A DNA stretch of 44,508 bases from Lawsonibacter sp. (GTDB taxonomy: Bacteria; Bacillota; Clostridia; Oscillospirales; Oscillospiraceae): the NCBI GenBank assembly GCA_022795855.1, contig JAAWHL010000010.1, positions 1 to 44,508 on the forward strand, in the 5' to 3' direction. The notes under the pieces were generated by a model, which worked only from the letters and a program-made list of their open reading frames with translations, ran no database searches and was not told the origin of the DNA. The position numbers were made by a program, and so were the translations under genes. This document shows, one piece after another, positions 1 through 44,508 of this stretch (the first letter of the stretch is position 1; each line of letters starts with the position of its first letter).

Positions 1-99
1 GGCGGCGGCTTTCTCTTTCAGTTCCTTTTGCTCGGCTTCATAGTCTGCCGAAAGCTCCATGAAACGCTCGTCCGATATGCGCCCCGCCACGCTGTCCTC
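1..99 (-). pseudogene. Serine recombinase C-terminal remnant
   Basis: Reading the minus strand from about 99 down to the window edge gives an open frame containing GRISDERFMELSADYEAEQ followed by KELKEKAAA. This wording is typical of the coiled-coil stretch near the end of large serine recombinases of Tn916/Tn4451-type elements. An in-frame TAG lies at 100-102, and nothing resembling the catalytic resolvase domain or zinc ribbon lies upstream, because rpmE and its promoter follow at once. So the 5' part of the gene is missing. The piece runs off the left edge and may continue there. I infer a scar of an old mobile element. The family call rests on about 33 residues only. Confidence 0.55.
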
Positions 100-133
100 C
101 TACAGCGCTTCAAAAAATTATTTGAAAAAAGTG

Positions 134-162
134 TTGCCTTTTGCGGAAAAGTATGCTAAGAT
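134..162 (+). promoter_or_regulatory. Promoter of rpmE
   Basis: TTGCCT at 134-139 and TAAGAT at 157-162 are separated by 17 bases, a good sigma-A type pair. Transcription would start near 169, giving a leader of about 45 bases before the L31 start codon. AT-rich sequence just upstream (115-133) could act as an UP element. Confidence 0.6.
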
Positions 163-212
163 ATCACTTGCGTTTACGAAACGATCCTCCATGGAGAAAG
201 AGGTGAAGATAA

Positions 213-416
213 ATGAAGGAAGGCCTCCACCCCAATTATCAGCAGACCACCATCCGGTGCGCCTGCGGCAACGTGATCGAGACCGGCTCTACCAAGAAGG
301 ACATCCGCGTGGAAGTGTGTTCTAAGTGTCACCCCTTCTACACCGGAAAGCAGAAGATGGTGGATACCGGCGGGCGCGTCAGCCGCTTCAACAAGAAGTT
401 CGGCCTGGACAAGTAA
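213..416 (+). CDS. rpmE: 50S ribosomal protein L31 (bL31)
   Basis: Small basic protein of the large ribosomal subunit, 67 residues, normal for the family. It is the zinc-binding (C+) form: Cys-Ala-Cys at residues 16-18 and Cys-Ser-Lys-Cys at 36-39 supply the four ligands. The N-terminal MKEGLHPNY and the HPFYTGKQ segment are family hallmarks. The start is supported by the GAAAGAGGTGA-like ribosome site about 7 bases upstream. The gene is a single transcription unit: its own promoter (134-162) lies upstream and a strong hairpin terminator (430-463) follows directly. Zinc-type L31 is often replaced by a zinc-free paralogue under zinc limitation; no such paralogue is in the window. Confidence 0.97.
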
Positions 417-429
417 GATTGCGCTCAAA

Positions 430-463
430 AAGCCGCACCGATGGAAATCGGTGCGGCTTTTTT
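430..463 (+). terminator. Rho-independent terminator of rpmE
   Basis: A 13-bp perfect stem (430-442 paired with 447-459, loop GGAA) is followed by a run of T residues to 463. It lies 14 bases after the L31 stop codon. Confidence 0.93.
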
Positions 464-491
464 GCATCCCAAAGGCGTAAACGCATAGAAT
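462..491 (+). promoter_or_regulatory. Possible promoter of the flavin-reductase-like gene
   Basis: TTGCAT at 462-467 and TAGAAT at 486-491 with an 18-base spacer. It begins in the T tail of the rpmE terminator and is the only reasonable pair between that terminator and the next gene. The match is moderate. Confidence 0.4.
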
Positions 492-546
492 AAGATGCCG
501 GCCCGGAACCTCTCCGGGCTCTGGGAAACGAGGAGGAATGATTGTC

Positions 547-1050
547 ATGTGGAAGAAGATAGAGCCTGAGCAGCTGGACGGAAACGTATTTTCGCGCATC
601 GGCCGGCAGTGGATGCTGGTGACCGCCGGGACAAAGGAGCGCTGCAACACCATGACCGCGTCCTGGGGCGGGCTGGGGGTGCTGTGGGGCAGGCCGTCGG
701 CCACGGCCTATATCCGGCCCCAGCGCTATACCAAGGAGTTTTTGGACCGGAATGAGTACTTTACCTTGTCCTTCCTGCCGGAGGGGCAGCGCGCGGCGCT
801 GAACCTCTGCGGAAGCAAAAGCGGCCGGGATACGGATAAGGTCAGGGAGTGCGGCTTTACGGTTCTGACCGGTCAGGGAGGCGCGCCCTACTTTGACCAG
901 GCAGAGACGGTGCTGGTGTGCCGCAAACGCTTTGTCCAGATCATGGACGAGGCGGCCATTCCCCAGGACGTGAAGGAGACCTTCTATGCGCAGAAGGACT
1001 ACCACTATCTTTACATTGGGGAGATTGTCGAGGTACTGGTGAATGACTGA
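547..1050 (+). CDS. Flavin reductase-like (split-barrel FMN-binding) protein
   Basis: Predicted 167-residue cytoplasmic protein of the flavin reductase-like domain family, which binds FMN in a split beta-barrel. Recognisable features are the N-terminal VFSRIGRQWMLVTAG strand, the NTMTASWGGLG segment typical of the FMN phosphate-binding region, and the YIRPQRYTKEFLDRN stretch. The substrate cannot be read from sequence; relatives reduce free flavin or simply bind it. Two ATGs are possible. The one at 538 sits 1 base from the AGGAGG at 531-536, too close, so I chose 547, which has 10 bases of spacing. The end overlaps the alternative upstream ATG (1043) of the following GNAT gene, so the two are probably co-transcribed. 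Confidence 0.82.
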   Translation: MWKKIEPEQLDGNVFSRIGRQWMLVTAGTKERCNTMTASWGGLGVLWGRPSATAYIRPQRYTKEFLDRNEYFTLSFLPEGQRAALNLCGSKSGRDTDKVRECGFTVLTGQGGAPYFDQAETVLVCRKRFVQIMDEAAIPQDVKETFYAQKDYHYLYIGEIVEVLVND

Positions 1051-1069
1051 CGAAAGGAGCCGTGCCGTC

Positions 1070-1636
1070 ATGGAGACCCGCAGACTGATTCTGGCCAAGG
1101 CCCGTTTCGGGGAGTGGAAAGACATGTACCGGAACGTGTGGTCCCGGCCGGAGACCGCCCGGTATATGATGTGGCGGGTTACGGACAGCGAGGAGGATGC
1201 CAGGGCCCGCATGGAGCGGACGATTGCCTGGCAGAGCGGCCGCGACGTCTGGCTGGTCTATGAGAAATCCGGCGGGCAGGCCATCGGCTGGGCCGGGCTG
1301 GAGGAGCTGTCCCCCGGCGTCTGGCAGGAGACTGGGATTGCCCTGGGGCCGGATTTTGTGGGCCGGGGTTACGGGCGTGAGCTTTTGGAGAAGCTGGTGG
1401 AGACGGCCCGGATGCGGGGCGGAGAGAAATTTCTCTGTTCCGTCCGGGCAGAGAACGCCGCCTCCAGGGGTTTAGTCCGCGCCTGCGGATTTGTGCCGGC
1501 GGGGACGGAGCGCAGGACCGACCGGCGGGACGGGAGTATCTATCAGCTGGAGCTGTATCAAAAACATCTTCAATCAGAGGAAGAAACGAGGAAAACAAAC
1601 CTATATGCCGGAGATACAACAGAGAACACAATTTAA
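1070..1636 (+). CDS. GNAT family N-acetyltransferase
   Basis: About 188 residues with the GNAT fold. METRRLIL at the start is typical of the RimJ/RimL-like branch. The acetyl-CoA loop is seen as GRGYGREL in DFVGRGYGREL, and the C-terminal strand as NAASRGLVRACGF. Acceptor unknown. An upstream in-frame ATG at 1043 overlaps the preceding gene, but AAGGAG at 1054-1059 lies 10 bases before 1070, and METRRLIL is where relatives begin, so 1070 is preferred. The last 32 bases overlap hflX in another frame; the final residues KTNLYAGDTTENTI are probably not functionally important. Likely in one operon with the flavin-reductase-like gene and hflX. Confidence 0.8.
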   Translation: METRRLILAKARFGEWKDMYRNVWSRPETARYMMWRVTDSEEDARARMERTIAWQSGRDVWLVYEKSGGQAIGWAGLEELSPGVWQETGIALGPDFVGRGYGRELLEKLVETARMRGGEKFLCSVRAENAASRGLVRACGFVPAGTERRTDRRDGSIYQLELYQKHLQSEEETRKTNLYAGDTTENTI

Positions 1637-2894
1637 CAGGGCGGTGCTGGTGGGCCTGAACGCCCGCAGCCTGTCTGATGAGGAGAACGCCGACGACGCC
1701 ACCCTGGAGGAGCTGTCCGCGCTGCTGGAGACGGCGGGAGGCGAGACCGCAGCCGTCGTGATGCAGGTCAGGGACGCGCCCGACCCCCGCACCTTCATCG
1801 GCGAGGGCAAGACGGCGGAGGTAAAGGAGCTGGTCAAGTCCCTGGGCGCGGACATGGTGATTTTTGACAACGCCCTGTCCCCCTCCCAGCAGCGCAGTCT
1901 GGCGGAGGAGCTGAACGTGGGGGTACTGGACCGCTCAGCCCTGATTCTGGACATCTTCGCCCAGCGGGCCAGGACCCGGGAGGGGCGGATCCAGGTGGAG
2001 CTGGCCCAGTACAAGTACCTGCTGCCCCGTCTGCTGGGCATGTGGAAGCACCTGGAGCGGCAGGAGGGCGCCATCGGCACCCGGGGCCCGGGCGAGACTC
2101 AGCTGGAGTCCGACCGCCGGGTGCTGCGCCGGAAAATAGCCAAGCTGGAGGCGGAGCTGAAGGACGTGCGCCGGGTCCGGGCCACCCAGCGGGAACGGCG
2201 CATCAAGAACGAGGTGCCGGTGGTGGCCATTGTGGGCTATACCAACGCGGGGAAGTCCACCCTGCTCAACCGGCTGACCGGGGCGGAAATCCCGGCCAAC
2301 GACCGGCTGTTTGACACCCTGGACACCACCACCCGCACCCTGGAGATTTCGGACACCTGTACGGTGCTGCTGTCCGATACGGTGGGCTTTATCCGAAAGC
2401 TGCCCCACCATCTGGTGGAGGCCTTTAAGGCCACCCTGGAGGAGCTGGAGTACGCCGACCTGCTGCTCCATGTGATTGACGCCTCCAGCCCGGCGTGGCG
2501 GGAGCAGGCCGCCGTGGTGGAGCAGCTGATTCGGGAGCTGGGGGCCCAGGAGACTCCCCGCATTGAAGTATTCAACAAGTGCGACCTGGAGCCGGAGGAG
2601 GTGCGCCCCCACGGGGAAGACATGGTTTCCGTCTCCGCCAGAACAGGGGAGGGCCTGCCGCAGCTGCTCTCCGCCATTGGAAAGCGGCTGGATACCGGCC
2701 AGCGCCGGGTGATTCTGCACCTGCCCTACGGCCAGGGGGGCGTGGTGGAGCGCCTGTACCGGGAGGCAAAGGTGGAGTCGGTGGAGTACGGCCCCACCAT
2801 CGACGTGACGGCCGTATGTACGCCCAAAACCATCGGCCAGCTGAAGCAGTTTGTGGAGGGATATGCGGAGCCCCGCGAGCCCTGGGAGCTCTGA
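1605..2894 (+). CDS. hflX: Ribosome-associated GTPase HflX
   Basis: 429 residues, usual for HflX, a GTPase that binds the 50S subunit and splits or rescues stalled ribosomes. The N-terminal domain carries DPRTFIGEGK, and the family signature GTRGPGETQLESDRR lies near residues 155-170. The GTPase domain follows with G1 GYTNAGKST (about 211-219), the conserved Thr-rich switch DTLDTTTRTL, G3 DTVGF (about 259), G4 NKCD (about 323) and G5 VSARTG. A coiled coil (RRKIAKLEAELKDVRR) links the two. I start at ATG 1605 (MPEIQQRTQFNRAVLVGL), where the homologous region begins. An in-frame opening runs further upstream but lies inside the GNAT gene. The 32-base overlap with that gene suggests translational coupling. 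Confidence 0.95.
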   Translation: MPEIQQRTQFNRAVLVGLNARSLSDEENADDATLEELSALLETAGGETAAVVMQVRDAPDPRTFIGEGKTAEVKELVKSLGADMVIFDNALSPSQQRSLAEELNVGVLDRSALILDIFAQRARTREGRIQVELAQYKYLLPRLLGMWKHLERQEGAIGTRGPGETQLESDRRVLRRKIAKLEAELKDVRRVRATQRERRIKNEVPVVAIVGYTNAGKSTLLNRLTGAEIPANDRLFDTLDTTTRTLEISDTCTVLLSDTVGFIRKLPHHLVEAFKATLEELEYADLLLHVIDASSPAWREQAAVVEQLIRELGAQETPRIEVFNKCDLEPEEVRPHGEDMVSVSARTGEGLPQLLSAIGKRLDTGQRRVILHLPYGQGGVVERLYREAKVESVEYGPTIDVTAVCTPKTIGQLKQFVEGYAEPREPWEL

Positions 2895-2966
2895 CCGGGG
2901 GACCCTGCGCACCCGCCGGCTGAGGCAGCGGAAGGGGTACAGAAGAACAGGGAAAGAGGAGAGAAA

Positions 2967-3470
2967 ATGGAATTTCAGCTTCGGAGCTGGCGGAGAGAGG
3001 ACGCGGAGGACGTGGCCTTTTTTGCAGACAATGAGAGGATTGCCCAAAACCTGCGGGATGTATTCCCCCATCCCTACACCCTGGCGGACGCCCGGGGCTA
3101 TGTGGACAGCTGCGTGGAGGGGGATGAGACGCGCCAGCTGTGCCGGGCCATTGAGTGCGGCGGACGGGCGGTGGGCAGCATCGGCCTGTTTCGCGGGGAA
3201 GACGTATACCGGAAGAGCGCCGAGCTGGGCTACTGGCTGGCGGAGGACTTTTGGGGGAAGGGCATCATGACCGCGGCGGTCCGGCAGCTGTGCGCGGAGG
3301 GCTTTGCCCGCTGGGACATCGCGCGGATTTATGCCGAGCCCTTTGCCCGCAATCTGGGTTCCCGCCGGGTGCTGGAAAAGGCGGGATTCACCCTGGAAGG
3401 GATTATGCGCCAGGGGGTGTATAAGCGGGGGGAGCTGCGGGATTTCTGCATGTATGCCCTGCTGCGCTGA
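2967..3470 (+). CDS. GNAT family N-acetyltransferase
   Basis: 167 residues of the RimJ/RimL-like GNAT branch: MEFQLRSWRREDAEDV at the start, a conserved NERIAQNLRDVFPHPYTLADA segment, the acetyl-CoA loop region LAEDFWGKGIMTAAVRQL, and NLGSRRVLEKAGF near the C-terminus. The target (ribosomal protein, other protein N-terminus or small amine) cannot be determined. A GAGGAG sits 6-7 bases before the ATG. It follows hflX by 72 bases in the same direction with no terminator visible between, so it may be the last gene of that operon. It ends facing the minus-strand ROK kinase. Confidence 0.88.
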   Translation: MEFQLRSWRREDAEDVAFFADNERIAQNLRDVFPHPYTLADARGYVDSCVEGDETRQLCRAIECGGRAVGSIGLFRGEDVYRKSAELGYWLAEDFWGKGIMTAAVRQLCAEGFARWDIARIYAEPFARNLGSRRVLEKAGFTLEGIMRQGVYKRGELRDFCMYALLR

Positions 3471-3526
3471 TGGATGGAAACCGGTCCTGTGATGCGCGGG
3501 GCGCGGCGTGATGGGCCGGAAAACGG

Positions 3527-3552
3527 GCGGGCCGCCTGAGAAGGCGGCCCGC
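3527..3552. terminator. Hairpin between convergent genes
   Basis: An 11-bp GC-rich stem (3527-3537 with 3542-3552, loop GAGA) lies between the plus-strand GNAT and the minus-strand ROK gene. The downstream tract is poor in T on the plus strand (GTGTTGTA) and modest on the minus strand (CCGTTTTCC), so terminator strength is uncertain; it could serve both directions. Confidence 0.5.
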
Positions 3553-3577
3553 GTGTTGTATATCCGGAGGGGTTCTG

Positions 3578-4525
3578 TTAAAACATATGGCACAGCATGG
3601 CCGCGCCCACCACGCCGGCGTCGTTGCCCAGGGAGGCGCGCTCCAGGCGGGGGGGATTGGACGGGTCGAAGCATCCGCTGCGCACCAGCTCCCGCAGGGG
3701 GTCCAGCAGCAGGTCGTCCTCGGCGTTGCTGACGCCGCCGCCCAGGCAGATAATTTCGGGCTGAAGAATATTGACGATGTTAATCAGCCCCAGGGACAGC
3801 CCCTGGAGATAGCGGGAGAGCACCTTGCGGGCGGTTTCGTCTCCGCCGCGGGCGGCCTGGAAGGCGGTGCGGCCGGTGACCTTGAAGAGGTCGCCCTCGG
3901 CGCACTCCCACAGGGCGCTTTTGGGGCTGCGCTCCATCTCCTCCCTGGTGATGCGGATGAGGGCGGAGGCGGAGCCGTACTGTTCCCAGCACCCCCGGCG
4001 GCCGCAGTTGCACAGCGCGCCGTTGGGGTGGATGCACATGTGGCCCACCTCCATGCCTGAATTGGCCGCGCCGGTGTACAGCTTGCCGCCGGCCACCAGC
4101 CCGCCGCCGATACCGGTGCCCAGGGTGATGACCACGGCGGGATCCCGGCCCTTGGCGGCGCCGGCCCAGTACTCGCCGATGGCGGCGCAGTTGGCGTCGT
4201 TGCCCAGGAAGACGGGGATATCCCACTCCTCCTGGAAGAGGGCGCGGAAGGGGGTGTTGGAGAAGGGCATATTGGGGGTCTGCACGGCCACTCCGGTTTT
4301 GTTGTCCACCAGGCCGGGCAGGCCCACGCCCACCGCCTGGATCTGTTCGGGCCTGAACCCGCCCACCTGGGCGGCCTGGAGGGCCAGCTGGGCGGTCTGC
4401 CGGCAGACCGCGCCGGGGTCCCAGGACTTGTCCACGGGGCGGCTCACCTTGTCCACAATCTGCCCCTTGCCGTTGGTCAGGCCGGCCACCAGATTGGTGC
4501 CGCCGATGTCAATTCCGATATACAT
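3578..4525 (-). CDS. ROK family sugar kinase (glucokinase-like)
   Basis: 315 residues. ROK kinases phosphorylate glucose or a related sugar with ATP in the cytoplasm. The ATP phosphate loop is MYIGIDIGGTNLVAG at the N-terminus; the sugar-binding and catalytic stretch includes FLGNDANCAAIGE; a second ATP element is GTGIGGGL. The zinc site is complete: EVGHMCIHP supplies His and CNCGRRGCWEQY supplies the Cys ligands and the sugar-contacting Glu. There is no N-terminal DNA-binding domain, so it is a kinase rather than a ROK repressor. Start: ATG 4525 is 9 bases from the GGGAGG site, while GTG 4531 is too close. It begins 2 bases after the hprK stop, so the two are one transcription unit. Glucose is the likeliest substrate, not proven. 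Confidence 0.9.
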   Translation of the reverse strand: MYIGIDIGGTNLVAGLTNGKGQIVDKVSRPVDKSWDPGAVCRQTAQLALQAAQVGGFRPEQIQAVGVGLPGLVDNKTGVAVQTPNMPFSNTPFRALFQEEWDIPVFLGNDANCAAIGEYWAGAAKGRDPAVVITLGTGIGGGLVAGGKLYTGAANSGMEVGHMCIHPNGALCNCGRRGCWEQYGSASALIRITREEMERSPKSALWECAEGDLFKVTGRTAFQAARGGDETARKVLSRYLQGLSLGLINIVNILQPEIICLGGGVSNAEDDLLLDPLRELVRSGCFDPSNPPRLERASLGNDAGVVGAAMLCHMF

Positions 4526-4527
4526 GC

Positions 4528-5481
4528 TCACATACCTCCCTGTGCGGCTTCCTGTGCGAAGTGCTCGTCCATGCGGCGGGTCAGCTCCAGCGCCGCGTTG
4601 TAGCCCATCCTGCGGCTGCGGTTGTTCATGGCGGCCACCTCGATGATGCTGGCCAGGTTCCGGCCCGGCTTGACGGGGATGGTGATGGAGGCCACCTTAA
4701 CGCCGAGGATGTGGGTGTAGGAGCTCTCCAGGCCAAGCCGGTCATAGACCGCCGCGTCGTTCCAGGGCTCCAGGTTGATGACGATGTCGATTTGCTGCTC
4801 GTTTTTAATGGCCCGCAGGCCGAACAGGTTGCGCACGTCGATGACGCCGATGCCCCTAAGCTCCATATACTGGCGAATCAGCTCGGGCGAGGTGGCCAGA
4901 AGGGTGCCCCGGCCGGTGTCCCGCAGCTCCACCGCGTCGTCGGCAATCAGGCGGTGGCCCCGCTGGATCAGCTCGATGGCCACCTCGCTTTTGCCCACGC
5001 CGGACTCGCCCTGGATGAGCACGCCCTCGCCGAATACCTCCAGCATGACGCCGGAGCGGGTGATGCTGGGGGCCAGGTGGTTGGCCAGCGAGCCGATCAG
5101 CGAGCTCATGAAGGCCGAGGTCTGGGCGGCGGTGCGCAGCACGGTGCGGTCGTATTTCTCCGCCATCTCCATGCACTCCGGGGAGGGGCGGATGCCCCGG
5201 GTGAAAATCAGGGCGGGGACGGGGTAGGCCAGCAGGCGGTCAAAGCGCTCCAGGCGCTGCTGGGGGGTCATGTCCCCCAGATAGGTGGTCTCGGTCAGGC
5301 CCATCACCAGCAGGCGCTCGGTGTCAAAATGTTCGAAGAATCCGGCCAGAGGCAGTCCGGGGCGGTTTACATCCAGGGTGGTCAGGGGGACGTTGGGGTA
5401 ATCAACCCCTTCGTGGAGGACCTCAAGACCGAACTCTTGGATAATGCTCCCCAGCTTGACGAATTTTTTCTCCTGTGACAA
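4528..5481 (-). CDS. hprK: HPr kinase/phosphorylase with altered catalytic His
   Basis: 317 residues. HprK phosphorylates Ser46 of HPr with ATP or pyrophosphate, and reverses it, as the sensor of carbon catabolite control in Firmicutes. Walker A GESGVGKS (about 158-165), ADDAVE (180-185) and the family signature LRGIGVIDVRNLFG are clear. The catalytic Lys164 and Asp182 are present. However, the family's catalytic His, 21 residues before the Walker Lys, is Ser143 here (ITRSGVMLEVFG). Start: a TTG at 5481, 8 bases after GAGGAG, gives the normal family length. The longer frame from 5550 would run through the promoter (5515-5543). No HPr gene is in the window. The first gene of an hprK-ROK operon. 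Confidence 0.93.
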   Translation of the reverse strand: MSQEKKFVKLGSIIQEFGLEVLHEGVDYPNVPLTTLDVNRPGLPLAGFFEHFDTERLLVMGLTETTYLGDMTPQQRLERFDRLLAYPVPALIFTRGIRPSPECMEMAEKYDRTVLRTAAQTSAFMSSLIGSLANHLAPSITRSGVMLEVFGEGVLIQGESGVGKSEVAIELIQRGHRLIADDAVELRDTGRGTLLATSPELIRQYMELRGIGVIDVRNLFGLRAIKNEQQIDIVINLEPWNDAAVYDRLGLESSYTHILGVKVASITIPVKPGRNLASIIEVAAMNNRSRRMGYNAALELTRRMDEHFAQEAAQGGM

Positions 5482-5514
5482 GGGTATCGCTCCTCTCCCA
5501 GTAAATTCATGGTA

Positions 5515-5543
5515 AGTATAGACCAAAAAGTCTGCCGGCGCAA
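5515..5543 (-). promoter_or_regulatory. Promoter of hprK
   Basis: On the minus strand, TTGCGC (5538-5543) and TATACT (5515-5520) are separated by exactly 17 bases. Transcription would start near 5508, about 27 bases before the TTG start codon at 5481. This supports the short HprK start. Confidence 0.75.
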
Positions 5544-5577
5544 GGCCCAATCGTGACGGAACGACGAACTTTTCCGC

Positions 5578-5628
5578 CCCTGCGGGGGCCGGGCGGAGAA
5601 GCGCCGCCGCCGGACGCTCCCCGCAGGG
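5578..5628. repeat. Inverted repeat between hprK and rpmB
   Basis: Perfect 10-bp arms, CCCTGCGGGG at 5578-5587 and CCCCGCAGGG at 5619-5628, bracket a GC-rich loop. It lies between the divergent hprK and rpmB promoters. No T run follows on either strand at the right place, so I do not call it a terminator. The left arm context (TTCCGCCCCTGC) also occurs in the direct repeats near 17.07 and 17.45 kb. Confidence 0.5.
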
Positions 5629-5657
5629 AAAAAATCATTCTTTTTGAAAAAAACACT

Positions 5658-5685
5658 TGCAATCAGGGGGTTTTTCTGGTATCAT
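5658..5685 (+). promoter_or_regulatory. Promoter of rpmB
   Basis: TTGCAA at 5658-5663 and TATCAT at 5680-5685 with a 16-base spacer, preceded by an A-rich stretch (5629-5654). Leader of about 75 bases before the L28 ATG. Confidence 0.65.
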
Positions 5686-5765
5686 ATCAGTCGATGCTTC
5701 TAGAAAGAGCTGCATGTGCGGCAGAATCTGCCGTCTACTTTCTCATAGCAAGGAGGTAAAGCAAC

Positions 5766-5954
5766 ATGGCCAAATGTGAATTCTGCGACAAGGGCGTCAC
5801 CTTTGGGATTAAGGTGTCCCACTCTCACCGCCGCTCCAACCGCACCTGGATGCCCAACGTGAAGCGTGTGAAGGCAATCGTGAAGGGAACCCCCACCCAC
5901 GTGTACGTCTGCACCAGATGCCTCCGTTCCGGTAAGGTCACCCGCGCTGTGTAA
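5766..5954 (+). CDS. rpmB: 50S ribosomal protein L28 (bL28)
   Basis: 62 residues, the short zinc-type L28 of Firmicutes. Two Cys pairs (CEFC at 4-7 and CTRC near residue 51) form the zinc site, and the central SHSHRRSNRTWMPNVKRVKA is the family core that binds 23S rRNA. The AAGGAGG ribosome site is placed about 9 bases before the ATG. The gene stands alone: promoter at 5658-5685 and, after an intervening repeat element that starts at the very next base after the stop codon, a terminator at 6117-6155. Confidence 0.97.
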   Translation: MAKCEFCDKGVTFGIKVSHSHRRSNRTWMPNVKRVKAIVKGTPTHVYVCTRCLRSGKVTRAV

Positions 5955-6110
5955 GAGCCCGGCTAATATCCCGCAGGCCGGATGGCAGGGGATTTTCCGC
6001 CGGACAAGGCAGATTTTTGCAGGGATCCTTGGCGGATTCCAAGAAAATTCAACGCAGAATGGCGGCAAAAGGACCGCCAGCCGGTGTGGTAAGAGATATT
6101 AAACAGGCTC
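5955..6110 (-). repeat. TIR repeat element, reversed copy (family of about 155 bp)
   Basis: A 156-bp element with imperfect terminal inverted repeats: GAGCCCGGCTAATATCCC at the left end against GAGCCTGTTTAATATCTC (complement of the right end). Read on the minus strand its interior contains TTTTGCCGCCATTCTGCGTT, ATCCGCCAAGGAT, GCAAAAATCTGCCTTG and CCGGCGGAAAA, in the same order as the elements at 35013-35171 and 36274-36433. It carries no coding frame of note. It starts flush with the rpmB stop codon and should be transcribed with rpmB ahead of the terminator. Mobile (MITE-like) origin or an RNA structure are both possible. Confidence 0.65.
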
Positions 6111-6116
6111 TAAGAC

Positions 6117-6155
6117 AAAAAATTCTGTGCTTTGAAAAGCACAGAATTTTTTTGT
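6117..6155. terminator. Bidirectional terminator between rpmB and the SLH gene
   Basis: A perfect stem (6117-6132 with 6137-6152, loop TGAA) has an A run on its left and a T run on its right, so it can stop transcription from rpmB and from the convergent SLH-domain gene. Confidence 0.9.
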
Positions 6156-6165
6156 TCCAATATAC

Positions 6166-7476
6166 TTAAAACCATTTATTTTCGTTCCGGCTGTCCAGCA
6201 CGTCCAGCGCGCCGCAGAGCAGCTCGGCCACGTCGGCCCGGGTCAGCTGCCCGGACATAGTCTGGGCGGCGGCGCTCTCCGGGCGGATGACGCCGCTGGC
6301 GGCCAGATTGGCCGCCGCCTGGCTGGCCCAGTGGCCGCTTCCGCCGGAGGCGAAGGTCTCCACCGGAACGTCGGAGATGTTCAGAAGGCGGTTGAGCATT
6401 ACGGCGGCCTCGCCCCGGGTGACGGTCTCCCCGGCGCCGAAGACGGGCTGGCCGTTCTCGCCGGTGCTGCCCTGGATGACGCCGGCCTTCAGGGCGGAGG
6501 AGACGTAGCCCTTGCACCAGGTGGGGATGGCCTCGTCGTCATAGAAGCCGGTGAGGGTCACCTCCTCCAGGGGATCCAGGCCGGCGGCCGCCATGGCCAT
6601 GGAAAGGAATTCGCCCCGGGTGACGGTCTGGTCAGGCCGGAAGAAATACTGCCCGTTCACGTAGGCGCCCACATAGACGCCCTCCTCCGCCAGACGGATG
6701 GAGGCCTTATGGGCGGGGTTTTGGTCCATGTCCGCATAGCTGACCTTGGTATCCGGCTTGTCGATGCGGATGGTCACCTTGGCCTGGGAGGAGATGTTCC
6801 CGGCGGGGTCAACGGCCACATAGGAGAAGGAGTCCTTGCCCGTCTTGTTCTCGTAAGGGGTGTAGACAAACTGGCCCGAGCCGTCCTCCGCCAGGGTTAC
6901 GCTGCCCCGGGCGGGGGTGGAGACCAGCTGGAAGGTCAGATTGTCCCCCTCGCCGTCCACCGCGTCGAACCAGGCGGTGAGCGCCACGTTTTTGTAGGTG
7001 GACAGCTCCAGATTCCGGGCAATGGGGGCGTGGTTGGCCTGGGTCAGCAGAATCAGGGAGACTGTAGCCTGGGGGCCCGGCGCGCCGGAGGCGAAGACGG
7101 GGGTGAAGGTGAAAGCGGTCTCCATCACCGAGGGCTTGGACAGGGACTGGAAGCGCAGCCCGGCCAGGGCGGAGGCCTCTACCACCGCTCCGGCGGCCAG
7201 GTGCTGCCCTCCGATGGTCAGCGCGCCGGCCCCGGGGTCGGGCAGGGCGTCCAGGGTGATGGACGTCAGGGGGTCCTTCTCACTGGAGGAGAGAAAATCC
7301 TCGGGGGAGAAGGAGATGGTCTCGCCCACGACGGCGTTTTTGGAGAAGCCGGCCACGGAGGGCTCCGTCTCCTTTTTGTTCCAGAAGAAGGCGGAGGCGG
7401 GCAGGGCCAGCTGGGCCAGCAGCGCCAGAGCCAGAGCGGGGGCGGCCGCCCGGCGCAGAAATGCGGGATACCTCAA
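6166..7476 (-). CDS. Exported S-layer-homology (SLH) protein with Big/cadherin-like domain
   Basis: 436 residues. A signal peptide is clear: Arg-rich start, hydrophobic APALALALLAQLAL, then PASAF as the cleavage region near residue 29. The middle (about 150-240, from NHAPIARNLELSTYKNVAL to SSQAKVTIRI) matches the bacterial Ig/cadherin-like repeat seen in surface proteins. Three SLH repeats follow (about 245-300, 308-365, 377-430), each with the TRGE/TRAD motif (VTRGEFLSMAM, VTRGEAAVMLN, LTRADVAELLC), so the protein is probably held on pyruvylated secondary wall polymer. Start is a TTG with GGAGG 8 bases upstream. The last SLH copy is the most diverged. Function beyond surface anchoring is unknown. 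Confidence 0.88.
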   Translation of the reverse strand: MRYPAFLRRAAAPALALALLAQLALPASAFFWNKKETEPSVAGFSKNAVVGETISFSPEDFLSSSEKDPLTSITLDALPDPGAGALTIGGQHLAAGAVVEASALAGLRFQSLSKPSVMETAFTFTPVFASGAPGPQATVSLILLTQANHAPIARNLELSTYKNVALTAWFDAVDGEGDNLTFQLVSTPARGSVTLAEDGSGQFVYTPYENKTGKDSFSYVAVDPAGNISSQAKVTIRIDKPDTKVSYADMDQNPAHKASIRLAEEGVYVGAYVNGQYFFRPDQTVTRGEFLSMAMAAAGLDPLEEVTLTGFYDDEAIPTWCKGYVSSALKAGVIQGSTGENGQPVFGAGETVTRGEAAVMLNRLLNISDVPVETFASGGSGHWASQAAANLAASGVIRPESAAAQTMSGQLTRADVAELLCGALDVLDSRNENKWF

Positions 7477-7569
7477 AGGAATGACCTCCTTGTGTTGTAA
7501 AATGTATCCCTAGTGTCTGCCGTTCCGGAGGGAATATACCGCCGGGGAAAAGAGTTTTTTCCTGAGGTA

Positions 7570-7598
7570 TTCTATTTTCTGCCGGAATTTGCTATAAT
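7570..7598 (+). promoter_or_regulatory. Promoter of the murB cluster (extended -10)
   Basis: TATAAT at 7593-7598 is preceded by TGC, forming an extended -10 (TGCTATAAT). The -35 position (TTCTAT, 7570-7575) is weak, as is common for extended -10 promoters. It lies about 30 bases before the murB start. Confidence 0.7.
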
Positions 7599-7628
7599 GA
7601 TACAACAGATTTTGCAGGGGGACGGGGA

Positions 7629-8570
7629 ATGCCTATGAATCGGATCAAAGAACTGAAGCGGATGCTGGAACGGGAGGCCCCCGGCCTGGAGCTGCGGGAG
7701 GGGGAGCCCATGAGCCGCCATACCACCTTCCGCATCGGCGGGCCGGCGGAGCTGATGGCCCTGCCCGGAACGGCGGAGGAGGCCCGAACTGCGCTGAGGG
7801 CGGCGGCGGCGCTGGACGTGGAGCCCTTTTTTCTGGGCAACGGGAGCAACCTGCTGGCGGCGGACGCGGGCTATGACGGCTTTGTCCTGAAGCCGGCCGG
7901 GGAGCTGGAGGAAATCCGGGAGCTCCCGCCCGGGGCCGGGGAGGAGAAGACGCGGCTGGCGGCGGGGGGCGGCGCGGCCCTGTCCAGGCTGTCCGCGGCG
8001 GCGCTGGAGCGCGGACTGACCGGCCTGGAGTTCGCCCAGGGGATTCCGGGCAGCGTGGGCGGCGCGGTCACCATGAACGCCGGAGCCTACGGCGGGGAGA
8101 TTTCCCAGACCCTCCTTCAGGTCGCCGCCCTGGAGCGGGACGGGACGGAGCGGATCCTGTCCGCCGCGGAGTGTGGCTTGGGCTACCGGCGCAGCCGGTT
8201 CTCCGGGGGCGGGATGCTGGTCTGCCGGGCGGTGTTCGCGCTGCCCCGGGGGGACCGGGAGGAGATTGCCGCCCGGATGGAGGACTTCTCCTGCCGCCGA
8301 CGGGAGAAGCAGCCCCTGGAGTACCCCAGCGCCGGGTCGGTGTTCAAGCGCCCGGAGGGGCATTTTGCCGGGGCGCTGATTGAACAGTGCGGCCTGAAGG
8401 GGCTGACCGTGGGAGGCGCCCAGGTATCGGAGAAGCACGCGGGATTTATCGTTAACCTGGGCGGAGCCTCCTGCGCCGATGTGCTGGAGCTGGTGGACCG
8501 GGTGAGGGAGCGGGTGCTCCGGGAAACCGGCGTGGAGCTGGAGATGGAAGTGAGGACCCTGGGGATTTAG
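7629..8570 (+). CDS. murB: UDP-N-acetylmuramate dehydrogenase MurB
   Basis: 313 residues, type II MurB length. It reduces UDP-GlcNAc-enolpyruvate to UDP-MurNAc with NADPH and FAD in cytoplasmic peptidoglycan precursor synthesis. The FAD-binding segments are visible as HTTFRIGGPAELM, LGNGSNLL and the GIPGSVGGAVTMNAGAYGG stretch. The catalytic Ser that protonates the enolpyruvyl carbon is Ser237 in PSAGSVFKRPEG. The C-terminal VELEMEVRTLG with its Glu is also conserved. ATG 7629 follows a G-rich site; ATG 7635 is an alternative. First gene of the run murB-rapZ-yvcK-whiA-vanZ-like-GNAT, with 24 bases to rapZ. Confidence 0.96.
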   Translation: MPMNRIKELKRMLEREAPGLELREGEPMSRHTTFRIGGPAELMALPGTAEEARTALRAAAALDVEPFFLGNGSNLLAADAGYDGFVLKPAGELEEIRELPPGAGEEKTRLAAGGGAALSRLSAAALERGLTGLEFAQGIPGSVGGAVTMNAGAYGGEISQTLLQVAALERDGTERILSAAECGLGYRRSRFSGGGMLVCRAVFALPRGDREEIAARMEDFSCRRREKQPLEYPSAGSVFKRPEGHFAGALIEQCGLKGLTVGGAQVSEKHAGFIVNLGGASCADVLELVDRVRERVLRETGVELEMEVRTLGI

Positions 8571-8594
8571 CGGCAGTACAAAAGAGGGGAAAGC

Positions 8595-9458
8595 ATGGAG
8601 TTTGTCATTATTTCAGGGCTCTCCGGAGCGGGGAAGAGCCGGGCGGCCTCCTTCATGGAGGATATGGGATTTTTCTGCGTGGACAATCTGCCCGCGCCGC
8701 TGATTACCAAGTTTGCCGAGCTGGGCATGGCGGGCAGCGGGGAGTATGACCGGGTGGTGCTGGTGACCGACGTGCGGGCGGGCAGCAACTTTGACCGGCT
8801 GTTTCAGGCCCTGGACGGGCTGAAGGAGATGCGGTGTCCCTGCCGCATCCTGTTTATGGAGGCGTCGGACGACGTCATTATCCGGCGGTACAAGGAGACC
8901 CGCCGCAGCCACCCCCTGGCCCAGGAGCGGGACAGCCTGGAGGACGCCATCGCCCTGGAGCGGGAGATGATGGCCGGGCTGCGGGCCCGGGCGGATGATA
9001 TCCTGGACACCACCCGGCTGTCCGCCGCCGGGCTGAAGAGGGCGCTGAAGGACCTGTTCGGACGGGGCGGCAGCGGAGAGGGCGGAATGCGGGTGAGCGT
9101 CACCTCCTTCGGTTTTAAGCACGGACTGCCCCGGGAGGCCGATTTGGTCTTTGACGTGCGCTTTCTGCCCAATCCCTACTACGTGCCCGAGCTGCGCGCC
9201 CGGACGGGCCTGGACCCGGAGGTGCGGGACTATGTGTTCCGGAACGGCCAGGCGGAGGAGTTTTTGCAGCGCCTGGAGCGCCTGCTGGACTTCCTCCTGC
9301 CCCGGTACGTGGAGGAGGGGAAGACCTCCCTGGAGATTGCCGTGGGCTGTACCGGCGGGCACCACCGCTCGGTGGCCATGGCCCGGGCGGTGGCCGGCCA
9401 TATCCGGGACCTGGGCTATTCCGTCTGCGAGCGCCACCGGGACATCGACCGGGGATAA
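8595..9458 (+). CDS. rapZ: RNase adapter RapZ / nucleotide-binding protein YvcJ
   Basis: 287 residues. The N-terminal P-loop is GLSGAGKS at residues 8-15, followed by FMEDMGFFCVDNLPAPLI, which is characteristic. The C-terminal half, with VSVTSFGFKHGLPREADLVFDVRFLPNPYY and the near-terminal IAVGCTGGHHRSVAMA, is the RNA/ligand-binding part defined in E. coli RapZ. In E. coli it steers GlmZ decay to control GlmS; in Firmicutes (YvcJ) it hydrolyses nucleotides and influences competence genes, and the RNA role is not established. GAGGGG lies ahead of the ATG. Second gene of the conserved murB-rapZ-yvcK-whiA set. Confidence 0.96.
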   Translation: MEFVIISGLSGAGKSRAASFMEDMGFFCVDNLPAPLITKFAELGMAGSGEYDRVVLVTDVRAGSNFDRLFQALDGLKEMRCPCRILFMEASDDVIIRRYKETRRSHPLAQERDSLEDAIALEREMMAGLRARADDILDTTRLSAAGLKRALKDLFGRGGSGEGGMRVSVTSFGFKHGLPREADLVFDVRFLPNPYYVPELRARTGLDPEVRDYVFRNGQAEEFLQRLERLLDFLLPRYVEEGKTSLEIAVGCTGGHHRSVAMARAVAGHIRDLGYSVCERHRDIDRG

Positions 9459-9635
9459 AACCGGACGGGCCGCTGTCCGCCCCCGGCAAAGCAAACCCGG
9501 GCGGGCCGGCTGCGCGGCGGGGAAGGTGCGCGCTGTGTACCCGCAGTTTCCCGGCCCTTCCCCTGTGCGCCCCTGCATCCGCATACGGAACGTTTTGACA
9601 GAAAATGTACGGCAAAAGCCGAGATCTCATTTCCC

Positions 9636-9661
9636 AAAGCGAAACGCAGTTTTGCGCCAAA
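9636..9661. repeat. Short palindromic motif shared with the dnaE leader
   Basis: A short near-palindrome (GCGAAAC, GCA, GTTTTGC) inside the motif AAAGCGAAACGCAGTTTTGC. Almost the same sequence occurs at 13392-13415 (AAAGCAAAACGCAGTTTTGC) ahead of dnaE. The rest of the 235-base rapZ-yvcK gap (9459-9693) shows a TTGACA at 9595-9600 but no convincing -10, and otherwise nothing I recognise. Confidence 0.4.
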
Positions 9662-9693
9662 GAATGAAAAACCAAAGCAAGGAGGCATCCGCC

Positions 9694-10737
9694 ATGCCGG
9701 TACAAGGAGTCCCGGACACACAGCGCTGGGAGAAGGGACCGAGGGTCGTGGCCATCGGCGGGGGGACGGGTCTGTCCACCATGCTGCGGGGCCTGAAGAA
9801 ATACACCAAAAATCTGACTGCGGTGGTGACGGTGGCCGACGACGGGGGCGGGTCCGGGATGCTGCGCCGGGACATGGGGATGCTCCCTCCGGGGGACATC
9901 CGCCACTGTATGGAGTCGCTGGCCAACACCGAGCCCGTCATGGAGCGCCTTCTGACCTACCGCTTCACCGAGGGCCTGCTGGCGGGGCAGTCCATGGGCA
10001 ATCTGATTCTGGCGGCCCTGAACGGCATCACCGGATCCTTTGAGGAGGCGGTGGCCCAGCTGAGCCAGGTTTTGGCCATTACAGGGCGGGTGCTGCCGGT
10101 GACCGGCGCGGACGTGCAGCTGGAGGCGGTGTTCGAGAACGGGGCCAGGGTGATTGGGGAATCCAGCATCTACAGCTTCAAAAAGGAGCAGGACTGCCGC
10201 ATTGACCATGTGAACCTGATTCCCCGCCGCCCCGCCGCGCTGCCGGAGGCCCTCCGGGCCATTGAGGAGGCGGACCTGATTGTCCTGGGGCCGGGGAGCC
10301 TGTATACCAGCGTGATTCCCAATCTGCTGGTGGAGGGGGTAGCCCAGGCGGCGGCCCGGTCCCGGGGTCTGAAAATCTATGTGTGCAACATCATGACCCA
10401 GGAGGGGGAGACGGAGGGGTACACCGCAGCCGACCACCTCCAGGCCCTGCTGACCCACGGAGGCCCCGGACTGGTGGATCTGTGTCTGGCCAACAGCGCC
10501 CCGGTGGATCCCGGCCTGCTGGAGCGCTACCGGGAGGAGGACGCCGCCCCGCTGGAGGTGGACCGGGAGCGCATCCGGGCTCTGGGCCCCCAGCTGGCGG
10601 AGCGGCCCGTAGCCGCCCGGGGCAGGGACTTCGCCCGGCACGACCCGGACCTGCTCAGCCAGGCCATTATGGAGCTGTACCAGGAGCGCATGGTCCGCAT
10701 CTTCCGGGGCCGGCAGCGCTATATCAAGGAAAACTAG
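9694..10737 (+). CDS. yvcK: Gluconeogenesis factor YvcK (UPF0052/CofD-like)
   Basis: 347 residues. YvcK binds UDP-GlcNAc in B. subtilis and is needed for growth on gluconeogenic carbon and for normal cell shape. The fold is CofD-like: [19 protein letters not shown] near the N-terminus is the nucleotide loop, [10 protein letters not shown] follows, and [25 protein letters not shown] and [10 protein letters not shown] are family motifs. Start chosen at ATG 9694, 8 bases after AAGGAGG. The open frame extends far upstream, but that part lies over rapZ and is not homologous. It precedes whiA by 12 bases. With fbp elsewhere in the window, it links cell-wall and central-carbon control. Confidence 0.95.
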
Positions 10738-10749
10738 GAGAGAATACCA

Positions 10750-11655
10750 ATGAGCTTTGCGGGAGACGTAAAACGGGAGCTGTGCCGCACCGAGCTGACC
10801 CGGCGCTGCTGCGCCCGGGCGGAGGCCTACGGCGTGCTGCTCTATTGCAGCATCTTCAGCGGCCGGGAAATTCGGGTGGTGACGGAGAGCGCCGACTTTG
10901 CCCGCCGGCTGCCCCCGCTGTTCAAAAAGGCCTTCCGCCTGGAGGTCCCCCCTGTCCCGGAGGGGGAGGGGAAGCGCATTTTCACCCTGACCGACCCCCG
11001 GGCCCTGGAGACGGTGAACGAGACCTTTGGATGCGAGCCCCGGGCGCTGGCCCACCACATCAACTTCGCCATGGTGGAGGAGAGCTGCTGCCGCGCCGCC
11101 TTTTTCCGGGGGGCCTTTCTGGCCGGCGGCTCGGTGACCGACCCGCGAAAGGGCTATCACCTGGAGCTGAACACCTCCCACCTCCACGTCAGCCGGGAGG
11201 TGCCGGTGCTGCTGGCTGAGGCGGGCTTTTCCCCCAAGCAGACCACGCGGAAGTCCAGCTATATCTCCTATTTCAAGCGCAGCAGCGCCATTGAGGACTT
11301 TTTGACCGCCATCGGCGCGCCGGTGTGCGCCATGGAGGTAATGAACGCCAAGGCGGAGAAGAGCCTGCGGGGTGGGGTGAACCGCCGGGTCAACTGCGAC
11401 GCGGCCAATCTGGACAAGGTGGTGGAGGCCGCCCAGAGCCAGATTGACGCCATACGCCGCCTGGAGGGATCCGGCGGGCTGGAGGGCCTGCCCGACAAGC
11501 TGAAGGAGGCCGCCCGCCTGCGCCTGGAGTTCCCGGAGGACACGCTGGCTCAGCTGGCCCAGCGGTGCGACCCGCCGGTGACAAAATCCGCCCTGAACCA
11601 CCGGCTGCGCAAGCTGGTGGAGCTGGCGGGAGACAGGAGCGGAGACCCGGGATGA
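10750..11655 (+). CDS. whiA: DNA-binding sporulation/cell-division regulator WhiA
   Basis: 301 residues. WhiA joins an N-terminal LAGLIDADG homing-endonuclease-like domain that lost its catalytic residues to a C-terminal helix-turn-helix. The start SFAGDVKRELCR is the family opening. AAFFRGAFLAGGSVTDP is the LAGLIDADG helix region. NRRVNCDAANLDKVVEAAQSQI leads into the HTH, with SALNHRLRKLVELA as the recognition part. In Firmicutes it affects division and chromosome segregation; in Actinobacteria it controls sporulation. An AGGAGAG site lies 9 bases before the ATG. Its stop overlaps the start of the next gene (ATGA), so translation is probably coupled. Confidence 0.95.
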   Translation: MSFAGDVKRELCRTELTRRCCARAEAYGVLLYCSIFSGREIRVVTESADFARRLPPLFKKAFRLEVPPVPEGEGKRIFTLTDPRALETVNETFGCEPRALAHHINFAMVEESCCRAAFFRGAFLAGGSVTDPRKGYHLELNTSHLHVSREVPVLLAEAGFSPKQTTRKSSYISYFKRSSAIEDFLTAIGAPVCAMEVMNAKAEKSLRGGVNRRVNCDAANLDKVVEAAQSQIDAIRRLEGSGGLEGLPDKLKEAARLRLEFPEDTLAQLAQRCDPPVTKSALNHRLRKLVELAGDRSGDPG

Positions 11656-12269
11656 GATTTTTCTGCTACGGTCTGGCGGGGGCGGTCAACCTGTATTGGA
11701 TCCTGCTGGGGGACAAGCTGCCGGTGGAGGCCCAGATGGCCGTTCCGGTGATGGCCGCGGCGGCGGCGGCCGCAGGGGTGGCCCTGCGGGCCCGGGAGCT
11801 GAGCGGCCCGGCAAGGGCGCGGTATGTCCGGCGGGCGCTGTGGGTGCTGCTGGGGTACTATCTGGCCATTTTGTCGGTGCTGCTGTTCTTCGGCGGGCTG
11901 TTCCATGTGACCCGGGGCGGCGGCGGCGCGGTGAACCTCAAACCCTTCCGCACCATCCGGAATTTCCTGCGGCACTACCGCCGTACCGGCAGTCTGTTCA
12001 GCCTGTCCAACCTCCTGGGCAATCTCGTCCTGCTGCTCCCCTTCGGAGTGCTGATGCCGGTCATGTTCCGGCCCCTGCGCCGGTTCTGGACCTTCCTGCC
12101 CCTGGCAGCGGCTCTGGCGGCGGGAGTGGAGGCGGCGCAGTGGCTGACGCGCACGGGAGTGGCGGACATAGACGACTCCATTTTGAATTTTGCCGGGGCG
12201 GCCCTGGGGTATTTTGTCACCCGGCTGGTTCAGATTCTGCTGAACTGCGGAAAAAAACGCCAAATTTAA
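11652..12269 (+). CDS. VanZ-like membrane protein
   Basis: 205 residues with about five hydrophobic segments. The VanZ family core is visible: NLKPFRTIRNFLR followed by SLSNLLGNLVLLLPFGVLMPVMF, an Ala/Leu-rich helix with EAAQWL, and the acidic DIDDSILNFAGAALGYF near the C-terminus. VanZ itself gives low-level teicoplanin resistance; most relatives, including chromosomal ones like this, have no tested role. Start ATG 11652 overlaps the whiA stop by four bases. Distance to the following GNAT gene is 39 bases. No resistance cluster (vanHAX-like) is nearby, so resistance should not be inferred. Confidence 0.85.
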   Translation: MRFFCYGLAGAVNLYWILLGDKLPVEAQMAVPVMAAAAAAAGVALRARELSGPARARYVRRALWVLLGYYLAILSVLLFFGGLFHVTRGGGGAVNLKPFRTIRNFLRHYRRTGSLFSLSNLLGNLVLLLPFGVLMPVMFRPLRRFWTFLPLAAALAAGVEAAQWLTRTGVADIDDSILNFAGAALGYFVTRLVQILLNCGKKRQI

Positions 12270-12308
12270 TAGGCAGTTCATTTCTATTTCATGAAAAGGT
12301 GATATCCT

Positions 12309-12788
12309 GTGAGTACACTGACATTCCGCATGGCCCGCCCGGGGGACGAGGGGGCCGTTCTGAACATCATCCGCGCCCTGGCCCGGTATGAGCATCTGGA
12401 GGACCAGGTGATTGCCACGGAGGGCCTGCTGCGGGAGTGGCTGTTTGAAAAGGAGAAGGCCGAGGTGCTGCTGGCCGAGGCAGAGGGGAAAATCGTGGGC
12501 AGCGCCCTGTTCTTCCACAGCTTCTCCACCTTTCTGGGCCGGGCGGGCATCTATTTGGAGGACCTGTTCGTCTACCCGGAGTACCGGGGGCGGGGGTATG
12601 GCCGGGCCCTGCTGAAAAAACTGGCCGCAGTCACCCTGGAACGGGACTGCGGCCGGCTGGAGTGGGCCTGTCTGGACTGGAACGAGCCCTCTATCGCGTT
12701 TTACAAATCCATGGGCGCGGCGCCCATGGAGGACTGGACCACCTACCGCCTGAGCGGGGAGACCCTGCGGCGGGCGGCGGAGGACTAG
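12309..12788 (+). CDS. GNAT family N-acetyltransferase (diamine acetyltransferase-like)
   Basis: 159 residues, closest in pattern to the spermidine/spermine N1-acetyltransferase-like branch: FRMARPGDEGAVLNIIRALARYE at the start, IYLEDLFVYPEYRGRGYGRALLKKL with the acetyl-CoA loop RGRGYG, and WNEPSIAFYKSMGA near the end. The polyamine substrate is an inference from family resemblance. Start is GTG at 12309 with AAAAGGTGAT upstream. Probably the last gene of the murB-whiA run. Its stop codon overlaps by 4 bases the end of the convergent small ribbon-helix-helix gene. Confidence 0.88.
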   Translation: MSTLTFRMARPGDEGAVLNIIRALARYEHLEDQVIATEGLLREWLFEKEKAEVLLAEAEGKIVGSALFFHSFSTFLGRAGIYLEDLFVYPEYRGRGYGRALLKKLAAVTLERDCGRLEWACLDWNEPSIAFYKSMGAAPMEDWTTYRLSGETLRRAAED

Positions 12789-12964
12789 TACTCCTCATCC
12801 ACAGGGAGCGGACCGTTTGCCGCCTCGTATTCCTGGAGATACCGCTGCACTGCGTACTCCACCATATTATTCATCGACCGCCGCTCCCGGACAGACAGGG
12901 CCTTGAGCTTTTCATAGATTGCGGAGTCCAGCCGCAGGCCGGTTTGAACTTTATCGGTTGCCAT
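12785..12964 (-). CDS. Ribbon-helix-helix (Arc/CopG-like) DNA-binding protein
   Basis: A 59-residue protein: MATDKVQTGLRLDSAIYEKL then KALSVRERRSMNNMVEYAVQ and an acidic tail ending PVDEEY. The beta strand (VQTGLRLD), first helix (SAIYEKLKALSVRERR) and second helix (SMNNMVEYAVQRYLQEY) fit the RHH fold, which binds DNA as a dimer. A GAGGTGAT ribosome site precedes the ATG. It is divergent from the unknown 102-residue gene. The shared 93-base gap contains a 12-bp inverted repeat at 12984-13036, a natural candidate for its operator, suggesting autoregulation and control of the neighbour. RHH proteins are common antitoxins, but the partner does not look like a known toxin. Confidence 0.75.
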   Translation of the reverse strand: MATDKVQTGLRLDSAIYEKLKALSVRERRSMNNMVEYAVQRYLQEYEAANGPLPVDEEY

Positions 12965-12983
12965 TTGTTATCACCTCTTTAGT

Positions 12984-13036
12984 ACTATGTTAGCAAATTT
13001 TTGCTTGACAGTCTATGAGCTAAGTGCTAGCATAGT
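12984..13036. promoter_or_regulatory. Divergent promoter with operator-like inverted repeat
   Basis: The arms ACTATGTTAGCA (12984-12995) and TGCTAGCATAGT (13025-13036) are inverted repeats with one mismatch in 12. A promoter for the rightward gene, TTGACA at 13005-13010 and TAGCAT at 13028-13033 with a 17-base spacer, has its -10 inside the right arm. A bound RHH protein would therefore block it. The stretch is clearly more AT-rich than the flanking genes. Confidence 0.6.
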
Positions 13037-13057
13037 GTTAATAAGGTGGTGTATAAT

Positions 13058-13366
13058 ATGCAAAATACGGACGACCGGACAAATGAAACGCTTCGGTTTT
13101 TGAAGTGGATAAGAAATTACAGCGGTTGGTGGTATCTGATTTGTACCCCGGGTCAGGAACAGATGAATCTGGAAATGATGAAAATGCTAATCGAAAGATT
13201 GTATCGGGAAGGATTTTATGAAATCATCTTTGTCCTATTGATGGTACACAGAAATCACCCGGCTTTATCACACCTGGCAGAGTACTTATTCCTCGACAGC
13301 TGTATAGCGCGTTGGGATAAGGAAAAAGACCACATCATTCAAGAAATTCAGCTGTTTTTGGAGTAA
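13058..13366 (+). CDS. Uncharacterised 102-residue protein
   Basis: I do not recognise this protein. It starts MQNTDDRTNETLRFLKW and contains an aromatic patch (RNYSGWWYLICTPG), a Met-rich helix (EQMNLEMMKMLIERLYREGF), a hydrophobic helix (YEIIFVLLMVHRNHP) and a charged tail. It looks mostly helical and soluble. ATG 13058 lies 8 bases after AAGGTGG; two GTG codons at 13046 and 13049 overlap that site and are less likely. Codons are much richer in A/T than in adjacent genes, suggesting acquisition. It is controlled from a promoter inside the palindromic region shared with the RHH gene. Confidence 0.65.
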   Translation: MQNTDDRTNETLRFLKWIRNYSGWWYLICTPGQEQMNLEMMKMLIERLYREGFYEIIFVLLMVHRNHPALSHLAEYLFLDSCIARWDKEKDHIIQEIQLFLE

Positions 13367-13391
13367 AAAGGCGGCAGACCAAATAACTCTG

Positions 13392-13456
13392 AAAGCAAAA
13401 CGCAGTTTTGCGCAAAAGTTTCTTTTTGGTTCTTTTTCTTTTCAAAGAAAAAGAAC
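13392..13456. repeat. Hairpin-rich leader before dnaE
   Basis: Two inverted repeats lie in the 144-base gap before dnaE: GCAAAAC/GTTTTGC (13395-13411), shared with the yvcK upstream region, and a long 13-bp perfect stem GTTCTTTTTCTTT/AAAGAAAAAGAAC (13429-13456, two-base apex). The second could act as a terminator for the 102-residue gene, though its stem is A/T-rich. A tandem GCGCGAACAG pair follows at about 13471-13490. Confidence 0.45.
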
Positions 13457-13510
13457 GCCCGCCCGGCGAGGGCGCGAACAGGCGCGAACAGGCGAGAGGA
13501 GGCGCGGAGG

Positions 13511-16500
13511 ATGTCCTTTGTTCATTTACATCTCCACACGGAGTTTTCCCTGCTGGACGGGGCCTGCCGCATCAAGAAGCTGGTGCAGCGGGTGAAGGAT
13601 CTGGGTCAGGAGGCGGTGGCCATCACGGACCACGGGGTGATGTACGGCGCCATCGACTTCTACCGGGCGTGCAGGGAGGCGGGAATCAAGCCGGTAATCG
13701 GGTGCGAGGTCTACGTGGCCCCCCGCACCCGCTTTGACAAGGTCCACGAGCTGGACTCAGAGGCCCGCCACCTGGTGCTGCTGTGCCGGGACGAGGAGGG
13801 CTACCGCAACCTGAGCTACATGGTCTCCAAGGCCTTCACCGAGGGGTTCTACATCAAGCCCCGCATTGACCTGGACCTGCTGAGGGAGCACTGCGGCGGC
13901 CTGATTGCGCTGTCGGCCTGCCTGGGCGGGGAGATTCCCCGGCGGCTGATGGCGGGGGACTACGAGGGGGCCAAGGCCCACGCCCTGGAGATGCGGGCGC
14001 TGTTCGGGGAGGACGGCTACTATCTGGAGCTTCAGGACCACGGCATCCAGGCCCAGAGCCAGGTGAACGCGGGGATTCTGCGCCTCCACGAGGAGACGGG
14101 CATCCCCCTGGTGTGCACCAACGACGCCCACTACCTCCGCCGGGAGGACGCGGAGATGCAGGACATCCTGATGTGCATCCAGACGGGCAAGACCCTGGAC
14201 GACCCGGGGCGGATGAAGTTCGAGACCCAGGAATTCCATGTGAAGAGCGAGGAGGAGATGTCCGCCCTCTTCCCGTCCTGTCCCGAGGCCCTGGAAAACA
14301 CGGCCAAAATCGCCCAAATGTGCAGCGTTGAATTTGAATTCGGGAAATACCACCTGCCCGAGTTCCCCCTGCCCCAGGGCTGGGAGAGCAGCGACGCCTA
14401 CTTTGACCACCTGTGCCGGACGGGCTTTGCCCGGCGCTTCCCCCAGGGGGGGGAGGAGCTGCGGGAGCGGCTGGACTTTGAGATGGCCATGATACGCCGC
14501 ATGGGCTTTGTGGACTACTTTCTGATTGTCTCCGATTTCATCGGCTACGCCAAGAGCCGCCGCATCCCGGTGGGGCCGGGCCGGGGCTCGGCCGCCGGGT
14601 CCCTGGTGTCCTACTGCCTGAACATCACCGACCTGGACCCCATTAAATACGAATTGTATTTTGAAAGGTTCCTGAATCCTTCCCGTACTTCCATGCCGGA
14701 CATCGACATTGACTTCTGCATCCGCCGCCGGCAGGAGGTCATTGATTATGTCAACCAGAAGTACGGATCCGACCACGTGGCCCAGATTGTCACCTTCGGC
14801 ACCATGGCCGCTCGGGGCTCCATCCGGGACGTAGGCCGGGTGCTGGGCTACCCCTACGCCGAGGTGGACGGGATAGCCAAGCAGGTGCCCAGCGGCCCCG
14901 GCGCCCTCCACATCACCCTGGAGGAGGCGCTGAAGCTGTCCAAGCAGCTGAAGGACGCCTACGACGGGGACGAGCGCATCAAAAAGCTGATTGATACCGC
15001 CATGGCCATCGAGGGGATGCCCCGGAACACCTCCACCCACGCCGCCGGTGTGGTCATCACCCGCCGGCCGGTGGTGGACTACGTGCCCCTGGCCACCAAC
15101 GACGGCCTGCCCGTCACCCAGTACGTCATGACCACCCTGGAGGAGCTGGGCCTCCTGAAAATGGATTTTCTGGGCCTGCGCAACCTGACCATTCTGGACG
15201 ACGCGGTGAAGATGGTGCAGGAAAAGGAGCCGGGCTTTTCCCTGGCCTCCCTGCCGGAGAACGACCCGGAAACCATGGCCATGCTGGCCGAGGGGAAGAC
15301 CTCCGGCCTGTTCCAGCTGGAGTCGGCGGGAATGACCGGTGTGTGTGTGGGACTGAAGCCCAAAAGCATCGAGGATATCTGCGCCGTCATCGCCCTGTAC
15401 CGGCCCGGCCCCATGGACTCCATCCCCCGGTTCATCGCCTGCGCCCAGAACCCGGAAAAGGTGACCTACAAGGACCCGGCCCTGGTGCCCATCCTGTCCA
15501 ATACCTACGGCTGTATTGTCTACCAGGAGCAGGTGATTCAGATTTTCCAGCTGCTGGCCGGGTACTCCCCCGGGCAGGCCGACATGGTCCGCCGGGCCAT
15601 GAGCAAGAAGAAGGTCAAGGAGGTCGAAAAGGAGCGCCGGGCGTTTATTGAGGGCGACCCGGAGCGGAATATTCGGGGCTGTATCGCCAACGGCGTGTCC
15701 CGGGAGGCGGCCCAGGCCATCTACGACGAGATGTACGATTTCGCCAACTACGCCTTCAACAAGGCCCACTCGGCGGCCTACGCCGTGGTGGCCTATCAGA
15801 CCGCCTGGTTCAAGTGCCACCACCCCAGGGAGTACATGGCCGCCCTGCTCACCTCGGTGCTGGACTCCAGCGACAAGGTGGCCGAGTACATCGCCGAGTG
15901 CAGGGAAATGGGCATCCGCCTGCTCCCCCCCGACATCAACGAGTCGGACGCCGACTTCACCGTGGTGGGGGACGGCATCCGCTTCGGCCTGGTGGCGGTG
16001 AAGGGAGTGGGCCGCAATTTCATCCTGGGCTTGCTGGAGGAGCGGAAAAAGGGGCCCTTTGCCGACTTTATGGACTTTTGCAGCCGGATGTTCAACCAGG
16101 ACTTAAACCGCCGGGTGGTGGAAAACCTGATTAAGTGCGGCGCGTTCGACCGCATGGGGTGCCGCCGCTCCCAGCTGATGCAGGTCTACGGCCAGGTGCT
16201 GGACGGCATCGCCGCCAGCAGCAAGCGGAACCTGGAGGGCCAGCTGGACCTGTTCGGCGGCGGGGGGGAGGAGGCCGGCCCGGCCCGGCCCCGGCTGGAG
16301 CTGCCCGACCTGCCCGAGTACACCCCGCAGGAGCTGATGTCCATGGAGAAGGAGACCACGGGGCTGTATCTGACCGGCCACCCCATGGATCAGTACCGGG
16401 AGCTGGCCCACCGGAAGGGGGCGGTGACCATCGCCTCTATCCTCGGCGACTTTGGCCGGGAGGAGGGGCCGGAGCACTACCGGGACGGACAGATGGTCTC

Positions 16501-16969
16501 GGTGGCGGGGGTGATCTCCACCTACCGGACCCGCACCACCCGAAACAATACCCTGATGGCCTATGTGAACCTGGAGGACGACACGGCGGCCATGGAGCTG
16601 CTGTGCTTCTCCCGGGTGCTGAACGACAGCGGCGCCTATATTCGGGAAAACGCGGCCATCCTGGCCACGGGAAAGATCTCCGTCCGGGACGAGAAGGACC
16701 CCCAGCTGATGGTGGATACCATCGCCCCCCTGGACGGGGAGAAGGGGAAGCAGGAGGCGGGGAAGACGCTGTGGCTGCGCCTGCCCAGCCGGGAGGACCC
16801 GCGGGTCCGAAAGGTGAAGCTGGCCCTGTCCTTCTTCCCTGGGGAGGAGGCGGTGGTGCTCTATTTCGCGGACTGCGGAAAGCGGCTGGGCAGCCGGTGC
16901 ATGATCCATCCCGCTCTGCTGGAGGATATGCGGGAGCGCCTGGGCGAAGGGAACGTGGTGGTGAAATAG
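13511..16969 (+). CDS. dnaE: DNA polymerase III subunit alpha (DnaE)
   Basis: 1152 residues, DnaE1 type. It polymerises DNA at the replication fork beside PolC in Firmicutes. Domains in order: PHP (FVHLHLHTEFSLLDG, VAITDHGVMYG), palm with GPGRGSAAGS (about 355-364), catalytic acidic motif MPDIDIDF (about 395-402) and the third carboxylate in LLKMDFLGLRNL (about 549), fingers/beta-binding region with FNKAHSAAYAVVAYQTAWFK, helix-hairpin-helix and a C-terminal OB fold (about 985-1075, VSVAGVISTYRTRTT). ATG 13511 is 8 bases after GAGGAGG. It occupies its usual clostridial place downstream of whiA, though here with small inserted genes, and no pfkA follows. Confidence 0.97.
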   Translation: MSFVHLHLHTEFSLLDGACRIKKLVQRVKDLGQEAVAITDHGVMYGAIDFYRACREAGIKPVIGCEVYVAPRTRFDKVHELDSEARHLVLLCRDEEGYRNLSYMVSKAFTEGFYIKPRIDLDLLREHCGGLIALSACLGGEIPRRLMAGDYEGAKAHALEMRALFGEDGYYLELQDHGIQAQSQVNAGILRLHEETGIPLVCTNDAHYLRREDAEMQDILMCIQTGKTLDDPGRMKFETQEFHVKSEEEMSALFPSCPEALENTAKIAQMCSVEFEFGKYHLPEFPLPQGWESSDAYFDHLCRTGFARRFPQGGEELRERLDFEMAMIRRMGFVDYFLIVSDFIGYAKSRRIPVGPGRGSAAGSLVSYCLNITDLDPIKYELYFERFLNPSRTSMPDIDIDFCIRRRQEVIDYVNQKYGSDHVAQIVTFGTMAARGSIRDVGRVLGYPYAEVDGIAKQVPSGPGALHITLEEALKLSKQLKDAYDGDERIKKLIDTAMAIEGMPRNTSTHAAGVVITRRPVVDYVPLATNDGLPVTQYVMTTLEELGLLKMDFLGLRNLTILDDAVKMVQEKEPGFSLASLPENDPETMAMLAEGKTSGLFQLESAGMTGVCVGLKPKSIEDICAVIALYRPGPMDSIPRFIACAQNPEKVTYKDPALVPILSNTYGCIVYQEQVIQIFQLLAGYSPGQADMVRRAMSKKKVKEVEKERRAFIEGDPERNIRGCIANGVSREAAQAIYDEMYDFANYAFNKAHSAAYAVVAYQTAWFKCHHPREYMAALLTSVLDSSDKVAEYIAECREMGIRLLPPDINESDADFTVVGDGIRFGLVAVKGVGRNFILGLLEERKKGPFADFMDFCSRMFNQDLNRRVVENLIKCGAFDRMGCRRSQLMQVYGQVLDGIAASSKRNLEGQLDLFGGGGEEAGPARPRLELPDLPEYTPQELMSMEKETTGLYLTGHPMDQYRELAHRKGAVTIASILGDFGREEGPEHYRDGQMVSVAGVISTYRTRTTRNNTLMAYVNLEDDTAAMELLCFSRVLNDSGAYIRENAAILATGKISVRDEKDPQLMVDTIAPLDGEKGKQEAGKTLWLRLPSREDPRVRKVKLALSFFPGEEAVVLYFADCGKRLGSRCMIHPALLEDMRERLGEGNVVVK

Positions 16970-17042
16970 CCGGGAGGCGCAGGAAAGCGGGGACGGCAAG
17001 GCCGTTTCCCGTTTCCGTCAAAGCTTCCTATGGATTTTTTCC

Positions 17043-17103
17043 AAAGTCCCAATTCTTTTTCGTGTTCCCGCCCCGCAGGGAGCGAGGATCACAAGGGTAT
17101 TTT
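17043..17103 (+). repeat. Direct repeat, left copy, before the zinc-ribbon gene
   Basis: The segment starting AAAGTCCCAATTCTTTTTCG, with CCGCCCCGCAGGG in the middle and GATCACAAGGG near the end, recurs with small changes at 17417-17478. The two copies flank the 84-residue zinc-ribbon gene in the same orientation. Part of the copy (AGTCCCAATTC) is also inverted at about 17122-17132 (GAATTGGGAGT). Confidence 0.6.
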
Positions 17104-17151
17104 AATATGAGGAATACAAAAGTGAATTGGGAGTTTTGAGGAGGTTATATC

Positions 17152-17406
17152 ATGAACTGCCCCAAATGCGGCAATAGAATGGAGCCGGGAACAGTGTATT
17201 CTCCTCGCGGCTACCTGTTTTGGACACCCGGACAGGGAAAATTGAAAAACTTCCAACGGCCAAAAGACCCCGTTCGTCTACGTCCCATCGGAGACGACAC
17301 CAAGTCCGTTTTTTCGCCCAAAGCCCTCTCCACGCTTCCCCAGTACTCCGGTACGATTTGCCGGAACTGTGGTACCATATGGTTTTCCTTTGAAAACAAA
17401 GAGTAG
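17152..17406 (+). CDS. Small zinc-ribbon protein
   Basis: 84 residues with two Cys pairs, CPKC near the N-terminus (residues 3-6) and CRNC at about 71-74, forming a split zinc ribbon. Between them lies a basic, Pro-rich segment (YLFWTPGQGKLKNFQ, RPKDPVRLRP). The layout resembles the DUF6487/PF20097 class of uncharacterised zinc ribbons, which open with MNCPKCG and have a GYLFW-like segment. GAGGAGG lies about 10 bases before the ATG. The gene is framed by the direct repeats at 17043-17103 and 17417-17478, has A/T-richer codons than dnaE and cls, and may be a small insertion. Function unknown. Confidence 0.72.
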   Translation: MNCPKCGNRMEPGTVYSPRGYLFWTPGQGKLKNFQRPKDPVRLRPIGDDTKSVFSPKALSTLPQYSGTICRNCGTIWFSFENKE

Positions 17407-17416
17407 CTGCTTATCA

Positions 17417-17478
17417 TAAGTCCCAGTTCTTTTTCGAGATTTCCGCCCCTGCAGGGGAGGGAATCACAAGGGGAGTTT
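17417..17478 (+). repeat. Direct repeat, right copy, after the zinc-ribbon gene
   Basis: Starts TAAGTCCCAGTTCTTTTTCG, then CCGCCCCTGCAGGGG and GAATCACAAGGGG. It is the partner of 17043-17103. The palindrome CCCCTGCAGGGG inside it resembles the core of the inverted repeat at 5578-5628. Confidence 0.6.
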
Positions 17479-17532
17479 CCAAAAAAGAAAAAGAATGATC
17501 AACCAACCCCTCTCGGAGAAAGCGTACAACAG

Positions 17533-19059
17533 ATGAAAAAACTCAATTCCATCCTTTTCCACCGCTCGGTGCTGGTGGGGCTGTCGCTGCTGGTACAGAT
17601 CGGCGTGCTGGCGGTGATGATTATATCCTTTTCAGAGCATATGGTGGGCTTCTACTGGGCCTGCATTGCGCTGAGCGTGGTGTCCACGCTCTGGATTCTC
17701 AGCCGGCAGATGGAGCCCGCCTACAAAATCGCGTGGCTCCTGCTGATTCTGCCCATGCCCGTGTTCGGCGGTATTTTCTACCTGCTGATGGGGGGCGGGG
17801 GGGTGTCTCAGCGTACCCTGCGGCGGATGCAGGACATCGGCCGGCGGTCCCGGGAGACGCTGGCGGGGGATTTCCGCTCCGACTCGCTGATGTTCGTCGG
17901 GGAGGACCCGGCGGGGCAGGCCCGCTATCTGGAGCAGTACGCCTGCTGCCCGGTGTACCCCAACACCTGGGCGGAGTATTTCCCCCTGGGGGATCTGGCC
18001 TTTGCCAGAATGCTGGAGGAGCTGGAAAAAGCGGACAAATACATCTTTCTGGAGTATTTCATCATCCAGGAGGGGGAGCTGTGGAACAGCATCCTGGAGG
18101 TGCTGCGCCGGAAGGCGGACCAGGGCGTGGAGGTGCGGCTGCTGTATGACGACTTTGGCTGCATGTACACCCTGCCCCAGGACTACGACAAGCAGCTGGA
18201 GGCCATGGGCATCCAGTGCCGGGTTTTCGGCCGGCTGGTGCCGGTGATGTCCATCCGGCAGAACAACCGGGACCACCGCAAGCTGATGATTATCGACGGG
18301 AAGGCGGGCTTTACCGGCGGCATGAACCTGGCCGACGAATACATCAACCGCCGGGAGCGCTGCGGGCACTGGAAGGACAGCGCCATCCTCCTGCGGGGAG
18401 AGGCGGTGTGGTCCATGACCGTGATGTTTTTGAGCATGTGGGATCACTGCTGCGGCTGGGACGAGGATTTTGACCTGTTCCGGCCGGCCCGGCCGGAGCG
18501 GTTTGAGGGCGCGGGCTGGGTCCAGCCCTACACGGACACCCCCCTGGACCACGAAAAGGTCAGCCAGACGGTCTACCTGAACATGATTTCCAGGGCCCGG
18601 CGGAGCGTCTATCTCACCACTCCATACCTGATTGTGGATGAGGCCACCAACACGGCCCTGTGCAACGCGGCGAAATCCGGGGTGGATGTGCGCATCATCA
18701 CCCCCCATATCCCGGACAAGCGCTATGTCTTTGAGGTGACCCGGGCTCACTACGCCCCCCTGCTGGAGGCGGGGGTGAAAATCTATGAATACACCCCCGG
18801 GTTTATCCATGCCAAAAACTTTGTAGTGGACGGGAAGTATGCCACAGTAGGCACGGTGAACCTGGATTACCGCAGCCTGTTTCTCCACTTTGAGGACGGC
18901 GTGTGGCTCTATGACGCCCCCTGCATCCGGGATATCCAGCGGGATTTCCTGGAGACCATGGAGAAAAGCGAGGAAATCACCATCCGCCGGTACCGGCATC
19001 TGAATCTGCTGGTTCAGCTCTACCGCACCATTCTGCGCATCTTTGCGCCCCTGATGTGA
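17533..19059 (+). CDS. cls: Cardiolipin synthase
   Basis: 508 residues, standard for bacterial Cls, which joins two phosphatidylglycerol molecules into cardiolipin at the membrane. Two N-terminal membrane segments (about 13-33 and 37-55, then a hydrophobic LLLILPMPVFGGIFYLL) precede two phospholipase D motifs: HRKLMIIDGKAGFTGGMN (about 253-270) and HAKNFVVDGKYATVGTVN (about 424-441). Both HxK and the downstream Asp/Gly are intact, so an active enzyme is expected. The first ATG is used; the ribosome site is weak (CGGAGAAAG). A terminator at 19077-19125 follows. Confidence 0.95.
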   Translation: MKKLNSILFHRSVLVGLSLLVQIGVLAVMIISFSEHMVGFYWACIALSVVSTLWILSRQMEPAYKIAWLLLILPMPVFGGIFYLLMGGGGVSQRTLRRMQDIGRRSRETLAGDFRSDSLMFVGEDPAGQARYLEQYACCPVYPNTWAEYFPLGDLAFARMLEELEKADKYIFLEYFIIQEGELWNSILEVLRRKADQGVEVRLLYDDFGCMYTLPQDYDKQLEAMGIQCRVFGRLVPVMSIRQNNRDHRKLMIIDGKAGFTGGMNLADEYINRRERCGHWKDSAILLRGEAVWSMTVMFLSMWDHCCGWDEDFDLFRPARPERFEGAGWVQPYTDTPLDHEKVSQTVYLNMISRARRSVYLTTPYLIVDEATNTALCNAAKSGVDVRIITPHIPDKRYVFEVTRAHYAPLLEAGVKIYEYTPGFIHAKNFVVDGKYATVGTVNLDYRSLFLHFEDGVWLYDAPCIRDIQRDFLETMEKSEEITIRRYRHLNLLVQLYRTILRIFAPLM

Positions 19060-19076
19060 CGTTTCCGAAAGAACAG

Positions 19077-19125
19077 CCCCCGGCCGCGCCGCCCGTAAGG
19101 GCCGGCACAGCCGGGGGATTTTTTA
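19077..19125 (+). terminator. Terminator of cls
   Basis: CCCCCGGC (19077-19084) pairs with GCCGGGGG (19110-19117), with a GC-rich internal loop that can fold further, followed by ATTTTTTAT. It reaches the end of the convergent GH25 gene. Confidence 0.8.
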
Positions 19126-20106
19126 TGCGGTGACGCTGCGGAAGTCCAGATTCAGGTCCACCTTTCCGGGCTTTCCATCAATTCCGGGAATTCCAGGGAT
19201 TTCTACAGAGCTGCTGCATTGCCATAAATCAAAATGATAATAGAAAGTGGGGCGGCCGTTATATTCTGCCAACCAGAAAGTATAGTCAGTCAGCTGATCG
19301 AGTTGATAGGTCAGATAGCCCAAATCCTGGTTGAAATAGATGACTGGGGTATAGCCAGCCTCAGCGATCATGTCGCAGAAGGCTCCGGCGAACCGGGTGA
19401 CCTCCTCCGGCTTCATGCCGTTGGTGCGGGCGTCGCTGACGCCGGAGATGAACTCCCAGTCAAAGGCCACAGGATAGGTGATGTCATAGCTGCGGATGGC
19501 GTCCAGCACATAGTCGGCCTCCTCCTGGGCCTCCCACACGCTGGTGGCCTGGGAGAAGAAATAGACCCCCACCTCCAGTCCCGCGTCCAGCGCGCCCTGG
19601 ATGTTTTGGACGAAATTCTTGTCGGGCATGACCGCGCCCTTGGAGTAGCCCCGGTAACCTACTCGGATCATAGCAAAACTAATACCAGAATCGGCCACCT
19701 GCTCCCAGTCGATGTTCTCCTGATAGGCAGACACGTCAATTCCATAAATTGCGCTTTTTCCGTCAACTTCGTAGGTTTTCCAACCATTTTTATTTGTACC
19801 AAAGCATTCCTTGTCGTACTGGTTTACGGCCACCCCCTCCAGAATGGGCAGCTGGTGGTCCCGGTACTGCACGGTGGGGCCGGGGCTGCTCTGGGCGGGA
19901 GGGGGCAGACTGGTGTCGGGCTCGGGCGCCGGGGCGGACTCCGGCTTCAGGACCAGGAACAGCGCGATACAGGAAATCAGCAGTGCCGCGCCGGCCAGCA
20001 CAGCGGCTGCCTTGGACCAATCCACCCTGCGGGGCGGCGGAGGAGGGATGGGGGGCAGGGTAAAAAAATCCTCCGACTGCTGGGGCTTTTCCTTCAGTTG
20101 CTCCAT
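19123..20106 (-). CDS. Membrane-anchored GH25 lysozyme-like muramidase
   Basis: 327 residues. A cytoplasmic Pro-rich start (TLPPIPPPPPRR), one membrane helix (about 34-55, AAAVLAGAALLISCIALFLVL), a Pro/Ser linker, then a GH25 domain from about residue 115. Catalytic-site features of the family are seen: YGIDVSAYQ with the first Asp, YFFSQATS, and VAFDWEF with the Asp-Trp-Glu pair, then WLAEYNGRP and the terminal DLNLDF. GH25 enzymes cut the beta-1,4 bond between MurNAc and GlcNAc. Topology places the enzyme outside the cell. Start ATG 20106 is preceded by AAGGAGAG and a good promoter (20164-20192). Confidence 0.9.
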   Translation of the reverse strand: MEQLKEKPQQSEDFFTLPPIPPPPPRRVDWSKAAAVLAGAALLISCIALFLVLKPESAPAPEPDTSLPPPAQSSPGPTVQYRDHQLPILEGVAVNQYDKECFGTNKNGWKTYEVDGKSAIYGIDVSAYQENIDWEQVADSGISFAMIRVGYRGYSKGAVMPDKNFVQNIQGALDAGLEVGVYFFSQATSVWEAQEEADYVLDAIRSYDITYPVAFDWEFISGVSDARTNGMKPEEVTRFAGAFCDMIAEAGYTPVIYFNQDLGYLTYQLDQLTDYTFWLAEYNGRPTFYYHFDLWQCSSSVEIPGIPGIDGKPGKVDLNLDFRSVTA

Positions 20107-20163
20107 GGGCTCTCCTTCCCGGCGCCCGGACAGGGCCCCCGATTACAGAATGGGTTTGAGGCA

Positions 20164-20192
20164 ATTATAACAAATTCTGTCGAACTATGCAA
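20164..20192 (-). promoter_or_regulatory. Promoter of the GH25 gene
   Basis: On the minus strand TTGCAT (20187-20192) and a perfect TATAAT (20164-20169) with a 17-base spacer, about 50 bases upstream of the start codon. Confidence 0.8.
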
Positions 20193-20222
20193 GGCGCCGG
20201 GGGCAATTTGTGAAAAGCGCCG

Positions 20223-20978
20223 TCAAAGGTCCAGCTCCAGCAGGACGGGGCAGTGGTCGCTGCCCTCCACATCCGACAGAATTTCCGCCCGGATGATTTT
20301 GTCCTTCAGCCGGTCGGAGACAATAAAGTAGTCGATGCGCCACCCCGCGTTGTTCTGGCGGGCGTGGAACCGGTAGGACCACCAGGAGTAGGCCCCCTCC
20401 CGGTTGGGGTAGAGCACCCGGAAGCTGTCGGCAAAGCCGGAAGCGAGCAGCTCGGTCATCTTCGCCCGCTCCTGGTCGGAAAAGCCGGGATTGCCCCGGT
20501 TGCTCTTGGGGTTTTTCAGGTCGATTTCCTGGTGGGCCACGTTCAGGTCGCCGCAGTAGATGACCGGCTTGGTCCGGTCCAGCGAGAGCAGGTACGCCCG
20601 CAGGTCGTCCTCCCACTCCAGCCGGTAGTCCAGGCGCTTCAGCCCGTCCTGCGCGTTGGGGGTGTAGCAGCACACCAGATAGAACCCCTCATACTCCAGG
20701 GTAATCAGCCGCCCCTCATGGTCGTGCTTGTCGGAGTCCATGCCCAGGGCCGTGTCCAGCGGAGCGTGGGGGGTGAAGACAGCGGTGCCCGAGTAGCCCT
20801 TCTTGTCCGCGGAGTTCCAGAACTCCAGACAGCCTCCCAGGTCCAGCTCCGCCTGTCCCCGCTCCATCTTGGTCTCCTGAAGGCAGAGAAAGTCGGGGCG
20901 CTGCAGGCGGTAGAAGTCCAAAAAACCCTTTTTCAGACAGGCCCGCAGGCCGTTAACATTCCAGGAGATGAATTTCAT
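20223..20978 (-). CDS. xth: Exodeoxyribonuclease III
   Basis: 251 residues, the ExoA/Xth length in Firmicutes. It is an AP endonuclease and 3'-5' exonuclease in base-excision repair. Family motifs in order: MKFISWNVNGLRA at the start (Asn metal ligand region), CLQETK (Glu metal ligand), VCCYTPNA with the catalytic Tyr, CGDLNVAH (Asp/Asn), YSWWSYR, WRIDYFIVS and the terminal GSDHCPV with the catalytic Asp-His. All expected catalytic residues are present. Own promoter at 21015-21043; the gene is divergent from the YgjP-like gene. No clear terminator precedes the GH25 promoter downstream. Confidence 0.96.
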   Translation of the reverse strand: MKFISWNVNGLRACLKKGFLDFYRLQRPDFLCLQETKMERGQAELDLGGCLEFWNSADKKGYSGTAVFTPHAPLDTALGMDSDKHDHEGRLITLEYEGFYLVCCYTPNAQDGLKRLDYRLEWEDDLRAYLLSLDRTKPVIYCGDLNVAHQEIDLKNPKSNRGNPGFSDQERAKMTELLASGFADSFRVLYPNREGAYSWWSYRFHARQNNAGWRIDYFIVSDRLKDKIIRAEILSDVEGSDHCPVLLELDL

Positions 20979-21014
20979 GGCGGTTCCTCATTTCTTTTGA
21001 ATGGTTCGCCTCCT

Positions 21015-21043
21015 ATTATACCGGGGGAACGGCCGGTTGGCAA
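21015..21043 (-). promoter_or_regulatory. Promoter of xth
   Basis: On the minus strand TTGCCA (21038-21043) and a perfect TATAAT (21015-21020) with a 17-base spacer. Confidence 0.8.
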
Positions 21044-21057
21044 CGGAAAGTTTCGCC

Positions 21058-21086
21058 TTGAACCGGCGGGCGTTTTGAAGTATACT
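21058..21086 (+). promoter_or_regulatory. Promoter of the YgjP-like gene
   Basis: TTGAAC (21058-21063) and TATACT (21081-21086) with a 17-base spacer, about 20 bases before the start codon. Back to back with the xth promoter, with the two -35 elements only 14 bases apart. Confidence 0.75.
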
Positions 21087-21106
21087 GGGCAAAAAGGGGG
21101 AAGAGG

Positions 21107-21706
21107 ATGGAGCAGCTGCGGATGGTGGACACGCCCCACGGGCCGGTGACCTACATTTTGGAGAAAAAGCGGGTGAAAAATCTGAATCTGCGGGTGGGGC
21201 GGGACGGCCAGGCGGCGCTGTCCGTTCCCCTGCGGTGTACAGCGGAGCGGGCGGATGAATTTGTGCGGGAGAAAGCGGAGTGGATTTTGAAGTGGCAGGG
21301 CCGGCAGCGGGCCCCCGCTCCGGAGCTCCTCCCCCCGCCGGAGGGGGAGGAGTGCCGGCGGCTGCTGGAGGAGGCGGTCAGGCGGGTCTATCCGCTGGTG
21401 TCCCCGCTGGGGGTAGCCATGCCTCCCGTCAGGCTGCGCAGGATGAAAAGCCAGTGGGGAAACTGCCATTGGCGGCAGGGGTTTATCACCCTGAATACCG
21501 TCCTGGCCCGGTGCCCGGAGCATCTGCGGGACTATGTGGCCCTCCACGAGCTGGTCCACTTCCTCCACCACGACCACGGCCCCGGGTTCTATGCCCGGAT
21601 GGACAGCCTGATGCCCCGGTGGCGGGAGCACCGCAGGGAGCTGAAGGGGTACGCCGCCGCGCTGGCGGAGGGAAAAAATCCCGGGCCGGAGCCTTGTGCG
21701 CGGTAA
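21107..21706 (+). CDS. YgjP-type (DUF45/M48-like) metallopeptidase
   Basis: 199 residues. The YgjP/WLM-like metalloprotease signature is clear: HELVHFLHHDHGPGFYARM, where HELVH supplies two zinc His and the catalytic Glu and the later His in DHGPGFY the third ligand. Upstream, RRMKSQWGNCHWRQGFITLNTVLARCPEHLRDYVALHEL is the family lead-in. The N-terminus VTYILEKKRVKNLNLRVGRDGQAALSVP matches the beta-rich start of DUF45 proteins. No signal peptide, so probably cytoplasmic. Substrates are unknown for the family. ATG is chosen with GGGGGAAGAGG directly upstream. Confidence 0.88.
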   Translation: MEQLRMVDTPHGPVTYILEKKRVKNLNLRVGRDGQAALSVPLRCTAERADEFVREKAEWILKWQGRQRAPAPELLPPPEGEECRRLLEEAVRRVYPLVSPLGVAMPPVRLRRMKSQWGNCHWRQGFITLNTVLARCPEHLRDYVALHELVHFLHHDHGPGFYARMDSLMPRWREHRRELKGYAAALAEGKNPGPEPCAR

Positions 21707-21749
21707 GGCGCTGCCGGCAGGATGCTGAATATTTTGAGGAGCGTTTCAA

Positions 21750-22024
21750 ATGGCGGCAGGAACGTATACGGCGCTGTCCTTGGACGTGCTGGAACCGGTT
21801 TCCAAATCTTATCATATTACATATTCCAAGCGGGCATTCTGCGTATCTCAAAAATTGGGGGAGGCCTTTGGGAGCGCAAAGTTTTTCTGAGGGAGTTTTT
21901 GGCGGACGGTCATCTGGGCGAGAAAACCTATCATTTCCCGTGCGCTTCGCCGGAGGCTTTTGCCGCCCGGGCCGAAGCGCATGTACGGGATATTTTGGAC
22001 GGCCTTCCGGCGGCGCAGTCATAG
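21750..22024 (+). pseudogene. Frameshifted small ORF, unknown function
   Basis: ATG 21750 has GAGGAG 8 bases upstream and opens a frame beginning MAAGTYTALSLDVLEPVSKS and ending SAKFF at a TGA near 21888. One base back, another frame continues without a break as LREFLADGHLGEKTYHFPCA and ends AHVRDILDGLPAAQS at 22024. Joined, they would make about 91 residues with even codon use, whereas the frame-2 opening from 21722 has poor codon character. The switch falls at the T5 run in AAGTTTTTCTG; one extra T would fuse the frames. So this is either a decayed gene or a homopolymer sequencing error. I recognise no family. Confidence 0.5.
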
Positions 22025-22100
22025 CGCTGAGGCTGTCCTGGAAGCGGCCCGCTGCCCCGGGCGGCAAGCATCCCCCGGCCGGAAGGGGCCGGGGCATCTT

Positions 22101-22143
22101 TGTCAATATAATTTTATCGAAAAACAATAAGATTATATTGACA
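22101..22143. promoter_or_regulatory. Operator-like perfect inverted repeat ahead of the DUF2975 operon
   Basis: TGTCAATATAAT (22101-22112) and ATTATATTGACA (22132-22143) are perfect 12-bp inverted arms. Between them is an inner imperfect palindrome, TTATCGAAAAACAATAA (22114-22130). The right arm ends in the TTGACA -35 box. The position suits repression, plausibly by the Xre protein encoded at 23350-23571. Confidence 0.65.
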
Positions 22144-22166
22144 AACAATTTCCCCTGCGTTATAAT
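22138..22166 (+). promoter_or_regulatory. Consensus promoter of the DUF2975 operon
   Basis: TTGACA (22138-22143) and TATAAT (22161-22166) with exactly 17 bases between: a perfect sigma-A consensus. Such a strong promoter usually needs a repressor, in keeping with the overlapping inverted repeat. Confidence 0.88.
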
Positions 22167-22193
22167 GACTTCCGGAAACGGAGGCGGACTGCT

Positions 22194-22793
22194 ATGAGGA
22201 GCAAGAAAATTCAAAGACTGGCCGGGATGCTGGAGGTCCTGGTAGCCCTCGCGCTGGCGGTGAATATTCTGGCCGTGCTGATGGTCCCCGCCTTCGTGCT
22301 GACCGACCCGGACCACTTTCTGAACGGAGCCTGGAAAATGCTGGAGCGCCTGCTCCATCCGGGCGAGGACGATGTTGCCGCGGCCGGCTGGGCTGGCCTG
22401 TTCCTGGGGTGGTTTTTCGCCCTGCCCGACATCGTGACCCTCCGGGAGGCGGATACGGCCGGGCTGATGTTGTTTTTCGGCGGATGCGGGCTGTGTACCG
22501 CCGTCATCCTGCGGCAGGCCTGGGATATCCTGGCCGGCATCCGGCGGGGACAGCCCTTCCGCATGGACAATGCGCGGGCTATGGCCCGGGCGGCGGTCTG
22601 CTGCTGGGTGATTGCGGGACTGGCGCTGGTCCGGTGCCTCTGGGGGCTGCGGCTGGGGGACTTATCCCCGCTGTTTACCCGCAACGCCCTGTTTATCCCT
22701 GTGTTTTTTACCGGCGGGCTGCTGTGCATGGTGATGTCCGCCCTGTTCCGCCAGGCGGCGGAGCTGAAAGAGGACCGGGATCTGACCATTTGA
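22194..22793 (+). CDS. DUF2975 family membrane protein
   Basis: 199 residues with four hydrophobic segments (about 14-35, 65-80 plus 90-112, 131-150, 165-185). The DUF2975 pattern is present: a mid-protein Gln-Ala-Trp then GQPFRMDNARAMARAAVCCWVI, and the typical C-terminal tail ELKEDRDLTI directly before a second copy and an Xre gene. DUF2975 proteins are almost always paired with a YozG-like Cro/CI regulator; their role is unknown. RBS is GGAGGCGG ahead of ATG 22194. First gene of a seven-gene operon (22194-25442). Confidence 0.82.
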   Translation: MRSKKIQRLAGMLEVLVALALAVNILAVLMVPAFVLTDPDHFLNGAWKMLERLLHPGEDDVAAAGWAGLFLGWFFALPDIVTLREADTAGLMLFFGGCGLCTAVILRQAWDILAGIRRGQPFRMDNARAMARAAVCCWVIAGLALVRCLWGLRLGDLSPLFTRNALFIPVFFTGGLLCMVMSALFRQAAELKEDRDLTI

Positions 22794-22806
22794 GGAGGCG
22801 GAGCAT

Positions 22807-23337
22807 ATGGAAAAAATAGCGGTTCAGCGCTGGGCCGGCGCGCTGAAGGCAATGGTAACGGCGGCGCTGGCGCTGGCCCTGCCGGCCCTGCTTCTGGTTC
22901 CCTGGTTTTTTGCCTTTCCCTGGCGGGGCCAGACCGGCGGAGCGCCGCTGTGGGAGCAGTTTCTGCTGAGCTATGCCGCCTTGGGCGAGCTGGATGTGCT
23001 CCTGCCTGCGCTGTTTTACTGGACCGCCGGAGGGGCCTGCGCCGTCATTTTGGAGCAGGCCCGGCGGGTGCTGGAGACCGTACAGGCGCGCGTACCGTTC
23101 CAGATGAGCAACGCCCGGGCGCTGAAACGGGCGGCGGCGTGCTGCTGGGTCATCTCGGCCGCGGCGGCAGTCCGCCTCCTGCTGTGGCTGTGGACGGACG
23201 GGGGCGCGGGGCCGCTGTTCACCTACAACGCCCTGTTTATCCCCGCCTTTCTGGTGGGGGGGCTGCTGCTGGAGGTGATGTCCTGCCTGTTTGAGGAGGC
23301 GGCCGGGATGCAGGAGGACCAGAACCTGACAATCTAA
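22807..23337 (+). CDS. DUF2975 family membrane protein (paralogue)
   Basis: 176 residues, a tandem paralogue of the preceding gene: VPFQMSNARALKRAAACCWVI aligns with its PFRMDNARAMARAAVCCWVI, TYNALFIPAFLVGGLL with TRNALFIPVFFTGGLL, and the tails are EDQNLTI and EDRDLTI. The loop between the first two helices is shorter. Four membrane segments. GAGGAGGCGGAGC precedes the ATG; 13 bases separate the genes. The tandem arrangement suggests a heteromeric complex in the membrane, which is inference. Confidence 0.8.
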   Translation: MEKIAVQRWAGALKAMVTAALALALPALLLVPWFFAFPWRGQTGGAPLWEQFLLSYAALGELDVLLPALFYWTAGGACAVILEQARRVLETVQARVPFQMSNARALKRAAACCWVISAAAAVRLLLWLWTDGGAGPLFTYNALFIPAFLVGGLLLEVMSCLFEEAAGMQEDQNLTI

Positions 23338-23349
23338 GGGGGCGGAGAG

Positions 23350-23571
23350 ATGAGAATTGTGGTCAATCTGGACGTGATGATGGCCCGGCGGAAGATATCC
23401 TTGGGGGAGCTGGCCCAGAGGGTGGACATTACCATGGCCAACCTGTCCATCCTGAAAAATAACAAGGCCCGGGCCATCCGCTTTTCCACCCTGGAAGCCA
23501 TCTGCGCCGCCCTGGACTGCCAGCCGGGGGATATTCTGGAGTTTGTGCCCGACAGGGAGGATGGAGCATGA
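23350..23571 (+). CDS. YozG-like Xre/Cro-CI transcriptional regulator
   Basis: 73 residues, almost entirely one helix-turn-helix: VVNLDVMMARRKISLGELAQ then RVDITMANLSILKNNKARAI and FSTLEAICAALDCQPGDILEF. The NLSILKNNKARAIRFSTLE run is the hallmark of the small regulators that accompany DUF2975 genes. It likely binds the inverted repeats at 22101-22143 to control its own operon. The ribosome site GGGGGCGGAGAG is 4-8 bases ahead of ATG. Its stop overlaps the start of the next gene (ATGA), showing that the following genes belong to the same unit. Confidence 0.9.
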   Translation: MRIVVNLDVMMARRKISLGELAQRVDITMANLSILKNNKARAIRFSTLEAICAALDCQPGDILEFVPDREDGA

Positions 23572-23951
23572 AACGGGGCGCGGGAGGGAAAAAACTGCCG
23601 CTTCTGGCGGCGGCGGCCCTTTTGCTGGCGGTCTGGATCCGGTATGACCGGCAGTTTACCCCCCGGCGCTGGGCGGAGACCGATGATTCCAAACGGGGGA
23701 AGCTGGTAAACAGCCTGCTGGAGCAATACGGCGGACTGGAGGGTATGACCCGGGTGGAGGTAGAGGCCCTGCTGGGGCCGGACATGGAGGGGGAGCAGTG
23801 GGAATCCGAGCCCCTGCCAGACGGCAGCTGGTCCCATACCCCAGTGCTGCTCTACCGGGCCGGCGGGCGGCCCTTGGCGTTTCTCCCCGAATTTCTGTGC
23901 GTGCGGCTGGAGGACGGCGTGGTGGCAGAGGCTGAGCTGATGCAGGAGTGA
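23568..23951 (+). CDS. Uncharacterised membrane-anchored small protein
   Basis: 127 residues, not recognised as a named family. A basic start and one hydrophobic helix (KKLPLLAAAALLLAVWI, about 8-24) anchor a soluble part outside the membrane. That part contains GMTRVEVEALLGPDMEGEQ then ESEPLPDGSWSHTPVLLYRAGG, a layout reminiscent of BamE/SmpA-like small domains where a helix with VxxLLGxP precedes beta strands; this is only a structural guess. It overlaps the Xre gene by four bases and is followed by the lipoprotein after 19 bases. Confidence 0.65.
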   Translation: MKRGAGGKKLPLLAAAALLLAVWIRYDRQFTPRRWAETDDSKRGKLVNSLLEQYGGLEGMTRVEVEALLGPDMEGEQWESEPLPDGSWSHTPVLLYRAGGRPLAFLPEFLCVRLEDGVVAEAELMQE

Positions 23952-23970
23952 AACAAGAAAGGAGAAAACC

Positions 23971-24372
23971 ATGAAAGTCTTCAGACACGCAGCGCAGGCC
24001 GCCGCCCTGTCCCTGCTGATGCTTCTGCTGTCCGGGTGCTCCCTGGCGGGGTATCTCCTCTCCGGCTGCGGCGGGGAGGCCGGGGACCTGATTTTTTATA
24101 ACGACAGCAGTCAGACGGTGGGGCACGTGGGGGTGTCCCTGAGCGGAGGGAGCCGGGGAGTCTCCGCCGCCAAGGAGGGATCCGGGCTGGAGCGGGGGGA
24201 GAGCTGGGGGTTCTGCCTGCCGGAGAACGAGGACAGCCTGCTGATTGAGGTGTTCGGCCCGCGGGGCGAGACCCTGGCCCGGGACCGGTACGTCTGGCCA
24301 GGGCAGGGGGAACAGCTGTGGGCCGTTTACGACGGGGACCGGACGCTGCGCTTTTCCTGGGAAGGGAGGTAA
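23971..24372 (+). CDS. Putative lipoprotein, unknown function
   Basis: 133 residues. The signal peptide ends in a lipobox, MLLLSGC with Cys23, so the mature protein should be lipid-anchored on the outer face of the membrane. A second Cys lies at SGCGGE. The mature part, beginning DLIFYNDSSQTVGHVGVSL, is predicted to be beta-rich and may be an Ig-like sandwich (YNDSSQTV, SLLIEVFGPRGE, LWAVYDGDRTLRF). AAGGAGA precedes the ATG. Fifth gene of the DUF2975 operon, with 5 bases to the next start. Confidence 0.7.
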   Translation: MKVFRHAAQAAALSLLMLLLSGCSLAGYLLSGCGGEAGDLIFYNDSSQTVGHVGVSLSGGSRGVSAAKEGSGLERGESWGFCLPENEDSLLIEVFGPRGETLARDRYVWPGQGEQLWAVYDGDRTLRFSWEGR

Positions 24373-24377
24373 CGGAA

Positions 24378-24911
24378 GTGCCTGTTTTACTGACCTGCGC
24401 CCTGCTGGCCGCGACGGCCGGAATGACTTTGGCCGGGATGCTCTGCCGCTGGGGGGAGAGGAGGGGGCCAAGCCGTCTGTCCGCCGCTCTGCTGGTCCTG
24501 CTGGCGGTTCGGCCGGGCGGACAGGTGGTGCTGAGCTGGGCGGGGCTGTCCTTCCGGCCCTGGGTGGGCTCGACGCTGTTGGCTCTGACAGGAGCGCTGG
24601 CGGCCGTACTGTGCCTGAGGACGGCGGCGGTTCTGCTGCGCGGGGAGGGGCGCCGGGGACGGAAGGGGCTGGCCGTGCTTTGCTGCGGGGCGGTGCTGGT
24701 GTGCGGGGGACTGTCCGGAACGGCCTTTTTTGCCCGTAACCTGAAGGATGAAGCAGTGGGGGAGTGGGACGGACAGAATGCAGTCATGGTGCACGCCCGC
24801 TTTCAGGACCCCTATTATTATAAGTATTACGCCTATCACGGCCCGGTGGTGATGGGGCGGCTGCTGGGCCGCTCTGACGAAGGCTGGGGCGAGGCCTATT
24901 GGCTGTATTGA
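24378..24911 (+). CDS. Uncharacterised polytopic membrane protein
   Basis: 177 residues. GTG 24378 is chosen because GGAGGT lies 7 bases upstream; an in-frame ATG at 24318 lies inside the lipoprotein gene. About four membrane helices (VPVLLTCALLAATAGMTLAGM, a second around SAALLVLLAV, a third LLALTGALAAVLCL, and LAVLCCGAVLVCGGLSGTAFF), then an extracytoplasmic tail with a Tyr-rich PYYYKYYAYHG and terminal EAYWLY. Shares layout with the next gene (both end in a short aromatic tail), so they may be paralogues. No family recognised. Confidence 0.65.
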   Translation: MPVLLTCALLAATAGMTLAGMLCRWGERRGPSRLSAALLVLLAVRPGGQVVLSWAGLSFRPWVGSTLLALTGALAAVLCLRTAAVLLRGEGRRGRKGLAVLCCGAVLVCGGLSGTAFFARNLKDEAVGEWDGQNAVMVHARFQDPYYYKYYAYHGPVVMGRLLGRSDEGWGEAYWLY

Positions 24912-24929
24912 GCGAAAGGAGGAGCCGCT

Positions 24930-25442
24930 ATGGACGGATGGGCGGTTTTGCTGGGATTGGTTCTGGTCTGCGCGGGGGTGACGGCGTTTTCTCTGTGTGC
25001 CTGCGCGTTATACGGCCGTGGACGGGACAGAAGGCGGCTGGTCCTTCTGCTGCTCCTCCTGGCTGTGGTGCTGGGGGTGCGCTACGGCGGCGGGGCGCTC
25101 CTGGCCCGGCTGGGGCTGGGCTGGCGGCTGTGGCCAAGAGGCGGGATGGCGCTGTGCGCGGCGGTTTTGACCTTTGCCTCCCTGAGACAGGGGGGACAGC
25201 TTCTGGACAGCCTGCCCGTCCGGGAGGGGACAAGGGCGCTGATTGGCCTGTGCGGTGCGGCGGCTGCCTTGGCGCTGGCCGGACTGCTGCTGCTTGGGGG
25301 GCTGTTTTCTGCCAGCGAACAGGTTTTGCTGACGGAGGACGGAGGGACCGTGACGGAGTACGACGGTATTTTTCACGTGAGCGTTTACCGCTATGTCAAT
25401 CCGCTAATCCGCGGCGGGCTGATGTACGAATGGCAGGACTGA
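24930..25442 (+). CDS. Uncharacterised polytopic membrane protein
   Basis: 170 residues with about four hydrophobic segments (AVLLGLVLVCAGVTAFSLCACAL, LVLLLLLLAVVLGV, a central WPRGGMALCAAVLTF, and GLCGAAAALALAGLLLLGGLF). The extracytoplasmic C-terminus contains VTEYDGIFHVSVYRYVNPL and ends MYEWQD. The design matches the preceding gene. AAAGGAGGAGCC precedes the ATG. Last gene of the operon; the hairpin at 25508-25537 follows. Function unknown. Confidence 0.65.
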   Translation: MDGWAVLLGLVLVCAGVTAFSLCACALYGRGRDRRRLVLLLLLLAVVLGVRYGGGALLARLGLGWRLWPRGGMALCAAVLTFASLRQGGQLLDSLPVREGTRALIGLCGAAAALALAGLLLLGGLFSASEQVLLTEDGGTVTEYDGIFHVSVYRYVNPLIRGGLMYEWQD

Positions 25443-25507
25443 GAAGGCCACCGGCACAGAAGCCGGCGTGCGGGTTATGCCGACCCAAGTCCGCGCAGTG
25501 TGTAAAC

Positions 25508-25537
25508 AGGCCGGGCGCCATGAGCGCCCGGCCTTTG
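25508..25537. terminator. Terminator between the DUF2975 operon and fbp
   Basis: An 11-bp stem (25508-25518 with 25524-25534, loop CATGA) is followed by TTG on the plus strand and by TGTTTAC on the minus strand. It lies between convergent units and may serve both. T tails are short, so termination is likely but not certain. Confidence 0.65.
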
Positions 25538-25612
25538 CTGTGCAATATTCTGTGAATTGTATTGATTGGGCCTCTTTTTTGCGCTGCCCGCACGGCTTGG
25601 CGCGGTTCATTT

Positions 25613-27613
25613 TTACTCCCTCTGCCTCCGGTGGTCCTCGGTCACCAGGCCGGCCTTATAGGCGTAAAGCAGCCGCATCAGGTCGTCAATCTGCGCCTGA
25701 AGCTGGAAGCCCATATCGGTCTCGGCGATTTTCATCCGGGACTCCAGCCGCTCGAACACCTCGGTGGTGGAGGTGATGTCCCAGTTTTCCCGGATGGCCT
25801 TATCCCGCCCCGCAAAGGGCTGGTGGGCGATAATCCGGTAGCAGCGGGAATTGTAAATCAGCGTATACCCGGCGATGCCGGAGGTGGGCTGATAGGCCTT
25901 GCAGAAGCCGCCGTCGATGACCACCAGCTTTCCGCCGCCCTTCACCGGGCTCTCACCCTTTCCCGCCTTGACGGGGACGTGTCCGTTGATGATGTGGCAG
26001 TGGGGGCCCTCCAGCCCGAACTCCCGGAGCAGGTCCTGGCACACCTCAGGGTCGTTGTAGAGGGTATAGTAGGCATTTTTGGGCTCGGTCCAGGCGCTCT
26101 CGTCCCGAATCAGCCGACGCTCGAAGGTGGTCATCCGGTCCCGTCCGAAGATGGGGCTGTTCCGTCCGGCCCACAGGAACCACAGGAAATCCATGCCCAG
26201 CTGCCGCTCCGGCGAGCCCGGCTTGTGGTAGTAGGCCTGCCGGGCGGCGGTGTCCGCATAGTCCAGGAACTCCCTCCCCCGGCGCTCCTTCCCGCCGATG
26301 GTGAAGGACATCAGCTCCCCGTCCGCGGTCATGGGGACACAGCCGTGGAAGAGCAGGTTGCCGTTGAAGATTTTGTACAGACTCCCCTTGGAGTAGAGGA
26401 AGCGCACGTGCTTTTGCAGCTTCTCGCTGCGCTGGAAGGAGGTGGTCAGCTGGTCGATGACCGCGTTCTCCTCGGGGGACAGGGCGTAGGGGTCCTGGGG
26501 GTCCACCGTGGGGAAGTCGGTGTCCTCCAGTGCGTAGGTGTGCTCCCCGATGGTGATGCTCCTGGCCTCATAGTCGATTTTGTCCAGCAGGAGCCGGTCG
26601 TCCATGCCGTATTCCGGGTGGCGCAGCAGCTTCTGCCCCTCCAGCTTGAAGAGAATCACCGTGATGGCCTTGTGCATCCGGGCGGAGAGGAGCTTGTCCT
26701 TTTCGGTGTACTGCTCCGCGTCGCTGCCTGTCAGCTTGACGGCGAAGCGGGACACGTCGCAGTCCCGGTACACCTCGTTGGCGAAGACGGACAGGGGGCG
26801 CAGGGAGATGCCGTAGCCCGTCTCCACCACCTCAAGGTTGTTGTAGTGGATGGAATTGGCCAGCACAGTGGCCACCAGGGTGCGGCTGCCCGAGGCGGCC
26901 CCCATCCACAGAATATCGTGGTTGCCCCACTGCACGTCCACGCTGTGGAAGTCCACCAGGGAGTCCAGGATCACGTCCGCCCGGGGACCCCGGTCGAAGA
27001 TGTCCCCCACGATGTGCATATGGTCCACCGCCATGCGCTTGATGACCGAGCTGACCGCCTGGATGAACCCGGGGGCCTGGCCGATGCGGATGATGGTGGA
27101 GATGATGTTTTCAAAATAGTCCCGCTTGTCGATGTCCTCGCTGTGGGTGTGGAGCAGCTCCTCAATGATGTAGGCGTAGTCCTTGGGCAGGGCCTTGCGC
27201 ACCTTGGAGCGGGTGTACCGGGCGGAAACCAGCCGGCACACCTCCACCAGCCGGTGGAGGGTGATGCGGTACCACTCGTCCATGTCCGAAATCTGGCGGG
27301 AGAGCTGCTCCAGCTTCTCCTCCGGATAGTAAATCAGGGTGGCCAGCTGGTCCAGCTCCGCCCGGGGCAGGCTGTTGGCGTACAGGTCGTCCAGCTTCTC
27401 CCGCACCACGCCGGAGCAGGAGTTCAGAATGTGGAGAAAGGCCTCGTACTCTCCATGCACATCCGAAATAAAGTGCTCGCATCCCTTGGGCAGGTTCAGA
27501 ATGGCCTGGAGATTGACAATCTCCGTGCTGGCCGCCTGGACGGTGGGATATTGACGGGCCAGCATTTTCAAGTACCGCAGCTCCTCTGCGGTGTAGTTTT
27601 TTGTCTCTTCCAT
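25613..27613 (-). CDS. fbp: Fructose-1,6-bisphosphatase, class III
   Basis: 666 residues, the length of the Firmicutes-specific class III enzyme, which hydrolyses fructose-1,6-bisphosphate in gluconeogenesis. The metallophosphatase core is visible: CEHFISDVHGEYEAF near residue 61, HIVGDIFDRGPRADVI near 185, VQWGNHDILWMGAASGS near 210, and GHVPVKAGKGESPVKGGGKLVVIDGGF near the C-terminus. It starts MEETKNYTAEELRYLKMLARQYPT, the usual opening. A promoter lies at 27646-27674. With yvcK in the same window it completes a gluconeogenic theme. Confidence 0.97.
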   Translation of the reverse strand: MEETKNYTAEELRYLKMLARQYPTVQAASTEIVNLQAILNLPKGCEHFISDVHGEYEAFLHILNSCSGVVREKLDDLYANSLPRAELDQLATLIYYPEEKLEQLSRQISDMDEWYRITLHRLVEVCRLVSARYTRSKVRKALPKDYAYIIEELLHTHSEDIDKRDYFENIISTIIRIGQAPGFIQAVSSVIKRMAVDHMHIVGDIFDRGPRADVILDSLVDFHSVDVQWGNHDILWMGAASGSRTLVATVLANSIHYNNLEVVETGYGISLRPLSVFANEVYRDCDVSRFAVKLTGSDAEQYTEKDKLLSARMHKAITVILFKLEGQKLLRHPEYGMDDRLLLDKIDYEARSITIGEHTYALEDTDFPTVDPQDPYALSPEENAVIDQLTTSFQRSEKLQKHVRFLYSKGSLYKIFNGNLLFHGCVPMTADGELMSFTIGGKERRGREFLDYADTAARQAYYHKPGSPERQLGMDFLWFLWAGRNSPIFGRDRMTTFERRLIRDESAWTEPKNAYYTLYNDPEVCQDLLREFGLEGPHCHIINGHVPVKAGKGESPVKGGGKLVVIDGGFCKAYQPTSGIAGYTLIYNSRCYRIIAHQPFAGRDKAIRENWDITSTTEVFERLESRMKIAETDMGFQLQAQIDDLMRLLYAYKAGLVTEDHRRQRE

Positions 27614-27645
27614 AAACAGGTCCCCCCTATTCTGCTGCTGTCCTA

Positions 27646-27674
27646 ATTATCCCATACCCTGTCAGTTTTTTCAA
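27646..27674 (-). promoter_or_regulatory. Promoter of fbp
   Basis: On the minus strand TTGAAA (27669-27674) and GATAAT (27646-27651) with a 17-base spacer, preceded by an A-rich stretch. It lies about 30 bases before the start codon. Confidence 0.7.
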
Positions 27675-27732
27675 GAGTTTCCGTCGTTTTTTACAAAACA
27701 GGGGGGGCCAGCCCCGGCGCGCTCTGCCTCCG

Positions 27733-28836
27733 TTACGCCGCCGGAACGGCCTGAGGGAGAAAATATGTAATCAGAAGGTCTACGCAGGCGCCGTAGGAGG
27801 CGATTCCCAGGCTCTGCCCGTTGCCCTTCAGAAAGGAGTCGTAGGTGTGCTCCGCCGCCCGGTCCACCGGGGATTCCAGCGCCTTCCAGTATTCGTAATT
27901 CTCGTTCCAGTCGGCGGACAGCTCCGGGGTGAAGCACAGCTGGACCACCTGCCGCCACGTGTCGGGGCTGACGCTGTACAGGGCGTTGGACAGGTCGATG
28001 AGCCCCATGAGAAAGCCGGAGTACTGAAACACCGGGTCCCCGCTGGTTACCGCCGCAGCGATGCCCACAAAGCTGGCCTCCAGCTCGGAGGCCACCATAC
28101 GCTGGTGGGCCATCTCGTGGGCGATGGTGGCCGGGTGCAGGCTGGCCGGAGCGTCCACGTTCACATTGGCCTCCCCGGTGAAGGGAAAGTAGACACCGGT
28201 GAAGCCCAGAATGCTCTGGAGGCGGGAGAAAAACAGGGGTTTGGCCCGGGTGGCCGGGATGTCCAGGCAGGGAAACTCCCGGGACAGGTTCTCGTACACC
28301 TGGCCGCCCCGGCGGAAATAGTCCTCTTGGGGCTCGGCAAAGCGCCCCTCTGCGTCCCGGGCCGCCTGGGAGGACAGGCGGGCGGCGTTCTGGGCAAACC
28401 ACACCGTGACCGCCAGCAGCTCCTGGGTGGTATGGGGCTGGGCGGACAGGCCGCTCCGCTCCGTGAAGTCGGGGGCGTAGTAGCACACGTTCCACATCCA
28501 GCACATCCCCGCCCACGCCCAGAGGCACGCGGCCCCCAGGGCCAGGAGCCGGCGCAGAAAGGCCGTCCCTTCCCGCTTTTTTGCCAGCAGCACCGCCGCC
28601 CGGACCAGCCACACCGCGCCGGAAACCAGGGCCAGCGCAGTGAGGAGCTCCGCCGCAGAAAAGGGAAACACCGCCCACAGCCGCCCTAAAAACTGCTCCG
28701 CCGGGGCGATTACCCCCTCCACCCAGGCGGCCATCAGGGGTTTCCGGCCCCGCAGCAGATAGAACAGCCCAATCAGCGCCGCTGGAAGCCCCAGGGCCGC
28801 CAGCCATTTGAGAGTAAGTTTTTTCTTCCCTGTCAT
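27733..28836 (-). CDS. DUF3810 family membrane zinc-metallopeptidase-like protein
   Basis: 367 residues. Three N-terminal hydrophobic segments (LKWLAALGLPAALIGLFYLL, AAELLTALALVSGAVWLV, LLALGAACLWAWAGMCWMW) are followed by a soluble part with GVYFPFTGEANVNVDAP, then the zinc motif HPATIAHEMAHQRMVASELEASFVG. HEMAH plus the downstream Glu resembles gluzincin sites. This order is that of DUF3810. Substrate unknown; probably acts outside the membrane. It starts directly after the stop of the DUF3795 gene, so it is the last gene of the tmcAL-DUF3795-DUF3810 operon. Confidence 0.85.
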   Translation of the reverse strand: MTGKKKLTLKWLAALGLPAALIGLFYLLRGRKPLMAAWVEGVIAPAEQFLGRLWAVFPFSAAELLTALALVSGAVWLVRAAVLLAKKREGTAFLRRLLALGAACLWAWAGMCWMWNVCYYAPDFTERSGLSAQPHTTQELLAVTVWFAQNAARLSSQAARDAEGRFAEPQEDYFRRGGQVYENLSREFPCLDIPATRAKPLFFSRLQSILGFTGVYFPFTGEANVNVDAPASLHPATIAHEMAHQRMVASELEASFVGIAAAVTSGDPVFQYSGFLMGLIDLSNALYSVSPDTWRQVVQLCFTPELSADWNENYEYWKALESPVDRAAEHTYDSFLKGNGQSLGIASYGACVDLLITYFLPQAVPAA

Positions 28837-29400
28837 TCATGTATCCTCGCTGTTTTTCTTTTTGCCCGGCGGCCTGCGGCGCAGCTTCAGCTCCACGCCC
28901 CTGTCCCGGGCCGCCTTCTCCAGCGCCTCCGCCGCCCGGCGCTCCCGCTCCTGCACGGCGGGCAGCCCGTCCGCCGCCTCCGCCGCGGCCCGGAGCTCCT
29001 CCAGGCCCAGCAGGTTTGCCGCCACGGTGAAGAAGGTCTTCCGCCGCCCGGCATTGCACCGGAGCAGCAGCCTTTGCAGCAGCGCAGCCTTCTCCTCCAG
29101 CTCCCGGCGGTACGCCGCCGGGCCGATTTCCTGAAAGCGCCGGATACTGTCCGCCCGGCCCTGATGGGTGATGAAGGAGTCGTACCGGTCTAAACCGCTG
29201 TATCTGGGGCAGGGGTAGTCCGGACAGGAGGCGCAGTACTCCAGACCGCCCCGCTCCAGACTGCACCGGGCCAGGGCGCAGGACTGGTTTCCCTCCCCGC
29301 CGCCGCAGCCGGGGCAGTGCCCGCCCATGCGCATCGGGCACAGCAGGCAGTTGAGCCCGCACAGGGAAAAGGTCAAATCGGTCCGCCGGAAGTTTTTCAT
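28837..29400 (-). CDS. DUF3795 family cysteine-rich protein
   Basis: 187 residues. The N-terminal third is Cys-rich: SLCGLNCLLCPMRMGGHCPGC, then CALARCSLERGGLEYCASCP and DYPCPRYSG, the DUF3795 pattern expected to bind zinc or iron-sulfur. The C-terminal part is helical and ends in a basic tail (LKLRRRPPGKKKNSED). Function unknown in the family. ATG 29400 overlaps the end of tmcAL by four bases; further upstream in-frame sequence lies within tmcAL. Middle gene of a three-gene minus-strand operon. Confidence 0.82.
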   Translation of the reverse strand: MKNFRRTDLTFSLCGLNCLLCPMRMGGHCPGCGGGEGNQSCALARCSLERGGLEYCASCPDYPCPRYSGLDRYDSFITHQGRADSIRRFQEIGPAAYRRELEEKAALLQRLLLRCNAGRRKTFFTVAANLLGLEELRAAAEAADGLPAVQERERRAAEALEKAARDRGVELKLRRRPPGKKKNSEDT

Positions 29401-30554
29401 AGGTCCTCCTCGGTTTTGTTCCAAATCACCGGCCCTGTGGTCCACTCCAGGCCCGGCGGTGAGACTGCGGGCCGGCACAGGCCGTACAAGTCGGTGCACC
29501 GGGCCTCCAGCCCGAACAGCCTTCGGCCCGCCTCGTCCAGCCTTCCGGCGTGGGCGGGCTTGGTCAAAATGGGCAGCGGCGAGCGCGTTTTCATCTCCCG
29601 CAGCACCTCGCGGCCCCGGGGGCCCAGCCCCAGTACCCGGAGATACGGGGGGCGCTCCGGCCGGTCCGCCTCCGTCAGGCCCAGAAAGGCCCACAGCACC
29701 AGCCGCCGCACCCGGGCGCGGGGGTACTGCTTGGTGCAGGCCAGCTCATAGAGCTCCTCCAGGCCGGCCGCCCGTCCAGCCGCCCGGCCCAGCCGCCGGG
29801 ACAGGCCGTCCCTCCCGTCGGGCAGGGCGTCAAACGCCCCGGGGGACATGCTCCGCAGCCGGGCCAGCACCGCCCGCTCCCCGGCCAGCAGGCTGGCGGG
29901 ATTGTCCGCTGCCGCCGCGCCGGACAGCATCCGCCGCCGCAGAAAGGAGGCGCTGGGGAACTCCGGGTGAGCCCCTTCGTCGTGTCCCGCCCCCGCCCGG
30001 GGCACGGCAATCACCTCCGGGATCCAGTCCAGGGCCAGGGCGGCCTTCAGGTACTCTGCGGCCAGGTTGTCGTTGGGCCGGGTCAGGCAGGCTGCGCCCT
30101 CCTTCCCCAGAACGGCCTCCGCCGCCCTCTGCCGGCATACGGGAAAGGGCAGCGTCTCCGCCAGCAGGGGCCTCAGGGCCTCCCGGAACCGGTCGGAGCG
30201 CAGGCACCGGGCGGCCCGGAGCAGGGCGGGGACGTCCCCGCTCTCGCTGCCGAAGGAGAGGGCGTCCGCGCCCGCCGCTCGGAGCAGAGAGACCGCCCCC
30301 CAGGCAAAATGCTCCGCCGAGGAGGCCGCCCACACCGTGGGCAGCTCCAGCACCAGGTCCGCGCCCCCCTCCAGAGCGGCCCGGGCGCGGGTGTGCTTGT
30401 CCAGCACGGCGCACTCCCCCCGCTGGACAAAGTTTCCGCTCATCACCACCGCCAGAGCGGCGTCCTCCCCCAGCCGCTCCCGGGTCTGGGCCAGGTGCCA
30501 GGCGTGCCCCCTGTGAAAGGGGTTATATTCTGCAACAATCCCCGCTGTCCTCAA
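29397..30554 (-). CDS. tmcAL: tRNA(Met) cytidine acetate ligase TmcAL
   Basis: 385 residues, the usual length. TmcAL uses ATP and acetate to make N4-acetylcytidine at the wobble base of elongator tRNA-Met. The nucleotidyltransferase-like signature GIVAEYNPFHRGHAWHL is at residues 5-21; VMSGNFVQRGECAVLDKHTRARAAL and VLELPTVWAASSAEHFAWGAV follow as in the family, and SASFLRRRMLSG is the second nucleotide-binding element. Start is TTG with CGGAGG 7 bases upstream. It is divergent from acetate kinase, a common association that fits use of acetate. Confidence 0.93.
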   Translation of the reverse strand: MRTAGIVAEYNPFHRGHAWHLAQTRERLGEDAALAVVMSGNFVQRGECAVLDKHTRARAALEGGADLVLELPTVWAASSAEHFAWGAVSLLRAAGADALSFGSESGDVPALLRAARCLRSDRFREALRPLLAETLPFPVCRQRAAEAVLGKEGAACLTRPNDNLAAEYLKAALALDWIPEVIAVPRAGAGHDEGAHPEFPSASFLRRRMLSGAAAADNPASLLAGERAVLARLRSMSPGAFDALPDGRDGLSRRLGRAAGRAAGLEELYELACTKQYPRARVRRLVLWAFLGLTEADRPERPPYLRVLGLGPRGREVLREMKTRSPLPILTKPAHAGRLDEAGRRLFGLEARCTDLYGLCRPAVSPPGLEWTTGPVIWNKTEEDL

Positions 30555-30655
30555 GGCCGGTCCTCCGCTTCTCTTGCCGCCGCGCTTCCCGCCATGTATA
30601 GTCTGTATTTATCAAAGAGCTTGAAAAATTGTATGGCAGAATTATGAAAAAGGAG

Positions 30656-30684
30656 TTGTCCTCCCAGGCGAAACGCGGTAAAAT
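30656..30684 (+). promoter_or_regulatory. Promoter of ackA
   Basis: TTGTCC (30656-30661) and TAAAAT (30679-30684) with a 17-base spacer; leader of about 65 bases before the ATG. Confidence 0.65.
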
Positions 30685-30755
30685 AGGATATCATTAGTTT
30701 AGTACATTCCGCCTGCCAAGGCAACAAAAACCTTTGAAAAGGAGACTGGAAACTT

Positions 30756-31952
30756 ATGAACATTCTCGTCATCAACGCCGGGAGCTCCTCCCTGAAGTAT
30801 CAGCTGCTGGATCCCGACAGCCAGAAGGTGCTGGCCAAGGGCCTGTGCGAGCGCATCGGCATCGACGGCAAATTCACCTACAAGGCCCCCGGAAAGGAGA
30901 CTGTCGATGCGGTGGACGTGGCCATGCCCTCCCACGCCGAGGCCATCCAGGCGGTGCTGGACGCCCTGGTGGACGGTAAAAACGGTGTAATCGGCTCCAT
31001 GAAGGAGATTGACGCGGTGGGCCACCGGGTGGTCCACGGCGGCGAGAAGTTCGCCAAGTCGGTGCGCATCACCGGCGAGGTCATGGCCGCCATCGAGGAG
31101 TGCAACCCCCTGGCCCCTCTCCACAACCCCGCCAACATCATCGGCATCAAGGCCTGCCAGGCGCTGATGCCCGACACCCCCATGGTGGCCGTGTTCGACA
31201 CCGCCTTCCATCAGACCATGTCCCCCGTGGCCTACACCTACGCCCTGCCTTATGAGTACTACCAGAACGACAAGGTGCGCCGCTACGGCTTCCACGGCAC
31301 CAGCCACAAATATGTGGCCGGACGGGCCGCCGCCATGCTGGGCCGGCCCATTGAGGAGCTGAAGCTGATTTCCTGCCACCTGGGCAACGGCTCCTCCATC
31401 ACCGCCATCGACGGCGGAAAGAGTGTGGACACCTCCATGGGCTTCACCCCCCTGGCCGGCGTGCCCATGGGCACCCGCTCCGGCGACCTGGACGCTGGCA
31501 TTCTGGAGTATCTGATGAACAAGCACGGCATGGACATCAAGGAGATGCTGAACGTGCTGAACAAGAAGTCCGGCGTGCAGGGCATCTCCGGCGTGTCCTC
31601 CGACTTCCGCGACCTGGACAACGCCGCCGAGCAGGGCAGCGAGCGGGCTGCCCTGGCCCTCCAGGCCTTTGAGTACAGCGTGAAGAAGTACATCGGCGCC
31701 TATGCGGCCGCCATGGGCGGCGTGGACGCGGTCATCTTCACCGCCGGCGTGGGCGAGAACTCCAAGGATACCCGGGCCAAAATCGTTTCCGGCCTGGAGT
31801 ATATGGGCATCAAGATTGACGCGGAGAAGAACAACTTCCGCGGAGAGGAGCGGGACATCTCCGCGGACGGCGCCTCGGTGCGCACTCTGGTCATCCCCAC
31901 CAACGAGGAGCTGATGATTGCCATGGATACCGCCGCCATCGCAAGAGGCTGA
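30756..31952 (+). CDS. ackA: Acetate kinase
   Basis: 398 residues, standard. AckA interconverts acetyl phosphate plus ADP and acetate plus ATP, the ATP-yielding end step of acetate fermentation. Signatures: [18 protein letters not shown] at the start with the Asn/Ser nucleotide loop, [32 protein letters not shown] with the catalytic Asp and Arg region, [24 protein letters not shown], and FTAGVGEN near the C-terminus. AAAAGGAGA precedes the ATG. No pta is adjacent. It ends with a half repeat element and a terminator at 32009-32054. Confidence 0.98.
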
Positions 31953-32006
31953 GCGGTCTGGGCCAAAGGGCCCGCCCGGGGCACGTTTGAGGCTGTGAAT
32001 ACAGTT
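31953..32006 (-). repeat. Half copy of the TIR repeat element
   Basis: Read on the minus strand from 32006, this begins GAACTGTATTCACAGCCTCA, nearly the left end of the element at 35013 (CATTCACAACCTCAAACGTGC is shared apart from one base), then drifts through GGGCGGGCCCTTTGGCCC toward the ackA stop codon, where it ends. The other half of the element is absent, because it would fall in coding sequence. Confidence 0.45.
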
Positions 32007-32008
32007 CT

Positions 32009-32054
32009 AAGCCAGGAGCGTCTGCAATACAGGCGCTCCTGGCTTGACTGTTTT
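32009..32054 (+). terminator. Terminator of ackA
   Basis: A perfect 12-bp stem (AAGCCAGGAGCG at 32009-32020 with CGCTCCTGGCTT at 32034-32045), a 13-base loop and a trailing GACTGTTTT. Confidence 0.8.
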
Positions 32055-32176
32055 CAGGCCGGCCTTTGACGGCATCCCCGTTCTCCCGGCAGTCCGCGGC
32101 CCCGGCGCAGAAGCGGAATCCGGGAGGGGAGAGGGGCCGTGCTGCCTCCCAGAGACCGGGCGCGGCGGAAGAAACA

Positions 32177-32218
32177 CAGCGGGAGCTGAGCATCCAGGCT
32201 CGGCTCCCGCTGCTTTTT
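32177..32218. terminator. Terminator, two-component operon side
   Basis: CAGCGGGAGC (32177-32186) pairs with GCTCCCGCTG (32203-32212), then CTTTTTC on the plus strand; on the minus strand TGTTTCTTC follows. It is placed to stop the minus-strand LytT/LytS operon and any plus-strand read-through from ackA. The stretch 32055-32176 shows nothing else I recognise. Confidence 0.65.
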
Positions 32219-32243
32219 CGGCGAAGCGTTGGAAAGGGTTCGG

Positions 32244-32957
32244 TTAAATATGCAGGCACGCCCTCAGCCCCTTCAGACGGTCCCGCCCAATGGGCAGCTC
32301 GGCGGACGAGCCCCGGACCCGGAGGGCGAAATCGCTTCCGCTCCAGGGGAAGATATCCTGAACATATTTCAGGTGGACCAGGCAGGTCTTGTGAATGCGG
32401 TAAAACCTCCTGCTGCGCAGGCGCTCCTCGTAGATGCCCAGGGCGGTGTTGTCATTGTACGTCTCGCCGGAGAGCATATGAATGACGCAGCGCTTTCCGG
32501 AGCCCTCGGATTCGATGTAGGTGATATCGTTCGGGCTGAGCAGGAGGGTGTGCCGCCTGCTCCCGCTGACCGCGATTCGGAATTCGTCGTCCTGTTCCGG
32601 ACGGGTTTGCCCGTACTGGCTGAGAATCTGCCGGACCCGGGCGGGATTATAGGGCTTCAGGATATAGTCGTTGGCCTGGAGCTCGAACGCGGTAACGGCA
32701 TACTCGGAATAGGCGGTGGCAAAGATGATTTTGGTCTCCGGCATCAGCCGCCGGGCCAGGGAGGCCACGGTGGTGCCCTCCATATCCCCCAGGCGGACGT
32801 CGATAAACAGGAAATCAAAGGTCCGTTTCTCCAGCAGCTGCATGGCCTGCACGCCGCTGCCGGCCTCATAGACCTCGGCATGGGGAAAGCCCTCGCGGAT
32901 TAACCGGATCAGCTCCTCTCTGGTCAGCTTTTCATCGTCAATTACCGCGATGCGCAT
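32244..32957 (-). CDS. LytTR-family response regulator
   Basis: 237 residues. Receiver domain: acidic pair Asp7-Asp8 (MRIAVIDDEKLTREEL), phosphoacceptor Asp53 in FDFLFIDVRLGDM, conserved Thr in IIFATAYSEYA and Lys in YILKPYNPARV. A LytTR DNA-binding domain follows (about 130-235): FRIAVSGSRRHTLLLSPNDI, then ITYIESEGSGKRCVIHM, FYRIHKTCLVHLKYV and SAELPIGRDRLKGLRACL. It is the partner of the overlapping LytS-type kinase. LytTR proteins bind pairs of short direct repeats upstream of targets. The divergent TRAP operon is the obvious candidate target, by position only. Confidence 0.93.
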   Translation of the reverse strand: MRIAVIDDEKLTREELIRLIREGFPHAEVYEAGSGVQAMQLLEKRTFDFLFIDVRLGDMEGTTVASLARRLMPETKIIFATAYSEYAVTAFELQANDYILKPYNPARVRQILSQYGQTRPEQDDEFRIAVSGSRRHTLLLSPNDITYIESEGSGKRCVIHMLSGETYNDNTALGIYEERLRSRRFYRIHKTCLVHLKYVQDIFPWSGSDFALRVRGSSAELPIGRDRLKGLRACLHI

Positions 32958-34657
32958 AAAGCCGCGCTCCTTTCCTGTTTTGAGATCAGGCCCCCCGGAG
33001 GGGTCAGCGGGATGGAAATTGCCACCTCGGCCCCCTGCTCGGAGCTGTCAACCGTAAAGCTGCACTGACTGCCGTAGACGCTGCGCAGCCGCTTTTGAAC
33101 ATTGAACAGCCCGGAATAGCCCGGGTCCCGGGGATCCCGGAGCCGTGCCAGAATCTCCTCCGGGAACCCATGCCCCCGGTCCGAGATGCGGATATCCGCC
33201 CTTCCGTTCTCCTGACAGATGGCAATGCGGACATGCCGGTCGTCCACGGCCGTTTTTCCGTGGCGGACGGCGTTTTCCACAACCGGCTGGAGAATCAAAG
33301 GGGGCAGATACAGTGTCGGGAGCACGTCGGGCAGCGCCCACTCCACATGGATGGCCCCCTCGAAGCGGGCCTCGGTAATGGCCAGATAGCTGCGCACATT
33401 GGACAGCTCCTGCTCCAGGGTGACAAAGGACTCGTTGATGGTGAGGGCCTGCCGGAAATAGCCGGCCAGGGTCAGAATCGTCTCCTGGGCCCGCTTGGGA
33501 TTGGTGCTGCACAGGGCGGAGATGGTGCTCAGGGCATTGAACAGGAAATGGGGGTCAATCTGGGATTGAAGCGCCCGCAGCTCCGCCTGCTGGCGCATCT
33601 GGACCTGGTGCTGAAACTCCCCCAGCTCCAGCATGGAGGAGAAGAACTGGGCCAGACCCTCGGCGGTGCGGCAGTCGGCCTCCAAAACCAGGTTGGGCCC
33701 CTGGGGAACACAGAACAGCAGCGCCCCGATTCGCTGTTCTCCGCAGGTGAGAGGGGCCGCGATGAAGGCGCGGTCCCGGTGATGCAGAGGGCCGCACAGG
33801 TCGGAGGCGTCCCGCTCCACCACCAGCGCCCCGCTGTCCATGGCCTTGCGGGCCGGGAGGGGGAGCGCCTTCAGCTCCATGCCGCTGGAGGCCGCCACCT
33901 GCTCCAGGTCCGTGATTGCCACGCGGAAGTCCGGCAGCGTGTTCCGCACCGTATCCACCGCCCGCTTCATGGCCTCCCGGTTTTCCAGGCCCTCCCGCAG
34001 GAAGGGCAGACATCTGTGGGCAATCAGCAGCGCGAGGTACTGCTGCTCGGCCAGCTCGATGGTTACGCTGCGGTTGAACCGGCCCAGCAGGCTCATAAAC
34101 AGGACAAGCCCCAGGGAGTTCATCACTATTTTAGGCAGAAGGATCACCTTTTCCAGCTGAACCGCGGCGGAAAAGGGCTTGGAGACGGTCAGTATAATCA
34201 GGCTTTGCAGCAGCTCCGAGAGGAGGACAAGCAGCACCAGGACCAGGTTCCGGCCCTTTTGCTGGGGAATGCGGCGGCAGGAAACCGCCCCAATCACCCC
34301 AAAGCAGACCGTGCCGGCGGCGCAGGCCAGAGAGGTGAACCCGTCCGGGTCATACAGAAGGCGGTGGACGCCGCCCATCAGCCCGGCGCACAGCCCGGGG
34401 AACGGTCCGCCCACCAGACCGGCGGCAAGGGTGCTGACCACGCGGGTATTGACGACCGCCCCCTGAAGGCTCAGACCGGTATAGGTGCCGCTCACCGACA
34501 GCGCACCGAAAATCATGCCCAGGCACAGCTGCTCCGACAGGGACCGCTTCTGCTTTTTCAGCAGCCGGCGCAGAGGCACCAGCTCGGTCAGAATAGCCGC
34601 CACCAGCACCAGCAGGCTGATATTGACCAGAAGATACTCGAAAAGTCCGTTTTCCAT
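32942..34657 (-). CDS. LytS-type sensor histidine kinase (5TMR-LYT)
   Basis: 571 residues. The N-terminal half has several membrane helices of the 5TM-5TMR_LYT type, including GAVVNTRVVSTLAAGLVGGPFPGLCAGLMGGVHRLLYDP, the family's recognisable loop. A GAF-like region (about 230-335) follows, then the His_kinase domain: LQSQIDPHFLFNALSTISAL with phosphoacceptor His370, PPLILQPVVENAVRHGK (N box) and ISDRGHGFPEE and GLFNVQKRL (G boxes). ATG 34657 with GGGGG upstream is chosen; the frame extends to 34717 but homology starts at MENGLFEYLLVN. It overlaps the regulator gene by 16 bases. The ligand is unknown. Confidence 0.92.
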   Translation of the reverse strand: MENGLFEYLLVNISLLVLVAAILTELVPLRRLLKKQKRSLSEQLCLGMIFGALSVSGTYTGLSLQGAVVNTRVVSTLAAGLVGGPFPGLCAGLMGGVHRLLYDPDGFTSLACAAGTVCFGVIGAVSCRRIPQQKGRNLVLVLLVLLSELLQSLIILTVSKPFSAAVQLEKVILLPKIVMNSLGLVLFMSLLGRFNRSVTIELAEQQYLALLIAHRCLPFLREGLENREAMKRAVDTVRNTLPDFRVAITDLEQVAASSGMELKALPLPARKAMDSGALVVERDASDLCGPLHHRDRAFIAAPLTCGEQRIGALLFCVPQGPNLVLEADCRTAEGLAQFFSSMLELGEFQHQVQMRQQAELRALQSQIDPHFLFNALSTISALCSTNPKRAQETILTLAGYFRQALTINESFVTLEQELSNVRSYLAITEARFEGAIHVEWALPDVLPTLYLPPLILQPVVENAVRHGKTAVDDRHVRIAICQENGRADIRISDRGHGFPEEILARLRDPRDPGYSGLFNVQKRLRSVYGSQCSFTVDSSEQGAEVAISIPLTPPGGLISKQERSAALCASR

Positions 34658-34926
34658 CCGGATTCCCCCAGCGTCAATATAGTCAGGCAGGTTTGATCCC
34701 CGGCCTGCGCGCCTCACATGCGGCCGGAGAAACCGTGCGGAAATCCGGCCCCGGAGCTGCGCGCCTTCCGGCCGGACCGCCTATAATCAATCAGACTCTA
34801 ACACCGTTTTTCCGTGAAATCAAGCATTTTTTTCCAGCTCCGGGCCCCGCTCTTCCCGTGCCGATGCGGCTCCTTCCCGCAATCGCGCAGTTTATTCCTT
34901 CCACGGCGCAGGATACGCCGGTTCTA

Positions 34927-34954
34927 TTGACCAAAAAAATTTTTTCCATAAAAT
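34927..34954 (+). promoter_or_regulatory. Promoter of the TAXI TRAP operon
   Basis: TTGACC (34927-34932) and TAAAAT (34949-34954) with a 16-base A/T-only-rich spacer. It would give a leader of about 240 bases that contains the whole repeat element 35013-35171. The 34658-34926 stretch between the two operons is otherwise without a gene; I saw no convincing pair of LytTR direct repeats by eye. Confidence 0.55.
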
Positions 34955-35012
34955 GACTTGTGATATGTGAATTTGCGCGGTTTCTTCGGCTGGGTCGCAG
35001 CCGTGGAAATAA

Positions 35013-35171
35013 GGATCTGCATTCACAACCTCAAACGTGCGCCTGGCCGGCCTTTTCCCGTCATACTGCGTTCCATTTTCTGAAATCCGCCAAGGATTTC
35101 GGCAAAAATACGCCTTGCCCGGCGGAAAAATTCCTCATCCAGGCGTCATTTTCGGTTATGAATACAGGTTC
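35013..35171 (+). repeat. TIR repeat element, copy in the TRAP leader
   Basis: 159-bp element. Left end GATCTGCATTCACAACC and the complement of the right end GAACCTGTATTCATAACC are inverted repeats. The interior reads GGCCGGCCTTTTCCCG, ATACTGCGTTCCATTTTCTG, AATCCGCCAAGGATTT, GCAAAAATACGCCTTGCC, CGGCGGAAAAATTCCTC in order. It ends 17 bases before the ribosome binding site of the TAXI gene, so it is likely part of the mRNA leader. Confidence 0.75.
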
Positions 35172-35203
35172 CAAATCAAGACATGAGAAGGAGAGCGCAG
35201 AAT

Positions 35204-36253
35204 ATGAAACACATGAAACGAATTACAGCCTCGGCCCTGGCCCTGTGCCTGACGCTGGCCCTGGCCGGCTGCGGCAGCAGCCCGGCCTCCAGCACCCCCT
35301 CCGCTCCCGCCAGCAGCGCGCCCGCCGCCTCCGGCAGCGACGTGACCGGCGGCCTGACCGAGGCGGAACGGGCCAAGGAGTTTGTCACCGTGGCCACCGG
35401 CCCCACCTCCGGCATTTACTTCCCCATCGGCGGGGCATTCTCCACCGCCCTGGGCGATTGGGGCTACGCCACCAGCGCCCAGGCGACCGCAGCCTCCGGA
35501 GAGAACATCCAGCTGATCCAGGAGAGCGGCGCGGAAATCGCCATCGCTATGCAGGACTCCGTGATGCAGGCCTACGAGGGCTTCGGCGCCTATGAGGGCA
35601 AGGAACCCGCCAGCAACCTGCGGGCCCTGATGCGTCTGTGGCCCAACTATGTGCAGCTGGTCACCACCGCCAACACCGGCATCCGGACCGTGGAGGACCT
35701 GAAGGGCCGGCGCGTGGGCGTGGGGGCGGCCAACTCCGGCGTGGAGCTGAACGCCCGTATGATTTTTGAGGCCTACGGCATGAGCTACGACGACTGCACC
35801 GTGGACTATCTGGCCTACGGCGAGGCCATCGACAACATGAAAAACGGCCAGTGCGACGCCGTGTTTGTCACCTCCGGCCTGCCCAACGCCACCGTTACCG
35901 AGCTGGCCACCAGCTATGACATGGTAATTGTCCCCATCGACGGCGCAGGCCGGGACGCACTGATTGCCAAGTACCCCTTCTACGCCGCCACCACCATTCC
36001 CGCCGATACTTACAACAACAAAGAGGACGTGGAGGACGTCTTTGTGTACAACATCATGCTGGTGCGCAGCGATCTGTCCGACGCCATGGTCTACGACATG
36101 CTCACCGGCATCTTCGAGAACATCAGCACCATCCAGGCCTCCCATAACGCCGCCAATAAAAACATCTACCTGGATGTGGGCGTCAGCGACATTCAGCTGC
36201 CCCTCCATCCCGGCGCAGAGAAGTGGTGGGCCGATCACGGCTTTACGAAATAA
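35204..36253 (+). CDS. TAXI family TRAP transporter solute-binding lipoprotein
   Basis: 349 residues. Signal peptide with lipobox LALAGC (Cys23), a Ser/Ala/Pro linker, then the TAXI receptor domain: FVTVATGPTSGIYFPIGGAF (the TAXI hallmark GPTxGxYxPxG), QATAASGENIQLIQESGAEIAI, VEDLKGRRVGVGAANSGVELNARMI and a C-terminal VYDMLTGIFENIS. It should capture a carboxylate, possibly glutamate-like or a dicarboxylate, and hand it to the permease; the ligand cannot be read. ATG 35204 is 10 bases after AAGGAG. It is flanked by two direct copies of the 159/160-bp repeat. Confidence 0.93.
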   Translation: MKHMKRITASALALCLTLALAGCGSSPASSTPSAPASSAPAASGSDVTGGLTEAERAKEFVTVATGPTSGIYFPIGGAFSTALGDWGYATSAQATAASGENIQLIQESGAEIAIAMQDSVMQAYEGFGAYEGKEPASNLRALMRLWPNYVQLVTTANTGIRTVEDLKGRRVGVGAANSGVELNARMIFEAYGMSYDDCTVDYLAYGEAIDNMKNGQCDAVFVTSGLPNATVTELATSYDMVIVPIDGAGRDALIAKYPFYAATTIPADTYNNKEDVEDVFVYNIMLVRSDLSDAMVYDMLTGIFENISTIQASHNAANKNIYLDVGVSDIQLPLHPGAEKWWADHGFTK

Positions 36254-36273
36254 TCCGGCTGGCCGCTCGTTCT

Positions 36274-36433
36274 GAACCTGTATCCACAACCTCAAGCGCG
36301 GCCCGGGCCGGCCTTTTTCCGCCGTACTGCGTTCCGTTTTCTGGAAAGCCGCCGGGGGGTTCCGGGGAAACGCGCCTGGTCCGGCGGAAAAATCCCTCAT
36401 CCAGGCATCATGTCCGGTTATGGATACAGGTTC
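36274..36433 (+). repeat. TIR repeat element, copy between TAXI and DUF1850 genes
   Basis: 160-bp element with near-perfect 18-bp ends: GAACCTGTATCCACAACC (36274-36291) against the complement of the right end, GAACCTGTATCCATAACC (one mismatch). Interior order is that of the 35013 copy: GGCCGGCCTTTTTCCGCC, GTACTGCGTTCCGTTTTCTG, then CCGGCGGAAAAATCCCTC. Same orientation as the upstream copy, so the pair brackets the TAXI gene as direct repeats. Confidence 0.8.
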
Positions 36434-36460
36434 GCTGATTTTGGGAGGAGGCATTTCCCG

Positions 36461-36979
36461 ATGAAGCGCTGTCCGACTTTCTCCCGGCGGGGCAGGGCGG
36501 CAGCCGTGCTGCTTGCCGCCGCCGCCCTGGCGGCCGCCCTGCTCGCTGCGGCCCGGCCCGCGGCGCTGGTTATGCGGATATCCTATCAGAAGACCGGGGA
36601 GGTGATTCTCACCCATGCCGTCCGCCCCGGGGACCAGGTGGCCGTGACCCTCACGCACTCCTTTGAGCATATCCCCTGGAACGAGTATTACCGGGTCCGG
36701 CAGGACGGTTCCTTTCTTCTGGAGCGCATTGAGGTGGGCGGGTTCGGAGCGGGTGTCCCGGCGGAGATGGACGTCCCCGCCTATGTGGGGGAGGACGGCC
36801 TGGTCCATATGGACGGAATCAACTCAGTCTTTCCGCGTTTCAGCTGGATTACCTCCCAAATCAATATGAAGGAGCTGCTGCTGAACGGGGAACCCATTCT
36901 GAAATTTTCCGAGATTCCTCACCACAGCTTTGTTACCTGCGAAATTGCAACGCAAAGGAGGCTGTTTAGCTTTGGCTGA
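36461..36979 (+). CDS. DUF1850 family membrane-anchored protein
   Basis: 172 residues. One N-terminal hydrophobic segment (AAAVLLAAAALAAALLAAARPAALVM) precedes the DUF1850 domain: VAVTLTHSFEHIPWNEYYRVRQDGSFLLERIEVGGFGAGVP, with VHMDGINSVF near the middle. DUF1850 proteins are found with TAXI-type TRAP systems and are thought to be an accessory part of them. AGGAGG lies 9-10 bases before ATG 36461; upstream in-frame ATGs lie in the repeat. The end overlaps the permease start by 8 bases, so translation is coupled. Confidence 0.88.
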   Translation: MKRCPTFSRRGRAAAVLLAAAALAAALLAAARPAALVMRISYQKTGEVILTHAVRPGDQVAVTLTHSFEHIPWNEYYRVRQDGSFLLERIEVGGFGAGVPAEMDVPAYVGEDGLVHMDGINSVFPRFSWITSQINMKELLLNGEPILKFSEIPHHSFVTCEIATQRRLFSFG

Positions 36980-38972
36980 AGAGACCAACGTATTCCAGCA
37001 GGAATTGACGGCGGAAGAGGCCGCCAAGCAGGAGGCTATGCTGGAAAAACACGAAAAAGCCGCCCGCACCCGGAAGTTCGGCTCGTCTGCCATGAACCTG
37101 GGCCTGTCCCTGTTCTGTTTTCTGTTCACCCTGTATCATCTTGCCATCGCCTCGGGCCTGTTCTCCCTTCAGAACCTCAAGCACCATGCCATCCATGTGG
37201 GACTGATCCTGATTCTCAGCTTTGTGCTCTATCCCGCGTGGGAAAAGGCGTCCCGGAAGAAAATTGCCTGGTACGACTGCATTTTTACGCTGATTGCCCT
37301 GGCAGAACCCATTTATGTTTTCGCCCGCTATGACACGTTTATCTCCACCGGCTTCAAGCCCTCCGCCATGGACCTGATTATGGGCACCCTGCTGGTGGTC
37401 CTGGTGCTGGAGGCTACCCGCCGCATCAGCGGCGCGGCCCTGCCCATCCTGTGCATCATCTTCCTGCTGTATGGGATGTTCGGGCGCTATGTGCCCATCG
37501 ACCTGTTCCGCCACCGGGGCTATACCTGGGCGTCCATCATCAAGTATCTGACGACCGATATTTACGGCATCTACGGCTCCTCCATCAAGGTGTCGGCTAC
37601 CTACATCGTCATGTTCATCATCTTCGGCGAGGTCATGAACAAGTGCGGCATGGGCCGGCTGTTCAACGACCTGGCCAGCGCCGTGGCCGGCGGCACCAAG
37701 GGCGGGCCGGCCAAGGTGGGCGTGATTGCCTCCGGGCTGCTGGGCATGATTAACGGCGCCGCCGTGGCTGTTGTGGTCACGACCGGCTCATTCACCATCC
37801 CGCTGATGAAGAAAAACAAGTACTCCGACGAGTTTGCCGGGGCCGTGGTGGCCACCGCCTCGGTGGGCGGGCAGCTGATGCCGCCCATCATGGGCGCCGC
37901 TGCCTTCGTAATGGCGGAGACACTGGGCGTGAAATACGCGGTGATTGTCACCGCCGCCATTATCCCGGCCATTGTGTACTACTCGGGCATCCTGTTTCAG
38001 GTGCAGCTTCGGGCCAATAAGGATAAGATGTACGGCCTGCCCAAGGACCAGCTGCCCAAAGTGGGCGCCGTCCTCAAGGAGCGGGGGCACCTGATTATCC
38101 CCATCGCGTTCCTGGTCCTTATGATGTTCCTCTCCGGCTGGACCGTGCTGAAAATCGCCTTCTGGAGCATCCTCATCACCATCGCGGTGGCCGAGCTTCG
38201 GCCCATCAGCCGCATGAGCCTGAAGGACATCTATGACGCCTTTGCCCAGGCCGCCAAGTCCACGGTATCCGTGGCCATCAGCTGCGCCTGTGTGGGCATC
38301 ATTGTGGGCGTCTGCTCTCAGACCGGCTTCGCCCTGAACATCGCCAGCGCCATTATCAGCATCGGGCAGAACGCCTTCCCCACCATCCCCGCGCTGAGCC
38401 TGTTCCTGACCCTGCTGTTCACCATGGTCACCTGCATGATTCTGGGCATGGGCCTGCCCTCCATCCCCTCCTATCTGATTACCGCGACCATCGCCGCCCC
38501 CGCCCTGATTCAGCTGGGCGTCCCCGACCTGGCCGCGCATATGTTCTGCTTCTACTTCGCCATGTTCGCCAACCTGACGCCCCCCGTGGCGCTGGCCTCC
38601 TTTGCTGCGGCCGGCATCTCCGGCGGCAATCCCATGAAAACAGGATGGGTTTCGGTCAAGCTGGCCATCGCCGGTTTCATCGTACCCTATATGTTCGTCT
38701 ACAACCAGGGACTGCTGCTCTACGGCGTCAACTTCTTCAGCGGCGCTTGGATTCTGTTCACCTCCGTCATCGGCGTGGCCCTCATCAGCGTGGCCGCCGA
38801 GGGCTTCCTGTTCACTAAGGTGCCCGTCCCGGTGCGTGCCCTCTCCGCCGCTACCTCAATCCTGCTTATCAGCAGCGAACCCATCAGCGATGTGGTGGGT
38901 CTGGCCCTGTTTGCGGCCATCGTCCTGTTCCAGCGCGTGCGGAGCAGGCAGGCGGCCGCGGCCAGCCTCTGA
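36972..38972 (+). CDS. TRAP transporter permease, fused 4TM/12TM subunits (TAXI type)
   Basis: 666 residues. The small (DctQ-like) and large (DctM-like) subunits are fused: a four-helix N-terminal part (about 45-160) and a 12-helix C-terminal part. Marks of the fused TRAP type include LVLEATRRISGAALPIL, GGTKGGPAKVGVIASGLLGMINGAAVAVVVTTGSFTIPLMKK, ASVGGQLMPPIMGAAAFVMAE and GMGLPSIPSYLITA with NLTPPVALASFAAAGI. It drives uptake with an ion gradient, usually sodium. Start is TTG 36972, 10 bases after AGGAGG; no ATG is suitably placed. It works with the TAXI receptor at 35204. Confidence 0.93.
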   Translation: MAEETNVFQQELTAEEAAKQEAMLEKHEKAARTRKFGSSAMNLGLSLFCFLFTLYHLAIASGLFSLQNLKHHAIHVGLILILSFVLYPAWEKASRKKIAWYDCIFTLIALAEPIYVFARYDTFISTGFKPSAMDLIMGTLLVVLVLEATRRISGAALPILCIIFLLYGMFGRYVPIDLFRHRGYTWASIIKYLTTDIYGIYGSSIKVSATYIVMFIIFGEVMNKCGMGRLFNDLASAVAGGTKGGPAKVGVIASGLLGMINGAAVAVVVTTGSFTIPLMKKNKYSDEFAGAVVATASVGGQLMPPIMGAAAFVMAETLGVKYAVIVTAAIIPAIVYYSGILFQVQLRANKDKMYGLPKDQLPKVGAVLKERGHLIIPIAFLVLMMFLSGWTVLKIAFWSILITIAVAELRPISRMSLKDIYDAFAQAAKSTVSVAISCACVGIIVGVCSQTGFALNIASAIISIGQNAFPTIPALSLFLTLLFTMVTCMILGMGLPSIPSYLITATIAAPALIQLGVPDLAAHMFCFYFAMFANLTPPVALASFAAAGISGGNPMKTGWVSVKLAIAGFIVPYMFVYNQGLLLYGVNFFSGAWILFTSVIGVALISVAAEGFLFTKVPVPVRALSAATSILLISSEPISDVVGLALFAAIVLFQRVRSRQAAAASL

Positions 38973-38985
38973 CCCCAGCGTTCAC

Positions 38986-39038
38986 GAGCCTGTATCCTCA
39001 GACGGCCGCCCCGTCTGGGGATACAGGCTCCTTTTATT
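38986..39038 (+). terminator. Terminator of the TRAP operon built from repeat-end sequence
   Basis: GAGCCTGTATCC (38986-38997) pairs with GGATACAGGCTC (39019-39030), enclosing a second stem CAGACGG/CCGTCTG (38999-39017), and CTTTTATT follows. The arms are the same words as the ends of the TIR repeats (GAACCTGTATCC and GGATACAGGTTC). Confidence 0.85.
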
Positions 39039-39053
39039 GGCATGCCGCCGGCA

Positions 39054-39215
39054 GAACCGGCATTGGCACCCACGGGCCTGCGCCCGGACAGGGCCGGTTC
39101 CCGCTATACTTCAGCCTTGGTTTCCCGGAAATACAAAAAGTATTCCCGGGAAACCTGTCCTGCCCGGCGGAGGAATGCCCTGTCCGGGCGTATGTCCGGC
39201 GCGGAATGCAGGCCC
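39054..39215 (+). repeat. Diverged copy of the TIR repeat element (tentative)
   Basis: The stretch shares ordered words with the other copies: GGGCCGGTTCCCGCTATACTTC, TTGGTTTCCCGGAAATACAAAAAGTATTCC in place of the central part, then CCTGCCCGGCGGAGGAATGCCC and GTATGTCCGG. The ends (GAACCGGCATTGGCACCC, GGAATGCAGGCCCC) are only weakly inverted. The order suggests common ancestry, with much change. 39216-39337 beyond it holds nothing I recognise except a T8 run at about 39250. Confidence 0.4.
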
Positions 39216-39337
39216 CTGACGCACCGCCGGGCGGCGGCTGCGGGGGCGTTTTTTTTAGTTTTGAAGAATCCGGAGGCCGGACAGACCGGTTTTTTTGACA
39301 AAATGGGAAAAAATACAAAAGTGCGGCGAAATAGTGA

Positions 39338-39366
39338 TTGCACAAAGGGGATACTGTGTGTATAAT
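39338..39366 (+). promoter_or_regulatory. Promoter of the GHL/DUF4015 gene
   Basis: TTGCAC (39338-39343) and a perfect TATAAT (39361-39366) with a 17-base spacer and a GTG just upstream of the -10. Confidence 0.85.
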
Positions 39367-39408
39367 CATGGGTAAGAGCGGAGAATCTGGATCAATGGAG
39401 ACCGGAAT

Positions 39409-40476
39409 ATGAAAAAGACGTATGGTACCTACAAGGGGCGGTCCACCTTAACGGATAAGCTGCGGGTTCTGGCCGTGGTGCTGCTGATACTGGTAGTGCT
39501 GGCGGCAGCGGCGGTGTTCGCGGCGCAGGACTACATTGTCTACACCGAGGACGGCCCCCGGCTTCAGCTGCCCGGCTTTCTCCGGCAGGATCCGCCGGAG
39601 GATCAGCCTCCGGCGCCCCCGGAGCCGGGGGATATCAGCGTGGTCATTGAGCCGCCTGAGGACCTGCCGGAGGAGGAAGAGGCCTGGCTGCGGGCGGCGG
39701 CGCTGCCTATAGAGGCGGTGGCCCAGGGGACCCTGGCGTCTCAGGCGGCGGAGTATGGAGCCAACGCGGTAATTCTGGACATGAAGACAGACCAGGGCCG
39801 GCTGAACTTTGTCTCACAGCAGGCGGTGGCGGCTCAGGTGGGGGCCAATTCCTCCCTGGAGGGCATCAACGACCAGCTGAGGGCCGCTGCGGAGGGCGAT
39901 TTGTATCTGATTGCCCGGATGTCCTGCTTCCGGGACCACCGGGTGGGGACAGAGAACGCCTACGCCATCACGACCAATCCCGGGCGGCGCTGGACCGACC
40001 TGGGGGGCGTGCGGTGGAGCAGCCCCGCCAGTCAGGCGGTGCGGGACTATCTGGTTGGAGTGATGACCGAGCTGGCTGAGCTGGGCTTTGACGAGATCCT
40101 GCTGGAGTACAGCGGCTACCCCACTGCGGCCGACGGCCATCTGGAGTATATCCGGAGGGGCGACGCCTACCCGGGGGACGGGCTCAACGAAATTGTGGCG
40201 GAGTTTTTCCGGCAGGCGGCCCAGGCGCTGGCGGAGTATGACGTGCGCCTGTCGGTGTGCGCCACCCGGGAGGCCCTGGAGGGCGGGGACCGCAGCGGCC
40301 GGGAGGCCGCACAGCTGGAGGGCTTGAACGGGAATATCTGGATGGCGGAGGGCCAGGGCGGCGCGGCGGCCCTGGAGCAGGCGGGCGTCCAGGATACCGG
40401 GCGGCTGGTGGAGATTGTCCCCGCGCTGGATCCGGAACGCGGGGTCCATCAGGCTGTCTTCCCCGAGGGGCAGTAA
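39409..40476 (+). CDS. Putative glycoside hydrolase-like (DUF4015/GHL) membrane protein
   Basis: 355 residues. One N-terminal membrane helix (about 19-41, LRVLAVVLLILVVLAAAAVFAA) and a Pro/Glu-rich linker (QDPPEDQPPAPPEPG) precede a TIM-barrel-like domain of the DUF4015 putative glycosyl hydrolase class: NAVILDMKTDQGRLNF, YLIARMSCFRDHRVG, then NPGRRWTDLGGVRWSSPASQAVRDYL and ELGFDEILLEYSGYP near residue 225. The conserved Asp and Glu positions are kept in LDMKTD and FDEILLEY. The domain should lie outside the membrane. Substrate unknown. Own promoter and terminator, so a single unit. Confidence 0.8.
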   Translation: MKKTYGTYKGRSTLTDKLRVLAVVLLILVVLAAAAVFAAQDYIVYTEDGPRLQLPGFLRQDPPEDQPPAPPEPGDISVVIEPPEDLPEEEEAWLRAAALPIEAVAQGTLASQAAEYGANAVILDMKTDQGRLNFVSQQAVAAQVGANSSLEGINDQLRAAAEGDLYLIARMSCFRDHRVGTENAYAITTNPGRRWTDLGGVRWSSPASQAVRDYLVGVMTELAELGFDEILLEYSGYPTAADGHLEYIRRGDAYPGDGLNEIVAEFFRQAAQALAEYDVRLSVCATREALEGGDRSGREAAQLEGLNGNIWMAEGQGGAAALEQAGVQDTGRLVEIVPALDPERGVHQAVFPEGQ

Positions 40477-40484
40477 AAAAGGAT

Positions 40485-40517
40485 ACGCGGCGGAGCGGAG
40501 CTCCGCCGCGTGTTTTT
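40485..40517 (+). terminator. Terminator of the GHL gene
   Basis: ACGCGGCGGAG (40485-40495) pairs with CTCCGCCGCGT (40501-40511), loop CGGAG, then GTTTTTG. Confidence 0.92.
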
Positions 40518-40523
40518 GTCTCA

Positions 40524-40677
40524 GAAGCTGTACCAATCGCCTCAGCACGCATTTTCCGGCCCAAATTGCCCTTGGCGTCGTTAAAAAATCTTGCAGCAAA
40601 GTATTCCTGCGATTTTTGCCTTGCCAACGACAATTTTCTCTCGTAAATCTGCATACTTCGGCTAATGGCATAGCTTC
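40524..40677 (+). repeat. TIR repeat element, distant relative, before the V-ATPase operon
   Basis: 154-bp element whose left end GAAGCTGTACCAATCGCC and the complement of its right end, GAAGCTATGCCATTAGCC, are inverted repeats with a few mismatches. The interior holds TTGCAGCAAAGTATTCCTGC, GATTTTTGCCTTGCCAACG and ACAATTTTCTCTCG, only loosely like GCAAAAATnnGCCTTG and CGGCGGAAAATTCC of the other copies. Similar size, end design and intergenic position argue for one broad family; the interior match is weak. Confidence 0.5.
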
Positions 40678-40715
40678 TCAATGAGACAGACAGGATAGAA
40701 TGACCAAATTAGCAC

Positions 40716-40744
40716 TTGATTTTTGGTTCGAGCTGACATACAAT
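40716..40744 (+). promoter_or_regulatory. Promoter of the V-type ATPase operon
   Basis: TTGATT (40716-40721) and TACAAT (40739-40744) with a 17-base spacer; leader of about 115 bases before the first gene. It sits between the repeat element and the operon. Confidence 0.65.
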
Positions 40745-40867
40745 AACACTAATGTCGCGGTTGTGCGGGCGTCGAAGAAAGCCGAGGTCAGGCGAAGGCT
40801 TTGACGCCTATGCCGCAGGGACAAGCGGCGCACAGACGGCACGCAAAAAGTGGAAGGCGGTGAAAAA

Positions 40868-41181
40868 ATGGAGATTGAAGCCATACAGAAGGTGACACAG
40901 GCTGAGCAGGAAGCCAAGCGGCGCCGGGAGGCGGCCGCGGCGGAGAGCAAGCAGCAGGTGGCCGAGGCCCAGAAGGCGGGCCGCCGTCTGCTGGAGGAGG
41001 CCCGCCAGGAGGCGGAGGGACAGGTCCGGCAGATGATGCAGCAGGCGGACGGCAGGGCAGCGCAGCTGACCAAGGAGATTCTGGCCGAAGCCGGGCAGGC
41101 GTGTGACGCGCTGAAGAAAGACGCGCGGGAGCGTCTGCCGCAGGCGGCCGCACTTATCGTGGAAAAGGTTGTGAATGGCTG

Positions 41182-41182
<1 letters not shown>
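40868..41182 (+). CDS. V-type ATPase peripheral-stalk subunit (G/H-like)
   Basis: 104 residues, Ala/Glu/Gln-rich and helical almost throughout: MEIEAIQKVTQAEQEAKRRR then a long heptad-like stretch to LIVEKVVNG. This is the pattern of subunit G/H (AhaH, NtpF) which pairs with subunit E in the peripheral stalk of V/A-type ATPases, and it is the usual first gene of the operon. ATG 40868 is preferred to 40850 because GGCGGTG lies upstream of it at proper distance. The stop overlaps the ATG of subunit I. Confidence 0.85.
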
Positions 41183-43633
<2,451 letters not shown>

Positions 43634-43650
43634 TCCCGGGGGGATTGAGT

Positions 43651-44340
43651 ATGGACGGAATCGAAAAAATCACGGCGCGGATTAACGCCGACCTGGAGCA
43701 GGACGTGGCCAGGCTGAAGGCTGAGGCTCAGCAGCAGAGCGACGCCATCCTGGCCGACGCCAGGGCCCAGGCCAAGCGGACCGGGGACGATATTCTAGCC
43801 CGGGGCCGCAAGGCGGCCGACGAGCGTCAGGAGCGTCTGGAGTCCGCCGCCAAAATGGAGCGGCGCAAGCTGACCCTGGCCGCCAAGCAGGAGGTGCTGG
43901 GCGAGGCCTTTGACGAGGCCCTGAACCGCCTGTGCTCCCTGTCCGACGATGAGTACATCAAGCTGCTGACCGAATTGGCCCTGAAGGCTTCCACCACCGG
44001 AAAGGAGAAGCTGATTTTCTCCCAGAAGGACCGCAGCCGGGTGGGCAAGCAGGTGGTAGTAGCCGCCAACGAGGCCTTGGTGAAGCAGCGCGCTCCGGAG
44101 CTGCCCGGCGAGGTGAGCAAGTCCAAGGTGGGCGCTCTGCTGGAAAAGGTGGTGGGCAGCACCACCGCCCTGGTCACCGGCACCGGGATGCTGACCCTCA
44201 GCGAGGAGACCCGGAACATCAAGGGCGGCTTCATCATGGCTGACGGCGCGGTGGAGCTCAACTGCACCTTTGAGACCCTGGTTCGCCTCCAGCGGGAGAA
44301 GCTGGAGAAGGAAGTGGCCAAAATCCTTTTTGCGGATTGA
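43651..44340 (+). CDS. ntpE: V-type ATP synthase subunit E
   Basis: 229 residues. N-terminal half is a long charged helix (MDGIEKITARINADLEQDVA then LKAEAQQQSDAILADARAQA and KMERRKLTLAAKQEVLGEAF), the C-terminal half is the globular head binding the catalytic B subunit, ending GGFIMADGAVELNCTFETLV and LEKEVAKILFAD. With the G/H-like subunit it makes the peripheral stalk. ATG 43651 is preceded by GGGGGGATT. The next genes (C, F, A, B, D) are expected to follow beyond the window, but first comes a non-coding structured stretch. Confidence 0.92.
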   Translation: MDGIEKITARINADLEQDVARLKAEAQQQSDAILADARAQAKRTGDDILARGRKAADERQERLESAAKMERRKLTLAAKQEVLGEAFDEALNRLCSLSDDEYIKLLTELALKASTTGKEKLIFSQKDRSRVGKQVVVAANEALVKQRAPELPGEVSKSKVGALLEKVVGSTTALVTGTGMLTLSEETRNIKGGFIMADGAVELNCTFETLVRLQREKLEKEVAKILFAD

Positions 44341-44343
44341 TTC

Positions 44344-44508
44344 TGCGGCTTTTCAGGCCGCAATCCCCCGTATCCCGAACGGAAAGCCCAGCGTAAGCGG
44401 GTTTCCGTTCGGAGAGGAGGCGCGACGAAGTGAGTGAGCTTTCGCCGCCAGGCGGAAGGGAATGATACGGAGTCAGCGAAACCTCCCGAGGACCGGGTCA
44501 AAGCCCAG
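44344..44508. repeat. Structured intergenic stretch inside the V-ATPase operon, to the window edge
   Basis: 168 non-coding bases follow subunit E. A first hairpin TGCGGC/GCCGCA (44344-44362) has no T tail. Then CCGTATC (44368-44374) pairs with GATACGG (44464-44470), and immediately inside it the perfect 11-bp pair CCGAACGGAAA (44375-44385) and TTTCCGTTCGG (44402-44412), with a smaller GCCGCC/GGCGG hairpin near 44445-44455. The nested pairing suggests a branched RNA. The whole may be a dispersed repeat, as no subunit F or C start is visible before the edge. Confidence 0.5.

Follow-up and report, generated by a model that had tools for sequence, protein, structure and literature searches.

The window analyzed here, a 44,508-nucleotide stretch of DNA from Lawsonibacter sp., carries the gene hprK, whose predicted product contains both domains of an HPr kinase (Table 1). 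The protein gave a full-length match to the TIGR00679 profile (350.5 bits against a cut-off of 240) and also exceeded the cut-offs for PF02603 (123.8 bits) and PF07475 (226 bits). Its AlphaFold2 model, for which the input alignment consisted of 23 proteins of the serine-containing type described below (Ser-type), has a mean pLDDT of 87.7, with a block mean of 94 at residues 141–150. The best PDB match of the model was 1ko7 (E 2.2e-33, TM 0.81/0.90), and the matches included 2qmh, the structure of the L. casei HprK V267F variant, a K3-loop change that reportedly shifts the balance between kinase and phosphorylase. By homology and predicted fold, the window protein is a member of the HprK family, and it is the only HprK match in its genome. 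A ROK-family gene lies next after hprK and, past a divergent L28 gene, are murB, rapZ, a CofD-domain (yvcK-like) gene, and whiA. Between window positions 3578 and 7629, the hprK–ROK pair occupies the strand opposite to murB-rapZ-yvcK-whiA; hprK and murB share a strand in 27 of the 28 Ser-type loci that show both, and the window's arrangement is found in the one left.

Table 1. The hprK gene of the window and the landmarks of its product
Feature	Position	Strand	Remarks
hprK, 317 aa, TTG start	4528..5481	minus	HPr kinase N- and C-terminal domains
RBS-like GGGAGAGGAG	5490..5499	minus	eight bases upstream of TTG 5481; direct reading
Ser143, codon TCC, aligned to the catalytic His (L. casei His140)	5053..5055	minus	alignment
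Walker A GESGVGKS, residues 158-165, with Lys164	4987..5010	minus	
Asp182, aligned to L. casei Asp179 (proton donor/acceptor)	4936..4938	minus	
Arg248, aligned to active-site Arg245	4738..4740	minus	
HprK signature region MELRGIGVI, residues 206-214	4840..4866	minus	
K3 loop PVKPGRN, residues 269-275, phosphorylase-linked	4657..4677	minus	

According to the passages cited here and below, His140 is an active-site residue of L. casei HprK alongside Lys161, Asp179, and Arg245 (PMC9399212) and has been termed the "catalytic histidine" (PMC1885854). In the M. pneumoniae enzyme, ATP binding is affected when Gly140, which directly follows the histidine, is mutated (PMC11204831), and the K3 loop is tied to phosphorylase activity (PMC9399212, PMC13130090). 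The first-pass annotation of this DNA had claimed that Ser143 replaces the catalytic histidine, 21 residues before Lys164, which in turn lies 18 residues before Asp182. The residue numbers and both spacings agreed with our reading, and the replacement was borne out by phmmer alignment to solved HprKs, which placed Ser143 on the histidine of 1ko7 (S. xylosus), 1jb1/2qmh (L. casei), and 1knx (M. pneumoniae) at a fixed spacing to Walker A; the alignment to 3tqf covered only the region downstream of this column. A pattern for the region with a non-His codon at the Ser143 column had a single match in the window and none in any of 100 shuffles. The canonical HprK/P enzymes of L. casei, S. xylosus, and M. 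pneumoniae share with the window protein the two-domain architecture, Walker A, Asp182, Arg248, the K3 loop, the predicted fold (1ko7), and an HPr partner with a Ser46 motif, but the window protein has Ser at the column of active-site His140. Judged by alignment, it is an HprK without the histidine that marks a canonical bifunctional HprK/P active site. Across the 330 distinct HprKs collected in this study (from 390 loci, where one genome may enter by two routes), the column holds His in 217, Ser in 108, Pro in 2 (L353 and L365), Asn in 2 (L247 and L211), and Thr in 1 (L222). The Lys164 column is Lys in all 330, the Asp182 column is Asp in 328 (the rest being one Asn and one gap), and the Arg248 column is Arg in 327 (with three gaps).

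Within the genus, 64 genomes were sampled; 63 had an HprK match, exactly one each, and all 63 were read. The Ser143 column was Ser in 62 and Pro in one (L353), and the Ser carriers included named isolates and the single-contig genomes G005, G007, and G029. Because each of the 63 genomes had one match, no canonical backup HprK was found in the genus. The first-pass annotation had allowed for a sequencing error and had left open whether the serine was unique or shared by a clade. It is nearly clade-wide and is also found in five other lineages, and the 62 Ser-containing HprKs of the genus, with three single-contig genomes among their sources, exclude the error; given also the fixed spacing to Walker A, an artifact of sequencing or of a misaligned column, already refuted by the genus-wide reading, has a negligible probability. 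In other genera of the family, the 119 genomes read (out of 235 with a match, and composed of the best-scoring 30, 54 re-searched low scorers with a full-length match, and a hand-picked remainder) gave 117 His, one Ser, and one Pro; four more re-searched low scorers were fragments or unread and fall outside the 54. The sole Ser locus in this sample (L379, G284) has coordinates identical to those of L129/L301 (G319) and represents one genome that entered two samples. A phylum-wide sample, which counts primary full-length matches, comprised 54 HprKs: the window (Ser), L099 and L307 (both His, read earlier), and 51 newly read proteins (L461–L511), all of them His. Three second copies were read apart, and short partial matches fall outside the count. 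The prevalence of His, at 51 of 51 in this sample, suggests that it is the ancestral residue.

We scanned 84,980 species (one genome each, GTDB) with a sequence pattern and obtained 78 loci, all with Ser. The pattern ([A/T][C/G]N codon, then GV, with an acidic residue five on) was open to Ser, Thr, Cys, Trp, and AGR-Arg codons at the His column; because it misses Asn, Pro, Gln, Ala, and the SGD-type Erysipelotrichaceae, there are at least 78 such loci. They belong to Oscillospiraceae, Lachnospiraceae, and Erysipelotrichaceae, with names including Flavonifractor, Pseudoflavonifractor, Flintibacter, Colidextribacter, Lawsonibacter, and Lachnospiraceae and Erysipelotrichaceae bacteria, and 51 of the 78 encode an HprK identical to that of a genus member already in the set. 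Relatives of the outlying lineages were read as four neighborhoods: 19 Ser, 18 His, 1 Asn, and 1 Thr among 39 loci in Erysipelotrichaceae; 34 His, 4 Ser, and 1 Asn among 39 in Lachnospiraceae; 30 His and 1 Ser among 31 around L129; and 18 His and 3 Ser among 21 around L180. In one metagenome-assembled genome (G314), HprKs of both types, Ser and His, were found (L251 and L302), reflecting contamination or true paralogues.

Trees were built with the His column removed, using FastTree for 326 proteins (4 of the 330 were shorter than 260 residues and were left out) and IQ-TREE for 94 of the 330, hand-picked to hold every non-His lineage (quick search, SH-aLRT only). The His/non-His label changes 8 times on the trees, or 11 times with each residue counted apart, and the starred branches alone force 8. 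The FastTree tree contains eight non-His clades (six Ser, one Asn, and one Pro), with a Pro member included in one of the Ser clades and an Asn and a Thr member in another. The trees give no direction of change, and gains and reversals are indistinguishable in Erysipelotrichaceae because the key fork there is not resolved. As far as the sequences tell, the change from His to Ser appears to have arisen and been kept several times (about six) in separate gut lineages. No paper describing a natural non-His HprK was found by title or abstract start in the open-licence literature.

A change from a His codon (CAY) to Ser requires two base changes. The 108 distinct Ser-type genes use TCC (68), TCT (15), TCG (15), TCA (7), AGC (2), and AGT (1), with both TCN and AGC inside the Lachnospiraceae Ser clade; CCC (Pro) and AAC/AAT (Asn) were also found at the column and could have been one-step intermediates on the way to TCN and AGY. 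Pairwise comparisons (pairs with dS of 0.1–1.5) gave median dN/dS values of 0.22, 0.17, and 0.20 for three Ser-clade sets (with one Pro in the first and, in the second, a single Asn and a single Thr) and of 0.13 and 0.30 for two His sets. The variety of codons (TCN and AGY) and the purifying selection indicate that Ser has been kept while the DNA turned over, and by these measures the serine in these HprKs is maintained by selection. Gene decay was ruled out by the dN/dS values and the intact motifs.

The first-pass annotation had also proposed that another residue may take over from the histidine. From position 120 on, no column except 143 was unusual (group consensus above 60% and below 8% among His-types) in all six Ser lineages, and the proposal found no support beyond the serine itself. 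Gln157 and Val167, near the P-loop, mark the main Ser clade only. Identities to the His-type consensus in the Ser and His sets were 0.881 and 0.887 for the P-loop, 0.813 and 0.816 for the signature, and 0.809 and 0.848 for the K3 loop; the K3 loop together with the following helix was somewhat less alike (0.746 for Ser versus 0.810 for His). Gly273 (104 of 108) and Arg274 (103 of 108) are present in every Ser-type with a letter at these positions, and the conservation of the K3 loop in Ser-types suggests that the phosphorylase is still used and not wholly lost. The third position of the signature MELRGIGVI is Leu, which departs from the consensus given in the cited passage, (I,L,M)E(I,V)RG(I,L,M,V)G(I,V)(I,L,M) (PMC2937029), as it does in 174 of the 217 His-types.

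Two HPr matches were found in the window's genome, whose HPr1 and enzyme I lie on contigs other than that of hprK. HPr1 (L091) contains a His15 motif as well as NAKSLLGVLSLG, the Ser46 motif, with positions 15 and 46 numbered as in B. subtilis HPr; HPr2 (L092, G000 contig 14) adjoins enzyme I and, in an alignment made by eye, has no Ser at the Ser46 place. The pair suggests that sugar transport and HprK control may be split between HPr2 and HPr1. All 30 of the best-scoring HPr loci of the genus contain NAKSLLGVLSLG. Among a further 52 genomes, 48 had an HPr match, and the Ser46 motif was present in all of the best-scoring 30 loci (26 from non-His and 4 from His genomes). Five genomes of the Lachnospiraceae neighborhood (Ser-type L448, L452, and L454, His-type L449, and Asn-type L457) have a Crh-like HPr with Glu for His15 (GLEARPV) and the Ser46 motif kept. 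With Ser46 as the only known site left in the Glu15 HPr, the Ser-type HprK is arguably active as a kinase; the Ser46 loop of HPr could also be conserved for reasons other than HprK. A separate HPr-like protein (L094, G033) has Asn at the His15 place (GLTNRTA) and keeps the Ser46 motif. Of 30 Ser-type genomes, 22 had an enzyme I above the family cut-off; it was not found in the other 8, several of which are incomplete metagenome assemblies. Loss of the PTS as a requirement for Ser was ruled out by these 22 genomes, in a comparison confined to Ser-types.

ABC ATPases offer a structural analogy. In the cited passages, HprK His140 superposes on the catalytic histidine of ABC ATPases, as do the bound phosphates, and ABC type 2 domains without the H-loop histidine include CFTR NBD1 (Ser605) and TAP1 (Gln701) (PMC1885854). 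These domains resemble the window HprK in having Ser or Gln at the superposed position, without homology; in CFTR NBD1 the second acidic position is also Ser (D572 S573), whereas the window HprK keeps the acidic pair (PMC1885854). ABCC1 NBS2 with Gln or Asn in the H-loop is described as retaining wild-type-like transport, which mutation otherwise nearly abolishes (PMC7756269). These H-loop cases suggest that the forward reaction may need no more than a hydrogen-bonding side chain, a role open to Ser.

Taken as a whole, the sequences point to the Ser-type HprK as probably a working variant. The interpretation we favor, and hold to be moderately probable, is that it is an active HPr(Ser) kinase in which the change from His to Ser has been selectively kept, the Ser hydroxyl has taken over the phosphate contact, and activity may be biased towards the kinase without loss of the phosphorylase. 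HPr Ser46 would still be phosphorylated by the Ser-type enzyme, with the Ser hydroxyl hydrogen-bonded to the transferred phosphate in place of the imidazole. Less firmly, an active site without a titratable imidazole might show shifted Pi-dependent phosphorolysis and a shifted response to pH, Pi, and PPi, and this shift would bias the enzyme towards the kinase, with the phosphorylase not abolished. The first-pass annotation had raised an altered balance; a phosphorylase that is weakened or retuned is plausible, a step resting on chemistry and analogy. It is a more speculative and rather doubtful extension that the change is a natural switch, repeated in gut Bacillota, from a reversible enzyme to a kinase-dominated or Pi/PPi-insensitive one, with largely one-way HPr-serine phosphorylation.

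Serine might instead fully replace the histidine in an ordinary bifunctional kinase/phosphorylase, the swap being near-neutral and tolerated. The conserved K3 loop and other catalytic residues would fit such an enzyme, as would the lack of an accompanying change in all six lineages, and the occurrence of Pro, Asn, and Thr means that the column may simply tolerate change; Pro, present in two sequences, could not supply the hydrogen bond proposed above and is a misfit for the phosphate contact. Against tolerance, His hardly varies elsewhere (51 of 51 newly read in the phylum sample and 117 of 119 in other genera of the family), and Ser, two base changes from His, occupies six of the eight non-His clades and was then held across divergence. 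We consider a tolerated swap unlikely, yet a serious competitor. A dead or purely regulatory HprK is far less probable. It would be analogous to ABC domains without the H-loop histidine, and non-His NBD1 domains are described in the cited passage as usually regulatory (PMC1885854), but Walker A, Asp, and Arg are intact in the Ser-types, no second HprK was found in the genus, and Ser46 is kept in the partners read, including HPr without His15. That another histidine elsewhere in the fold takes over is more improbable still: His occupies position 294 in 96% of the main clade versus about 7% of His-types, but this residue is Tyr294 in the window protein, and none of the other five lineages was flagged for His294.

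Other altered HprKs have been described. The alpha-proteobacterial (Brucella) HprK is also naturally altered, and poor phosphorylase activity is reported for it in the cited passage; it is described as being without the N-terminal domain and a C-terminal region, whereas the window HprK has both domains and the K3 loop and differs at the histidine (PMC2937029). Within the K3 loop, G268R in G. kaustophilus HprK led its authors to infer accumulation of P-Ser-Crh, and the L. casei G58S/G270R enzyme has impaired phosphorylase, for which either change may be responsible (PMC13130090, in the passages cited). Such K3-loop alleles, which move the balance between kinase and phosphorylase, are strain or laboratory mutations, whereas the window HprK has an intact loop and a natural change that is fixed in a genus. 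On present sequence evidence, the Ser-type is real: a variant of the active site in a known enzyme family that recurs and is maintained by selection. The same replacement of His in about six lineages, with no common second change, amounts to a natural comparative experiment on the role of this residue, and it bears on the tuning of HPr-serine control in gut Oscillospiraceae, Lachnospiraceae, and Erysipelotrichaceae. Annotation rules that demand the histidine and inhibitor work on that pocket are affected too.

Active-site changes of other kinds were seen among HprKs that keep the histidine. One His-type protein (L103, G160) has Asn for the catalytic Asp (IADNAV). The three second homologues from the phylum-wide sample (L512–L514, from G652, G495, and G676) represent a divergent paralogue that keeps His (IHGVCV), lacks the Arg of YDRLG, and has LRSIG for LRGIG, an active-site change opposite to that of the Ser-types.
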